From a virus, in the IMG/VR virus record IMGVR_UViG_3300027851_000045, positions 1 through 47,205 of that record: a DNA stretch of 47,205 nucleotides, one strand, 5' to 3'. The position numbers were made by a program, and so were the translations under genes. This document shows positions 1 to 47,205 of the stretch, piece after piece (within the stretch, counting starts at the first letter, position 1; every line of letters starts with the position of its first letter). The notes beneath the pieces were generated by a model. That model was given only the letters and a program-made list of their open reading frames with translations. It was not told where the DNA came from and ran no database searches.

Positions 1-127
1 ACCATGCGTGAAGTCTTCCATGTAGAGTGCCTCGCGTGCAGACTTCTCCGCACGCTTCCATTCCTTGCTGGTACGGTCAGGGCGCTTGTCATGGTGCAGA
101 ACGCCACCTGTGCTATCCGTCACCGTC
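1..127. repeat. Direct terminal repeat (left copy), assembly overlap
   Basis: Bases 1-127 are identical to 47079-47205. The repeat lies inside one continuous reading frame (the SleB-like hydrolase), so the contig is circular and was opened at an arbitrary point. A length of exactly 127 matches the largest k-mer commonly used by SPAdes-type assemblers, which makes an assembly overlap more likely than a biological terminal repeat. Confidence 0.9.
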
Positions 128-303
128 CAGCTGAATTGCTTGGGCTCGAATACAACCTCGCACACGTCTTTAGACAAGCCTGCCCGATATACCCTATTGA
201 GCGTCACCAGTGCCACGGCGTGCTGGCCCTGCACAGGCTCCCCGCGTGCTTCTTTGAACACGTTGAGAGCAAGACACGTCACAGCAATCTCAAATCCTGT
301 CAT
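1..303 (-). CDS. SleB-like cell wall hydrolase (endolysin), N-terminal part; continues at 47078
   Basis: This is a peptidoglycan-cleaving enzyme of the Hydrolase_2/SleB family, acting on the host wall at lysis. The ATG at 303-301 overlaps the denV stop (ATGA). The first residues read MTGFEIAVTCLALNVFKEAR, followed by GEPVQGQHAVALVTLNRV. That is the family signature, with Glu18 of KEARGE as the likely catalytic acid. The frame runs off the window at base 1 and resumes at 47078 because the molecule is circular; the full protein is 219 aa. The neighbours are denV upstream and a PD-(D/E)XK nuclease downstream. A second, unrelated hydrolase (M15 peptidase) lies in the lysis cluster near 25 kb. The family call is firm; the exact bond cut (transglycosylase or amidase) is not shown by the sequence. 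Confidence 0.88.
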   Translation of the reverse strand, partial: MTGFEIAVTCLALNVFKEARGEPVQGQHAVALVTLNRVYRAGLSKDVCEVVFEPKQFSWTVTDSTGGVLHHDKRPDRTSKEWKRAEKSAREALYMEDFTHG

Positions 304-722
304 GCGATCGGTTTCCCTTCGTATCGATACCAGCTTGGCTTCATTGCAATCTTCTCAGCAATTCGAGTTCGAATGATATGCAATGCTTCCGGAGTTGCAG
401 TGTAATGACCACACCACGGCGCCGCAAGCATGGTTCCGTCCGGGTCGAGTTCCGACTCACGGTTGAAGTTGATACCGCGTCGCTCAAGCTCCTGCCTCAG
501 CAGTGCATACCGCTCAACCAAGTAGGCGCCCTTATCGTAGAAGAAGCTCACGTGACCAGTGTTCAACGTGAATGCTGGCGGGATACGCTTCAGCACACCT
601 TGCACGCCACGCGCTGCAATGCTGCGAGCAAGGGACTTGGGCACCATTTTGATTTCACGGAACTCCGCGAACAAGTGTTGGTCCATCAGTTCTTGAGGTG
701 GAACCAGATTGATTCGTGTCAT
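300..722 (-). CDS. denV: Pyrimidine dimer DNA glycosylase/AP lyase (T4 endonuclease V homologue)
   Basis: It repairs UV-induced cyclobutane pyrimidine dimers by glycosylase and AP-lyase action. At 140 aa it is close to the T4 enzyme (138 aa). The start MTRINLVPPQELMDQHLFAE matches T4 DenV closely. Thr2, whose amine is the nucleophile in T4, and Glu23, the catalytic acid, are both present. GHVSFFYDK in the middle and SWYRYEGK at the C-terminus are also family motifs. The gene overlaps the next gene by ATGA and the previous one by 4 bases, so it belongs to the leftward operon running from 1.7 kb across the contig junction. It sits with late genes rather than with the replication genes of the right arm. 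Function is inferred from strong family resemblance. Confidence 0.93.
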   Translation of the reverse strand: MTRINLVPPQELMDQHLFAEFREIKMVPKSLARSIAARGVQGVLKRIPPAFTLNTGHVSFFYDKGAYLVERYALLRQELERRGINFNRESELDPDGTMLAAPWCGHYTATPEALHIIRTRIAEKIAMKPSWYRYEGKPIA

Positions 723-910
723 TTCACTTTTCCTAAGACAATCGCGTACAAGTCTTGAACGACTTCCGCAGGAGGCACATTATGCTGGCGTGCGAACTGT
801 TCAACAACCATGGCAAGTCCTTCAAGAACGAAGACACCATCGGAACAGAGTTCGACAGTGCCTCGTATCTCGTCGCCTCGCTGTACCAGCGACACCCGCA
901 TCTTGTTCAA
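719..910 (-). CDS. Hypothetical small protein (63 aa)
   Basis: I do not recognise this protein. It has no membrane segment, no cysteine motif and a mixed alpha/beta composition. A short N-terminal basic stretch (MNKMRVSLVQRGDE) is followed by a hydrophobic, probably helical C-terminal half. It overlaps its neighbours by 4 bases on both sides (ATGA junctions with the membrane protein before it and denV after it), which supports it as a real, translationally coupled member of the leftward operon. Confidence 0.65.
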   Translation of the reverse strand: MNKMRVSLVQRGDEIRGTVELCSDGVFVLEGLAMVVEQFARQHNVPPAEVVQDLYAIVLGKVK

Positions 911-1176
911 AGTTTGCGCCCTCGACCGTTCTTTTCATAGAACGCAATCGCACATTCCGCACAACGGCGCCAGCCCATGTTGAATATGCGTCGCAGCAGG
1001 TAAGATCGAGCAATCGATATCACCGTCATCCAGAATGTGATGATAAAGTTGTTCTCCCACGTCATCGGAATGCTGTACGCCTTGCATATTGCAGCAGTGG
1101 CAATCATCGCAACGACTAGGCCGACAATCGTATTGACCACAGCTTCCAACAGGCTCATTGCTTTGGACTGACTCAT
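907..1176 (-). CDS. Small two-helix membrane protein, DUF7220-like
   Basis: An 89-aa inner-membrane protein of unknown role. Residues about 10-30 (LLEAVVNTIVGLVVAMIA) form one membrane helix and FIITFWMTVISIARSY a second, followed by the basic sequence LLRRIFN. The pattern MSQS...EA...N...VG...TVISIARSY.LRR is familiar from small phage membrane proteins (DUF7220 type). I chose the ATG at 1176 because a GGAGG motif lies 7 bases upstream; a longer reading to 1239 would run into the 43-aa gene. It ends in an ATGA overlap with the next gene. Confidence 0.75.
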   Translation of the reverse strand: MSQSKAMSLLEAVVNTIVGLVVAMIATAAICKAYSIPMTWENNFIITFWMTVISIARSYLLRRIFNMGWRRCAECAIAFYEKNGRGRKL

Positions 1177-1304
1177 TTGCGTCCTCCAAATCGTTTCAGA
1201 CAGGCAATATAACCTTTCAGAAATGTATCCCATTGCCAAGATTCCAATCCAGAATTGTCAAAGTCCTTGCGAACCTTTGCAATAAATTCATCACTTAGCG
1301 TCAT
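1173..1304 (-). CDS. Hypothetical 43-aa protein
   Basis: A small gene beginning MTLSDEFIAKVRKDFDN and ending LKRFGGRK, with several aromatic residues (WQWDTF). Both ends form ATGA overlaps: its start overlaps the stop of the 137-aa gene and its stop overlaps the start of the membrane protein. This tight coupling is the main reason to accept it. I cannot assign a function. The ribosome binding site of the following gene (GGAGG) is embedded in its last codons. Confidence 0.6.
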   Translation of the reverse strand: MTLSDEFIAKVRKDFDNSGLESWQWDTFLKGYIACLKRFGGRK

Positions 1305-1714
1305 GGCTGGAACCTATCTCGCCCGATTGTGCAGTTCGCATCACGGTGACGTTGTATGCGTTCCCAAAGGTCCGGGCGTGTCCGCTCGATATAGCGTTCC
1401 GCTTCTTTCCACGCCTGCCCATCATCGCCAAGCAGCATGTCGTAGATCCTGTCTTGGGCAGCGCCCACGTCAGAAGCCGGTGCAACGTCCTCCGCACGCA
1501 TTTCCTGGAACCGTTGCAGACTGTCGATTGCTTCCTGGATATCCTTGCCCATGTCCTTACCCGCACCGCGCCCACCGGCAACAAGCAACTTCTTGATCGC
1601 GTGCTGGATGCAGGGATCAGTGACGTTGAACAGGTGCAACACTCGATAGACGTCAATCGTCTCTAAGTGGCGCACATCCTTGTGATAGTGCGGATGTTTA
1701 TTGCCTACTGACAT
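1301..1714 (-). CDS. Conserved phage protein of unknown function (137 aa), first gene of leftward operon
   Basis: The N-terminal half (HYHKDVRHLETIDVYRVL, then KKLLVAGGRGAGKD) resembles a conserved small phage family of unknown function that carries the pattern YRVL..F.V.DP.IQHA.KKLL.AG.RG.K.. .KDI.EAI.SL.R. The start is the ATG at 1714-1712, preceded by AAAGGAG at good spacing. An upstream in-frame ATG at 1852 lacks such a site. The gene lies first after the divergent control region, so it is the first product of leftward transcription. A host-takeover or regulatory role is conceivable, but nothing in the sequence shows it. Confidence 0.75.
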   Translation of the reverse strand: MSVGNKHPHYHKDVRHLETIDVYRVLHLFNVTDPCIQHAIKKLLVAGGRGAGKDMGKDIQEAIDSLQRFQEMRAEDVAPASDVGAAQDRIYDMLLGDDGQAWKEAERYIERTRPDLWERIQRHRDANCTIGRDRFQP

Positions 1715-1743
1715 ATCAAACTCCTTTCGTAGATGGAAGGCTA

Positions 1744-1772
1744 ATTTTAACCGTGTGCAACTTTGAGCACAA
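1744..1772 (-). promoter_or_regulatory. Candidate sigma-70 promoter for the leftward operon
   Basis: Read on the minus strand: TTGTGC, 17 bases, TAAAAT. The -10 matches the consensus at 5 of 6 positions; the -35 is weak. It lies 30 bases upstream of the first leftward start codon. The rightward candidate at 2234 has the same -35 (TTGTGC) and a similar -10. Confidence 0.35.
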
Positions 1773-2233
1773 CGCACGTTAATATGACCACAGTGAGCTC
1801 GCGGGCTAATTGCGTTAGCAGAATCCAGCCGAACGAAATCATTTCGCGTCACCCGATGGCTAACAGTGTCACCGAGGCAAAACTATTATCGGTCCATTGT
1901 TCCGCGATTATCATTGCACAAGCACTCAACGAAACCAGCTAAATCCATAGAATTTATTCACCGACTGGCATAATTGCGAGGGTATATTTTGCTGAGTGCT
2001 AATCGCTGCAAACCCTTACCAGTGCTCTATATATACCCTATAAACAATATATAAATTAGTAATTAGTAGTAGAGATATAGAATCTTTCTTTAAGGTGTAG
2101 TATGTAGTAGTGTACGGCCTACCACATATGATAAAGGCTGTACCCCTAAGCCCCGAAAATTAGTTGCTAACAAAATTCCACCAATTAGCCATTAGCAAAA
2201 CCGCAATTCTGACGTCTTTATCCCAGAATCAGG

Positions 2234-2262
2234 TTGTGCCACCTCGGTACTTAATACAAAAT
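2234..2262 (+). promoter_or_regulatory. Candidate promoter for the rightward arm
   Basis: TTGTGC, 17 bases, CAAAAT, ending 28 bases before the first rightward start codon at 2291. An overlapping TACAAA at shorter spacing (15) could serve as an alternative -10. The match is weak, but the position in the divergent gap is right. Confidence 0.3.
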
Positions 2263-2290
2263 GCACGCACCAATTCCACAGGAGAACACC

Positions 2291-2929
2291 ATGCACGATA
2301 TCACCCTTCCGGTCTCTAATCTTTCGCCCGAAGAGCACTATGCTGAATGGGAGCAGGAAGTGCTCGACAAGCTGGTGGAGCTAGGATACCCCGTAGAACT
2401 GTGGCCGTCGGACGCTATGGGCGCCAGCGGGTTCGTTAAATACTGGAAAAGCACAGGGCTTCCGCGTAACCCTGCTCCAGTCAATATGCCCATGGACAAA
2501 GGCGCCTACAACGGTCCAACCATGCCCGAAGCAGCGGTCAGACTGTTCAATAATTCGTTTTCCCATGTCACACACGCTTTCTTCTGCATCACTAAGGGTG
2601 AGGACTGGTGGCCGCACGACAAAGCGTTCCTCTGCAACGACGCGAACTCTTACATGCTGCTCATGCTCTACTCAGCAGCAGTCATGAACCCAAGTATCAT
2701 GGACAAACCTGCCGAAAAGAAACTCGGGCGACCGCGGAACGAAGCTGCACACGCTGCCAAGGCGGAAAAGTCTGCTCGTTATCAGGAATGGCTCGCGCAG
2801 TGTGCCGAATATCGGGCGGAAGTGGAGGTCGCTGAAAACAGGTATCGTGAGGCGCGTGCTGTGTCAGAAGAACTGCGAGTGGAACTTAACGTACTTAAGG
2901 CCCGTGGTGCTCCGAAGTGGATTCCTTAA
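2291..2929 (+). CDS. Hypothetical protein with AT-hook-like motif and C-terminal coiled coil (212 aa)
   Basis: I do not recognise the family. The N-terminal two thirds look globular, with many Trp, Pro and Asn residues (EDWWPHDKAFLCNDAN). Near residue 145 the sequence KKLGRPRNEAA is an AT-hook-like minor-groove motif. It is followed by a charged Ala/Glu-rich coiled coil of about 60 residues. The ATG at 2291 has AGGAG upstream and is preferred over the in-frame ATG at 2261. As the first rightward gene next to the AT-rich gap, it could bind DNA there as a regulator or initiator accessory; that is inference only. Confidence 0.75.
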   Translation: MHDITLPVSNLSPEEHYAEWEQEVLDKLVELGYPVELWPSDAMGASGFVKYWKSTGLPRNPAPVNMPMDKGAYNGPTMPEAAVRLFNNSFSHVTHAFFCITKGEDWWPHDKAFLCNDANSYMLLMLYSAAVMNPSIMDKPAEKKLGRPRNEAAHAAKAEKSARYQEWLAQCAEYRAEVEVAENRYREARAVSEELRVELNVLKARGAPKWIP

Positions 2930-2935
2930 CACACG

Positions 2936-2964
2936 TTGCGAGGCCTTAGCCTGCTCGGTACAAT
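2936..2964 (+). promoter_or_regulatory. Sigma-70 promoter upstream of the HTH and primase genes
   Basis: TTGCGA, 17 bases, TACAAT, with the -10 ending 33 bases before the ATG at 2998. It matches the consensus at 4 of 6 (-35) and 5 of 6 (-10) positions at optimal spacing. Related sequences (TTGCGT with 15-17 bp spacing) occur before other right-arm genes. Confidence 0.55.
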
Positions 2965-2997
2965 GCCAGCAACTTACCTCACCACAGGAAGACAAAC

Positions 2998-3237
2998 ATG
3001 ACGTCAAAAGTAAATGACGCCCAGCGGGAATTTGACGAACGGTATATCACCAGTTCGGAGATTATGCAGTCAATGGGCGTAACCCGCACCACAATCCTAT
3101 TGGCCCGTCGCACTGGCAAGCTCCCTGACCCGATCGATATCCAGGGCAAGATCTACATCTGGGAACGTGACAAGGTGAAGCCCTACCTTGACGCCTGGAA
3201 GATCGTTCTGGACGTTCGTCGGGGAGCTACTGCATGA
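2998..3237 (+). CDS. Small helix-turn-helix DNA-binding protein (MerR/excisionase-like)
   Basis: A 79-aa protein with a winged HTH of the MerR/excisionase superfamily at about residues 17-60. The motif ITSSEIMQSMGVTRTTILLA is the helix-turn-helix and GKIYIWERDKVKPYLDAW the wing and following helix. It is preceded by AGGAAG and overlaps the primase gene by 4 bases, so the two are probably co-translated. It could be a local transcription regulator or an origin-binding helper for the primase-helicase. There is no integrase in this genome, so a true excisionase role is unlikely. Confidence 0.75.
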   Translation: MTSKVNDAQREFDERYITSSEIMQSMGVTRTTILLARRTGKLPDPIDIQGKIYIWERDKVKPYLDAWKIVLDVRRGATA

Positions 3238-5480
3238 TTCCAGCTCAATGGGAGAGGTTGCCCGATGAGCTGCGCTATGTGCCTAAATGGTGCGTCGCGG
3301 CTCCGGATAAGAGCCCTTACACAACAAGCGGACAGCGGGCCAGCGTAACGAACCCGAGTAACTGGTCGGACTGGTACAGCGCGTCGCTTACAGCGGCCCA
3401 ATGGGGCGAAGGGTCGGGCATTGGTTTCGTATTGTCGGAAGACGATTGCTTCACTTGCATTGACCTTGACGTCAAAGACAACACGCCGCAGGAGCAGCTT
3501 GACAGATTCTGGAAGATTGTGCAAGCGTTTGACAGCTATACTGAGCGCAGTCGCAGCGGTAAGGGTTTGCACATCTGGGTCAAGGGTAAGGTGGGCACAG
3601 GTTGCAGGCGCGACGGGGTTGAGGTGTATTCGCAGCAGCGGTTCATTATTTGCACAGGGGACGCGCTGCCTGGATTCCAAAAGCCTGTCGAAGACCGCCA
3701 AGAGTTGCTGGATATACTGGTTGCGGAGATCCGCGCTGCTGCACAGACCAATCATATTGAGCTGGTGGAGCAGGAGGAGACAGTTACCGATGAAGAACTC
3801 TGGCAAAAGGCGGCTGACGCTGCAAACGGCGACAAGTTCAAGCACCTCTGGACAGGAGACTGGCAAGGCCTCGGTTATCCATCACAGTCCGAGGCGGACT
3901 TGTCGTTGCTGTCTATGTTGTGCTTCTACACCAAGTCCAATGAACAAGTTCGCAGATTGTTTCGCTTGTCAGGCCTCGGACAACGGGACAAAGCACAGAA
4001 GAACAATCGTTATATTGACCGCACGCTGGCAATGATCCGCGGTCGGCAGCAACGTGAGGACGCGGCCGCTGCTGCTGCGCAGGCCAACGCTGTGCAGCTT
4101 GTGGCACAGGTTGCACCGCAGAAGCTGCTCCCTGTCGAGACGGAATCGACATTGGAATGGCCTCCTGGGAGAGTGGGCGAGCTGGCAAGATGGTTCTATG
4201 CCCTCGCACCGCGACCAGTGCGCGAAGTTGCTATCGTGTCGGCGCTCGGTGTGGTCGCTGGCATCTATGGGCGTGCATACAATATCAGCGGGAGCGGTCT
4301 CAATCTCTACATTGTCCTCGTGGCTCGCAGTGCTGTGGGCAAAGAGGCAATGCACAGCAGCATCAGCAAGCTATCGCACGTTATGATGAGTTCTGGTGCC
4401 ACAGCGTTCTCAGCATTTGTTGATTTCAGTGACTACGCATCAGGCCCCGCACTTGTCAAAGGGATTTCCAATAGCGAACGCGGCAGCTTTGTCAATGTAG
4501 CGGGTGAATGGGGTCGTAAGCTGCGCAAGATGGGCGATGACCACACCGAAGGGCCGATGTCGTCGTTGCGCACTGTAATGACAAACCTGTATCAGAAGTC
4601 GTCTGCTGGAACCATCGTTGGCGGTATCGGGTACAGCGACAAGGAAAAGAACGTCGCCTCGACGAACGGTGTTGCCTACAGCATGATTGGCGAAACGACA
4701 CCTGACACGTTCTATGAGTCGCTAACGAATACCATGATGCAAGACGGGTTCATGTCCCGCTTCATTGTTATCGAATATGCAGGTCTGCGCCCTGAGTTCA
4801 ACACTGCAAACAGTGTGCCTATACCAGAAGACCTGAAGGAGATTCTGCTCACTGGTGCGGGTATTGTGATGCAATGTCCGCCCGGAGGTTTCTACGATGT
4901 CGCGACGTCACGCGAAGCGCAGATCATGTTGGATGCGTTCGACAAGCACTGTGACCAGCAGATCAACGCAACGGATGACGAGTCTTGGCGCCAGATGTGG
5001 AACCGCGCTCACCTGAAGACTTTGAAGGTTGCGGCCCTGCTGGCGGTGACAGAAAATCCGATGGCACCTATTGTGACAGAAGAGCACGCGGAATGGGCGC
5101 TTAACTTGATCCACCGCGACATCTCTATCATGCGACGTAAGATGTCGGAAGGTGACGTCGGTGACGGTGACGTTGTGCGCGAGCGCAAGTTGCTGGCAGT
5201 GCTTGCGGATTACCTGAAGCACCCCATTGCGGCAGGGTACAAGATCACGGACGACATGCGGAAGGCTGGTGTGGTCGCTAGGAAGTATCTGCAGATCCGA
5301 TTGCAGCGTACCAATTCATTCGCGAAGCACAAGCTGGGCCAGACGCTTGCACTTGACCACACTATCCGCAGTCTTGTTGATAGCGGGTATCTGGTTGAAG
5401 TACCGAAGGATAAGATTCCAGTCGAATGGAACTTCCACGGCAAAGCATACCGAATCGTCAGTCTGCCTGATGTGCTTTGA
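3234..5480 (+). CDS. Primase-helicase: AEP primase-polymerase fused to DUF3987 ATPase
   Basis: A 748-aa replication enzyme. Residues 1-190 form an archaeo-eukaryotic-type primase (Prim-Pol) domain: CIDLDVKD supplies the metal-binding Asp77 and Asp79, SRSGKGLHIWVKG (106-118) the sxH nucleotide motif, and FIICTGD the third motif. Residues about 215-270 (PSQSEADLSLLSMLCFYT) look like the helix-bundle domain of NrS-1-type primase-polymerases. From about 310 onward a DUF3987 P-loop ATPase/helicase domain follows. Its Walker A is ARSAVGKEA (364-372), with Glu where Ser/Thr is usual. It presumably primes and unwinds at the phage origin. It overlaps the HTH gene by 4 bases. Confidence 0.88.
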   Translation: MIPAQWERLPDELRYVPKWCVAAPDKSPYTTSGQRASVTNPSNWSDWYSASLTAAQWGEGSGIGFVLSEDDCFTCIDLDVKDNTPQEQLDRFWKIVQAFDSYTERSRSGKGLHIWVKGKVGTGCRRDGVEVYSQQRFIICTGDALPGFQKPVEDRQELLDILVAEIRAAAQTNHIELVEQEETVTDEELWQKAADAANGDKFKHLWTGDWQGLGYPSQSEADLSLLSMLCFYTKSNEQVRRLFRLSGLGQRDKAQKNNRYIDRTLAMIRGRQQREDAAAAAAQANAVQLVAQVAPQKLLPVETESTLEWPPGRVGELARWFYALAPRPVREVAIVSALGVVAGIYGRAYNISGSGLNLYIVLVARSAVGKEAMHSSISKLSHVMMSSGATAFSAFVDFSDYASGPALVKGISNSERGSFVNVAGEWGRKLRKMGDDHTEGPMSSLRTVMTNLYQKSSAGTIVGGIGYSDKEKNVASTNGVAYSMIGETTPDTFYESLTNTMMQDGFMSRFIVIEYAGLRPEFNTANSVPIPEDLKEILLTGAGIVMQCPPGGFYDVATSREAQIMLDAFDKHCDQQINATDDESWRQMWNRAHLKTLKVAALLAVTENPMAPIVTEEHAEWALNLIHRDISIMRRKMSEGDVGDGDVVRERKLLAVLADYLKHPIAAGYKITDDMRKAGVVARKYLQIRLQRTNSFAKHKLGQTLALDHTIRSLVDSGYLVEVPKDKIPVEWNFHGKAYRIVSLPDVL

Positions 5481-5483
5481 CAG

Positions 5484-5512
5484 TTGCGTCATAACGCGGG
5501 TCACTGTAAATT
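5484..5512 (+). promoter_or_regulatory. Sigma-70-like promoter before mazG
   Basis: TTGCGT, 17 bases, TAAATT, located 39 bases before the ATG at 5551. The bases just before the -10 (GTCACTG) also occur immediately before the -10 of the promoter at 8160, which hints at a shared phage promoter type. Confidence 0.45.
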
Positions 5513-5550
5513 AACGAACGTGCATTAACGCACTCACTAGGAGAAACCAG

Positions 5551-5952
5551 ATGAACATCACACACCCCGAGCTCGTCGCTGCGCTTGCCAAGCCTGGCGC
5601 GGACATTGTTGCAACCCTGACGCCCGAAGACGCCCATGCACTGCATATGGCAGTTGGCATCGCGGGTGAATCCGGCGAACTGCTGGACGCTGTCAAGAAG
5701 GCAGCGATCTACCGCAAGCCCATTGACCGCGAGAACGTGGTTGAAGAGCTGGGCGACCTCGAGTTCTATATGGAAGGTCTGCGTCAGGGCTTGGGCATCA
5801 CCCGCGACGAAGTGTTGGCGTACAACATCGCCAAGCTGTCCAAGCGTTACAGCTCCGGGACGTACAGCGACAAGCACGCACAAGAACGCGCCGACAAGGC
5901 TGCTCCGGTGCAAGGCGAACTTTTTGATTCCGAAGGTGGGCATCATGACTGA
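5551..5952 (+). CDS. mazG: MazG-like nucleotide pyrophosphohydrolase
   Basis: A 133-aa all-alpha NTP pyrophosphatase. The metal-binding signature is clear: GESGELLDAVKKA (about 43-55) followed by VVEELGDLEFYMEGL (about 71-85), that is ExxE and ExxD. Such enzymes hydrolyse (d)NTPs to monophosphates, and phage versions adjust the nucleotide or alarmone pool. It begins after a good AGGAG site and overlaps the next gene by 8 bases. It opens a nucleotide-metabolism stretch that includes thyX and, further on, a dCMP deaminase. Confidence 0.88.
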   Translation: MNITHPELVAALAKPGADIVATLTPEDAHALHMAVGIAGESGELLDAVKKAAIYRKPIDRENVVEELGDLEFYMEGLRQGLGITRDEVLAYNIAKLSKRYSSGTYSDKHAQERADKAAPVQGELFDSEGGHHD

Positions 5953-6379
5953 TATTCCTGCAAACACTGTGACGCAAGCTGACCTCGAAGAATGGTACAA
6001 GCTGCAAGAAGAACTGAAGCGCATCAAGGCGTCCGAGATGCTGTTGCGCCAGAAGATCTTCGGCGCTTACTTCCCGTCTCCTACGGAAGGCACAAACTCT
6101 GCACCGCTCGCTGACGGATGGGTTCTCAAGGGTAAGCACACCATCAACCGTGAGGTCGATCCTGGAGCCCTTGGTGCCATGAAAGAGCAATTCGTTCAAG
6201 CTGGTATCTCTGCCGATGCGCTGGTTCAATACAAGCCTTCGCTCGTGCTGAAAGAATACCGCACGCTGACCGAAGAGCAACGTCAGCTCTTTGATCGTGC
6301 TCTGATTGTGAAGCCCGGTTCTCCGGCCCTTGAAATCGTGTTGCCCGCAAAGGCAAAGAAAGCAGGTGAGCAAGCATGA
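5945..6379 (+). CDS. Conserved phage protein, DUF7173-like (144 aa)
   Basis: It starts MTDIPANTVTQADLEEWYKL, with a helical N-terminus containing LKRIKASEMLLRQKIF. FPSPTEGTNS, LKGKHTINREVD and a C-terminal LIVKPGSPALEIV follow. This order is shared with a family found in many podo- and myoviruses (DUF7173), with no established function known to me. It sits between mazG and thyX with overlaps at both ends (8 and 4 bases), so it is part of the nucleotide/replication operon. The start chosen is the ATG at 5945; upstream in-frame codons overlap mazG extensively. Confidence 0.8.
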   Translation: MTDIPANTVTQADLEEWYKLQEELKRIKASEMLLRQKIFGAYFPSPTEGTNSAPLADGWVLKGKHTINREVDPGALGAMKEQFVQAGISADALVQYKPSLVLKEYRTLTEEQRQLFDRALIVKPGSPALEIVLPAKAKKAGEQA

Positions 6380-7041
6380 AACAAGTTCTTGATCATGGTC
6401 TAGTTCGGCTGGTGGATCACATGGGCAACGACCTGTCCATTATCCGCGCCGCTCGCGTCAGCTACGACGCTGACTGGCGTACTGGTGAAGATGAGGGTAA
6501 GGACGAGAAACTGATCGCCTACCTGATGAAGAACCACCACACCAGCCCGTTCGAAGCTGTCACCTTCACGTTCGAAGTCAAGGCGCCGCTGTTCGTGTTC
6601 CGCCAGTGGCATCGTCACCGGACGTGGTCTTACAATGAAGTGAGCGCACGTTACAGCGAGCTTCCGGAAGAGTTCTACGTTCCCGAGCTGTCTGACATCA
6701 CTACGCAAAGCACATCGAACAAGCAGATGCGAACCGATGCACAGCATCCGCAAGCGGTCTTGATGCAGAGCTACATGCGGAAGTCTATGATGGATGCGTT
6801 CGCACTCTATAAGGAACTGCTGGCGCAAGGTTGCCCACGTGAGCTGGCTCGCAGTGTGCTTCCGGCATCGACTTATTCGCGCATGTTTGCGACAGTCGAT
6901 CTTCACAACTTGTTCCACTTCCTGCGCCTGCGCTTGCACGAGCACGCCCAGAAGGAAATCCGCGTCTATGCGGAAGCTATGCTGGAACTGGTTGAGCCGG
7001 TTGTTCCCTACGCTGTGGCCGCATTCAAGGAGACCCTGTAA
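6376..7041 (+). CDS. thyX: Flavin-dependent thymidylate synthase
   Basis: It makes dTMP from dUMP using methylene-tetrahydrofolate, FAD and NADPH. The 221-aa protein carries the ThyX signature RHRx7S at residues 80-90 (RHRTWSYNEVS), plus a second Ser at 94. The N-terminal AARVSYDADW and the HHTSPFEAVTFTFEVKAP stretch are family-typical. It overlaps the DUF7173 gene by 4 bases, and its stop overlaps the following ATG by one base (TAATG). With the dCMP deaminase at 9911 it gives the phage its own route from dCMP to dTMP. Confidence 0.96.
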   Translation: MKQVLDHGLVRLVDHMGNDLSIIRAARVSYDADWRTGEDEGKDEKLIAYLMKNHHTSPFEAVTFTFEVKAPLFVFRQWHRHRTWSYNEVSARYSELPEEFYVPELSDITTQSTSNKQMRTDAQHPQAVLMQSYMRKSMMDAFALYKELLAQGCPRELARSVLPASTYSRMFATVDLHNLFHFLRLRLHEHAQKEIRVYAEAMLELVEPVVPYAVAAFKETL

Positions 7042-7190
7042 TGGCACGTGATATCCAACTCATTCGACGCCTGGCGCCGAAACCGATTGCCTACCATGTC
7101 GCAAAGGCGCTCGGCGTAGCACCTCCGCCGATGCTGGTCACGTTCAAAGATCAGCGTGGAAACATCCGTCGCGAGATGGTGCCACTGTGA
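7041..7190 (+). CDS. Hypothetical 49-aa protein
   Basis: A short basic protein beginning MARDIQLIRRLAPKPIAYHV and ending REMVPL. Its ATG shares a base with the thyX stop (TAATG), and its stop is embedded in the ligase start (GTGA). It has no Cys and no membrane segment. I accept it because the frame fills the gap exactly and is coupled at both ends. Function unknown. Confidence 0.6.
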   Translation: MARDIQLIRRLAPKPIAYHVAKALGVAPPPMLVTFKDQRGNIRREMVPL

Positions 7191-8134
7191 AGCCAATGCT
7201 TGCTTCCGATTACGACGAATCCAAGATTCGTTTTCCGGTCATTGCACAACCAAAGATTGACGGGGTTCGTGCGCTGAACATGACTGGAACGCTAACCGGG
7301 CGCAGCTTGAAGAAGCACGCCAACCGGCACGTGACTGGATACTTCAGCCACTCGTCGTTGGCGGGCTTCGACGGTGAAATGGCTGCGGAGCACGAGTGCC
7401 ACCCTGATTTGTGCAGGCTGACCACATCAGCACTCAGTACCATTGACGGCGCCCCATGGATCCTGTGGCACGTCTTCGACTACATGACGCCCGAGACCGC
7501 TCGCTTGCCTTACGAGCAGCGACTTGTCGCAATGGCGGCGCGTGTGGCGCAGTTGCAGGCTGACACGCATCTAGGCGATCTGGCGCATCATTTGCGCTGC
7601 ATCCCGTCTGTCATGTGTGCGTCGCTGGAGCAACTGCTGGAGGTCGATTCCACGTGGCTTGACATGGGTTACGAGGGCACCATCATTCGCGACCCGCAAG
7701 GGCTGCACAAGCAAGGGCGCTCCACGGTGCGTGAAGGCGGTCTGCTTCGAATAAAGCGGTTCATTGACTTTGAAGTTGAGATAACGGAGATCTTGGAAGG
7801 TGTCACAAACACCAACGAGGCGCAGACCAACGAACTTGGGCTTCAGTTCCGTTCTTCACATCAAGAGAACATGGTGCCCAATGGTATGGTCGGCGCAATG
7901 ATGGGCCGTGTCATCAAAGACATTCTTGACGCCAAAGGTGCAGTGTTGTTCGCCGAGGGTTCCATCGTTAAGATTGGAGCTGGCAGCATGACACACGATG
8001 ATCGCGTTCGTTACTTCAAAGAACCCGACTTGCTTCTTGGGCAGATCGCCAAGGCAAAGATGTTCCCAAAAGGCGTCAAGGACAAACCTCGTTTTCCGAC
8101 GTTTCAGTCCATTCGAAGCATGACAGACCTTTAA
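7187..8134 (+). CDS. ATP-dependent DNA ligase
   Basis: A 315-aa single-subunit ligase sealing nicks during replication and repair. The adenylation lysine is Lys23 in QPKIDGVRA (motif I, KxDGxR). GFDGEMA is motif III, FDYMTP IIIa-like, YEGTIIRDP motif IV and GLLRIKRF motif V. A C-terminal OB-fold-like segment follows. The start is GTG at 7187 overlapping the previous stop; an ATG three codons later is an alternative that hardly changes the protein. Confidence 0.94.
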   Translation: MKPMLASDYDESKIRFPVIAQPKIDGVRALNMTGTLTGRSLKKHANRHVTGYFSHSSLAGFDGEMAAEHECHPDLCRLTTSALSTIDGAPWILWHVFDYMTPETARLPYEQRLVAMAARVAQLQADTHLGDLAHHLRCIPSVMCASLEQLLEVDSTWLDMGYEGTIIRDPQGLHKQGRSTVREGGLLRIKRFIDFEVEITEILEGVTNTNEAQTNELGLQFRSSHQENMVPNGMVGAMMGRVIKDILDAKGAVLFAEGSIVKIGAGSMTHDDRVRYFKEPDLLLGQIAKAKMFPKGVKDKPRFPTFQSIRSMTDL

Positions 8135-8136
8135 TC

Positions 8137-8165
8137 AATACACAAACCCGCGTCACTGCTACAAT
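8137..8165 (+). promoter_or_regulatory. Promoter with flanking inverted repeat before the recombination genes
   Basis: The -10 TACAAT (8160-8165) is good; the -35 (AATACA, 17 bases upstream) is poor. The -10 lies in a small inverted repeat TGCTAC (8157-8162)/GTAGCA (8175-8180), which could act as an operator. The sequence GTCACTG just upstream is shared with the promoter before mazG. Confidence 0.4.
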
Positions 8166-8204
8166 GCTTTCACCGTAGCAATACGAGACAACAAAGGAGC
8201 CATA

Positions 8205-8885
8205 ATGGCATTGAAATTCACAACTACCGACCAGGCCGCTCAAATGAACGGCGTCAAGGTCTTGGTGTATGGTGGCGCGGGGATGGGTAAAACCGTTCTT
8301 TGTTCAACTGCACCGAACCCGATTATCCTCAGCGCAGAAGGTGGGGAACTTTCCCTCCGCAACTTGCGCATTCCGATGATCGAGATAACCACAGTGCAGG
8401 ATCTTACCGAGGCTCACCAGTGGCTCTCCAGCAGCGCGGAAGCCAAGCAGTTCCAGACGGTGTGCATCGACAGCCTGTCCGAGGTTGCTGAGGTTGTGCT
8501 CAACAACGCAAAGCGGCAGGTCAAAGACCCGCGCCAAGCATACGGTGAGCTGATCGAGAAGATGGAAAGCGTGATCCGCGCCTACCGCGACCTTCCCGGC
8601 ATGAACGTCTATATGAGCGCCAAGATGGAGCCGAACAAGGACGAGCTGACGGGTGTGGTCAAATACGGCCCGGCAATGCCCGGTTCGAAGCTGGGCTCAA
8701 AGCTGCCTTACTTCTTCGACGAGGTGTTCCGCCTCGGTATCAACAAGACACCACAGGGTGAGTCATACCGCTTCTTGCAGACTCAACCTAACCTCCAATA
8801 CGAAGCCAAGGATCGCTCAGGTGTCCTGGCTGCCGTAGAACCGCCCCACCTGACGCAACTTTTCAACAAAATCCTAGGAGTTTGA
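8205..8885 (+). CDS. Sak4-like RecA-type recombination ATPase
   Basis: A 226-aa P-loop ATPase of the phage nucleotide-binding (AAA_24/Sak4) family, which promotes single-strand annealing recombination. Walker A is GGAGMGKT (23-30) and Walker B is TVCIDSLSE near residue 85-93. It lacks the extra domains of full RecA. The gene is followed after 4 bases by a DUF669 ssDNA-binding protein, the usual partner of Sak4. That pairing supports a recombination role rather than a packaging or partition ATPase. The start has AAAGGAG at ideal distance. Confidence 0.88.
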   Translation: MALKFTTTDQAAQMNGVKVLVYGGAGMGKTVLCSTAPNPIILSAEGGELSLRNLRIPMIEITTVQDLTEAHQWLSSSAEAKQFQTVCIDSLSEVAEVVLNNAKRQVKDPRQAYGELIEKMESVIRAYRDLPGMNVYMSAKMEPNKDELTGVVKYGPAMPGSKLGSKLPYFFDEVFRLGINKTPQGESYRFLQTQPNLQYEAKDRSGVLAAVEPPHLTQLFNKILGV

Positions 8886-8889
8886 AATC

Positions 8890-9669
8890 ATGGCACAATT
8901 GAACTTTGATGCTTCCACCGTCTCGCCGAGCGAATCGATCGAGGCAATCCCCGCGGGCTGGTACAACGCCCAAATTGATCAATCGGAAATGAAGCCGACC
9001 AAGGATGGGCAAGGTGCTTATCTGGAACTGCGCTTCAGTGTTCTGGACGGTCAGTACGCGAACCGCAAGGTCTTCACCCGTCTGAATTTGCGTAACGGAA
9101 ACCCCGTCGCGCAGGAAATCGCCTACAAGCAACTGTCCGCAATCTGCCATGCCACTGGTGTGATGCAGGTACAAGACAGCCAGCAGCTCCACGGCCGTCC
9201 GCTGAAGATCAAGGTGAAGGTTCGTGCGGCGACTGGTGATTACGAAGCATCCAACGAAATCAGCTCGTTCAAGAACATTAACGAGCAAGTCGATGGCCCG
9301 GTCGGTGGCGCCCCTGCCGCTGCTGGCGGAGCTCCTTGGGCACAGCAACCGGCAGCAGCCCCGCAGGCCGCGCCGTGGGCCCCGCAACCTGCCGCCGCAC
9401 CCGTAGCACCGGCCCAACAGTTTGCGCCGCCTGCTGCGGCCCCTGCCCCGGCTGCACCCGCATGGCAACCGCCCGCGGCCCAGCAACCTTGGGCACAGCA
9501 ACCGGCTCCGCAAGCTGCTCCGGTTCAGCAACCTGCCCCGCAACCCCAGGCCGCACCCGCTCCGGCGCAAGCTGCTCCGCAACCTGCTGGCGCTGTTCCG
9601 CCTTGGATGCAGCAGGCAGCAGCTCCGGCCGCTGGTGCAACCCCGCCCTGGGCAGCTCCGCAGCAGTAA
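8890..9669 (+). CDS. DUF669 single-stranded DNA-binding protein with long Pro/Ala/Gln tail
   Basis: Residues 1-135 are a DUF669 domain (PAGWYNAQIDQSEMKPTKDG, then YLELRFSVLDG and RKVFTRLNL), an OB-fold-type phage SSB. Residues about 140-259 are low complexity, built from repeated Pro/Ala/Gln blocks with PW units (PWAQQP, PPWMQQ, PPWAAPQQ). This resembles the disordered tail that lets bacterial SSB recruit partners. The domain normally accompanies Sak4, as here. The tail is unusually long for the family, and its composition produces long shadow frames on both strands. Confidence 0.85.
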   Translation: MAQLNFDASTVSPSESIEAIPAGWYNAQIDQSEMKPTKDGQGAYLELRFSVLDGQYANRKVFTRLNLRNGNPVAQEIAYKQLSAICHATGVMQVQDSQQLHGRPLKIKVKVRAATGDYEASNEISSFKNINEQVDGPVGGAPAAAGGAPWAQQPAAAPQAAPWAPQPAAAPVAPAQQFAPPAAAPAPAAPAWQPPAAQQPWAQQPAPQAAPVQQPAPQPQAAPAPAQAAPQPAGAVPPWMQQAAAPAAGATPPWAAPQQ

Positions 9670-9680
9670 GCTGACACAAC

Positions 9681-9708
9681 GGGCGCACTCGAAAGGGTGC
9701 GCCCTTTT
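9681..9708 (+). terminator. Rho-independent terminator after the SSB gene
   Basis: A 10-bp stem GGGCGCACTC/GGGTGCGCCC (one G-T pair) closes a GAAA tetraloop and is followed at once by TTTT and AATTT. This is a textbook intrinsic terminator. It would insulate the Sak4-SSB pair from the genes that follow, or attenuate transcription into them, since no strong promoter is obvious in the 14 bases before the next gene. Confidence 0.88.
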
Positions 9709-9722
9709 AATTTGAGGACGAC

Positions 9723-9914
9723 ATGGCAGACGAAGCAGACATCAGTCAAGCAAGAACTGAGATACTGGAAGCATCAGAAATCGCAGCAGTGCGCGAACGC
9801 GCTGCAAAGATACCGGCAGGCACGCCCGGTGAATGTGACCTGTGTGGTGAATGGAGCGGGCGACTGGTGAAAGGCGTCTGCGCTCCGTGCCGTGATAAGC
9901 ACAAGCTCCCATGA
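9723..9914 (+). CDS. DksA/TraR-family C4 zinc finger protein
   Basis: A 63-aa protein with an N-terminal helix (ADISQARTEILEASEIAAVRE) and a C-terminal C4 zinc finger CDLCGEWSGRLVKGVCAPC, the arrangement of short TraR-like members of the DksA family. TraR-type proteins bind in the RNA polymerase secondary channel and mimic DksA with ppGpp. A role in redirecting host transcription is therefore plausible, but not shown here. It overlaps the dCMP deaminase gene by 4 bases. Confidence 0.85.
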   Translation: MADEADISQARTEILEASEIAAVRERAAKIPAGTPGECDLCGEWSGRLVKGVCAPCRDKHKLP

Positions 9915-10342
9915 AAGACAAATTTAAGAGGGTTCATATGAAAGTTGCGCAAGCATACGCGGGGCTTTCATATGCACAGAGACGTCAGGTTGGATGCGTC
10001 ATTGTCATCGACGACATCGTTGTTCCAGGTTATAACGGGACGCCTAGTGGATGGGATAACCGTTGTGAAGTTCCGGACGGTTCCGCTACACTGCCTGAGG
10101 TAATACACGCAGAGCAGAACGCGCTGGATAAGATTGTTCGAAGCACGTTGAGCAGCGTTGGCGCCAGCGTGTTTGTTACGACCGCGCCTTGTATCGAATG
10201 CGCCAAAAGGTTGCAGGGTGCAAGGGTCAAAGAAGTATTTTATCGAGACGTGTATCGGAACGAAGACGGGATCGAATTCCTGCGCCGGGCTGGTATCCAT
10301 GTCGAAAGGGTTGAAGATGAGAACAGTTCAGAAAGCAGTTAA
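9911..10342 (+). CDS. Deoxycytidylate (dCMP) deaminase
   Basis: A 143-aa zinc-dependent deaminase making dUMP for ThyX. The catalytic HAEQN (66-70, His zinc ligand and Glu proton shuttle) and PCIEC (93-97, Cys ligands) motifs are intact. GYNGTPSGWDNRCE near residue 41-53 is the substrate-binding loop typical of dCMP deaminases of the ComE type. It overlaps the upstream zinc finger gene by 4 bases and the downstream nuclease by 26 bases. No dUTPase gene was recognised, so dUMP supply may depend on this enzyme and the host. Confidence 0.93.
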   Translation: MKDKFKRVHMKVAQAYAGLSYAQRRQVGCVIVIDDIVVPGYNGTPSGWDNRCEVPDGSATLPEVIHAEQNALDKIVRSTLSSVGASVFVTTAPCIECAKRLQGARVKEVFYRDVYRNEDGIEFLRRAGIHVERVEDENSSESS

Positions 10343-11219
10343 GACGCTTAAAGCGATCGACGATGCAATGTCAGCCGACCAAGGCGCAGCCTATCGCCAG
10401 CACCTCCAGCGCGTGCTCCCACACATAGGCGACGCTTACCGTGGGCAAGATGACCCGTTCCGCACACACTTGGGCGCGTCGGTCATTGGCGGGGAATGTG
10501 GTCGCGCTATCTGGTACGGATTCCGCTGGACTACGGTTCCGAAGTTCAAGGGGCGCATCCTGCGCCTGTTCAACCGCGGGCACCTTGAAGAAGGTCGCTT
10601 CATTGCTGCGCTGCTAACGATTGGCGTGCAGATTTACCAGCAAGATGAGAACGGCAAGCAATTCCGCATCAGCGACGTTGGCGGGCACTTTGGCGGCTCA
10701 GGCGATGGTGTGGCTATCGGCATTCCCGATCTTCCTCCAGGCACGCCCTGCCTGTTGGAGTTCAAGACGCATAACGACAAGTCATTCCAGAAGCTGGTCA
10801 AGGAAGGTGTTCGCGCTGCTAAGTTCGAGCATTACGTCCAGATGAATACCTACATGCGAAAGATGGGCCTGCCCGTTGCGCTGTACGGTGCAGTCAATAA
10901 GAACGACGACGACTTCTACTTCGAGATTGTGACGCTCGACACCGCAACGGCGGACCAGTTCAGCGACAGAGCTCGACAGATCATCCTGCTGAAGGAAGCC
11001 CCCGCACGCATCAGTGAATCTCCTGGCTGGTTCGCGTGTAGCTGGTGTGACCACAAACCCGTCTGCCACCTCAAGGCTGCACCGGCTCGCAACTGCCGAA
11101 CGTGTAAGCATAGCGAGGCGCGGGATGATGGGAATTGGTATTGCACGCTTCCGGGCTTCGAACAGGTCATTCCGAAGGAACTTCAGCTTACTGGTTGCAG
11201 TCATTACGAGGTGTTCTGA
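10317..11219 (+). CDS. Cas4/RecB-like PD-(D/E)XK exonuclease
   Basis: A 300-aa nuclease. The active-site motifs are GGSGDG (Asp130), LLEFKTH (Glu148-x-Lys150) and QMNTYM (Gln175), the RecB/Cas4 pattern. One Cys at 61 (GGECGRAIW) plus CSWC...C near residue 240-255 resembles the four-cysteine iron-sulphur site of Cas4/AddB-type nucleases. A further C-terminal Cys set (CRTCKH...C...C) could bind zinc. It presumably resects ends for the Sak4/SSB recombination pathway. The ATG at 10317 is chosen; its frame overlaps the deaminase gene, and the stop overlaps the helicase start by one base. Confidence 0.83.
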   Translation: MRTVQKAVKTLKAIDDAMSADQGAAYRQHLQRVLPHIGDAYRGQDDPFRTHLGASVIGGECGRAIWYGFRWTTVPKFKGRILRLFNRGHLEEGRFIAALLTIGVQIYQQDENGKQFRISDVGGHFGGSGDGVAIGIPDLPPGTPCLLEFKTHNDKSFQKLVKEGVRAAKFEHYVQMNTYMRKMGLPVALYGAVNKNDDDFYFEIVTLDTATADQFSDRARQIILLKEAPARISESPGWFACSWCDHKPVCHLKAAPARNCRTCKHSEARDDGNWYCTLPGFEQVIPKELQLTGCSHYEVF

Positions 11220-12910
11220 TGCTTCAGCCGCGATCGTATCAAGTAGAGGCGGTGAGCAGCCTCTACCAGTATTTCTCCGCGCAGAATGGAAACCCTGTGC
11301 TGGCGCTGCCCACTGGAACAGGCAAGTCCGTGATCATTGCGATGTTCTTGCAGTCGATTTTCTACCAGTTTCCTGGCCAGCGGGTAATGGTACTGACGCA
11401 CGTGAAAGAACTCATTCAGCAGAACTATGAGAAGCTGATGTCGTTGTGGCCTGCTGCGCCCGCCGGTGTGTATAGCGCGGGATTGAACCGTCGCGACACG
11501 CACCGCAAGATCACGTTCGCTGGCATTGGTTCGGTCGCAAAGAAAGCCGATCAGTTTCGTCATATTGATATTGTCATCATTGACGAGGCGCATCTGGTAA
11601 GTCCGAACGATGAAACCATGTATCAAGCATTCCTGAACGCTCTACGCGAGGTGAATCCTTACCTGAAGGTCGTTGGGCTGACTGCAACACCTTGGCGTCT
11701 TGGCACTGGTAAGATCACCGACGACGGTATCTTCACGGACATCTGCTTCGACATTACAGGCCTTCACGCATTCAACCGCCTGATTGCAGAAGGCTTTCTT
11801 GCGCCGCTGGTTCCACGCCAGACGAAGCAGATGCTCGACACCGAAGGGATTCACATGCGGGGCGGCGAGTTTGTGCAGTCGGAACTCCAGCACGCGGTCG
11901 ATAAGTACGAGATCACACAGGCTGCACTTCGTGAGACGCTCGAGCTAGGCTTTGACCGGAAGCACTGGTTGATCTTTGCGTCTGGCGTGGAGCACGCTTG
12001 CAACATTGCCGACATGCTGAACGACATGGGTATCCCAACTGTGGCCATCCACAGCAAGATGGGCGATGCACAGCGCGACCAAGCGATTCTTGATTTCAAG
12101 TCCGGTAAGTACCGCGCCGCAGTGAATAACAACGTGCTGACCACAGGATTCGACTTTCCGGGAATTGATCTGATCGTCGTTCTGCGCCCTACCGCTTCGA
12201 CTGTGCTATGGGTGCAGATGCTTGGCCGTGGGACGCGCCCTTGCGAAGGGAAAGAGAACTGCCTCGTTCTGGACTTCGCAGGTAACACTCGCAGACTCGG
12301 GCCTATCAATGATCCTGTGATCCCTCGCAAGAAGGGTTCCAAGGCTGGCGGTGAAGCACCTGTGAAACTGTGCGGGAGCTGTGCAACCTACAATCACGCA
12401 AGCGTGACTCACTGCGCCTACTGCGGAGCGGAATTCACTTTCCAAGTTAAGATCAAGCAGACCGCGGCGAGCGATGAATTGCTTCGCGGCGAGGCTCCGC
12501 TCGTTGAAGTCTTCAAGGTGGATCACATCACGTACAGCACGCACGAGAAAGCAGGTCGCCCTCCTATGATGAAGGTGACTTACTATTGCGGCCTCCGTTC
12601 GTTCAGTGAGTACGTCTGCATCCAGCATGACGGGTTCGCGCAGCGTAAGGCACGACAATGGTGGCGTGAGCGTAGCAGCGCAGCCTTCCCAGACAGCACA
12701 GCGGACGCCCTTGTGGTTGCTGATACATTGTCCGCAGCGACACACCTTCGCATCTGGGTCAATAAGCAATACCCTGAGATCCTTGCGCATTGTTTTGACG
12801 GAACCGCCTTCGGTCAGCAGGAAGCAGGAGCTCCGCCAACTACGGATACAGCGGCGCCTCGCGTGCCTACACCAGTGGCGTCAGACTTTGACGACGATAT
12901 TCCGTTCTGA
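11219..12910 (+). CDS. Superfamily 2 DNA helicase (DEAH) with zinc ribbon
   Basis: A 563-aa helicase. Q-motif-like RSYQVEAVSSL precedes Walker A PTGTGKS (31-37). DEAH is at 122-125, LTATPWR is motif III-like, and the C-terminal RecA domain carries NVLTTGFD and QMLGRGTRP (motifs V and VI). A Cys4 zinc ribbon CGSC...CAYC follows at about 385-405, then a 150-residue region typical of phage homologues. It may remodel forks or recombination intermediates. The start ATG shares one base with the nuclease stop (TGATG). Confidence 0.92.
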   Translation: MLQPRSYQVEAVSSLYQYFSAQNGNPVLALPTGTGKSVIIAMFLQSIFYQFPGQRVMVLTHVKELIQQNYEKLMSLWPAAPAGVYSAGLNRRDTHRKITFAGIGSVAKKADQFRHIDIVIIDEAHLVSPNDETMYQAFLNALREVNPYLKVVGLTATPWRLGTGKITDDGIFTDICFDITGLHAFNRLIAEGFLAPLVPRQTKQMLDTEGIHMRGGEFVQSELQHAVDKYEITQAALRETLELGFDRKHWLIFASGVEHACNIADMLNDMGIPTVAIHSKMGDAQRDQAILDFKSGKYRAAVNNNVLTTGFDFPGIDLIVVLRPTASTVLWVQMLGRGTRPCEGKENCLVLDFAGNTRRLGPINDPVIPRKKGSKAGGEAPVKLCGSCATYNHASVTHCAYCGAEFTFQVKIKQTAASDELLRGEAPLVEVFKVDHITYSTHEKAGRPPMMKVTYYCGLRSFSEYVCIQHDGFAQRKARQWWRERSSAAFPDSTADALVVADTLSAATHLRIWVNKQYPEILAHCFDGTAFGQQEAGAPPTTDTAAPRVPTPVASDFDDDIPF

Positions 12911-12932
12911 CAAAAAAGTTTGATTGAAGTGT

Positions 12933-12960
12933 TGCAATCATGATTTCTTCGTGTATAGTT
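12933..12960 (+). promoter_or_regulatory. Strong sigma-70 promoter
   Basis: TTGCAA, 16 bases, TATAGT: 4 of 6 and 5 of 6 consensus matches. The predicted start near 12967 gives a leader of about 50 bases with AAGGAG before the ATG at 13017. It drives the three-gene set with the shared C-terminal domain. Confidence 0.6.
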
Positions 12961-13016
12961 GCACTCATGCGCTTAACGCAAGTGCAAACAACTTAACCAC
13001 CGTAAGGAGAAATGAA

Positions 13017-13619
13017 ATGACTGCAACCGCTTCCAAATTTGATGCAATGGGCAAAGAAGAACTCCGCGCTGCCTGCCGCGAGGCTGGTGTGTCTTACAGC
13101 AAGCTGAACAATGACGGAATGCGTGCTGCGCTGGTTGCACATTACGCCAAGGCTGACATTGCTGAAGAACAAGCTGAAGAAGAAATTGCCCCTGAGCCGA
13201 AGCGCAACGGACTGGGCTTTTCGCTTGCCCAAATGATGGGAACTGCCCCGCTTCCTGTTCCAACTGGTGTTGGCAACGTGACTCGTGTGGTTGATGGCAA
13301 GCGTGTTGAAGCAAAGTCTCCCAAGGCTAAGGGCGAACCCCGCGCTCGCGGTGATAAGCCTGCCGCCCCTGCTGTGCCCCGTGTGTCACGTAAAGGTTAC
13401 ACCATTCAGAAAGAACGCGAAGAACGCAACGGCGTGAAGCGTCCGTCCGAAGGTACTGTGTGCGGCGCTGTGTGGGCAGAGTTCGATAAGAACCCAGAAA
13501 TTAAAGCTGGCGAACTTGCTGACCTTGCAGATGCCAACGGCTGGAACCGGACGAACGTGTCTTGCGAGTTCTACGCATGGCGCAAGTTCATGGGCATCAA
13601 GGGGCGTGCAGCAAAATGA
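13017..13619 (+). CDS. Putative DNA-binding protein A with shared C-terminal domain (200 aa)
   Basis: The N-terminal 50 residues (MGKEELRAACREAGVSYSKL) form a SAP- or HeH-like helical motif, often DNA-binding. A basic, Pro/Lys-rich linker follows. The last 60 residues (GVKRPSEGTVCGAVWAEFD ... NVSCEFYAWRKFMGIKGR) match the C-terminus of the protein at 14447 and more weakly that at 13784. Placement behind its own good promoter suggests high expression. Function is not established; a nucleoid-like or DNA-organising role is an inference from basicity and the SAP-like segment. The ATG at 13017 is preferred over the one at 12924, which would precede the promoter. Confidence 0.78.
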   Translation: MTATASKFDAMGKEELRAACREAGVSYSKLNNDGMRAALVAHYAKADIAEEQAEEEIAPEPKRNGLGFSLAQMMGTAPLPVPTGVGNVTRVVDGKRVEAKSPKAKGEPRARGDKPAAPAVPRVSRKGYTIQKEREERNGVKRPSEGTVCGAVWAEFDKNPEIKAGELADLADANGWNRTNVSCEFYAWRKFMGIKGRAAK

Positions 13620-13783
13620 GAACGCTGATCCTTGTGGGCTTGCTTGCTCTGTGTGGTTGCAGCAAGCCCGAGGACTGCAAGTACCATCACACTGAACCCG
13701 GAAAGGTTGCCGTTCGAATGTGGGTTCCTGAACGGGACGTCTATCAGTGTGCCGACAACGTGTGGATCTACAGGAGTCGTTAG
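13616..13783 (+). CDS. Small lipoprotein (55 aa)
   Basis: It begins MRTLILVGLLALCGCSKPED. A signal helix followed by a lipobox (LCGC, cleavage before the second Cys at position 15) predicts a lipid-anchored mature protein of about 41 residues facing the periplasm. Its start overlaps the previous stop (ATGA), and the next gene begins directly after its stop. Rz1-like outer spanins are small lipoproteins, but this one is in the early arm, without an inner spanin beside it and without proline richness. An exclusion or envelope-modifying role is equally possible. Confidence 0.68.
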   Translation: MRTLILVGLLALCGCSKPEDCKYHHTEPGKVAVRMWVPERDVYQCADNVWIYRSR

Positions 13784-14359
13784 ATGTATTTCATATTCAA
13801 CCGTGACACCCTTCAGCTTGAAGGTACATTCAAGGCGCCCAAGGATGACCACACCGAAGACAAATTTATCGTCCTGCCTGCTAGTGAATCACAAGACCCA
13901 TTTCGCAAGACCCTTGACCGACTTCGCGTATCGCATCTGGAAGTGGCGTTGATGTATCGTAACGCTGGAAATATCACAGGGCCTATTAGTGATTACCGCG
14001 ACAGTCTGATTTCCTACCTGTATTATCTGCTGACGTCCGGCAAAGCACACACAAAGCACACTGTCACGCTGTTTAACGAAGAAACTGGGCCCACACAGGC
14101 CGGCACAGGCCGCGATCAACCTGCCGCCAATACGGTAGCACCGGCCAAAACGCCGAGCGCACCGCGTTCCGGTAACAGGATCACCATCTTTGAGGTCGCG
14201 GACCGCATGTGGAACGAAGCTGGCTCCCCGAAAGATACCTCCGTCGTGCTTCAGTTGCGTAAGACCATCATGGCTGAACTAGAAGCGAACCACGGCATCA
14301 GAAAGACAACGAGTTCGACTGCACTTGGTGAGTGGCAGAAACTCCGACTGAACAATTGA
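13784..14359 (+). CDS. Hypothetical protein C with degenerate shared C-terminal domain (191 aa)
   Basis: The N-terminal 100 residues look globular (MYFIFNRDTLQLEGTFKAPK...). A Pro/Ala/Thr-rich linker at about 103-130 (TGRDQPAANTVAPAKTPSAP) follows. The C-terminal 60 residues (ITIFEVADRMWNEAG ... TTSSTALGEWQKLRL) share spacing and key aromatic and basic positions with the C-termini of the 13017 and 14447 products. I do not recognise the N-terminal domain. The gene abuts the lipoprotein gene with no gap. Confidence 0.7.
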   Translation: MYFIFNRDTLQLEGTFKAPKDDHTEDKFIVLPASESQDPFRKTLDRLRVSHLEVALMYRNAGNITGPISDYRDSLISYLYYLLTSGKAHTKHTVTLFNEETGPTQAGTGRDQPAANTVAPAKTPSAPRSGNRITIFEVADRMWNEAGSPKDTSVVLQLRKTIMAELEANHGIRKTTSSTALGEWQKLRLNN

Positions 14360-14365
14360 CAGCAG

Positions 14366-14392
14366 TTGCGTTCGTGCGTTCCGTTTTATAAA
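14366..14392 (+). promoter_or_regulatory. Possible promoter before the Ala/Lys-rich protein gene
   Basis: TTGCGT, 15 bases, TATAAA. The -35 matches the TTGCG type of other right-arm promoters, but the spacing is short. A TTGACA at 14356 has no -10 at 17 bases. Confidence 0.3.
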
Positions 14393-14446
14393 CTGCGAAG
14401 CACGTCCCGCAGACGTTTTTCTTAAACCACTTTTGAAGGAATCATC

Positions 14447-14977
14447 ATGTTCGAGAAGACCCAGGAACAACTCGACGCCGAGGCTGCTGCCAAGGCCCAG
14501 AAACAAGCCGAGAAAGAAGCGAAAGCTGCTGCCGCTGCTGAAGCAAAGGCTGCGAAGCAAGCCGAGCGCGAAGCCAAGAAGGCTGCTGCTGAAGCTGAAA
14601 AGGAAGCCAAGAAGGCTGAACGCGAAGCTGCCAAGCAGGCGAAGATTGACGCGAAAGAAGCCGCCAAGGCTGCGAAGGAAGCGGAAAAAGCTGCCAAGGA
14701 ACAAGCCAAGGCTGATGCCAAAGCTGCTCGCGAAGCCAACCGCCAACCGGAACAGAATGGCATCCGCCGTCCCGGCCCGGAAGGTCTGTGCGGCCAAGTG
14801 TGGGGCCTGGCTGACAGCCTGTCTCAGCAACTGGGCCAAGCTGTGCCGATCGCCAACCTGCTGGAAGCTGGTGTCGCTGCCGGTCTCAACCCGAGCAACA
14901 TCCGCACCGAATACGCTCGCTGGAAGAAATTCCACGGTTTGAGCGGTCGCATTACCCTTCCGGCTGCTGCCGAGTAA
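14447..14977 (+). CDS. Ala/Lys/Glu-rich coiled-coil protein B with shared C-terminal domain (176 aa)
   Basis: Residues about 8-100 are an almost pure Ala/Lys/Glu/Gln repeat (units such as AEKEAKKAER and AAKAAKEAEK), predicted to be a single long charged helix like TolA or histone-H1 tails. Residues about 103-168 are the shared domain (NGIRRPGPEGLCGQVWGLAD ... NIRTEYARWKKFHGLSGR) also found at 13017. A DNA-binding head with a long helical spacer is a reasonable inference. The repetitive composition creates long shadow frames. Confidence 0.75.
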   Translation: MFEKTQEQLDAEAAAKAQKQAEKEAKAAAAAEAKAAKQAEREAKKAAAEAEKEAKKAEREAAKQAKIDAKEAAKAAKEAEKAAKEQAKADAKAAREANRQPEQNGIRRPGPEGLCGQVWGLADSLSQQLGQAVPIANLLEAGVAAGLNPSNIRTEYARWKKFHGLSGRITLPAAAE

Positions 14978-14983
14978 GGTTCC

Positions 14984-15054
14984 GCGGTACAATACCGCAC
15001 CGCCAACCCTGTGCCATGCAGGGTTGGCACCCTTACCTCCCAGGCTCAGGCCTG
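14984..15054 (+). promoter_or_regulatory. Structured leader with three tandem stem-loops upstream of queE
   Basis: Three hairpins follow one another. GCGGTA-CAA-TACCGC is at 14984-14998. GCCAACCCTG-7 bases-CAGGGTTGGC (perfect 10-bp stem) is at 15002-15028. CAGGC-TCAG-GCCTG is at 15041-15054. There is no T-run after the strong stem, so it is not a standard terminator. A possible -10, TACAAT, overlaps the first hairpin. If transcribed, this would be a compact structured 5' leader for the deazaguanine operon. It does not match a preQ1 riboswitch class that I can recognise. Confidence 0.5.
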
Positions 15055-15071
15055 TAACCTATGGGAACAAC

Positions 15072-15791
15072 ATGAACATCCAGCCTATTGAGAAGCGCCG
15101 CGAGAGCGACGGTTCCACCATCGAAGTCCATTCGGTCTTCAACACCATCCAGGGCGAAGGCCCTTTCACCGGGCACGCTGCTGTCTTTATCCGCTTGGCA
15201 GGCTGCAATCTGCAATGCCCCGCCTGCGATACAGACTACACGACGGATCGCTGGAACTCCACACCGTTCGCCCTGTTGCAGTTCGTGCAAGAAATGCGCC
15301 AATCGCCTTCGCTTGTGGTCATCACGGGCGGGGAACCTTTTCGCCAGAACATCCACCCGCTCGTTGAGCTGCTTCTTGCAGAAGGTTACACGGTACAGAT
15401 TGAAACGAACGGCACTCTGCCTCCGCCCACCCTCGGCTTCGCGGAACTGTGTTCGCTCGATACAAACGAGCGGAATCGTTGCTTCGTTGTGTGTAGCCCC
15501 AAGGCGGGTCGCGTCAATCCCGCCACTGCGTCGCTTGCATGTGCCTACAAATACGTGATGGCGCATGACAGCGTTGATTCAGACGGTCTTCCACTGCTCG
15601 CGCTTGACCACAGTGCGTCGCCTCGTGTTGCTCGCCCTCACGAAGGGTTCAAAGGAACGATCTATCTGCAACCCTGCGACGACAAAGACGACGTCGTTAA
15701 TCAAGCGAACTTGCAAGCGTGCGTGAATTCGGTGATGCTGCACCCTTACGTCTTGCAGTTGCAAGTCCATAAAATTATCAACATGGAGTGA
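15072..15791 (+). CDS. queE: 7-carboxy-7-deazaguanine (CDG) synthase, radical SAM
   Basis: It converts carboxytetrahydropterin to CDG by radical SAM chemistry, the third step of preQ0 synthesis. In the 239-aa product the iron-sulphur cysteines form C45-x3-C49-x2-C52 (GCNLQCPACD), the typical radical SAM spacing. FNTIQGEGPFTGHAAVFIRL is the QueE N-terminal signature, TGGEP (85-89) binds SAM, and IETNGT follows. The ATG at 15072 is chosen because the longer frame to 15024 would cover the stem-loop leader. It is the first gene of the queE, gat-queC, queD, folE set. Confidence 0.95.
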   Translation: MNIQPIEKRRESDGSTIEVHSVFNTIQGEGPFTGHAAVFIRLAGCNLQCPACDTDYTTDRWNSTPFALLQFVQEMRQSPSLVVITGGEPFRQNIHPLVELLLAEGYTVQIETNGTLPPPTLGFAELCSLDTNERNRCFVVCSPKAGRVNPATASLACAYKYVMAHDSVDSDGLPLLALDHSASPRVARPHEGFKGTIYLQPCDDKDDVVNQANLQACVNSVMLHPYVLQLQVHKIINME

Positions 15792-15793
15792 CT

Positions 15794-17170
15794 ATGTGCT
15801 CAATCATAGGCGCACTGGTGCGGCGCATTGATACGCACCAAAAGATTCAGGCGGTGAATGACATTCTTGAGCACATCTGGCAAACCAGCCATGAGCGTGG
15901 GCGCGATGGACGAGGGTTCGTTATCAACTCCAGCGCAGAGAGCGAGTTGCTGGCCTACCGCGAAGTGACACGAAGCAACGGTCGCGCAGTGCGTGCCCCT
16001 GCGTTGCACAAGGTCTGCCGCTCCGCTGCTGTTGTGGGCAACCTTCGCGCCGAACCGACTACTGAGTTCGTTCAAGAGAAGCGACTGTCTGATCAGCAAC
16101 CTTACACCTCCGGAAAATGGTCGATTGCACATAACGGGACGATTGCAAACGACAGGGGCCTTCGCACGCACGATCTTCCCACCAGTATTGACAGCGCAGC
16201 GATCGCCGAGCAGCTGGCGAATGTGCATGGCACGATGGGCGACTTTGTGGAAGTAATTGGCAAACTGCGCGGCAGCTACGCAATTCTGGCGACGCACAGT
16301 GACCACACTGACAAGCTGTTCGTCGCTGCGAATTACCGTCCGGTCTGGTACATTGAGACGCCTTACGGGGTGTTCTTTGCAAGCTCACGCAACTACCTGC
16401 CTCAGGAATACCCGTCACGCATGTTGAAGCCTTACACGGCCGCGCTGTTCGACAGTAACGTCATGAGCAAGGAAGTGAGCCTGTATCGCGACACGGTGCA
16501 AGGTGAGCGGGCGCTGGTCGTGTGCAGCGGCGGCCTGGATAGTGTGGTCAGTGCAGCTTACGCACAGCGCGAACTTGGAATGGACATCCATCTGATCCAT
16601 TTCCTGTACGGCAGCAGGGCTGAGGGTCCGGAGGTCAAAGCTATCCAAGCGGTGGCGGGGTTCCTGGACGCCGAGCTGACGCTGTTCAACCTTCCTGTCT
16701 ATTCGAAGGATGATTCCCCGTTGCTTGACCCTGACAGCAAGGTGGCGGGAGGCGAAGCTGGCGCTGAGTTCGCTCATGAATGGGTTCCCGCCCGGAACCT
16801 GCTGCTCCTGTCCGTTGCAACTGCATTCGCAGAAGCACGCGGAATTGACACCATCGTTCTCGGTAACAACCTTGAGGAAGCTGGTGCCTACCCTGACAAT
16901 GAACCCGAGTTCATTTCTCGCTTCAATGACCTGCTCCCGTTTGCAGTTGGTGATGGAAAGCGAATGCGGGTTATTATGCCCGTCGGCAACCTTATGAAGC
17001 ATGAGATTGTTGAACTTGGAAACCGTATCGGCGCTCCCATGCACTTAACCTGGAGTTGCTACCGCGCCGGTGAGCTGCACTGCGGAACCTGTGGCCCGTG
17101 CTACATGCGACGCAAGGCTTTTGAAATCAACAACCTTCCCGAAGTCATTTCTTACAAGGACGAACAATGA
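15794..17170 (+). CDS. Glutamine amidotransferase-QueC fusion (Gat-QueC)
   Basis: A 458-aa two-domain enzyme. Residues 1-225 are a class II (Ntn) glutamine amidotransferase: Cys2 nucleophile (MCSIIGA), GRDGRGF, NLRAEPTTE and AHNGTIAN. Residues 235-458 are QueC (preQ0 synthase): PP-loop SGGLDS (245-250) and zinc cysteines at 422, 430, 433 and 436 (SCYRAGELHCGTCGPC). Archaea with this fusion use it for archaeosine synthesis, and phage 9g, which has dG+ in its DNA, encodes one. The ATG at 15794 is the correct start: it places Cys at position 2 and has GGAG upstream. The GTG at 15788 would bury the nucleophile. Confidence 0.93.
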   Translation: MCSIIGALVRRIDTHQKIQAVNDILEHIWQTSHERGRDGRGFVINSSAESELLAYREVTRSNGRAVRAPALHKVCRSAAVVGNLRAEPTTEFVQEKRLSDQQPYTSGKWSIAHNGTIANDRGLRTHDLPTSIDSAAIAEQLANVHGTMGDFVEVIGKLRGSYAILATHSDHTDKLFVAANYRPVWYIETPYGVFFASSRNYLPQEYPSRMLKPYTAALFDSNVMSKEVSLYRDTVQGERALVVCSGGLDSVVSAAYAQRELGMDIHLIHFLYGSRAEGPEVKAIQAVAGFLDAELTLFNLPVYSKDDSPLLDPDSKVAGGEAGAEFAHEWVPARNLLLLSVATAFAEARGIDTIVLGNNLEEAGAYPDNEPEFISRFNDLLPFAVGDGKRMRVIMPVGNLMKHEIVELGNRIGAPMHLTWSCYRAGELHCGTCGPCYMRRKAFEINNLPEVISYKDEQ

Positions 17171-17637
17171 AACGAACTGCAGAACGCTACCACGACATCA
17201 GCACAGGGCACCGCGTCGTCGGGCATGAGAACAAGTGCCGCCATCTTCACGGTCACAACTACCGGATCCACTTCGTCTGCGAAGCTGCGGAACTGGACAC
17301 CGTCGGACGTGTCATTGACTTCGGTGTCATCAAAGAGAAGCTGTGCATGTGGGTCGAGAAGCATTGGGATCACAAGTTCCTGGCATGGAAGAGCGATCCG
17401 GTGATGCAGAAGGTTATCGCTTCCAGCGCACATCTGGCTGAGGTGTATATGCCCAAGGAAGAAAAGGACATGCTGACTGAATCTGTTGTCTTCGTTCCGT
17501 TCAATCCGACGGCAGAGAACATGGCCCAGCACTTGGTCGAAGTAATTGGCCCGCAGCAACTCGCTGGCACTGGTGTGACGCTGGTGTCTGTTCGTATTGA
17601 GGAGACTGCAAAGTGCTCCGCATCTTTCCACGCCTAA
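17167..17637 (+). CDS. queD: 6-carboxy-5,6,7,8-tetrahydropterin synthase
   Basis: A 156-aa PTPS-family enzyme making the QueE substrate from dihydroneopterin triphosphate. Zinc ligands are His15 (STGHRV), His28 and His30 (HLHGHNY); Cys24 (KCRH) is the catalytic cysteine. NPTAENMA near 117-124 and the C-terminal ETAKCSASF are family motifs. It overlaps gat-queC by ATGA and is followed after 10 bases by folE, whose AAGGAG site spans its stop. Length and motifs are normal. Confidence 0.95.
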   Translation: MKRTAERYHDISTGHRVVGHENKCRHLHGHNYRIHFVCEAAELDTVGRVIDFGVIKEKLCMWVEKHWDHKFLAWKSDPVMQKVIASSAHLAEVYMPKEEKDMLTESVVFVPFNPTAENMAQHLVEVIGPQQLAGTGVTLVSVRIEETAKCSASFHA

Positions 17638-17647
17638 GGAGCACCCC

Positions 17648-18553
17648 ATGCAAATGAAACTCACTCACGATCAAGTAGGCGGCCTTGTGGGCCGTTTGGC
17701 GGTCGCGCTCAACACCTATGCCAACCAGCAAGCGATCAACGTGCTGCGGGCCTACCCTGTGCCGCGTGGGGGCGTTCCCGTCGCGTATGCTCTGCAGAGC
17801 TTGGTCCCGATGGTACTGGTGGAGAACCCCGCCGAAGCGGACGTCTTTATCGACGACCTGATTGACAGCGGTTCGACCTGCGAACGCTACTGCGACGAGC
17901 ATCCGGGAGTTCCGTTCTTTGCGCTGCTGGACAAACGCACCGACGAACAGTTCAAGGATCGGTGGATCGTGTTTCCTTGGGAAGTCACCGATGACGGTGC
18001 AGATGCTTCCGGGAATGATATCATTGTTCGCCTGCTGCAACTGGTAGGCGAAGACGCCGATCGCGAAGGGCTTCAGGAGACGCCCGCTCGTGTGGTTAAA
18101 GCGTGGCGCCACTGGTGCAGCGGCTACGGCAAAGATCCTGCCAAGCTGCTCAAGGTGTTCGAAGACGGCGGAGAGACTTATGACCAGATGGTTCTCGTCA
18201 AAGACATCCCCATCTATTCACACTGCGAACATCACCTCGCAGCTATCATCGGAACCGCGTCCATCGCGTACATCCCGAACGGCAAGATTGTCGGTCTGAG
18301 CAAGCTGTCCCGCTTGGCAGATATGTTCGCTCGCCGGCTGCAAGTGCAGGAACGACTCACCGACCAGATTGCTGACGCACTGTTTGAAAACCTGCAACCG
18401 AAAGGCGTTGGTGTGTTGATTAAGGCACGTCATCTGTGCATGGAATCGCGGGGCATCTGCCAGCAAGGCCACCACACTGTAACCACAGCTCTCCGCGGCG
18501 TCATCAAGGACGAACCGGAAACTCGCGCTGAGTTTCTGCGTCTTTGCGACTAA
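17648..18553 (+). CDS. folE: Phosphoribosyltransferase-GTP cyclohydrolase I fusion
   Basis: A 301-aa protein in two parts. Residues about 1-118 resemble xanthine-guanine phosphoribosyltransferase: YPVPRGGVPVAYAL (36-49), the PRPP loop VFIDDLIDSGST (66-77) and a closing WIVFPWEV. Residues about 122-301 are GTP cyclohydrolase I, with zinc ligands Cys193 and His196 (SHCEHHL) and Cys264 (RHLCMESRG), and CQQGHHTVTTA at the end. FolE makes dihydroneopterin triphosphate, the entry point to preQ0. The start is the ATG at 17648 with AAGGAG 7 bases before. The fused domain may salvage guanine or a deazaguanine base, but its substrate cannot be read from sequence. Confidence 0.92.
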   Translation: MQMKLTHDQVGGLVGRLAVALNTYANQQAINVLRAYPVPRGGVPVAYALQSLVPMVLVENPAEADVFIDDLIDSGSTCERYCDEHPGVPFFALLDKRTDEQFKDRWIVFPWEVTDDGADASGNDIIVRLLQLVGEDADREGLQETPARVVKAWRHWCSGYGKDPAKLLKVFEDGGETYDQMVLVKDIPIYSHCEHHLAAIIGTASIAYIPNGKIVGLSKLSRLADMFARRLQVQERLTDQIADALFENLQPKGVGVLIKARHLCMESRGICQQGHHTVTTALRGVIKDEPETRAEFLRLCD

Positions 18554-18593
18554 TCCATAGTTCGACAGCAATCGGGCTGCAAGGCGCTACAGG

Positions 18594-18643
18594 CGACGAT
18601 CGACTTGTTCAATACAAGTACGAGGACGACAAGTCGATCGTCG
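18594..18643. promoter_or_regulatory. 15-bp perfect inverted repeat between folE and the transglycosylase gene
   Basis: Arms 18594-18608 and 18629-18643 (CGACGATCGACTTGT and its reverse complement) are separated by 20 bases. The left arm can also pair over a 5-base loop with a second ACAAGT at 18614-18619, giving two mutually exclusive hairpins. No T-run follows, so it is not a plain terminator. It could be an RNA switch or processing site in a folE-dpdA transcript, or a dimer-binding operator. The surrounding 18554-18713 has no gene. Confidence 0.55.
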
Positions 18644-18681
18644 AAAGACTTATAAATCAAGTAGTTACGTCCGCCTGGCGC

Positions 18682-18690
18682 TGGTAAAAT
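18682..18690 (+). promoter_or_regulatory. Extended -10 promoter before the transglycosylase gene
   Basis: TGGTAAAAT is a TGn extended -10 element, 23 bases before the ATG at 18714. The -35 region (TAGTTA) is poor, as is common for extended -10 promoters. Confidence 0.45.
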
Positions 18691-18713
18691 ACAGGTCAGC
18701 GAAAGGAGGTCTT

Positions 18714-19637
18714 ATGAACATTTTCATGGCTGCACTCTATACCAACGGTTATAGAAAAGGCCAGAACCGATACGTGAAACTGAACGAGCATGAGCAAAGA
18801 TTAGTTCAGGCAGTACCGCACGTTCTCGAGTCGTATCACTACATCGGATCGCAGCGTTTCCTTGATCAGATGCGAGCGGACGATGCTCGCGTATTCCTGG
18901 ACTCGGGAGCGTTCTCTGCTTACACGTTGGGCGTTGAAATTGACTTGCCCACCTATTGCGAATATATCAAACGGAACATGGATCTCTGGAGAGTTGAAGA
19001 CGGTGTCGTGATGGCATCCGTGCTGGACGGCATTGGTGACCCGCTGAAGACATACCAGAACCAACTCCACATGGAGCAACTCGGCGCGAAGCCGCTCCCC
19101 TGTTTCCACGCGGGTGAGGATGAGCGTTATCTAGAATACTATGTCCAGAACTACGAATATATCACTCTGGGCGGTATGGTGGGCAGCTCTACGAAGCAGC
19201 TCTGTATCTGGTTGGACCGCATGTGGGAGCGTTACCTTACGGACGGAAGCGGTCGCCCGCGGTTGAAAGTGCATGGCTTCGGTATCACTGCGATTCCCAT
19301 CATGGAGCGATATCCATGGTACAGCGTGGATTCGTCCTCCTGGATTCAATCCGCTGCATTCGGCAGCATCATCACCCCAGAATGGGGGCCGTTGTCCGTG
19401 TCAGAGAAGAGTCCAAGCAGGCATGACGCGGGACAACACGCAACGACCCTGACCGCTATCGAGCAGGACTATGTCTTGCAGATGCTAGAAAAGCAGGGTT
19501 TCACCTACGAACGATTATCAAGTGTCTATGAATCGCGTGCCGCCTATAATTTGTGGGCCTTTGGTGTAATCAATGAAATGATGAACGCCGCCAACAACTA
19601 CGAACAATTCACGCATCGCGTGCAGGAGCTTTTCTAA
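18714..19637 (+). CDS. dpdA: DpdA/TGT-like DNA 7-deazaguanine transglycosylase
   Basis: A 307-aa TIM-barrel transglycosylase-like protein that would exchange guanine in DNA for a 7-deazaguanine. Motifs line up with tRNA-guanine transglycosylase. VFLDSGAFS (Asp63) corresponds to the DSGGYQ catalytic motif, SVLDGIGDP (Asp105) to the base-recognition Asp, and TLGGMVG (151-157) to the LAVGE-type loop. The CxCxxC...H zinc site of TGT is not visible, so this is a short phage-type member. The start has AAAGGAGG at ideal distance. It follows the complete preQ0 gene set and precedes the clamp and polymerase genes directly. The link to DNA rather than tRNA is inferred from this context. Confidence 0.87.
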   Translation: MNIFMAALYTNGYRKGQNRYVKLNEHEQRLVQAVPHVLESYHYIGSQRFLDQMRADDARVFLDSGAFSAYTLGVEIDLPTYCEYIKRNMDLWRVEDGVVMASVLDGIGDPLKTYQNQLHMEQLGAKPLPCFHAGEDERYLEYYVQNYEYITLGGMVGSSTKQLCIWLDRMWERYLTDGSGRPRLKVHGFGITAIPIMERYPWYSVDSSSWIQSAAFGSIITPEWGPLSVSEKSPSRHDAGQHATTLTAIEQDYVLQMLEKQGFTYERLSSVYESRAAYNLWAFGVINEMMNAANNYEQFTHRVQELF

Positions 19638-20597
19638 ATGCTTACAGAACTCAAGTTTGTGCAAGGTGCAGTCTCCAAGAAGGATTTCGTTCCCGCGCTG
19701 ACGCACTTTGTAATCGAGGGTGGAACCGTTCGCGGTTATAACGGGATGCTCGGGCTGTGCAGCCCTATTCCGTTTGATATCGAGTGCAAGCCCAAAGCTG
19801 AGTCGCTTGTGAAAGCGATTGCCAACTGTACCGAGACCGTCCAATTGGCACTCACACCAGCAGGCCGACTGTCTGTGAAGAGCGGTAAGTTCAAAGCCTT
19901 CGTTGATTGCTTACCGGATGAAAGCACACCGCACGTCCAGCCGGAAGGTGAGCATGTGGTCATTGACGGTGCGGCCATGTTGCAGGCGTTGAAGGTTGTG
20001 GCGCCGTTCATTGGTGACGACGCTTCCCGCCCATGGTCGAACGGCGTTCTCCTGCTAGGGCAGAGCGCGTTCGCTACCAACAATATCACGCTCGTTGAAT
20101 ACTGGACAGGTTCTACGGTGCCCCGCCCACTCAACATCCCTCGCGCAGCGATCAAGGAATTGCTCCGCATTGACGAAGCTCCGGAAGCTGTGCAGCTTAC
20201 CGAGAATTCCATCACATTCCATTTCAGCGGGAAGCGGTGGCTGAGGACGCAACTGTTCGAAACCAAGTGGCCTGACCTCACCAAAGTGCTCAACCGCGAA
20301 AGTGATCCAAAGCCTTTGGACGAACGCCTGTTCGAAGCTCTTAAGACATTGAAACCATTCGTTGGCAAAGACGGTCGCATCCTGTTCCGTGGCGCTGGTA
20401 AAATATCCACCCATGACGACGAAACTGAAGGGGCTGGATATGAGATTGACGGGTTTGACCACACTGGCGTCTATCACATTGACATGCTGAACTTGCTCAA
20501 CGGAACTTGCAAGTTCATCGACTGGTCTGCATACCCGTCGCCGTGTATGTTCTTCGGTGACCGTCTGCGCGGCGCGATTGTTGGGATGCGTCAGTAA
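19638..20597 (+). CDS. Sliding clamp-like DNA polymerase processivity factor
   Basis: A 319-aa protein whose opening (LTELKFVQGAVSKKDFVPAL) and repeated beta-rich blocks (FVIEGGTVRGYNG, ITFHFSGKRWLRTQL, CMFFGDRLRGAIVGM) resemble DnaN-type beta-clamp subunits of phages. It starts immediately after the transglycosylase stop, and its stop shares a base with the polymerase start. The neighbouring family B polymerase is the obvious client. The family call rests on pattern and context rather than on a sharp motif, so structure prediction would settle it. Confidence 0.68.
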   Translation: MLTELKFVQGAVSKKDFVPALTHFVIEGGTVRGYNGMLGLCSPIPFDIECKPKAESLVKAIANCTETVQLALTPAGRLSVKSGKFKAFVDCLPDESTPHVQPEGEHVVIDGAAMLQALKVVAPFIGDDASRPWSNGVLLLGQSAFATNNITLVEYWTGSTVPRPLNIPRAAIKELLRIDEAPEAVQLTENSITFHFSGKRWLRTQLFETKWPDLTKVLNRESDPKPLDERLFEALKTLKPFVGKDGRILFRGAGKISTHDDETEGAGYEIDGFDHTGVYHIDMLNLLNGTCKFIDWSAYPSPCMFFGDRLRGAIVGMRQ

Positions 20598-22621
20598 TGG
20601 CGAGAGCTGACATCGCGGGGTTTTTCTGGGACGACACCCCTCCACCAAAACCTCCCAAGGCAGAGAAGCCCAAACGCACACCGCCCGAGCGCACTTGGGA
20701 ACGCCCAGACTATCTGCCTGGGCTGCATGACGCGCTGGCATTCCGCGTTCCGCAGTTTGAGGACTGGGAACTTGCGATTGCTGCTGCAAAGCGCGAACGG
20801 TTCGTGTTCGATATTGAGTGCTACTGCAATTATTTTCTGATTGCTTTCACGTCGCTTGCAAGCGGAAAGGTAATCTATTTCGAACGCACAGCGAACCATG
20901 ACTTCAACCGAGATAAGTTGCAATGGATTGTCAATACGTTCTGCCTTGTGAGCTTCAACGGTTGGAACTATGACATCCCAATCCTGTCCATGGCGCTGGC
21001 GGGGAAGACCAACGCACAACTAAAAGCAGCAACAAACGAGATCATTGTGAATGGCACACGCCCATCGGACGTCTTGCGTTCGTACAAGGTGAAAGGCATT
21101 AAGCCGAATCATATTGACTTGATTGAGGTTGCACCGCTTCGCGCCAGTTTGAAGATCTACGGTGGCAGATTGCACGCCCCGCGGATGCAAGATTTACCGT
21201 TCCATCCCGAGACCATGCTGTCACCCGAGCAGATGGCGATCGTTCGCTGGTATTGCGTTAATGACTTGACAAACACTGCCATTCTACATGAGTCACTGAA
21301 GGAGCAACTCGATCTTCGCGAAAGCATGGGGCTTGAGTACAAGATGGATCTGCGAAGCAAGTCCGACGCGCAGATTGCTGAGGCTGTTATCGCGGAAGAG
21401 ATTGAACGCCTGAACGGGGCACGCGCCCAGCGTCCGATCATTGAACCCGGAACTCGCTACAAATACAAGATCCCACACTTTATCAAGTACCAGTCCCCGC
21501 TCATGAACTGGGCGCTCGATGTTGTGCGTAATGCCAACTTCATTGTGAGCGAAGACGGGAACGTCGGTATGCCCGAGGAGCTGAAGGCGCTGCGCCTGGA
21601 GATGGCTGGCGCAGTGTATCGGATGGGTATCGGTGGCCTGCACAGCTCCGAGCAATGTGCCGCGCACTATGCCGACGCCAACACGCTACTCATTGACCGC
21701 GACGTGACGTCCTATTACCCGTATATCATTCTGAATCAGAGTCTGTACCCGCAACACTTGGGGCCCAACTTCCTTCGCGTCTATCGCACACTGGTTGAGC
21801 GCCGTATTGCAGCCAAGCACGCGGGCAACAAGGTAATCGCTGACTCGCTCAAGATTACCATCAACGGGTCATTCGGCAAGCTGGGCAGCAGGTACTCCGT
21901 CCTCTACGCGCCCGACCTGCTGATTCAGGTGACAGTGACGGGCCAACTATCGTTACTGATGCTGATTGAGCGCCTGGAGCTGGTTGGAATCAATGTGGTT
22001 AGCGCAAACACGGACGGCATCGTTATCAAGTGCCCCACAGCACGCCAAGCTGAATGCGACGCCATTGTGAAGCAATGGGAAGTTGATACGGGCTTTGAGA
22101 CCGAGGACACACAATACCTCGCAGTCTTCAGCCGGGACGTGAATAACTACATTGCAGTCAAGAAGAAGTTTGACAAGCAAGCGAAGCAGTGGCTCTACGA
22201 GGCTGACGGTTGCAAGACGAAAGGTGCTTACGCAAAGACGGGTCTGCAGAAGAACCCGACGAACCAGATTTGTGTCGATGCTGTGCTGGAACTGCTTACC
22301 AAGGGCACGCCGATCATGACCACAGTGCGCTCTTGCGTTGATGTACGGAAGTTCGTGTCCGTGCGTACTGTGAAAGGTGGCGCGGTGAAGGACGGTCAAT
22401 TCCTCGGGAAGTCCATCCGCTGGTATTATGCAGCAGGTGAGCAGGGTGAGATTGTGTATGCGGACAGCGGGAACAAGGTTCCGCGCTCGGAAGGTGCAAA
22501 GCCCTTGATGGACTTGCCTGCACTGTTCCCGCAAGACATCGATTATGAATGGTATGAGCGCGAGGCGGAGCGGATGCTCTACGATATTGGCTACCTGCAA
22601 AAGTCACCCGAACAAAAATAA
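20597..22621 (+). CDS. Family B DNA polymerase with 3'-5' exonuclease
   Basis: A 674-aa replicative polymerase. Exonuclease motifs: FDIEC (Asp72, Glu74), FNGWNYD (120-126) and YCVND (219-223). Polymerase motif A is DVTSYYP (369-375), motif B KITINGSFGKLG (419-430) and motif C ANTDGI (470-475). Motif C is NTDG rather than the usual DTDS, so the first Asp is Asn while the second is kept. The N-terminal 35 residues are Pro/Lys-rich and may be a flexible clamp-binding tail. It is short for the family but has all core motifs. It must read and copy a template containing 7-deazaguanine bases. Confidence 0.93.
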   Translation: MARADIAGFFWDDTPPPKPPKAEKPKRTPPERTWERPDYLPGLHDALAFRVPQFEDWELAIAAAKRERFVFDIECYCNYFLIAFTSLASGKVIYFERTANHDFNRDKLQWIVNTFCLVSFNGWNYDIPILSMALAGKTNAQLKAATNEIIVNGTRPSDVLRSYKVKGIKPNHIDLIEVAPLRASLKIYGGRLHAPRMQDLPFHPETMLSPEQMAIVRWYCVNDLTNTAILHESLKEQLDLRESMGLEYKMDLRSKSDAQIAEAVIAEEIERLNGARAQRPIIEPGTRYKYKIPHFIKYQSPLMNWALDVVRNANFIVSEDGNVGMPEELKALRLEMAGAVYRMGIGGLHSSEQCAAHYADANTLLIDRDVTSYYPYIILNQSLYPQHLGPNFLRVYRTLVERRIAAKHAGNKVIADSLKITINGSFGKLGSRYSVLYAPDLLIQVTVTGQLSLLMLIERLELVGINVVSANTDGIVIKCPTARQAECDAIVKQWEVDTGFETEDTQYLAVFSRDVNNYIAVKKKFDKQAKQWLYEADGCKTKGAYAKTGLQKNPTNQICVDAVLELLTKGTPIMTTVRSCVDVRKFVSVRTVKGGAVKDGQFLGKSIRWYYAAGEQGEIVYADSGNKVPRSEGAKPLMDLPALFPQDIDYEWYEREAERMLYDIGYLQKSPEQK

Positions 22622-22622
22622 T

Positions 22623-22650
22623 TTGCACAGGTCTAGATTTATCCTATACT
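22623..22650 (+). promoter_or_regulatory. Sigma-70 promoter after the polymerase gene
   Basis: TTGCAC, 16 bases, TATACT, ending 33 bases before the ATG at 22684. Both hexamers are good. It has the same spacing and a near-identical -35 to the promoter at 12933. Confidence 0.6.
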
Positions 22651-22683
22651 GCAAGCACATCAACTGCACTTAGGAGAAACGAA

Positions 22684-22878
22684 ATGGCACGGAGCAACCA
22701 ATACAACCCGAATCAAGCTGGGCAAGACATCCTCAAGACCTGCGAAACCTTTCGTAAGGTTCTGATGGCAAACATCGATCCGTTCCTGCCGCTGGAATCC
22801 AGAGTTCAAGCGAAAGTCAAGATCCTTGCGATGGATTACAACGAACTTCGCTCTTCCGTTATTGCACTGAACGCCTAA
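22684..22878 (+). CDS. Hypothetical small protein (64 aa)
   Basis: Helical, slightly basic protein (MARSNQYNPNQAGQDILKTC, then LESRVQAKVKILAMDYNELR). It has a clear AGGAG site behind a good promoter and is followed after 10 bases by the DUF2786-like gene. I do not recognise a family. Strong expression signals suggest a real, abundantly made early protein. Confidence 0.7.
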   Translation: MARSNQYNPNQAGQDILKTCETFRKVLMANIDPFLPLESRVQAKVKILAMDYNELRSSVIALNA

Positions 22879-22888
22879 GGAGAACAAC

Positions 22889-23599
22889 ATGACCGACACC
22901 AACAAGATCCTCGAGCGTGTCAAGAAGATGGTTGCGCTAGGCAACGATGCAGGCGCAACCGAAGCAGAGCGGGAGACCGCTTTGCGAATGGCCTACAACC
23001 TGCTGGCCAAGTACAATCTGTCCATGAGCGACCTGCCCGAAGACCAAAGCAACGAAGCACGCGAACGGCAGGATGTGGTCATCAGCGCAGACCGTTGGGC
23101 CCGCAGCCTTGCGCAAGCGGTGGCCAAGCTGTTCTTCTGCAAATACTTCTACAGCGGAACAGGGACATCCGGAAAGGACAAACACTGTTTCGTCGGGCGT
23201 CAATCAAATGTGATCACTGCTCGTTATATGAGCGAGTTCCTTATCAAGTCTGTCAAGCGCGAAGCGACGACCCGTTACAAGTCACCGACGACTCCGCAAG
23301 GGCGTTCCTTCTGTGTTGGAACTGTCGATAGCATTCGTAAGCGTGTTGAAGAGATGATCAAGAACGATACCGAAAGCACTCCCGGCACTGCGCTGGTTCT
23401 TGTTACGCTGCACCAGCGTGAAGCTGACGCAAACGAGAAGTGGCTGAACGGGACTGGTGTGTCGCTGACCACAGCGAAGGCGCGTGCCGACAACTCGCTT
23501 CGCGCCAGTGCGTTCTACGATGGCCGCGAGTACGGCAAAACGGTGTCGCTCAACCAGCAAGTGGGCGCAAATGCAGGCGGCTTTAAGCGACTGCATTAA
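22889..23599 (+). CDS. DUF2786 / DUF7168-family protein (236 aa)
   Basis: The N-terminus NKILERVKKMVALGNDAGAT followed by EAERETALRMAYNLLAKYNLS is the DUF2786 signature. The central and C-terminal parts (CFVGRQSNVITARYMSEFL, AFYDGREYGKTVSLN) match the associated DUF7168 region. The family is common in phages and bacteria, and its biochemical role is unknown to me. AAGGAG precedes the ATG. It lies in the last early operon before the central terminators. Confidence 0.82.
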   Translation: MTDTNKILERVKKMVALGNDAGATEAERETALRMAYNLLAKYNLSMSDLPEDQSNEARERQDVVISADRWARSLAQAVAKLFFCKYFYSGTGTSGKDKHCFVGRQSNVITARYMSEFLIKSVKREATTRYKSPTTPQGRSFCVGTVDSIRKRVEEMIKNDTESTPGTALVLVTLHQREADANEKWLNGTGVSLTTAKARADNSLRASAFYDGREYGKTVSLNQQVGANAGGFKRLH

Positions 23600-23685
23600 C
23601 GGCCAATACACTTACACCGGCGAGGCTGCGATCGCGGCCCCTGCCGGCCCTGTGCAACCAGCAACCAGCGAAAAGGAGTCCCAAC

Positions 23686-23949
23686 ATGGGTGACATGGCA
23701 GAAGAAATGAACGCGCTCAAGCAATACCACAAGGAACGCCGAGCGGAGAAGGCGACGGTCAATATCCAGAAGCTTCAGGAACTAGGCATCCCGGCCCAGG
23801 AGCAGTCGAAGAACGTGTTCCGGATTGATACCGAACACGGTGCGGTGATGTACTATCCGCCGAGCAACAAATGGCAGCACCGCGGCCGTGTGCATCGCGG
23901 TGACGTCCAATCCTTCAAAGGCTGGCTCCAGAACAACCATTACATCTGA
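23686..23949 (+). CDS. Hypothetical protein (87 aa)
   Basis: A basic protein with an N-terminal helix (MAEEMNALKQYHKERRAEKA) and a C-terminal part FRIDTEHGAVMYYPPSNKWQ ending in FKGWLQNNHYI. The layout resembles small phage proteins of unknown function. It is preceded by AAAGGAG and followed by a membrane protein gene after 8 bases. The gap before it (23600-23685) shows no gene or clear signal. Confidence 0.7.
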   Translation: MGDMAEEMNALKQYHKERRAEKATVNIQKLQELGIPAQEQSKNVFRIDTEHGAVMYYPPSNKWQHRGRVHRGDVQSFKGWLQNNHYI

Positions 23950-23957
23950 GGAACGAT

Positions 23958-24170
23958 ATGAAACGCGCAAGCATTCTGAAAGACAACTTCTACACCATCT
24001 GCGCCGTCTTGGCGGGACTCATTCTGTTCGGGCTGGTGGGCACAATGGACGCCGAAGATGAACAGGCACAGCTTGAGCATTATTGCGAGATGGTGAAGCT
24101 GAACAAGAAAGACCCGTCGATAGGCTGGCCCGATTACGATGGCATCTACAACACCGCCTGCCGCAAGTAA
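23958..24170 (+). CDS. Single-pass membrane protein (70 aa)
   Basis: One membrane helix at about residues 11-29 (FYTICAVLAGLILFGLVGTM), followed by an acidic segment and a short tail with two Cys (HYCEMVK, NTACRK) that would face the periplasm if the N-terminus is inside. It is the last gene of the rightward arm, ending 4 bases before the terminator hairpins. Function unknown; superinfection exclusion or a lysis-related role are possibilities without direct support. Confidence 0.68.
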   Translation: MKRASILKDNFYTICAVLAGLILFGLVGTMDAEDEQAQLEHYCEMVKLNKKDPSIGWPDYDGIYNTACRK

Positions 24171-24174
24171 AAAT

Positions 24175-24201
24175 CCCGTCACGCATGTCCGACGTGACGG
24201 G
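24175..24201 (-). terminator. Terminator for the leftward (late) arm
   Basis: A 9-bp stem CCCGTCACG/CGTGACGGG. Read on the minus strand it is followed by ATTTTTAC, a suitable U-run, so it terminates transcription arriving from the holin gene. It also stands within the read-through of the rightward arm. Confidence 0.75.
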
Positions 24202-24202
24202 C

Positions 24203-24234
24203 AAAACCTCCGGGAGAAGGACAGAGGTTTTATT
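24203..24234 (+). terminator. Terminator for the rightward (early) arm
   Basis: An 8-bp stem AAAACCTC/GAGGTTTT with a 13-base loop, followed by ATTTC, so the plus-strand stem ends in TTTTATTT. Its end overlaps the stop of the convergent holin gene. With the hairpin at 24175 it forms a nested pair in which each arm meets its own terminator after passing the other's. Confidence 0.72.
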
Positions 24235-24760
24235 TCTTGCGGAACTTGTCCAGCGAGCGGAAGCCTAGGTAGGCTGCTGCCGGAGCAATAACGATCATCG
24301 CAAGATCCCAGGATGCGCCAACCTTGAACACGTCCATCGCCTTGAGACCTTCAAACCCGATCACATACGCCATCGTGGCATACCAGCTCTGGCGGGCCAT
24401 CATTGGTCGTGTGTGGCGGACGTATTCGTCTTCCGCAACATCGCCCCCGCGAATGGTGAGTTGCTGCTGTTCGTGCGCAGCTTGTTCGTCCTTGAGACGC
24501 ATCTCTTCCATGGCGCGAACGTGCTCGCGGATGCTTGCTTCTTCCTGCACCGACAGCTCTTTGAGCTTGACCACAGTAGCGGGGTCGGTTTGTAGGGCGG
24601 CAAGGGCCTTCGCGGGGTCATTGGTGCCGGTAGCACTGCCAACCAGCGCAACGCCGGCAGCAACGGCCCCAGGCACGTTCCCTGTCAGCAAGCTGCCCAC
24701 CAGTGCAGCTCCTGAACCTGCATTCGCTTTGAGCCAACTTCCTACGTCTGACCAGTTCAT
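24230..24760 (-). CDS. Holin of the 3TM (GTA_holin_3TM-like) family
   Basis: A 176-aa lysis protein. Residues about 14-45 (GSGAALVGSLLTGNVPGAV and following) form one hydrophobic stretch. A charged helical region (about 60-115, rich in Glu/Gln/Arg) follows. The C-terminus has two more membrane segments (SWYATMAYVIGFEGLKAMD and LAMIVIAPAAAYLGFRSL) and ends in LDKFRKK. This layout is that of three-TM phage holins, which permeabilise the inner membrane. It overlaps the M15 peptidase gene by ATGA, completing a lysis pair. It is the last gene of the late arm. Confidence 0.82.
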   Translation of the reverse strand: MNWSDVGSWLKANAGSGAALVGSLLTGNVPGAVAAGVALVGSATGTNDPAKALAALQTDPATVVKLKELSVQEEASIREHVRAMEEMRLKDEQAAHEQQQLTIRGGDVAEDEYVRHTRPMMARQSWYATMAYVIGFEGLKAMDVFKVGASWDLAMIVIAPAAAYLGFRSLDKFRKK

Positions 24761-25143
24761 GCTGAATACTCCTTGTGAGGTAATTGCCAGTGAGGGCCGT
24801 CTTTGAATTTCTTCCAGTCACCGCCCCATTCGACCGGAATACCAAGTTCCGCAGAAGCGGCTTTCATTGCATCTGCGATCTTATAGTAGAGCGGCCAATC
24901 CCATCTAACCTTCCCGCCTACCAGTGCGCCCAGATCCACAGCGTGCCCCGTAAGGTGGCGACTGTTCATTGTGGTCGTAGCACCAGCCTTCAGCAACTCA
25001 GCCTGGCGTTCTTTGGTGCGACGCCCTTCAAGCACAGTGAAATCAATCTCGGTCAGCTCTATCGCACGCTCCACAACCTTCACGAGATCTGGATGCACAT
25101 CTTGCAAGCGCAAGAGCGACGTCGGTCCGAGTTTGTACGTCAT
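24757..25143 (-). CDS. M15-family peptidase endolysin (VanY/L-Ala-D-Glu peptidase type)
   Basis: A 128-aa zinc peptidase that cuts peptide stems of peptidoglycan. Metal ligands follow the SxHxxGxAxD pattern in SRHLTGHAVDLG (His63, Asp70), with the third His118 in GPHWQ. The start FTVLEGRRTKERQAELLKAG is typical of phage M15 endolysins. There is no signal peptide, so export depends on the holin encoded next. I chose the ATG at 25143 (TGATG junction with the previous stop); the GTG one codon earlier is an alternative. Confidence 0.92.
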   Translation of the reverse strand: MTYKLGPTSLLRLQDVHPDLVKVVERAIELTEIDFTVLEGRRTKERQAELLKAGATTTMNSRHLTGHAVDLGALVGGKVRWDWPLYYKIADAMKAASAELGIPVEWGGDWKKFKDGPHWQLPHKEYSA

Positions 25144-25394
25144 CACTTATCCGCCTTCTTATCCAGTTTGTCTTCGATCTTGTCCAGCTTCTTGAACAGA
25201 GCCTCCACCGTATGGGTGAAGTCATCTCGTCGAAGGTAATCTCCGGCAACAAGGATCTCGATCTCCGAGACCTTGCTTGCCAACTTTGTGTCAGCAGCTT
25301 GCAAGTCTTTCACAGCTTGCCACACAGCGTTAAGAAGAAAGCCAATCAAAGCGCCGAATCCGCCCAGAAGCCAATTGATGATAGTCTGATCCAT
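25143..25394 (-). CDS. Small membrane-anchored coiled-coil protein in the lysis cluster (83 aa)
   Basis: An N-terminal membrane helix (IINWLLGGFGALIGFLLNAVW) is followed by a charged coiled coil (LQAADTKLASKVSEIEILVA and LFKKLDKIEDKLDKK). Similar small proteins sit beside endolysins in many phages. The topology (N-terminal anchor, periplasmic coiled coil) would fit an inner-membrane spanin or an XhlA-like holin helper, but no Rz1-type partner is nested in or next to it. GAGGAA precedes the ATG at 25394. Confidence 0.72.
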   Translation of the reverse strand: MDQTIINWLLGGFGALIGFLLNAVWQAVKDLQAADTKLASKVSEIEILVAGDYLRRDDFTHTVEALFKKLDKIEDKLDKKADK

Positions 25395-25400
25395 GGTTCC

Positions 25401-25742
25401 TCAGCAATGGTTGCCGGACGGGTCAAATACGTCCAGAAGGTGATTACAAATCCAGTCCGCAACGGTGAATCTCCACCCTTGCCCAAGTGCTACATACCGC
25501 TGAAGCCTGCTGGTGACAAGTAGCTCACGCGGGAGCTCCAGGAAGACCAACGAAGCGACGGTCAGGTTGGCAACGACATCCATGAGATAGCCTACAACGA
25601 TAAACGGAGCGGACAGGCACAGCGTCACGGCTGTAAGTCGCTTTGCAAGGTGCGCCCGATATATACCCATGACAAGAACGTACATCGCCCAGAAGGCCCA
25701 CAGGAACGCGAGCGTGTAAGCTACACCGTGAAGAACGCTCAT
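25401..25742 (-). CDS. Membrane protein of the lysis region (113 aa)
   Basis: Two to three membrane segments: about 5-27 (HGVAYTLAFLWAFWAMYVLV), about 38-58 (VTLCLSAPFIVVGYLMDVV) and possibly NLTVASLVFLEL. A C-terminal soluble tail with RFTVADWICNHLLD follows. Function unknown. Its start overlaps the stop of the 30-aa gene (ATGA), and it precedes the coiled-coil protein gene. A second holin or antiholin is a possibility by position. Confidence 0.7.
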   Translation of the reverse strand: MSVLHGVAYTLAFLWAFWAMYVLVMGIYRAHLAKRLTAVTLCLSAPFIVVGYLMDVVANLTVASLVFLELPRELLVTSRLQRYVALGQGWRFTVADWICNHLLDVFDPSGNHC

Positions 25743-25831
25743 GCTTCACCCTCCATTCCGAAACGAATACACATTCCGATAAACGGGCTAAGAACTACGC
25801 TTACCGCCAGTCCGATGAGAAGCCAAGTCAT
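25739..25831 (-). CDS. 30-aa single-helix membrane peptide
   Basis: A tiny gene, MTWLLIGLAVSVVLSPFIGM then CIRFGMEGEA, almost entirely one membrane helix. It is coupled at both ends by ATGA overlaps with the fibre-assembly gene before it and the membrane protein gene after it. Such micro-proteins in lysis cassettes often modulate holins. That role is inferred only from position and hydrophobicity. Confidence 0.55.
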   Translation of the reverse strand: MTWLLIGLAVSVVLSPFIGMCIRFGMEGEA

Positions 25832-26289
25832 TGTGGCCACACCAACACCGGCAGCTCAGCGAGCAGTTCATCCATGGTCGGCATCGGGCGCGTGCCGGCT
25901 TCGACAGCAGCCAGGATCTCGTAGCACTTGGCCCACGTTGCGTCACGCGCCTCGACCGCGTACTGGCCTTCAGCCTTGAACTTGAGCACCTGGCTCGTGG
26001 CGTAGGTTGCCGCCGACAGGATGCCGTCGTAGTTTCGCGTCCGTGCGAAGTTGTCGAGATGCTGCTGAACGGCTCCTGTGTATTGGGCGACGATTTGCTC
26101 AGGGGTGGGCGGAGGCGGATCGACGAGAACCGGACGACTATTGGCGTCAGCCTGGATCAGCTTGCCTTGAGACTGGCCTTCAAGCAGGGCGGCGTGCTCC
26201 TCGACCGTGATCTCAACCGCATCGTCGGGGATGCTGTCGCCGTGGATTGCTTCAGCGTAGAAGCCGTTCGTGGATTTTGCGTAAAACAT
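25828..26289 (-). CDS. Tail fibre assembly chaperone-like protein
   Basis: A 153-aa protein beginning MFYAKSTNGFYAEAIHGDSI, with EITVEEHAALLEGQSQGKLI and a proline run (DPPPPTPEQIV). This is the pattern of Caudo_TAP/phage tail fibre assembly proteins that fold or trim adjacent fibres. It lies directly downstream of the tail fibre gene, as expected. The C-terminal half is helical (YEILAAVEAGTRPMPTMDEL). Confidence 0.83.
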   Translation of the reverse strand: MFYAKSTNGFYAEAIHGDSIPDDAVEITVEEHAALLEGQSQGKLIQADANSRPVLVDPPPPTPEQIVAQYTGAVQQHLDNFARTRNYDGILSAATYATSQVLKFKAEGQYAVEARDATWAKCYEILAAVEAGTRPMPTMDELLAELPVLVWPQ

Positions 26290-26299
26290 GAGTCAGCTC

Positions 26300-27286
26300 C
26301 TAATAACCGATAAGAATATATTTGCAATTTACCGCAGTGTAAAGTCCCGATGTTGCGTCTCGCGTATAAACAGTCATTGAAGACAATCCAGAAAAGTCCA
26401 TGCCCGGATGGACGGCTGTGGAAGACGGACTTGAAACAAGTTGCATGCTCCCACTAACAACAGCATTCGGGAAGGCTATTGGATAAGTTAGCGTCACACC
26501 CCCAGAACCGCTCGTTGCAATGTTCCCCCATTGCACAATAACTCCGCTTGGAAGCTTCTGGTAGCCATTGCTGGATTTATCAAACGGAAATTGCTGATTT
26601 GCCGCAAACCCAAATGTATTCCATGTCGTTCCGCCATTCGAAGCGAAGAACACAGAATCGCCCGGCCAAAGAGTTAGCCCTGCGGAGTTTGCAAGGCCCG
26701 ACAGGGTGTTTCTATTTACCGTGTCGGCTCCTGCGCCGATAATCTGCACACTCACAGTCGCCTGATTAACAAGCCAGACGCCTGCGCCTGCCGGAACGGA
26801 ATTAGCTGCTGGAAGTGTTATCTGCTGCGAAGCTGTTGATCCAAAGAAGCAATAAATCTGCCCGATGTTTGCCGCAGTCAATGCCGCAGAGACATTCGTG
26901 CTGCCTAGCGACCTTAGATTGCCGAGCGCACGCTGAACAAAAGCAGTCGTCGCCAACGAAGTGTCGTTGTCAAACTGTGCAGCGGTAGGCGCTTTTGGAT
27001 CGCCCGTGAATGTGGGATTGGCAATCGGTGCAAACAATGCGCCAAGCTCTGCACCCATGTAGGCAGCAAGAATATCAGCGCGAACGCTCTTGTCCGTCGT
27101 GCCTTGGCGGGTCAGCAGCAGGTCGGCGTCTGCAAGCGAGCTTGCAGCAACCAAATCCGCCAACGTGACCTTAGTGGCGCCCAGCTTCGACGTGATGGTC
27201 GCTTCGTTACCGGCAAGGGATAGAATCGCTGCTTGCTGGTCAAGTAGCTGTCGAACAAGTGCTTCTTCGGATGCAGTGAGTGCCAT
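26300..27286 (-). CDS. Tail fibre / receptor-binding protein
   Basis: A 328-aa protein with an N-terminal helical baseplate-attachment region (TASEEALVRQLLDQQAAILS). A repeat familiar from fibre proteins follows (PTFTGDPKAPTAAQFDNDTS, LATTAFVQRAL), then a beta-rich shaft. The C-terminal tip domain (GYQKLPSGVIVQWGN, then TYPIAFPNAVVSG) is found at the end of many fibres. It would bind the host receptor and is the most likely host-range determinant. It is followed by the assembly chaperone gene. Confidence 0.87.
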   Translation of the reverse strand: MALTASEEALVRQLLDQQAAILSLAGNEATITSKLGATKVTLADLVAASSLADADLLLTRQGTTDKSVRADILAAYMGAELGALFAPIANPTFTGDPKAPTAAQFDNDTSLATTAFVQRALGNLRSLGSTNVSAALTAANIGQIYCFFGSTASQQITLPAANSVPAGAGVWLVNQATVSVQIIGAGADTVNRNTLSGLANSAGLTLWPGDSVFFASNGGTTWNTFGFAANQQFPFDKSSNGYQKLPSGVIVQWGNIATSGSGGVTLTYPIAFPNAVVSGSMQLVSSPSSTAVHPGMDFSGLSSMTVYTRDATSGLYTAVNCKYILIGY

Positions 27287-27288
27287 AA

Positions 27289-27735
27289 TTACAAGTCTCC
27301 AAATTGACGCGACGTTGCCATGATAACCACATTGGCACTTCCGCCGCTTACGGGCTGATTGCCGCCAACTGTTGCAGCGCCAAGGGTAAGGGTCGCACTG
27401 TTGATCACTTTCAGCGTATGCACGACGTCCGCGGCTCCCTTGTACCCGATAGCGACGAGGTACTTATTCGGGTCGTTGCGGTCAAAGGCTTCCAAGCGGA
27501 TAACGCTGTTCGGTACGGTGAAAAGGCCGACCCCGTTTGCATCGCTGACGCGGTCACGGTTAATGAGACGGAACACTTTCTGGAAAAGCCAGTTGAGCCA
27601 TTGGGCCGGTAACGGTTGCCCGCGAGCACCAGCGGTCTCTGGAATAAACCCTGCTGACAGCACTGCATCCGGGGGCTGGCCCACGTTCTGCTGGCCGTCG
27701 GGATAGCCGACGTAGTCTTCAGCAAACTGAATCAT
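27289..27735 (-). CDS. Tail fibre-associated / baseplate structural protein (148 aa)
   Basis: It contains AEDYVGYPDGQQNVGQPPDA and GQPLPAQWLNWLFQKVFRLI, a motif seen in phage proteins that precede the fibre gene. The rest is Gly/Val-rich beta structure (VINSATLTLGAATVGGNQPV). It overlaps the DUF2612 gene by ATGA and ends 2 bases before the fibre gene. It probably links the fibre to the baseplate; the exact role is inferred from gene order. Confidence 0.7.
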   Translation of the reverse strand: MIQFAEDYVGYPDGQQNVGQPPDAVLSAGFIPETAGARGQPLPAQWLNWLFQKVFRLINRDRVSDANGVGLFTVPNSVIRLEAFDRNDPNKYLVAIGYKGAADVVHTLKVINSATLTLGAATVGGNQPVSGGSANVVIMATSRQFGDL

Positions 27736-28463
27736 TGAAACACCCCTGTGAGGTTATAGTGACCGATCGTGTTCAAACTATTTGGATTATACACAGCCAG
27801 CGTTGGCCCGCCAACGTCCAAATATCCTATTCCGACATCAAGCTCCGCTGGAACACATCCGCCCAGAGTTGCTGCACCAGTAGCCAAAGCACCTTGACTG
27901 ACCTGAATATCGCTACCTTCGGCCGTTAGATAGTCTGCACCGTTATTGACAAATAATTCGCCAGGAATCGGTTCCTTCGCAAAGCGGAACGGTTTATCGC
28001 GGAAGGATACTGCAACCGGAACAGTACAGATCGCAGCAGGTGACAAATCCTGCATCGCCGCCTGGATCTTGTAATCAACAAAGAATCCATTCGTGAAAAG
28101 CAAAGCGGTGGCAGGGTACGTCTCCAGATACTGACAGTCGGTTGGATCCGTAAGGAACTTCAGACCCTGAATCAGATCGCTGGGCGTACCCTTAGAGATA
28201 TTCACAAACACGCGGAACTTAATGGCCACACGATACGCATCATCATCACGGCCAGCACGCGCCTCGCCAACAATGTATCCGCAGCCGTCCAACTGCGCAC
28301 CGATCGCGGTATCGATCCAACGGTCAGCAATCAAGGCGTCAGCGTCCGTTTCCAATGTGGTTAAAGGCCCCACAATCTGCGCCATCAATTCCTTCAACTT
28401 GGGCGAGTTTTCAAATTGCCCTGTTAGACGCGGTACAGCGATAGAAGCGTAATCAAGCATCAT
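27732..28463 (-). CDS. Baseplate protein, DUF2612-like
   Basis: A 243-aa protein. Its N-terminal half carries the DUF2612 pattern (LKELMAQIVGPLTTLETDAD, then RWIDTAIGAQLDGCGYIVGE and ARAGRDDDAYRVAI). The family lies between baseplate J and the fibre genes in many myoviruses and is equivalent in position to P2 gpI/Mu gp48-type proteins. Its start (ATGATG) overlaps the baseplate J stop by one base. Confidence 0.88.
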   Translation of the reverse strand: MMLDYASIAVPRLTGQFENSPKLKELMAQIVGPLTTLETDADALIADRWIDTAIGAQLDGCGYIVGEARAGRDDDAYRVAIKFRVFVNISKGTPSDLIQGLKFLTDPTDCQYLETYPATALLFTNGFFVDYKIQAAMQDLSPAAICTVPVAVSFRDKPFRFAKEPIPGELFVNNGADYLTAEGSDIQVSQGALATGAATLGGCVPAELDVGIGYLDVGGPTLAVYNPNSLNTIGHYNLTGVFQ

Positions 28464-29890
28464 TAAACTCCAACAACCGTGATTCGTGCTTCGTCAAAGG
28501 TTGCAAGCTCCGCACGCGCCACCGCCACGTTTGCAGTGCTATAAGACGGTGTGTCGGTAATCAGTGCAGTAATTGCAGCTTCAACGGTAATGGAACCGAT
28601 GCCACTTGTCGCAGTGTAAATCGGCCCATAGAATCGTTGCGTAATGATGTCTTCGCCAATACCGATTGTTGCGCCGTAGTTGAACACAGCGGTCTTGATT
28701 GCTTGAACAACTTCGCTCGTAAGGACTTCCTCCAAGTTGAGCGCATTCACACTCACTCGGATCCAGGCGAACTTGCTTACAGGGCGAGAGAACTTGCACA
28801 ACTGCACATCACCATTCTCATCCAGAACTTGAATGCTTGTATTGCCGTAAGTCTCAATTCCAGCGGGCTTTACTTCGAACAGTTTGTCAGCGACCGCCTG
28901 GTCCAGACCGCCATTTACAACCGCTTCAAATGAATGCGGCGGAAGGTTGAACGCATCAATCGCATTCGTTCGATTCTCGTAGATTGCGCAGTACGTGGCG
29001 GAATCTACTTCGGCCAGCACACGCGACCGGATTGCTTGTGCTGTTGCTGCACCAGTTACCCGAACGCTATTGGCGTGGCGCTCGCGCAGCTCCTCATCGG
29101 TTTCAGTGAAGCGACCCGTTGAACCTGCAACAAGGTTATTGATTTCATCCCATCCAACGACGGAGCTATCAATGCGGGTAAGCGCAGCAACGGGCAACGC
29201 ATAAGCTCCCATTTCCAGGCCCGTGAATACGACAGGGGTTCCGAGCTTTGTGATTGTCAGCTTGCTATCCACGGTCAAAGTGAAATCGCTATACTGGTCA
29301 GCTGCACGCAAACGAAGCACACCATTGTCAGCAGTCGCCAAGAAGCTATTAGTGTCGAACAATGCAGCAAGTCCCGCGGCAATCTCTGCCGCCGTTGCGC
29401 TGGCGTCTGACGTATAGACCACACTGACACCGTTGGCGATCACTTGATAGTTTGCGACGTTCGAGACGGTATTCGGTTCAATAAGTACGTCGCCGGAACT
29501 CGAACGGCTGATAACGGTATCTGCCGTTGTGACGTACTGGCGATTATCGAGCGAGCGTGCAAGGGCACCAGCGGGGATCAACGTGCTTTCAGTACCGTAG
29601 CACATGGCCACAACCGTTGTTGGCGCAGCAGAGAGGCGCTCCAGCCCCACAAACGACACCGCGCCGTCTAGCGAAGTACCTTCCGCGCTGAACGGGTACA
29701 TGCTGTCATAGGTGTTCTGAAGTGCTTCGTAAGCGTCGTCCAGCGCCGCTGCAAAGATACCAATGATCTGTCCGACCACAGCATCGGCGTTCGTATTCAC
29801 TGGGCCCAGCGCATCAGTAAAACGCTGGTCGTAATCCGCCTTGATCTCGGTGAGACGCGGACGCTCGAAACCTTGTTGAGTCAGGCTCAT
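28463..29890 (-). CDS. Baseplate J-like wedge protein
   Basis: A 475-aa baseplate wedge protein. The opening GFERPRLTEIKADYDQRFTD, the alternating beta-rich middle and GRFTETDEELRERHANSVRV near residue 255-275 are characteristic of gpJ-like proteins. It sits between the gp25-like and DUF2612 proteins, the standard wedge order, and overlaps both neighbours by 1-4 bases. The length is typical. Confidence 0.93.
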   Translation of the reverse strand: MSLTQQGFERPRLTEIKADYDQRFTDALGPVNTNADAVVGQIIGIFAAALDDAYEALQNTYDSMYPFSAEGTSLDGAVSFVGLERLSAAPTTVVAMCYGTESTLIPAGALARSLDNRQYVTTADTVISRSSSGDVLIEPNTVSNVANYQVIANGVSVVYTSDASATAAEIAAGLAALFDTNSFLATADNGVLRLRAADQYSDFTLTVDSKLTITKLGTPVVFTGLEMGAYALPVAALTRIDSSVVGWDEINNLVAGSTGRFTETDEELRERHANSVRVTGAATAQAIRSRVLAEVDSATYCAIYENRTNAIDAFNLPPHSFEAVVNGGLDQAVADKLFEVKPAGIETYGNTSIQVLDENGDVQLCKFSRPVSKFAWIRVSVNALNLEEVLTSEVVQAIKTAVFNYGATIGIGEDIITQRFYGPIYTATSGIGSITVEAAITALITDTPSYSTANVAVARAELATFDEARITVVGV

Positions 29891-30234
29891 GCAGTTACCT
29901 CGACAATTCCGTAGGGCGTGTCCGCCGTGAATTCAACCGTCAGCTTCCGCGTGGCGTTGCTGAACGTGTATGAGAAAGAAAGAATCTGGCGAACGCCTTC
30001 TACTTCCAGAATACTCTTTCGCAATGCAGCAAGAGCTCCGGAGAGCGTCAATTGCTTGCCCAGAATCTGTTGCAGGTACGGCGTCCCAAATTCTGTATCC
30101 AGGAACCATTCACCCCGCCAGAGCTTGAGCTTGATGAGTAACTGCTGGCGCACCTGTTCAGCCTTATCCACCAGCTTCAGATCTAGCGAACTGGTGTCAA
30201 GGTCGTGGGATGTTGTCAGCGCGATGTCAAGCAT
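29887..30234 (-). CDS. Baseplate wedge protein, gp25/gpW-like
   Basis: A 115-aa protein with QQLLIKLKLWRGEWFLDTEF and GTPYLQQILGK, the typical gp25-like/DUF2634-type motif. EVEGVRQILSFSYTF and a C-terminal beta hairpin follow. It joins the wedge to the tube-sheath initiation complex. Its ATG overlaps the stop of a possible 20-aa frame in the sequence ATGCTTGA. Confidence 0.85.
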   Translation of the reverse strand: MLDIALTTSHDLDTSSLDLKLVDKAEQVRQQLLIKLKLWRGEWFLDTEFGTPYLQQILGKQLTLSGALAALRKSILEVEGVRQILSFSYTFSNATRKLTVEFTADTPYGIVEVTA

Positions 30235-30289
30235 ATCGAGGATGATAGCACTTTGAAAGCAGGTCCATCAAGTTATAGACGTCAAGCAT
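30227..30289 (-). CDS. Possible 20-aa coupled mini-ORF between baseplate genes
   Basis: MLDVYNLMDLLSKCYHPRYA fills the 47-base gap between the spike and gp25-like genes. Its start overlaps the spike stop and its stop overlaps the gp25-like start, both within the identical string ATGCTTGA. It may serve only to carry ribosomes across the gap (translational coupling). No ribosome binding site or conservation evidence is available, hence the low confidence. Confidence 0.3.
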   Translation of the reverse strand: MLDVYNLMDLLSKCYHPRYA

Positions 30290-30977
30290 TCGGAGCCCCC
30301 GTATTACCAGCGCCGGGCTGAACGCCGCTGTGAGTGTGCGTCCCGTCAATCTTCTTGCCAAGGCTGGTAATGCTGCCCGCGGTATGCACAAGGTTTCCAC
30401 TGATTGCAGTGCCGTTGGCGCCACCGGAACCCGCAAGCCCGTCCTGATAAGTAAGTTTCCCTTGTGTGGTCAGCGTTCCAGTGTTCGTCGTTGCAGGTGT
30501 GTCGATATTGGTTCCGCCCGGAGCATGAATGTTCAACGCCCCACCTTCTGTCAGTCTAATGTAAGCTGCGCCGAAGAACATCGTCATGTCGGCATTGTTG
30601 CCGCTGTCACCTGCTCCCGCGTTGCCCAGGTCGCACATGACCGCATAGGCATCCTGAAGGTCAAACATACGTCGATCGTCTGTGCCATCGACCGCTTGTT
30701 GGGAGAACACCAGTAAGCAACGATCGCCAGGCTTGACTGGCCCTTTGATTCCTGCTGCCCCGCCTGCAAACGAAGGCCAGCACACGCGCACATTCGGAAT
30801 AATCGGATAGTCCAGCACGTCCCCATCCGCGAACCGTTTCTTCGGTGTTGGTGCAACACGGGCAAGACCGTTCTCGTATGATACGACCACAGCAGGCAGC
30901 GCGGTATTTACGTCCAAGAGTTGTGCTCGCACCAGCCCCATGAGCGCGTCAATCGGGTTGTTTGATGTCTCAGCCAT
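30282..30977 (-). CDS. Baseplate central spike protein (Gp138/gpV-like)
   Basis: A 231-aa protein with an N-terminal OB-fold region (NTALPAVVVSYENGLARVAP ... LDYPIIPNVRVCWPSFAG, then KPGDRCLLVFSQQAVDG) as in Gp138-N/gpV spikes. The tail is Gly/Thr-rich beta-helical, ending THTHSGVQPGAGNTG. The HTH motif can bind metal at the tip of such spikes. It punctures the outer membrane during contraction. The ATG at 30977 overlaps the hub gene stop (TAATG). Confidence 0.88.
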   Translation of the reverse strand: MAETSNNPIDALMGLVRAQLLDVNTALPAVVVSYENGLARVAPTPKKRFADGDVLDYPIIPNVRVCWPSFAGGAAGIKGPVKPGDRCLLVFSQQAVDGTDDRRMFDLQDAYAVMCDLGNAGAGDSGNNADMTMFFGAAYIRLTEGGALNIHAPGGTNIDTPATTNTGTLTTQGKLTYQDGLAGSGGANGTAISGNLVHTAGSITSLGKKIDGTHTHSGVQPGAGNTGAPNA

Positions 30978-31900
30978 TATTTCACATACCTCAAGGTCAG
31001 TTCGCTGTGCCACTCGTTGCCATGCGTGTCGCCCGAGTGTGTAAGTTCCTCAATTCGAAAGAACTCGCCATCGATACCTTTCGACTTCACTTGCACATAC
31101 CCGCCTGGCTCGAGCAATGGTTGCAGCAGCGTCTTCACTTTATATCCAAGGACACGAAGCATCTCCTGCACTTCGCCGTCTTTGTCGCGTTCTGTAGTCT
31201 TACGCACGCCGGGCTGACTTGCGGTGATGCCTTCCTTGGCAGCAGCTTTCTCGGTCATCGTCTTGGACTCTTGCATAGGCGAACCGATCAACCCTGTGTC
31301 GGGTGACAACACATAAGCCTTCTGCTTGAACACTCCGCCCTTTTTAATGACCTGAATCTCGCGGTTCTGAATGGACCATTCCAATCCCCCGTTCTCGCAC
31401 GCCTTGTCCATTGCATCGCGCACACGACCGACGAATGCAAAGCCCGCGGGGTACTGCTTCTTGGCAACATCCGACGGAAGCGGGCGCACAGGAAGACCGA
31501 ACTTCTTGCTGATGGCGGTAACGACCTGCAAAACAGTAGCACCTTTGGCAAAAGACAGAGACACCTTGGCGTCACGGAACTCCATGAACCCATCTTGCAT
31601 CTCAAGCTCGGTGATCCAATCGGGCCCTTCACGTACTGTCAGCGTCCGAGTCACATTGCCGCTGAAGATTGTGGTCGCACCGATGTCTTCGCTGTAACCA
31701 GCCTTCAGAATCAGCACGTTTCCGATCACTTCGATAAGAGCTCTGGTCTCCGGTGCAGCATTCCAGATCTTGACTGTGCATTGGTTCGGGGACTTTGTTG
31801 CACCCTTCTGGATGCTGAAAGAAAAGCGCAGACCGGCAAGCTCTTTTCCTTTGCCACCTTCCTTACCGATGACCAATGATGCGACGCGATTAAAGAGCAT
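30977..31900 (-). CDS. Baseplate hub protein (gpD/gp44-like)
   Basis: A 307-aa protein. GLRFSFSIQKGATKSPNQCT, VKIWNAAPETRALIEVIGNV and ILKAGYSEDIGATTIFSGNV are typical of tail hub proteins, and WSIQNREIQVIKKGG marks the second domain. It trimerises at the tail tip and carries the spike encoded next. It is located between the plug-like gene and the spike gene as in related myoviruses. Confidence 0.85.
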   Translation of the reverse strand: MLFNRVASLVIGKEGGKGKELAGLRFSFSIQKGATKSPNQCTVKIWNAAPETRALIEVIGNVLILKAGYSEDIGATTIFSGNVTRTLTVREGPDWITELEMQDGFMEFRDAKVSLSFAKGATVLQVVTAISKKFGLPVRPLPSDVAKKQYPAGFAFVGRVRDAMDKACENGGLEWSIQNREIQVIKKGGVFKQKAYVLSPDTGLIGSPMQESKTMTEKAAAKEGITASQPGVRKTTERDKDGEVQEMLRVLGYKVKTLLQPLLEPGGYVQVKSKGIDGEFFRIEELTHSGDTHGNEWHSELTLRYVK

Positions 31901-31903
31901 GGC

Positions 31904-32338
31904 TTATTGATCCCAAAGCGTGGAACCAGTATCCCACGTCGAAAGGTTGCTATCCCATACCGTACCGACCACAGCTTCGGGAACCGCCTGACGCACAGGT
32001 TGCGCAGTAACGACCGCGTCAGCTTCGTAATAGTACAGACCGAAATTAACTGCAAGATCGCTGTATCCCGGACGATCCGCGTTTCCTTTTTCCTGCACAA
32101 AGTAGATATCACCAGCCGGCAGCAGATCGCTCTTAAAGCGACCGATGAGCGGGTAATTCTTCACCATCTTGATATTCGTCAAGATGGGCGTGTCGTCTGC
32201 TGCATTGACTGAAAGCGAAAAGTAACCGAATCGCTCGTTCCACAGCACGCGCAGGATATAGGGATTTCCGTCAAGCTCTACGCTGACAAGTTGGTCGGTC
32301 GTTTCTGCTTGCAGAGGAATCTTTTGAATGAGTGCCAT
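31904..32338 (-). CDS. Baseplate plug protein, DUF6983/Pam3 gp18-like
   Basis: A 144-aa protein (IPLQAETTDQLVSVELDGNP, WNERFGYFSLSV, VKNYPLIGRF). This matches the pattern of the small baseplate plug protein described in cyanophage Pam3 (DUF6983). The C-terminus has unusual WDSNLSTWDTGSTLWDQ repeats. It shares its boundary base with the upstream Dit-like gene (its ATG overlaps that gene's TAA). Confidence 0.8.
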   Translation of the reverse strand: MALIQKIPLQAETTDQLVSVELDGNPYILRVLWNERFGYFSLSVNAADDTPILTNIKMVKNYPLIGRFKSDLLPAGDIYFVQEKGNADRPGYSDLAVNFGLYYYEADAVVTAQPVRQAVPEAVVGTVWDSNLSTWDTGSTLWDQ

Positions 32339-32943
32339 TATTTCAGGATCCTCGAAAGTGTGCTGGACGGCTTCTGAACTGTCTCAGCTTGTTTCTTTCC
32401 GCCGTCCTTAGTGGGTTCAGCTTTTTTACCTGTGGAAGCGTCCGCCTTCTTGTCTTTCTTAGGATTGATTCCGTCGGGCACATCAACCATCTGTGTGGCC
32501 ACCTTACGGATGTTGATGAATTCGGCACTGAACTCAATTGCCTCACCTACGCCAGCAGCTCGCGGAATAGTTACGTTCGTTAGAACCATGTCGTCGTAGA
32601 TACGATGTTTCGTATAGACGGTCATCGGTTCTTTGAGCTTCAGCAACTGGTGCAGCAGATCGAAGACCGCTTGTGTGCGATTCCCTACTGCACCGGAATT
32701 GACCACACCTTCCACGGACTGGCTCAGGACGATCGGCGTATCGGTAACGAATCCGCGGAGCTTCAGTTTGTCGGATTGGTCGATGACATGATCGGTCACT
32801 GGTGCGCCAACTTCAACCGGATTGCTAGTTGCCTCAGCAGACCATTCGTGGTTCTCGTCCAGAACCGCATCCAGCTCGATATTGCCGTAGAGGTTTCCGA
32901 ATGTGGTTTGAAACCATTGTCCGCCGAAGTATAGTCCAATCAT
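32338..32943 (-). CDS. Dit-like distal tail / baseplate protein
   Basis: A 201-aa protein. Residues 1-150 (ATSNPVEVGAPVTDHVIDQS, LRGFVTDTPI) follow the Dit-like phage tail protein N-terminal pattern, including the swap-like VTDHV motif. Residues 155-201 are a Lys/Pro-rich disordered tail (KKDKKADASTGKKAEPTKDG). It connects the tail tube to the baseplate hub and lies just downstream of the tape measure gene. Confidence 0.8.
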   Translation of the reverse strand: MIGLYFGGQWFQTTFGNLYGNIELDAVLDENHEWSAEATSNPVEVGAPVTDHVIDQSDKLKLRGFVTDTPIVLSQSVEGVVNSGAVGNRTQAVFDLLHQLLKLKEPMTVYTKHRIYDDMVLTNVTIPRAAGVGEAIEFSAEFINIRKVATQMVDVPDGINPKKDKKADASTGKKAEPTKDGGKKQAETVQKPSSTLSRILK

Positions 32944-32952
32944 GTCTTGTCC

Positions 32953-34632
32953 TTAGGGCGCATAGACTGCAAGGTCACGTGCCAACTTATCGTTTGAACC
33001 CTTCCCGAAAGACTGCTGTGCCGCAGTCTGCAGGAACTTTGCCTGCTCGGCAGTTGTTCCAGGGGGAACGGTGACTGTCACGTTGGTGTTGGATTGCACA
33101 TTCGGGCGACCTGCCCCCATAGCAGCCGGCGCAAGCTGGGCCGGTGCTACGGTACTGGCAGGGGTGGCGCCAGCGCCTGTGCCGGCCCCTGTGTCGCTGC
33201 CTAGGCCAACAAAGCTCTTGGCTCCCTCCCATGCACCGGAGGCAAGCCCTTTCACCTTGTTCCAAGCATCGCTCACAGCATTCACAATCGGCAGGAAGAT
33301 CGCGTTGTAGATCATCGACCCCCATGCCGTAAAGACCTCCGTCACGTAGGTTGTGACAGCGGTGAAGGCAGCAACGAACGCATCCCGAATCCAGATTCCC
33401 CATTGACCCACAACTTGCCACAGGAGGGTTCCAATTCCTTCCAGCCCGGTCTTGAACAAGTTCCAGTCGAGAGTGAAGGCACCAACGATCGCAGCGGCAA
33501 TGGCAGCAATGAGTTCGCCGAACCACCGGAACACAGCCATCACCGCTTCAATTGCCCCCATCACATAAACCCGCCATTCTTCCCAAGGACCGATCAATGA
33601 TCCAATGAGTGATTCGCCCCCTTGAATCCAGACGTAGAGGTCTTCGAGTACCAGTGCCACAGCGGTAACGATCGCAATGATCTTGATGAACGGAAGCATT
33701 GCAAGCAGGCTGGCAGCGCGGAAAGCGGAAAGAATAGAAAGTGCCTTGGCGCCGAACGCAACGCCAATCGCGATACCAACGAAGCGGATCATGTTCTCCC
33801 ATCCGCCAAACGCTTCAACCAGCTTATAGACTCCCGCCTCGATCTTATCGAACACGGTAAGAATGCCGTTCGCGATTGTGGTCACAAAGTTGGAATCGCG
33901 GTTCATCTTGTCGAGCATCCGCGCAAAGCGGTTCCCAATGACAGTCATCGCACGACCGACAGTCATTGGCATCTGCTTAAACTTGTCACCAAAGTAATCC
34001 GACATCTGGCGCGTGGCGTCAATCACAGCTTTCGCAGTGAGCTTACCGTCTGACGCCATCTTCTTGAGCTGTTCGCGAGGGATCTTCATCACCTCCGCCA
34101 GCTTGTCGAGGTACTGAGGGGCAGCTTCTGCCATGGAACGGAATTCGTCACCTTGCAACACACCCGAGGCCAATGCCTGCGAGAACTGTGTCATCACTGC
34201 GGACGCTTCCTGCGCACTTGCACCGCCCACGACAAGCGCCTGCGAGATCGTGTCGGTGATGCCCAGCAGGTCTTCTTGAGTCGTGATGTAGTCTTTGGCC
34301 GCGTTGCCGACCTTTGTGTAGAGCGAAGCGTAAGCGTCAATCTTAACACCGGATGCGCTTGCACGCCTTGCAACTTCATCGAACGCATCACCAGCATCGC
34401 CAACGGTCTGCGGAAGCTGACCGATTCGAGTGCGGATGTTCTGCATCTCGTCCGCGATATTGATGATGGCCTTGACGGTAGCAAAGCTGACCACAGCAGC
34501 AGCCATATTCCGAAATGCGGTCGCTGCCTGCTCGGCCTGGTCTTTGACCCGCTTGACACCTTTCTCAGCATTGTTCAGCTGAGTCTGGTTAAGCGAGAAG
34601 CCTAGTCGAGTAATAAGTTCGCGAACAATCAA
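32953..34632 (-). CDS. Tail tape measure protein
   Basis: A 559-aa protein. N-terminal LITRLGFSLNQTQLNNAEKG and VKRVKDQAEQAATAFR are followed by the TMP core region (ISQALVVGGASAQEASAVMT, ALASGVLQGDEFRSMAEAAP) and several hydrophobic segments from about 280 on. It sets tail length. I favour the TTG at 34632, which has AGGTGA 4 bases upstream and directly follows the stop of the frameshifted chaperone frame. Upstream in-frame ATG codons would overlap that frame and lack a site. At 559 aa the predicted tail is short. Confidence 0.85.
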   Translation of the reverse strand: MIVRELITRLGFSLNQTQLNNAEKGVKRVKDQAEQAATAFRNMAAAVVSFATVKAIINIADEMQNIRTRIGQLPQTVGDAGDAFDEVARRASASGVKIDAYASLYTKVGNAAKDYITTQEDLLGITDTISQALVVGGASAQEASAVMTQFSQALASGVLQGDEFRSMAEAAPQYLDKLAEVMKIPREQLKKMASDGKLTAKAVIDATRQMSDYFGDKFKQMPMTVGRAMTVIGNRFARMLDKMNRDSNFVTTIANGILTVFDKIEAGVYKLVEAFGGWENMIRFVGIAIGVAFGAKALSILSAFRAASLLAMLPFIKIIAIVTAVALVLEDLYVWIQGGESLIGSLIGPWEEWRVYVMGAIEAVMAVFRWFGELIAAIAAAIVGAFTLDWNLFKTGLEGIGTLLWQVVGQWGIWIRDAFVAAFTAVTTYVTEVFTAWGSMIYNAIFLPIVNAVSDAWNKVKGLASGAWEGAKSFVGLGSDTGAGTGAGATPASTVAPAQLAPAAMGAGRPNVQSNTNVTVTVPPGTTAEQAKFLQTAAQQSFGKGSNDKLARDLAVYAP

Positions 34633-34636
34633 TTCG

Positions 34637-34891
34637 TCACCTCTGTGCCTTTGCTGCTTCGTATTGTGCCGCTTCGATGTCGGACTGCATATCAAGCAGC
34701 GCGTTCAGCGCCTGCAAATCCTCCGCCGTGGCAACACCGTTTTTCACTTCCTGGAGCGTCACCTTCCCCGCAAGGATCGGGCGCCATATCCATAGCTCCG
34801 CAGACAGCTCTTCGTCTAGCTTGCCTGGGACGCTTGCGTTGTCTTCACGCCTTCGGTCAGAGCGCCAAAGCGTTCGACCAGTGAGGCGAAA
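34637..34891 (-). CDS. Tail assembly chaperone, -1 frameshift extension (T part of G-GT type)
   Basis: This frame has no usable start codon but is open from the slippery site to a stop at 34637. It encodes AELWIWRPILAGKVTLQEVK, then NGVATAEDLQALNALLDMQS. This is the DUF6889-like segment normally found between the chaperone and tape measure genes of contractile-tailed phages. It is reached by -1 slippage at 34891-34897 during translation of the upstream gene, giving a fusion of about 208 aa (124 + 84). Confidence 0.8.
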   Translation of the reverse strand, partial: FRLTGRTLWRSDRRREDNASVPGKLDEELSAELWIWRPILAGKVTLQEVKNGVATAEDLQALNALLDMQSDIEAAQYEAAKAQR

Positions 34892-35262
34892 AAAGGGCCG
34901 AATTGATACCTCGCGACTTCAAAGATCAGTTCGTACAGGTCGAACAGGTTTTCAGTCGTAAAGCACTGATCAATATCGGTGCCCACTTTGATGAATTTTT
35001 TGGTCTCCACGCAATACACGCGGGACTCTGCAAACAACGGGAGAACAATATTGTCCATGATGGACTCGTCCAAGTTACCCGCAATCACCTGAGCGGCTTC
35101 TTTGACATCAATATCGCCCAGACCTTTACCAGCGCCCACCAGTGAGCCGATTACAGGAACCGCAATCTTCTGGAGCCGCATGAGCAGCTTATTGGCGGCA
35201 AAGGCGTTCATACGCACAGCGGTGAATTCCCGCGTGCCTACGATAAAGGTTTCTTGTTGCAT
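34816..35262 (-). CDS. Tail assembly chaperone (G-like)
   Basis: A 148-aa zero-frame product: FIVGTREFTAVRMNAFAANK, LLMRLQKIAVPVIGSLVGAG, then LDESIMDNIVLPLFAESRVY. It resembles tail chaperones that coat the tape measure during assembly. The C-terminal region contains FGPFFASL, encoded by the slippery site. It lies between tail tube and tape measure, as expected. It follows a terminator and an extended -10 promoter in the upstream gap, which may set its low dose relative to the tube protein. Confidence 0.83.
   Translation of the reverse strand: MQQETFIVGTREFTAVRMNAFAANKLLMRLQKIAVPVIGSLVGAGKGLGDIDVKEAAQVIAGNLDESIMDNIVLPLFAESRVYCVETKKFIKVGTDIDQCFTTENLFDLYELIFEVARYQFGPFFASLVERFGALTEGVKTTQASQAS
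34888..34897 (-). promoter_or_regulatory. Programmed -1 ribosomal frameshift site
   Basis: Minus-strand CCCTTTTTTC contains two overlapping canonical X-XXY-YYZ heptamers in the correct frame: C-CCT-TTT and T-TTT-TTC. The zero frame ends at 34816 (TAG); the -1 frame continues to 34637. Position (late in the first chaperone gene, just before the tape measure gene) is where lambda-type G/GT frameshifting occurs. Confidence 0.8.
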
Positions 35263-35292
35263 GATAATCCCTCGAATGTGGTCAATGAGTCA

Positions 35293-35301
35293 AGTATAAC
35301 A
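35293..35301 (-). promoter_or_regulatory. Extended -10 late promoter before the chaperone gene
   Basis: Minus strand TGTTATACT (TGn plus TATACT), 30 bases upstream of the ATG. It directly follows the terminator stem. A near-identical element, TGTTATAGT, precedes the sheath gene at 37148, suggesting a shared late promoter form. Confidence 0.45.
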
Positions 35302-35326
35302 AAACGGGGCCTTGTGGGCCCCGTTT
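35302..35326 (-). terminator. Intrinsic terminator after the tail tube gene
   Basis: A perfect 10-bp GC-rich stem AAACGGGGCC/GGCCCCGTTT with a 5-base loop, followed on the minus strand by TGTTAT. It would end or reduce transcripts after the abundant tube protein. The T-run is interrupted, so partial read-through is likely. Confidence 0.75.
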
Positions 35327-35338
35327 GCTTCCTTCAAC

Positions 35339-35779
35339 TTAGTTGCCACCGCCGTGGAAGATTTTCAGATCTGCTGCACTGAATACCCACACACGCTCGG
35401 AGACTTCTTTGCCGAACGTAGCTTCCGGAACGGACTTGATCCAGCACTGCGTCGCAGCAGCAAGGGAGCGCCCGGAACCATCCACAACACCGATCGGGAT
35501 AACAATCAGGCCGTCGTTGGTAAGGTCGTCCGTTGCAAGCAATGCGGACAGCAGGTCATTGGCCGGGCTGGTCTGCAAGAGCTTGAACTCGAACTCGCCC
35601 ATCTTGTTCGCGTTGCGAGCGCGTGCAACACCGCCGTCAGTGCCAACGCGGGTGAAGTACATATCTTCAGCGCGTCGAGCGATGATGGAATCACCATCGC
35701 TGAAGCCTGACAGAATGACTCCGCCCACAGTACAGATCACCTGTGCGGGATCGTAAGAACCTGTCAAAGTAGCACTCAT
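35339..35779 (-). CDS. Tail tube protein, DUF3277-like
   Basis: A 146-aa protein. SYDPAQVICTVGGVILSGFS, DGDSIIARRAEDMYFTRVGT and GEFEFKLLQTSPANDLLSAL are the DUF3277 tube protein signature of this myovirus type. It forms the inner tube under the contractile sheath. It lies directly after the sheath gene and before a terminator, consistent with high-level expression. Confidence 0.92.
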   Translation of the reverse strand: MSATLTGSYDPAQVICTVGGVILSGFSDGDSIIARRAEDMYFTRVGTDGGVARARNANKMGEFEFKLLQTSPANDLLSALLATDDLTNDGLIVIPIGVVDGSGRSLAAATQCWIKSVPEATFGKEVSERVWVFSAADLKIFHGGGN

Positions 35780-35790
35780 TCATCTTCTCC

Positions 35791-37119
35791 TTAGAGTTCG
35801 TATGCCAGGGCACCAGTGATTTCCACAACGTGGATCGCACCAGCAAGGCGGGCCGTAAAGCCGAGCGACAGGACGCGGGACGCCTTGATGCTCGGAGCCA
35901 GTTCAACGGATCGCGGATACGTGATAACGAAGCCTGGAACCGTGTTGTTACTGGCGTCCAATTCGTCGGGCGCAATACCGCCCACGTTCTGGCCTTCCTG
36001 CAACGACTTCCGCAGGTTATTCACGCACAGTTGAATCCCCGCGTCGGTGTAAGGCACCTTGTCGCGGTTGATCATCATCTGCGTCATATTGACCTGGATG
36101 GTATCTTTCAACCAGTCGCGGAAGCGGATGACGTCAATCCATTCGCCCGCAGAAACCTTGCCAGGATTCGTCAGAGCGATCTGTTCTTGGTAGAACTCGA
36201 ACGTATTACCGCCCTTATTGACCACAGTCTGCTTCTGCGTGCTGGTCAGCGGTGACGGGGTCACGCTTGCCAGTTGCTTCAGCGCCCAAGTTTCACCGCC
36301 AGGCTTGATGGTGAATACACGACCGGCCCAAGCTGCATCAGGGTATTCGGTAGCGGCGTTCGTGTGGAACAGAGCTGCCGTGCGATAGTACCGCGTATTC
36401 TTCAGCACGCTCAGAAGGTCGGTAGCGAGCGACGGGTTCAACACGTCAGCTTCATCCGTTGCAGTGATGAACAAGCGGTCATTCGCTTCGGTCCATTCCG
36501 CTGCATCGAGCTGAGTTTGCTTCACGCGCTCAACCATCACCAAGCCATACCAGCGGTTATCCTCGTCCAGAATTGCGTTGAGGTCGTCCGCAACCGCGGA
36601 AGCTGCTGCCAGCGGGGTAATCGTGCCCCATTGTAGGTTCGTCAGCAGATCCACAGAGCCCACGGTGCTGATCCACGCAATTTCCAGCGTGTCGCCGACT
36701 GCCGTTGCAGTGATGGTCTCGTCGGTATCGCCCGTGATTGCAAGCGCAAGGCCTGCAACGATTTCAGCAGCGGTAGGCGTACCGTCTGCCGTGTAGCTGT
36801 ACGTCTGGCCATCCACCTTCATGGAGTAGGTGCCCAGCGCAATCAAGCTGGCAACCTCCACCACCGCCTTCAGCACAGCGCGACGACCGACCTTCACTTG
36901 TCGCGGACGCGGAATCTGACCGAAGCAGTCGGACAGCGCAGTCAGCAACTTAGGCGGCAGATCGTCTTCGGCCGCAGCGTTGTAACTGGTATAAACACGG
37001 ACACGCTCAGGGAAGGTCATCAGCGGAGCGACGATCATCGGAGTACCGAAGTCGCCTCGCACAACACCAGTCGTCTGGAGCGCGATTTGTACTGAAACAA
37101 TATCGTCAAGGGTTGCCAT
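35791..37119 (-). CDS. Contractile tail sheath protein, DUF3383-like
   Basis: A 442-aa protein. TLDDIVSVQIALQTTGVVRG, DFGTPMIVAPLMTFPERVRV and QVKVGRRAVLKAVVEV are typical of DUF3383 sheath proteins, as is the inserted domain at about 95-190 with YSYTADGTPTAAEIVAGLA. The C-terminal SLGFTARLAGAIHVVEITGA forms the handshake strand. The gene defines the myovirus morphotype. It has AAAGGAG upstream and a candidate promoter in the 29-base gap before it. Confidence 0.94.
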   Translation of the reverse strand: MATLDDIVSVQIALQTTGVVRGDFGTPMIVAPLMTFPERVRVYTSYNAAAEDDLPPKLLTALSDCFGQIPRPRQVKVGRRAVLKAVVEVASLIALGTYSMKVDGQTYSYTADGTPTAAEIVAGLALAITGDTDETITATAVGDTLEIAWISTVGSVDLLTNLQWGTITPLAAASAVADDLNAILDEDNRWYGLVMVERVKQTQLDAAEWTEANDRLFITATDEADVLNPSLATDLLSVLKNTRYYRTAALFHTNAATEYPDAAWAGRVFTIKPGGETWALKQLASVTPSPLTSTQKQTVVNKGGNTFEFYQEQIALTNPGKVSAGEWIDVIRFRDWLKDTIQVNMTQMMINRDKVPYTDAGIQLCVNNLRKSLQEGQNVGGIAPDELDASNNTVPGFVITYPRSVELAPSIKASRVLSLGFTARLAGAIHVVEITGALAYEL

Positions 37120-37147
37120 TGAAAAACTCCTTTGTCAAATCAAGCCC

Positions 37148-37156
37148 ACTATAACA
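37148..37156 (-). promoter_or_regulatory. Extended -10 late promoter before the sheath gene
   Basis: Minus strand TGTTATAGT (TGn plus TATAGT), 28 bases upstream of the sheath ATG and partly inside the preceding gene's stop region. It would boost sheath and tube expression. Confidence 0.45.
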
Positions 37157-37688
37157 CAACCGTGATGACTTCCGCCAGATCCGGATTCGGTTCATCAAAC
37201 CCTGGAGTTTGATTTGTGACGTATCCAGCAGCCGTTTCCACCGTCTCGATCACACCAACACGGTCAAGAAGCTCCGTGCCAAAGCGAACGAACAAATCCA
37301 CACTGGCGCGGGGTTCCAGTTGCGAATTATCGAGCTTGTACGGCACGTTGAGCACGTCACCGATATCGTACAGCGCAATCTTTTGAATCTGCCATTGTTC
37401 AAGAATGGTTGTGCGGGACAGGTTGTCTCGCAGGTCTGCGCACGCTACATCGGAATCAGTTCCGAAGCGTTGCACTTGCACAGTGATTTCGCGCACACCG
37501 CTCACAAGCTGGTCGCCATTAACATCAACGCCCTGTCCGTAAGCGTCTTCACCGACTTGCCGTTGCGCGGATAGGCGAAGCGTCCAATAAGGCAGGGGCG
37601 GGCGTGGCGCATTCTGGTCGGCAAAGACCAGCGTCTCGGCGCCAATGACTGCCTGGATCAACGTGTGCAGTGTGCTCTTGACCGTCAT
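37149..37688 (-). CDS. Neck / tail completion protein (179 aa)
   Basis: A protein of the type encoded just before the sheath gene (LPYWTLRLSAQRQVGEDAYG, VREITVQVQRFGTDSDVACA, LRDNLSRTTILEQW). Its pattern of aromatic and Arg positions fits phage neck-terminator proteins (gp12-like), which cap the tail and join it to the head. The assignment depends on position between head-tail connectors and the sheath gene as much as on sequence. Confidence 0.72.
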   Translation of the reverse strand: MTVKSTLHTLIQAVIGAETLVFADQNAPRPPLPYWTLRLSAQRQVGEDAYGQGVDVNGDQLVSGVREITVQVQRFGTDSDVACADLRDNLSRTTILEQWQIQKIALYDIGDVLNVPYKLDNSQLEPRASVDLFVRFGTELLDRVGVIETVETAAGYVTNQTPGFDEPNPDLAEVITVVL

Positions 37689-37867
37689 TTCTTAACCGGA
37701 AGCTTCTTGGCCCAGGCTTTGCCTTCCTTGCGGCCAACACTGATATTGATCGCTTGTGCTTGCGCGACCGCCTTTTCACGAGCAGCGGGGCCCGTATGGC
37801 ACTGACCGCCTTCTGCTTTGAAACCCTTTACACCGTTCAAGGTGCATTCAACAACTTTTGCAGGCAT
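37685..37867 (-). CDS. Small basic protein (60 aa)
   Basis: MPAKVVECTLNGVKGFKAEG followed by a Lys/Ala-rich helix ending KAWAKKLPVKK. Two cysteines (Cys8, Cys23) are present, without a metal motif. It overlaps the neck gene by 4 bases (ATGA). Small basic proteins of this kind occur in the neck region of related phages; function unknown. Confidence 0.7.
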   Translation of the reverse strand: MPAKVVECTLNGVKGFKAEGGQCHTGPAAREKAVAQAQAINISVGRKEGKAWAKKLPVKK

Positions 37868-37869
37868 GA

Positions 37870-38463
37870 TTAAACTCCAGAAGGAATAACGATTCGAACG
37901 TACCAGCCATTAACGCGAACGGTGCAGGCTGCATCCGAACGCAACTTGATTTCCGTAGGATAGTTCTTCACGTCGTTGGAACCAACGTACATTCCGTTGA
38001 AGGCGTTGATCTTATAAGTTCCAGCGGTCTTGAACAGTGCAGACGTCATGAGTGGAAACTCGAATGCTAAAGGTGCGCCGATTGCAACGAAAGCAGACAG
38101 ATCAACGACCTGATTGTTCGCCGTCGTGGTTATCTGCAAGTCGAAGCGCCCGTCCATGGTTGTGTTGAGAGGTAGCTCATCAAACTTGAACTGATTGGTC
38201 GCTGTATCCCACACGCGAGTCACTGCGCCCGGCAACTGGTCTTCCTTGGTGTAAGGGCCCAGCTTGTCATTCGTCAGTTTCGTCCAAGTGTTCGCAAGGA
38301 CGTTGATAGGCGTCACGCCAGTTGCTGCGTCGTTGTAATCAACGAATCCGTGATTGTTCTGAAGCTCTTCGATCTCAGCTTTGGCTGCTGCAAAGTTTGC
38401 TCGCACACCAGCGGTCGTGGCGTTACCGAATGGGGGAATTGCTGTGTCGATGTTGCTTGCCAT
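37870..38463 (-). CDS. Virion-associated hypothetical protein (197 aa)
   Basis: The N-terminus SNIDTAIPPFGNATTAGVRA then NFAAAKAEIEELQN is a short motif that recurs at the front of phage appendage or decoration proteins. The rest is a beta-rich sandwich (DGRFDLQITTTANNQVVDLS, INAFNGMYVGSNDVKN), reminiscent of a head fibre or decoration domain. It lies among head-completion genes. Role inferred; the family is not recognised with certainty. Confidence 0.65.
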   Translation of the reverse strand: MASNIDTAIPPFGNATTAGVRANFAAAKAEIEELQNNHGFVDYNDAATGVTPINVLANTWTKLTNDKLGPYTKEDQLPGAVTRVWDTATNQFKFDELPLNTTMDGRFDLQITTTANNQVVDLSAFVAIGAPLAFEFPLMTSALFKTAGTYKINAFNGMYVGSNDVKNYPTEIKLRSDAACTVRVNGWYVRIVIPSGV

Positions 38464-38847
38464 TTAGGGCCTCTTCAGTACGCCAGACGTCCAATCGGAC
38501 GTCGTTGTGAATTTGAACACCTTCACGCCGATGTATTTGTAATGACTAATCACACCAGATTGATTCGCAAAGATGCTGACCAGTTCGTAACCGTAGCCCT
38601 CATGAACGATGATGTCAGGTTGCACACCTTCACCATCCGCGGTCACTTTCAATCGAGTGTCGCTGTAGAACTTAGCGAAGTCGGACAGGTGGCGCCCTTC
38701 GGGCAATGCGTGCAAGTCTTGCCCCATGACCACAGGTTGCGCCGACGCCATTACCGTTCCGGCAGTGCGTGCGCCCGGAACCCAGTTCCCGCTCACATAA
38801 GTGCCAACACCTTCACTCAATAGGGTCTTTGCTTTGCGGAAGCTCAT
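38464..38847 (-). CDS. Head closure / head-tail joining protein (127 aa)
   Basis: A beta-rich protein, SFRKAKTLLSEGVGTYVSGN, VTADGEGVQPDIIVHEGYGY and ELVSIFANQSG. Gene order (after the DUF4054 adaptor and the gp10-like protein, before sheath and tube) corresponds to head-closure proteins. It overlaps the next upstream gene by 4 bases (ATGA). Confidence 0.65.
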   Translation of the reverse strand: MSFRKAKTLLSEGVGTYVSGNWVPGARTAGTVMASAQPVVMGQDLHALPEGRHLSDFAKFYSDTRLKVTADGEGVQPDIIVHEGYGYELVSIFANQSGVISHYKYIGVKVFKFTTTSDWTSGVLKRP

Positions 38848-39302
38848 GCTTGTCTCCCGCGGATGCTAATCTGCACAGCGTTTGCCATTGCCCCACTATC
38901 AACCAGCGTCTTCGTAGAACCTTTCTTGGCCTTAACGGTGCTCTCAGCAAGACGGGGAAGAATGTTCCGCCCCGTGATTGTGTTCTGGATGCGCCCCGCG
39001 TGCTTCTGACCGATCACGGTCAGTGCAGCAGTGGCGGTCTTTTTACCTTGAACCATCTGGTTCGCTTGCTTCTGGAAGTCACTGTTGATTTCAGCTACAT
39101 TCTCATCAAAGGACATTGCCATGAACGGACGGGACGGCACATCGTTCGTTCCGAATTCGTTGTACGACGCATATTCAGCAATGCTGGTTCCTTCGTTCTG
39201 GGAACCTTCCAGGATGCCGACAGCAACTTCCATCCCCTTGGCTTTTTCAAGCTCACGGACGATGTTGTTCCAGCCGCGGTCGATATCCTGGACGTTCGCC
39301 AT
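38844..39302 (-). CDS. Tail completion protein, HK97 gp10-like
   Basis: A 152-aa protein. VAVGILEGSQN and SIAEYASYNEFGTNDVPSRP followed by FMAMSF is the classic gp10/tail-completion pattern (Y-NEFGT--VPSRPF). A helical middle and a C-terminal SGAMANAVQISIRG follow. It completes the tail terminus before joining to the head. Confidence 0.86.
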   Translation of the reverse strand: MANVQDIDRGWNNIVRELEKAKGMEVAVGILEGSQNEGTSIAEYASYNEFGTNDVPSRPFMAMSFDENVAEINSDFQKQANQMVQGKKTATAALTVIGQKHAGRIQNTITGRNILPRLAESTVKAKKGSTKTLVDSGAMANAVQISIRGRQA

Positions 39303-39667
39303 TACTGCTCAACCCGAGTCATGATTGCTGCACCAAAGCACGCCCGCGTGATGTCGAGGTACTGCTGACCGTAGGAAGTCTGGCCTAAATAGGTGTCACC
39401 ACCTTTCACGCCGCCATAACTACGTTGCAGATCCCCTTCTTTCTCGCTTGTAATGGCCCCCAGGGCCGCGGCGCTACCTTGGCCCGAGCGTGTGGTAAGA
39501 GAAAGCATGTGCGCCGCGTACAGCGCCCGCGCCATCGCTGCCCGCTCGGTATCCAAGCAACCAGTGTTCGCAAGATTTCCAGCAACTGACAGCCATTGAT
39601 TCACAGTCGTGTCATCGACACCAGCAAACTCTGGCGCCAGAAGCCGGAAATACTGGAGCTCGGTCAT
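39302..39667 (-). CDS. Head-tail adaptor, DUF4054-like
   Basis: A 121-aa helical connector protein (LQYFRLLAPEFAGVDDTTVN, AARALYAAHMLSLTTRSGQG-type helix, then SYGGVKGGDTYLGQTSYGQQ). This matches DUF4054 adaptors, which bind beneath the portal. The GDLQRSYG and TSYGQQYLDI motifs are characteristic. It overlaps neighbours by 1 base on each side. Confidence 0.88.
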   Translation of the reverse strand: MTELQYFRLLAPEFAGVDDTTVNQWLSVAGNLANTGCLDTERAAMARALYAAHMLSLTTRSGQGSAAALGAITSEKEGDLQRSYGGVKGGDTYLGQTSYGQQYLDITRACFGAAIMTRVEQ

Positions 39668-39885
39668 TACTCAGCAGCCGGAGCAGGTGCAACAGGGGCC
39701 ACAGGGGCGCCAGGCTTCGGTGCAGCGGGTTTCGCAGCCGGAGCAGGTGCAGCGGGTTTCACTTCGACGAGCTCGTCCTTGTTGATGGCGGTCTCGAAGC
39801 CCTTCGGGATGTCCTTTTCCTCGCCCGGAGCGATGGAAACATTGCCCACGTGATGCAGGCGTGCGGATACGTTCTTGACTTTCAT
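39667..39885 (-). CDS. Small head-region protein with Pro/Ala tail (72 aa)
   Basis: Residues 1-42 (VKNVSARLHHVGNVSIAPGE, EKDIPKGFETAI) resemble the short beta proteins found after the capsid gene. Residues 43-72 are a low-complexity Ala/Pro/Lys tail encoded by imperfect DNA repeats (GCCGGAGCAGGTGCA occurs twice). It may be a capsid-associated or head-completion peptide. Confidence 0.7.
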   Translation of the reverse strand: MKVKNVSARLHHVGNVSIAPGEEKDIPKGFETAINKDELVEVKPAAPAPAAKPAAPKPGAPVAPVAPAPAAE

Positions 39886-39902
39886 TTCATTCTCCTGAAG
39901 TT

Positions 39903-39934
39903 AATAGAGGGACTGGCGAACCAGCCCCTCTATT
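39903..39934 (-). terminator. Long hairpin with UUCG loop after the major capsid gene
   Basis: On the minus strand a 14-bp stem AATAGAGGGGCTGG/CCAGTCCCTCTATT (one G-T pair) closes a TTCG tetraloop, an exceptionally stable design. The downstream T-run is short, so it may act as a leaky terminator or as a 3'-end stabiliser of capsid mRNA. Read on the plus strand it is followed by TTTAC. Confidence 0.72.
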
Positions 39935-39938
39935 TTAC

Positions 39939-40904
39939 TTAGATACCGTCTGCGAACGCAAAGGCCAGCGGATACTCAATGATCACACCAGCGAAGCGGC
40001 TCTCGACCGGCACTTCGAACTCCAGGCCCTTCTGCTGCGGGCTGTACTGCTTGATCATCATCGGAATCTCAAGCTGCCAGTTTTCCATGGAGTTTTCCAT
40101 GGCGTACATGCGGTCCGCACCGCCCGCACCAGCCGCATCCATTTCGACGACCTGCTTGAACTCGACGCCCGGATGGTTCTTCTGCAAGAACTCCAGGATG
40201 GTCGTGTCGCTGGCTGCGCTGTTCTGCGTGGTAGCGATCAGGGCGTACTGCTCGATCGGCAACCACACCTGATTGACGCGGTGAATACCCTTGGACTGAG
40301 TGATCACCTTGTTGATCAGCGCGTTGATGTCGCGAACGATCTTGTCAGCGGTCTTGCTGGCGAAGGTCTTGGACGAACCAGTACCGTCAGCGGCCAGAGT
40401 CACTTCCGGGATGTTGGTGTTGCCCAGCAGGCCAGGCAGACCGTTGTCAGCGTCGCCTGCAAAGGCCAGCTGATTGATCTTTTCCTGGTGTGCGCGAGTC
40501 GCAGCCATCGCCTTCTTGCCGTTCAGATTGACGCCAGCGTACATGGCCGAACGCACTTCTTGCACGTTGTAGCCGTAGGCGTTACCAATCGAGCGGATGG
40601 GGCTGGTGAATTCCTTACCAGTCACGTCAGCGCGGGGCAGGTCGTTGGCGTAGTTCGCAATCACCTTCGCCATGCCGACGGTGTCGTATTGGCGATAAGT
40701 GTGGGTCGTTGCACCTTCCGGAATCGCGGTCGAGACCGGCATCAGGGTCAGGGCGCTAAGAGCGACCCGCTTGATGTCATAAGTCTGCGACTTGACGAAT
40801 TCCAGCTGGCGTGCGAAGAACACGCTTTCGTTGGCGTCGAAGCGGCCGGTGTTCTGGATGACGCGGAGGTCAGCTTCGTCGTACTTCATCTGATCTTTGT
40901 TCAT
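39939..40904 (-). CDS. Major capsid protein, DUF2184-like
   Basis: A 321-aa HK97-fold coat protein. NESVFFARQLEFVKSQTYDI, the EYGATTHTYRQYD-type segment (PEGATTHTYRQYD), NAYGYNVQEVRSAMYAGVNL and GDADNGLPGLLGNTN are the DUF2184 hallmarks. The C-terminus PQQKGLEFEVPVESRFAGVI is also typical. It is preceded by the decoration-like gene and the protease/scaffold gene and followed by a stable hairpin. Confidence 0.93.
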   Translation of the reverse strand: MNKDQMKYDEADLRVIQNTGRFDANESVFFARQLEFVKSQTYDIKRVALSALTLMPVSTAIPEGATTHTYRQYDTVGMAKVIANYANDLPRADVTGKEFTSPIRSIGNAYGYNVQEVRSAMYAGVNLNGKKAMAATRAHQEKINQLAFAGDADNGLPGLLGNTNIPEVTLAADGTGSSKTFASKTADKIVRDINALINKVITQSKGIHRVNQVWLPIEQYALIATTQNSAASDTTILEFLQKNHPGVEFKQVVEMDAAGAGGADRMYAMENSMENWQLEIPMMIKQYSPQQKGLEFEVPVESRFAGVIIEYPLAFAFADGI

Positions 40905-40906
40905 GG

Positions 40907-41359
40907 TTACTTGATCTCCACGATTGCCAGGCCAGCGGCGCTGGTGGCGGTAATGAACTTCACGCTGATTTGCGTGAAGGCCTCGATGCCAGCTGCAACT
41001 GCGGCGTCGGTCAGTTTGCCGGAAGCGACAACCAGATTGGCGGTAGCACCAGCAACGACGGCGTCGTCAGTTTCAACCCACATACGGCCCTGAGTCAGCA
41101 CGCTGACAGTCTCGGTGGCGCCGTACTGCACAACGCCTGAACCGTTTTGCTCGCGTGCGTGGTCATGCAGGGCGAAACCGACCACACCAGCGCCAGCGGT
41201 CGCCTTAAGCACTTCCTTGTCCGGGCTGGTGCCCAGCTTCACAGGATAAGAAACCGGAATGGCTTCTTCTGCCGCATAGCTGCGGACGTTGCGCGGACCG
41301 ATGCCGTCAAGCATACCCTTGAAAGCGGCTGCGCCGTATTGGCTCACAGTAGTTTGCAT
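40907..41359 (-). CDS. Capsid decoration / cement protein (DUF2190-like)
   Basis: A 150-aa Gly/Ala/Val-rich beta protein (GPRNVRSYAAEEAIPVSYPV, GVVGFALHDHAREQNGSGVV, VLTQGRMWVET). It carries the alternating pattern of DUF2190-like and related cement proteins. Position between protease/scaffold and major capsid genes supports a capsid-stabilising role. Confidence 0.75.
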   Translation of the reverse strand: MQTTVSQYGAAAFKGMLDGIGPRNVRSYAAEEAIPVSYPVKLGTSPDKEVLKATAGAGVVGFALHDHAREQNGSGVVQYGATETVSVLTQGRMWVETDDAVVAGATANLVVASGKLTDAAVAAGIEAFTQISVKFITATSAAGLAIVEIK

Positions 41360-41895
41360 TATTTCTGCTCCTTGTTACCGAGTTGAGACATGAAGCTCTT
41401 GTAAGAACCGCCTTCGGGCTTGCCCGAATCGTCGTTCCGCGGAGCACCTGCTTGACGCTGTTGGGCCATCGCGTCGTCCTTCTTCATGGAGACCGTCAGG
41501 TCAAAGGCCGCATTAACGTAGTCGTCGGACTTGCCGGTCAAGTCAGCGTCAGTACGGACGGACTTGATCACCAGTTCCTTGACTTCGCGGTCGGTCTTGC
41601 CTGCGCCATCAACCTTGAACGATTCAGCCACCTTGTCCAGTTCAGCGCGAGCCTTGATTTCAGCGCGGGCTTTTTCCAGTGCATCAGCGCGAACTTTGTC
41701 GGCCGATTCCACTTGGGACTTCAGGGTGTCGCGTTCAGCGGCGACGGTGTCGAGTTGCTTGTGCAGCTCATCGACGCGGGTTTCCAGATCGGCTTTGTCA
41801 CCGCGAAGTTTTTCAACCTCGACAATGACCTCGGGAGCGGCCTGATATTCAAGGCCACTATCCAGCCGAATACGGCCAAGATTATCAGTGGGCAT
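41359..41895 (-). CDS. Nested scaffold protein from internal start in the protease gene
   Basis: Within the protease frame, the ATG at 41895 (PTDNLGRIRLDSGLEY) is preceded by GAGGA with 7-base spacing, a much better site than that of the full gene. Translation from it would give a 178-aa coiled-coil protein without the protease domain. The architecture is that of lambda C/Nu3, where the scaffold is made from an internal start. Not proven; the site could be fortuitous. Confidence 0.6.
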   Translation of the reverse strand: MPTDNLGRIRLDSGLEYQAAPEVIVEVEKLRGDKADLETRVDELHKQLDTVAAERDTLKSQVESADKVRADALEKARAEIKARAELDKVAESFKVDGAGKTDREVKELVIKSVRTDADLTGKSDDYVNAAFDLTVSMKKDDAMAQQRQAGAPRNDDSGKPEGGSYKSFMSQLGNKEQK

Positions 41896-42447
41896 ACTGT
41901 TTTCCTCTTCAGGGTTAAAAGAAACGGCGTCATGCCGATCAAGATTGAGGCGGGCATTACCTGCACGACCCCGCGGAACGATTGCAAGATGATTGACCCG
42001 GATGTTACGCTGGATCGCATCATATTCCTGGCCGTTCCACACACCAGGCGTCTCTTCAAGATCGACTTTATAACCAAGCGACAGCTCTCGCTTGCCGCCC
42101 TTCAAAATCTTATCAATCATTTCACCGTCATGGACGATGATCGGAGCGACCACATTATCTCCCTCCTGTTTGCCTTCACCTTGCATGGTGCCAACAGACA
42201 GTCGCTTCGCGTTCTTCGCTGTAACAGGTTCGCCTGGATGCTCGTCAGTGACGGGCTTACCAGCAAAACTCTTCAGTGAGTCAGCGTGGAACACCTCTTC
42301 AGGCGGTCGAAGTTCGCGTCGGATCGTACCGTCGGCGTTCTTATACAACTGAATGCCAGTGCGGCCTACGATCGGCGTGTCAATCAAATACCCCTCGTCA
42401 GTGCGAGTGGCTTTGATTTCAGTACGGTCATATCGGATCGCTTCCAT
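41359..42447 (-). CDS. Prohead protease (DUF2213) with C-terminal scaffold-like coiled coil
   Basis: A 362-aa protein. Residues 1-175 are the DUF2213 protease (TPIVGRTGIQLYKNADG, GKPVTDEHPGEPVT, KRELSLGYKVDLEET, RNIRVNHLAIVPRGRAGNAR), with His and Ser in the assemblin-like arrangement. Residues about 185-362 are a charged coiled coil (VEKLRGDKADLETRVDELHK) like scaffolds. The ATG at 42447 has no ribosome binding site. A TTGCAA-17-TATACT promoter lies so close that the transcript would start at or next to this ATG, so a leaderless message is proposed. Confidence 0.87.
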   Translation of the reverse strand: MEAIRYDRTEIKATRTDEGYLIDTPIVGRTGIQLYKNADGTIRRELRPPEEVFHADSLKSFAGKPVTDEHPGEPVTAKNAKRLSVGTMQGEGKQEGDNVVAPIIVHDGEMIDKILKGGKRELSLGYKVDLEETPGVWNGQEYDAIQRNIRVNHLAIVPRGRAGNARLNLDRHDAVSFNPEEENSMPTDNLGRIRLDSGLEYQAAPEVIVEVEKLRGDKADLETRVDELHKQLDTVAAERDTLKSQVESADKVRADALEKARAEIKARAELDKVAESFKVDGAGKTDREVKELVIKSVRTDADLTGKSDDYVNAAFDLTVSMKKDDAMAQQRQAGAPRNDDSGKPEGGSYKSFMSQLGNKEQK

Positions 42448-42454
42448 GGTCAGG

Positions 42455-42483
42455 AGTATATGCGGGGTTGATTCATATTGCAA
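42455..42483 (-). promoter_or_regulatory. Strong promoter for the protease/capsid genes, probably leaderless
   Basis: Minus strand TTGCAA (42483-42478), 17 bases, TATACT (42460-42455). The expected start point is about 42448, one base before the ATG at 42447. This explains why the gene lacks a Shine-Dalgarno sequence. Confidence 0.6.
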
Positions 42484-42496
42484 AGAGTGTGATTCA

Positions 42497-43309
42497 TCAA
42501 TCTTCGGGGCCCCATACCGCCTCGGCACGACACCGGCAACGCACCGGCTGTCCTGGGTGCTCGCCACCTGCGCCTTCTTTCCAACTGTACTCAGTACCAT
42601 TGCGGTCAGCGTGCTCGGGCCTTACGCGGCTGTCCTGTACGGTGCGCCACACATACCGCTCCACGCCCACGCTTTGCAGGCGGTAACGTGTCAAATCGGA
42701 GTTCAACTTCAAAGTCTGGTCTTGGGCAATCAGCTTGGCGCGGTAATCAGTGACGCCATAACGAGACTTGATCTGGTCTTTGATGTCTTTAACAGATTGA
42801 CCGTTCATTACACCGCGCCGAATGATACCCTCGAGCTCAGGGTGCAAACGTGTCGGCAAAGATTTGATGAGTGCTGTGTTCTCGCTGATCCAACCTTCCG
42901 CAAGCGGTTTCAGGAACGGTTCGCTCCGAAAGACATTCACGCCCAGCAGCGACGAAGACGGGGCTCCGGGCATTACCGGCGGAAGCGTCAGTCCGGTGTT
43001 CGCTTTCACAACGAGCTTGAACTGCCCTTCGTTGAACTTGCTGACCGCGTTGAACTGACCGGGCAACCTAGTGACCACACTGCCCAGCGCGTCAAGCGCC
43101 AGGCGCATGAGCTCCGCCATCAGTGCGTCAAGCGTGTCAATCCAAGTATCAGTCCGCGTCTCGACTTTGTACTGCACCTGAATGTCGTCGATGCGGGGCA
43201 GCAAAACGCGATTCACGTCTGCCTGCAACTGCTTCGAGTAGCGCAGCAGAAGGCGCGTGTATTCGCGCTCCTGGCTGTCAGGATTGCTGAAGGTCGTTTT
43301 CTTCGCCAT
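42497..43309 (-). CDS. MuF-like minor head protein
   Basis: A 270-aa protein of the phage Mu F head-morphogenesis family. The diagnostic C-terminal block is VWRTVQDSRVRPEHADRNGT followed by GEHPGQPVRCRCRAEAV. The N-terminal half is helical. It is packaged in the head and binds the portal region. It overlaps the portal gene by 32 bases. No extra toxin domain is attached. Confidence 0.9.
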   Translation of the reverse strand: MAKKTTFSNPDSQEREYTRLLLRYSKQLQADVNRVLLPRIDDIQVQYKVETRTDTWIDTLDALMAELMRLALDALGSVVTRLPGQFNAVSKFNEGQFKLVVKANTGLTLPPVMPGAPSSSLLGVNVFRSEPFLKPLAEGWISENTALIKSLPTRLHPELEGIIRRGVMNGQSVKDIKDQIKSRYGVTDYRAKLIAQDQTLKLNSDLTRYRLQSVGVERYVWRTVQDSRVRPEHADRNGTEYSWKEGAGGEHPGQPVRCRCRAEAVWGPED

Positions 43310-44612
43310 TGCCAGCAGCCTGCGGAGGTGTGGTCATCTCGGGTTCTTCAACTTCAGTCTCGGGCATCTGTTCGACGTCTTCGATATCGTAACCCTCGTC
43401 CGGAAGCATCTTGCGAATCTCGCTTGCATCCAATGCGCCGATGTTGTTCAGAATCTCGAAGGTCTGCGCCCGCTTGTAATCGGTCTCCGCCACATCCTTG
43501 CGCGACGGTACGGACAGCGGATTGAACTTGATCAAGTAGTCTTCAACGTATTTGCCCATCACGTAGAGCTGCACCGTCACCAGTTTATCAAGTGCGGGGA
43601 GCAGGATATTGTTCTGGTCTTGGCCGATCTTCGCGTACCAGTTTTCCAGATCTGCTTTGCCCGTGCTGTTAAGGCCTCCCTGCTGCCGACCAAAGAGCAG
43701 GGACTCAGGGATACCAGTCACCGCACTCAAAGCGAGCCCCAGGCGATCCATAATGTCGGCAACACCCGAGAGCGGAGTGCTCTTGAGGTCGTAGCTTTCA
43801 GCCGCGTCAATGACGATTGTATTGTTGATCGAACGGGTCATATCAACCAGATCGACACGCTTCTTGACCAGTGCTTCACCGCCCGGGCTGCGAAGCAGAT
43901 TTGTCAGCTCGGGAATTCCGTGGATTGCTTGTTGCGCACGCTCGAGCAACTGGTTGGCCCAATAGTGACCCATCCCAAAGCGGGTCAGCTGGTCATAGCA
44001 CTGTTGCAGCTTGCTGGCGCCCCATCCATCATTCCGTTCGCGGATGCGGTCAGGCACCGGAACACCGTCAAACACAAGGCAGCGCGACTCATGCACGACG
44101 TAAGGTGTTCCTTCGATGGGTGACACCATGTAGAGCTCAGTCTTGCCGAAACGCATGTCGTTCGGGTCAAGGTACTTCCGATAATGCGTCACCTGCCAGC
44201 GGTCATAGACTCGCAACTGCTCCAGCGACTTGGCGCGTTCAACTTCGAGCGGATCTTCCAACATGCCGCCGTCATTAACAAGCATGACCACAAGTGCGCC
44301 GCCGTAAAGGTTCGCCCAGCGCATCGCGTCACACAGCTTTTCCAGGGCTTGCACACCCTCCAACTCTGCACGAACGTCGCTATCGTCTTCCACGCCTTCA
44401 ATGTCGTAGCCTGCACGCACCATTTCTTCAGCAGGCAGATCAACGATGCGTCGCGCAAAGCCATCACCCTCGTACAAGCCTTCCAGCTCAGTATATTGCA
44501 GCAGACGGGGCGTCACTGCCCGCGTGTAGGCGCTACGGTCGCCTTTTGTGCCGACGTTCAGGAAGACGTTCTCATAAGGGCCATCATCCCGCGCCGTGGT
44601 TTGTTCGCTCAT
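43278..44612 (-). CDS. Portal protein, DUF1073-like
   Basis: A 444-aa portal. YTELEGLYEGDGFARRIVDL and PAEEMVRAGYDIEG are the DUF1073 opening. CDAMRWANLYGGALVVMLVN and YMVSPIEG.PYVVHESRCLVF follow, then the crown-region LALSAVTGIPESLLFGRQQG with GLNSTGKADLENWY. The C-terminus is acidic (ETEVEEPEMTTPPQ). It forms the dodecameric DNA channel. It overlaps terL by 4 bases. Confidence 0.93.
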   Translation of the reverse strand: MSEQTTARDDGPYENVFLNVGTKGDRSAYTRAVTPRLLQYTELEGLYEGDGFARRIVDLPAEEMVRAGYDIEGVEDDSDVRAELEGVQALEKLCDAMRWANLYGGALVVMLVNDGGMLEDPLEVERAKSLEQLRVYDRWQVTHYRKYLDPNDMRFGKTELYMVSPIEGTPYVVHESRCLVFDGVPVPDRIRERNDGWGASKLQQCYDQLTRFGMGHYWANQLLERAQQAIHGIPELTNLLRSPGGEALVKKRVDLVDMTRSINNTIVIDAAESYDLKSTPLSGVADIMDRLGLALSAVTGIPESLLFGRQQGGLNSTGKADLENWYAKIGQDQNNILLPALDKLVTVQLYVMGKYVEDYLIKFNPLSVPSRKDVAETDYKRAQTFEILNNIGALDASEIRKMLPDEGYDIEDVEQMPETEVEEPEMTTPPQAAGNGEENDLQQS

Positions 44613-46021
44613 AACATAGCCTCCAGATCAAACTTGCAACCCATCACCAGCTCATTGAACGCTCGCGATGCCGCGTCAGTCTGGTCTTTCGTTCCGTTCG
44701 GGAACACAGTAATTTCATCAAAGAATGCTTCGTTCCAGGCACCCTCCAGAATATCGACGTTCCCTGCTTCTGCTTGTGCAGCCAGCGGGCCTGCTCGCGT
44801 AACCTTGTCGCCGCTTTCCGTGCTCGCCGTCACAGTATATCCCGCCAACTGCTGAATCAAGTATGACGTCTGGGCCTTACCTGCCTGTCCTGGATCCTGC
44901 GGAATGGAGATCTTGCACTCGTACCCGTCCTGGCTTGCGGTATTGACCAGCAGGCGCTCAACCCCTGCCGAAGACTTACGGTCGCGCACAACATGCGCAA
45001 TGATAAATCGACCGTTCTTTTGACGCCCAATCTTGACGCCCACAGTCCAGTCGCCGGCGCCTTCGGTTGCAGCCAAGTCCCAACCCCGCACGAAGCGCGT
45101 GCCTGCTGGTACAGCCCGCACAACAGGGAACCAGGCTCGCTTAAACATGCCACCTTCACGAGGTGCTGGGCGTTGCTGAAGCTGGCCTGCTGCCGCGTAG
45201 CTGCCCAGCGTCTTCTCCAGATCAACCACAGTTGCCTCCGGGAACCGCTCGGGAAACAGAAGCTCACCGTCATGCGTGCGAGGATCGACAAATCCTATGC
45301 GAGTGGCGCAGCGTCGCTCGTGTTCAAATCGCATAGGCAAGCACAGATGCACATATCCGAGCTCGCGCTTCATAATGATGCCGCTGGTGTCCTTCTCGTG
45401 CAGACGCTGCATGATGACCACAATGGCTGACTCGTCGTTATTCACGCGGGTCGGAAGTGCTTCGGTAAAGGTAAGTTCTGCCGCACGCAAGTCCGCGTCG
45501 CTATTTGCATGATCAACAGACAACGGGTCGTCCAGGATAACTCTGTCACCGCGTGAGCCAGTCATACTGGTAAAGGCCATTGCCTCGCGGAACCCTGTGT
45601 AATCGTTCTCGAACTTCGTCTTGGCATTCTGGTCGCCCGTCAGCTTCAAGGGCCAGCGGTGCTGATACCAGTCAGACTGAATCAAGCGACGGCATTTCAG
45701 GTTATCCCGCACCGCCAAATCTTGCTTGTGTGCTGTGCCTAGGTAGCGCATACCGGGACGCCCCTGTGGCCCCCATTCCCAGGCAGGCCACAGCACACCA
45801 GTGAGCAGCGACTTCATGCAGCCAGGAGGCACGTTCATCAGCAGCCGTTTGATGTCACCTTTCGTCACAGCTTCCAAGTGCTCGCAGATAGCATCCAACG
45901 ACCAGCCCCATTTCAGCTCGGACGCAGGCTCCAGCACAGGCCAAGCCATTTTGACGAACTCTGCAAAGGAACGACGAGCCAGCTCTCGCTCGATGTCAAT
46001 GAGCTTAGTCTTAAGAAGCAT
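44609..46021 (-). CDS. terL: Terminase large subunit
   Basis: A 470-aa packaging motor. Walker A is PPGCMKS (65-71), Walker B VILDD (161-165), with TALPTRVNN-type coupling region (ALPTRVNNDES) next. The RNase H-like nuclease has GWDLAAT (Asp315) and a C-terminal KDQTDAASRA (Asp446, Asp449). It overlaps terS by 11 bases. The packaging mode (cos or headful) cannot be told from this sequence alone. Confidence 0.95.
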   Translation of the reverse strand: MLLKTKLIDIERELARRSFAEFVKMAWPVLEPASELKWGWSLDAICEHLEAVTKGDIKRLLMNVPPGCMKSLLTGVLWPAWEWGPQGRPGMRYLGTAHKQDLAVRDNLKCRRLIQSDWYQHRWPLKLTGDQNAKTKFENDYTGFREAMAFTSMTGSRGDRVILDDPLSVDHANSDADLRAAELTFTEALPTRVNNDESAIVVIMQRLHEKDTSGIIMKRELGYVHLCLPMRFEHERRCATRIGFVDPRTHDGELLFPERFPEATVVDLEKTLGSYAAAGQLQQRPAPREGGMFKRAWFPVVRAVPAGTRFVRGWDLAATEGAGDWTVGVKIGRQKNGRFIIAHVVRDRKSSAGVERLLVNTASQDGYECKISIPQDPGQAGKAQTSYLIQQLAGYTVTASTESGDKVTRAGPLAAQAEAGNVDILEGAWNEAFFDEITVFPNGTKDQTDAASRAFNELVMGCKFDLEAML

Positions 46022-46451
46022 TCGCCTTCGCCATCAATGCTTGGAACTGTTTCAGTTCGTCAATGCTGAGGTTGCTCAGGTCTTGCTGTTCAGCTTCCAC
46101 TTTTAGCTCGGTCTTCACAGGTGCCTCAATGCCGATGATCTTGGCAAGCTGCGTCAGTGCAGCAACACGAGCCGCCCCGCTGTTGAACCTGCTGTGTGCT
46201 TCGCGATACAGACCTGCGACAATCTTCTTGCGATGCTGGTCTTCCTCTGTAAGGATGCCGAACTCAGCTTCCTTCTCTTTGATGAGCTTCAGCGTATAGG
46301 GTTCAGCGAGGAATTGCTTGGCGTACTGCTGCGCGAATGCTTCTTGGTAGCCAAGACGAATGGCTGCTCCGACTGCGTCGTAGTCTGCCAAGTATTCCTC
46401 GACAAAGCGTTGGCGCAAGCTGCGCTCCTGCTTCGTTAAGGTGTCTGCCAT
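46011..46451 (-). CDS. terS: Terminase small subunit
   Basis: A 146-aa DNA-recognition subunit. LTKQERSLRQRFVEEYLADY, DAVGAAIRLGYQEAFAQQYA and KQFLAEPYTLKLIKE form the helix-turn-helix-rich TerS pattern (EEYL.D.....AA.R.GY.....Q.A...L..P.....I). Coiled-coil oligomerisation sequence and a C-terminal TerL-binding tail follow. The ATG at 46451 is just downstream of a promoter with a 13-bp palindrome; the longer frame to 46514 would cover that promoter and is rejected. Confidence 0.88.
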   Translation of the reverse strand: MADTLTKQERSLRQRFVEEYLADYDAVGAAIRLGYQEAFAQQYAKQFLAEPYTLKLIKEKEAEFGILTEEDQHRKKIVAGLYREAHSRFNSGAARVAALTQLAKIIGIEAPVKTELKVEAEQQDLSNLSIDELKQFQALMAKANAS

Positions 46452-46459
46452 TTCGCTCA

Positions 46460-46501
46460 CGCTATACTCCGAATAGATGTTAATTCCATCGGAGTATAGC
46501 G
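46460..46501. promoter_or_regulatory. 13-bp perfect inverted repeat: candidate operator over the terminase promoter
   Basis: CGCTATACTCCGA (46460-46472) and its exact reverse complement (46489-46501) flank 16 bases. One arm contains the -10 element of the leftward promoter and the other lies about 14-26 bases downstream of the expected start point. A dimeric regulator binding both arms would block terminase transcription. Only one arm would be transcribed, so an RNA hairpin role is unlikely. Confidence 0.6.
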
Positions 46502-46522
46502 GAGCCGTAATCAATCTAACAA
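46493..46522 (-). promoter_or_regulatory. Sigma-70 promoter for the terminase/head operon
   Basis: Minus strand TTGTTA (46522-46517), 18 bases, TATACT (46498-46493). It predicts a start near 46486 and a leader of about 35 bases before terS. It overlaps the palindrome described separately. Confidence 0.5.
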
Positions 46523-46531
46523 GCAGAGACC

Positions 46532-46981
46532 TCAGACTCTCGGAACTTCACCCGCAACCAGTTTGAGCCGAACCCATTGCTCGAACCAGCCCAGGAACGA
46601 ATCCCAATCCATCTCAGCGCGTGCTTGCTGCTGTGCGCCACCATGCAACGGCAACCACACTAAGGTCACACAGCGCCACTTCTTACCGTTCTGGCGATAC
46701 AAGAGGACAGGGTGTTCTCCGTTATCCTTTGCAGCGATCTCGCACTGCTTCCACCATGTGTTGATGGACAGTTGCTCTTGGCGCTTCACTTCGATCGCGA
46801 GGCCAAAAGTATTCGATAAGTCGCTGCCACCAACTGCGCTCTGGTTCTGGTTGCGCTGGACGATCGGCTTGTCTGGTAACGGAAAGCCCCCATCTGTCAT
46901 CAGCTTGCGAATAATCGGCTCCAAGGCACGCTGTATCTCGCGTTCCCCTTCCTGCCCCTTCTGTCGAATGTCGATTCCCAT
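46532..46981 (-). CDS. PD-(D/E)XK nuclease, Holliday junction resolvase-like
   Basis: A 149-aa nuclease. IDIRQKGQEGEREIQRALEP is an N-terminal helix with the conserved Glu. GGSDLSNTFGLAIEVKRQE supplies Asp and the E-x-K (EVK) of the catalytic core, and NTWWKQCEIAA follows. Phage homologues are annotated as resolvases or nucleases that trim branched DNA before packaging, which fits a place next to terS. The ATG at 46981 has AGGAG that is itself part of the overlapping hydrolase frame. Confidence 0.83.
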   Translation of the reverse strand: MGIDIRQKGQEGEREIQRALEPIIRKLMTDGGFPLPDKPIVQRNQNQSAVGGSDLSNTFGLAIEVKRQEQLSINTWWKQCEIAAKDNGEHPVLLYRQNGKKWRCVTLVWLPLHGGAQQQARAEMDWDSFLGWFEQWVRLKLVAGEVPRV

Positions 46982-47205
46982 CTTTGCTCCTGTAGAAAAT
47001 GTGATTGCCCCAACGGCCAACACGTTTCATTGACTTGCGCCAATACGGTTTAATCGAGGCTTCATGATAGTGTGTTGCACCATGCGTGAAGTCTTCCATG
47101 TAGAGTGCCTCGCGTGCAGACTTCTCCGCACGCTTCCATTCCTTGCTGGTACGGTCAGGGCGCTTGTCATGGTGCAGAACGCCACCTGTGCTATCCGTCA
47201 CCGTC
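46722..47205 (-). CDS. SleB-like cell wall hydrolase, C-terminal part (start at 303 through the junction)
   Basis: This is the continuation of the gene that begins at 303. DFTHGATHYH, IKPYWRKSMKRVGRWGNHIF and FYR complete the Hydrolase_2 domain at about residue 134. Family members usually stop just after GNHIFYR. Here the frame runs on for about 85 residues, overlapping the nuclease gene by 260 bases in another frame, and that tail (SKDGNRHSTEGAGRG and onward) has the look of shadow coding. Bases 47079-47205 duplicate 1-127. Either the stop was lost or a sequencing error hides it. Confidence 0.85.
   Translation of the reverse strand, partial: TVTDSTGGVLHHDKRPDRTSKEWKRAEKSAREALYMEDFTHGATHYHEASIKPYWRKSMKRVGRWGNHIFYRSKDGNRHSTEGAGRGTRDTACLGADYSQADDRWGLSVTRQADRPAQPEPERSWWQRLIEYFWPRDRSEAPRATVHQHMVEAVRDRCKG
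47079..47205. repeat. Direct terminal repeat (right copy), assembly overlap
   Basis: Identical over 127 bases to 1-127. Removing one copy gives a 47,078-bp circle in which the SleB-like hydrolase is intact. Confidence 0.9.

Follow-up and report, generated by a model that had tools for sequence, protein, structure and literature searches.

A 9g-type 7-deazaguanine cassette predicted to yield dG+ DNA in a contractile-tailed phage, with an XGPRT-like domain fused to FolE

One of the closest known relatives of the locus studied here is the DNA modification cassette of phage 9g (Nonagvirus, Queuovirinae), in which queE, gat-queC, queD, folE and dpdA are followed by the genes for the sliding clamp and the DNA polymerase. 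When gat-queC and dpdA of 9g were expressed in Escherichia coli, archaeosine (dG+) replaced about 9–18% of plasmid G, and host queC was not needed (PMC6884629). Two other phages are the closest tested look-alikes, and the evidence for both consists of restriction data only: the DNA of MiCath, which has a Gat-QueC/DpdA cassette, resists EcoRI, BamHI and EcoRV (PMC10710427), and that of Vid5, with a similar cassette, resists BamHI, Eco32I and MboI (PMC6266253). For Nipunavirus, no measurement of the DNA bases was found in the literature searched.

We analyzed a stretch of 47,205 bp from an IMG/VR virus record (hereafter the window), for which gene content, motifs, synteny, fusion, fold, residue conservation and association with dpdA were computed. 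An earlier note on this DNA had described a five-gene modification cluster directly ahead of the clamp and polymerase genes; coordinates, order and strand all agreed with our results, with Pfam and PHROG E values of about 1e-50 to 1e-200. The genes are separated by short gaps or overlap (table 1). The set had also been called self-sufficient, and it is indeed a complete preQ0, amidotransferase and DpdA cassette of the 9g type, sharing gene order and motifs with 9g and 53–66% of protein residues. Since this type of cassette and its gene order have already been described, the window is a further member of a known system. PADLOC matched QueC and nothing else in the window, the Rfam scan gave no match, and the numbers of promoter and terminator matches did not exceed chance expectation.

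Table 1. Features of the modification locus and of neighboring and structural genes in the window (identities to 9g are pairwise)
Feature	Position	Strand	Evidence
queE, radical SAM 7-carboxy-7-deazaguanine synthase	15072-15791	+	PHROG 2076 E 3.4e-56; CxxxCxxC motif; 53% identity to 9g QueE
gat-queC	15794-17170	+	PHROG 10428 E 1.4e-201, full-length; Pfam QueC 1.7e-51; GATase 4e-7; 55% identity to 9g
Class II glutamine amidotransferase domain of gat-queC (N-terminal)	~15794-16490	+	
QueC domain of gat-queC	~16508-17170	+	
queD, 6-carboxy-tetrahydropterin synthase	17167-17637	+	Pfam PTPS 7.3e-25; PHROG 2389 7.4e-51; 53% identity to 9g
folE ORF (PRT-FolE fusion)	17648-18553	+	
XGPRT-like phosphoribosyltransferase (PRT) domain, N-terminal in folE ORF	17648-18001	+	Profile, AF2 + Foldseek, conserved residues
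FolE (GTP cyclohydrolase I) domain of folE ORF	18002-18553	+	Pfam PF01227 E 3.8e-69; Foldseek FolE E 1.5e-23; 58% identity to 9g
Hairpin, candidate regulatory element	18594-18643	+	Fold z, stem kept in relatives
dpdA, 9g-type TGT-like DNA transglycosylase	18714-19637	+	PHROG 887 E 1e-94; 66% identity to 9g DpdA, 77% to Nipunavirus
Sliding clamp, neighbor gene	19638-20597	+	PHROG 947 E 4.3e-77
DNA polymerase, neighbor gene	20597-22621	+	PHROG 1252 E 2.5e-217
Baseplate wedge	28463-29890	-	
Tail sheath	35791-37119	-	

The catalytic motifs, reported earlier as visible, were recovered at their key positions in Gat, QueC, QueE, FolE and DpdA, and FolE, QueD, QueE and QueC form a full set with their motifs. 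Considering that the amidotransferase requires a cysteine at position 2, the true start of gat-queC is ATG 15794, giving MCSIIG; the start that an ORF finder chooses (GTG 15788) would bury this nucleophile. Cys2, N114-G115 and D133 of the Gat domain are intact, and the QueC part keeps the PP-loop SGGLDS and a four-Cys zinc site. The motif of QueE reads CNLQCPAC, and C193, H195, H196 and C264 of the FolE domain are invariant. H187 of the window DpdA aligns with the conserved H196 of 9g DpdA (9g subfamily).

Based on this 9g-type content, on the dG+ obtained by expression of the 9g genes and on the restriction resistance of MiCath and Vid5 DNA, dG+ is the best prediction for the window phage DNA, and a well-founded one. 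GTP would be converted by FolE, QueD, QueE and Gat-QueC in turn to preQ0, which DpdA would insert into phage DNA in exchange for guanine. The Gat domain would draw ammonia from glutamine, making archaeosine the final base, formed before or after insertion, and dG+ would shield the DNA against restriction. An intermediate such as dPreQ0 might instead be the main base, considering that dG+ is deduced from the Gat domain, that 9g DpdA alone inserts preQ0 (PMC6884629) and that nt-1 DNA is a mixture (Hutinet 2019). However, the Gat catalytic residues are intact in the window, and when both 9g genes were expressed together dG+ dominated by orders of magnitude (PMC6884629); we therefore regard this alternative as improbable. 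Dp-1 and nt-1, which use other amidotransferases (ArcS and QueF-L), contained little or no dG+ despite prediction (Hutinet 2019), a mismatch that counts against the dG+ reading. It is scarcely credible that the cassette mainly boosts queuosine in host tRNA. Bacteria use FolE, QueD, QueE and QueC for the queuosine of their tRNA as well, but the cassette encodes a 9g-type DpdA, and E. coli mutants in queC and tgt did not regain queuosine when given 9g gat-queC and dpdA (PMC6884629).

The earlier description of folE stood only in part. The FolE domain with its motifs is real, but the ORF does not encode a plain FolE: the first ~118 residues form an additional XGPRT-like domain, which had been overlooked. 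PHROGs flagged a phosphoribosyltransferase in this N-terminal part, and residues 1-118 constitute a compact PRT domain whose closest resemblance is to xanthine-guanine phosphoribosyltransferase (XGPRT). The domain is visible only to family-level profiles and folds: Pfam gave no significant match with the window domain alone (E 0.2), and in a single-sequence search of the PDB the best match, XGPRT, was weak (E 0.13). In contrast, when a profile of 24 relatives was run against the PDB, xanthine phosphoribosyltransferases and XGPRTs came out before all other PRTases, with E values of 1.1e-7 to 1.5e-6. The 50 best Foldseek matches of the whole fusion were all FolE, so the PRT domain was folded separately. 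The AlphaFold2 model of the domain (pLDDT 93) had a type I PRTase fold, and its best Foldseek matches were XGPRTs (E 2e-6). Its TM-score to XGPRT was ~0.6-0.7 by query length and its rmsd high (~5 A), indicating a correct fold in trimmed form.

Conservation was evaluated among 138 related domains, of which 93 remained after thinning at 90% identity. The pyrophosphate loop P39-R40-G41-G42 was conserved in 94-99% of them, and so were D69 (100%), D70 (99%), D73 (98%), S74 (98%), G75 (100%) and T77 (99%) of the PRPP loop, the purine contacts K96 (88%) and W106 (98%), and the FPWE that follows (93-99%). Thus, strong conservation falls exactly at the PRPP-, pyrophosphate- and purine-binding positions of XGPRT. 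An Asp at the position of D73 is, we assume, typical of 6-oxopurine PRTases and not of adenine or orotate enzymes. The domain shares with E. coli Gpt, an XGPRT, the fold, the PRPP loop DDLIDSGST, the pyrophosphate loop RGG and the purine-side Lys and Trp. It differs in being ~20% identical to Gpt, ~30 residues shorter and fused to FolE, and in having no flexible loop. This catalytic loop, ahead of the PRPP loop, was missing or shortened in all relatives; the window domain is therefore described as XGPRT-like and is not classed as an XGPRT.

The DpdA family acts by base exchange, so each inserted 7-deazaguanine frees one guanine. For the PRT domain we infer an enzyme activity that would recycle this product. 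The XGPRT-like domain would join freed guanine to PRPP, yielding GMP, and host kinases would convert GMP to GTP, the substrate of FolE, so that the next round could start; capture of guanine would both remove the exchange product and refill the pathway. Taken on its own, guanine recycling by this domain falls slightly short of an even chance in our judgment. The fuller proposal, that a widespread and undescribed bifunctional XGPRT-like/FolE protein closes a loop from DpdA-ejected guanine through GMP and GTP to preQ0 and thereby pulls the exchange forward, is put forward more tentatively. Recycling would explain why the partner is FolE, a user of GTP, why DpdA accompanies the fusion and why the fusion is independent of Gat.

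The absence of the flexible loop from all relatives counts against recycling, as do the decayed active site of one relative (L031) and the possibility that hosts already have gpt or hpt. The same absence fits a sensor of PRPP or guanine nucleotides that would regulate FolE, comparable to GFRP, a separate protein with this function for FolE in animals; the domain is also joined to the enzyme with which the pathway begins and to which it is committed. Nevertheless, 88-98% of relatives retain D73, an Asp of the catalytic type, as well as the base contacts K96 and W106, which exceeds the needs of a PRPP sensor. Moreover, in one locus (L172) the PRT domain is a gene of its own within a 7-deazaguanine set, which favors an enzyme over a FolE regulator. 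A sensor is the main rival and a live one, although we consider it less likely than recycling, which remains our preferred role for the domain.

When the PRT part was used as the query without FolE, 80 viral loci were found, and nearly all of them were FolE fusions in 7-deazaguanine gene sets. DpdA was nearby in all 46 nonredundant fusions that had 5 kb or more on each flank. However, 27 of 28 FolE genes lacking PRT were also near DpdA, since the sample was drawn around this family, and within the family proximity to DpdA does not single out the fusion. The constant company of DpdA nonetheless speaks against a route in which the domain makes a nucleotide from preQ0 or another 7-deazaguanine, so that a modified dNTP reaches the polymerase and no DpdA exchange occurs. 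The resemblance of 7-deazaguanines to guanine, the substrate of XGPRT, makes such a route conceivable, but CAjan without dpdA lost all modification (Hutinet 2019), and 9g and MiCath have the same pathway without PRT; we judge it very improbable. Gat accompanied PRT in 9 of the 46 full-flank loci and was absent from 37, and MiCath has Gat beside a plain FolE; thus, Gat is independent of PRT.

In a wider comparison, 394 phage records contained FolE, but only 38 a PRT match. The FolE tree, which is weakly resolved, requires about 10 gains or losses of PRT, of which at least 3 are forced by well-supported branches, and PRT occurs in most of the deep branches. This distribution fits an old fusion that was lost several times. 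In L031, RGG has become KEV and DDLIDSG has become DLVLNTG; this locus adjoins a large group lacking PRT in the FolE tree, with weak support, and looks as if it had been caught in the loss of the domain. A scan for bacterial homologues recovered at least 3 loci; 2 of these are contigs placed in an Anaerolinea MAG, and they contain the entire cassette together with a clamp and a polymerase of the phage type. A standalone PRTase of Cellulophaga phage phi13:1 was considered as an unfused ancestor and rejected: the match was weak (30%, E 8e-3), the gene lies far from queD, queE and folE of that phage, and no DpdA was found there.

The 160-nt gap between folE and dpdA (fold z of -2.95) contains a hairpin with a 16-bp stem (18594-18609 and 18628-18643). 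Its stem is kept in four relatives, including L013, while the loop varies; pairing survives a single A-to-G change, as a G-U pair. The coding DNA flanking the hairpin in L013 is mostly 60-90% identical. In other relatives the gap is short and holds a small hairpin of another kind, and an exact search confined the 16-bp-stem hairpin to this small group of relatives. It is possibly a regulatory element.

Taken as a whole, the reading of a 9g-type cassette yielding dG+ DNA, with an XGPRT-like domain fused to FolE that most likely recycles guanine, has in our estimate a probability of about three in four. The cassette extends a known anti-restriction strategy to another phage, a contractile-tailed one, and the fusion, which bears on the fate of the guanines ejected by DpdA, is the part worth following. 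PMC10710427 quotes an exchange of 27% of G in 9g; if this figure applied to the 25,901 G-C pairs of the window, ~7,000 guanines would be ejected per genome. With a PRTase fused to the first enzyme of the pathway, their fate becomes directly testable. We found no description of a PRT-FolE fusion in the literature searched, and the annotation "GTP cyclohydrolase" in many such phages conceals a second domain.

Phage 9g differs from the window in having a plain FolE and an extra ORF between queE and gat-queC. The Nipunavirus phages PaMx25, NP1 and Quinobequin-P09 have the window's gene order, a Gat-QueC that is 61-63% identical, a DpdA that is 77% identical and the same PRT-FolE fusion, annotated merely as GTP cyclohydrolase and split into two ORFs in PaMx25. 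PaMx25 and Quinobequin-P09 share the order queE, (gat-)queC, queD, folE, dpdA, clamp and polymerase with the window, as do most of the closely related contigs, and the window contains the replication and modification block in the order conserved in Nipunavirus and Queuovirinae. However, less than 15% of its first 24 kb aligns with Nipunavirus, at ~75% DNA identity. The structural half of the window is of the contractile-tail type, with a tail sheath and a baseplate wedge (table 1), and not the non-contractile (siphovirus) module expected for Nipunavirus or Queuovirinae. The Pseudomonas phage MiCath combines a contractile tail with the Gat-QueC/DpdA cassette as the window does (DpdA 77%, tail sheath 36%), but its FolE is a plain protein of 186 aa without the PRT domain.

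The XGPRT-like phosphoribosyltransferase (PRT) domain, which in the window is fused to FolE, was found in different forms among related loci. In the annotation of PaMx25 (L001), folE is overlapped by a hypothetical protein, and this split looks like a choice of annotation, because an ORF scan read PRT and FolE as a single open frame. In the fusion of L031, a related locus, the PRT active site has decayed, RGG being changed to KEV and DDLIDSG to DLVLNTG, and in the FolE tree this fusion adjoins, with weak branch support, a large group of FolE proteins without PRT. At another locus, L172, folE and PRT are unfused. The complete cassette, together with clamp and phage-type polymerase genes, was also present on two contigs (L178 and L179) filed in an Anaerolinea thermophila MAG; they are likely phage sequence binned with the bacterium.

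The gap between folE and dpdA in the window (18554-18713) was more conserved than the coding DNA on either side. Compared with the related locus L013, the loop of its hairpin varies while the stem is retained. In the window, sequences nearly matching GACGATCGACTTGT, an arm of the hairpin, occur at 15 sites, more than the 4.6 expected, and no obvious hairpin was found at two inspected near matches outside this gap.

Coordinates of features in the window and in related loci
Feature	Location	Strand	Remark
PRT-FolE fusion	L031 6001-6939		decayed PRT active site
Region with PRT gene	L172 5557-7690		PRT gene stand-alone, between queD and queE
PRT + FolE region	L001 8801-9731		PaMx25
Hairpin	within 18554-18713		16-bp stem
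Arm near matches	e.g. 30667, 32728, 42367, 46859
Structural half	24230-46021	-	encodes contractile tail
Baseplate wedge gene	28463-29890	-	structural half
Tail sheath gene	35791-37119	-	structural half

In the window, this contractile-tail structural half is combined with a half for replication and modification, and most of the known relatives of the latter are siphoviruses. An earlier known case of such a combination is the Pseudomonas phage MiCath.
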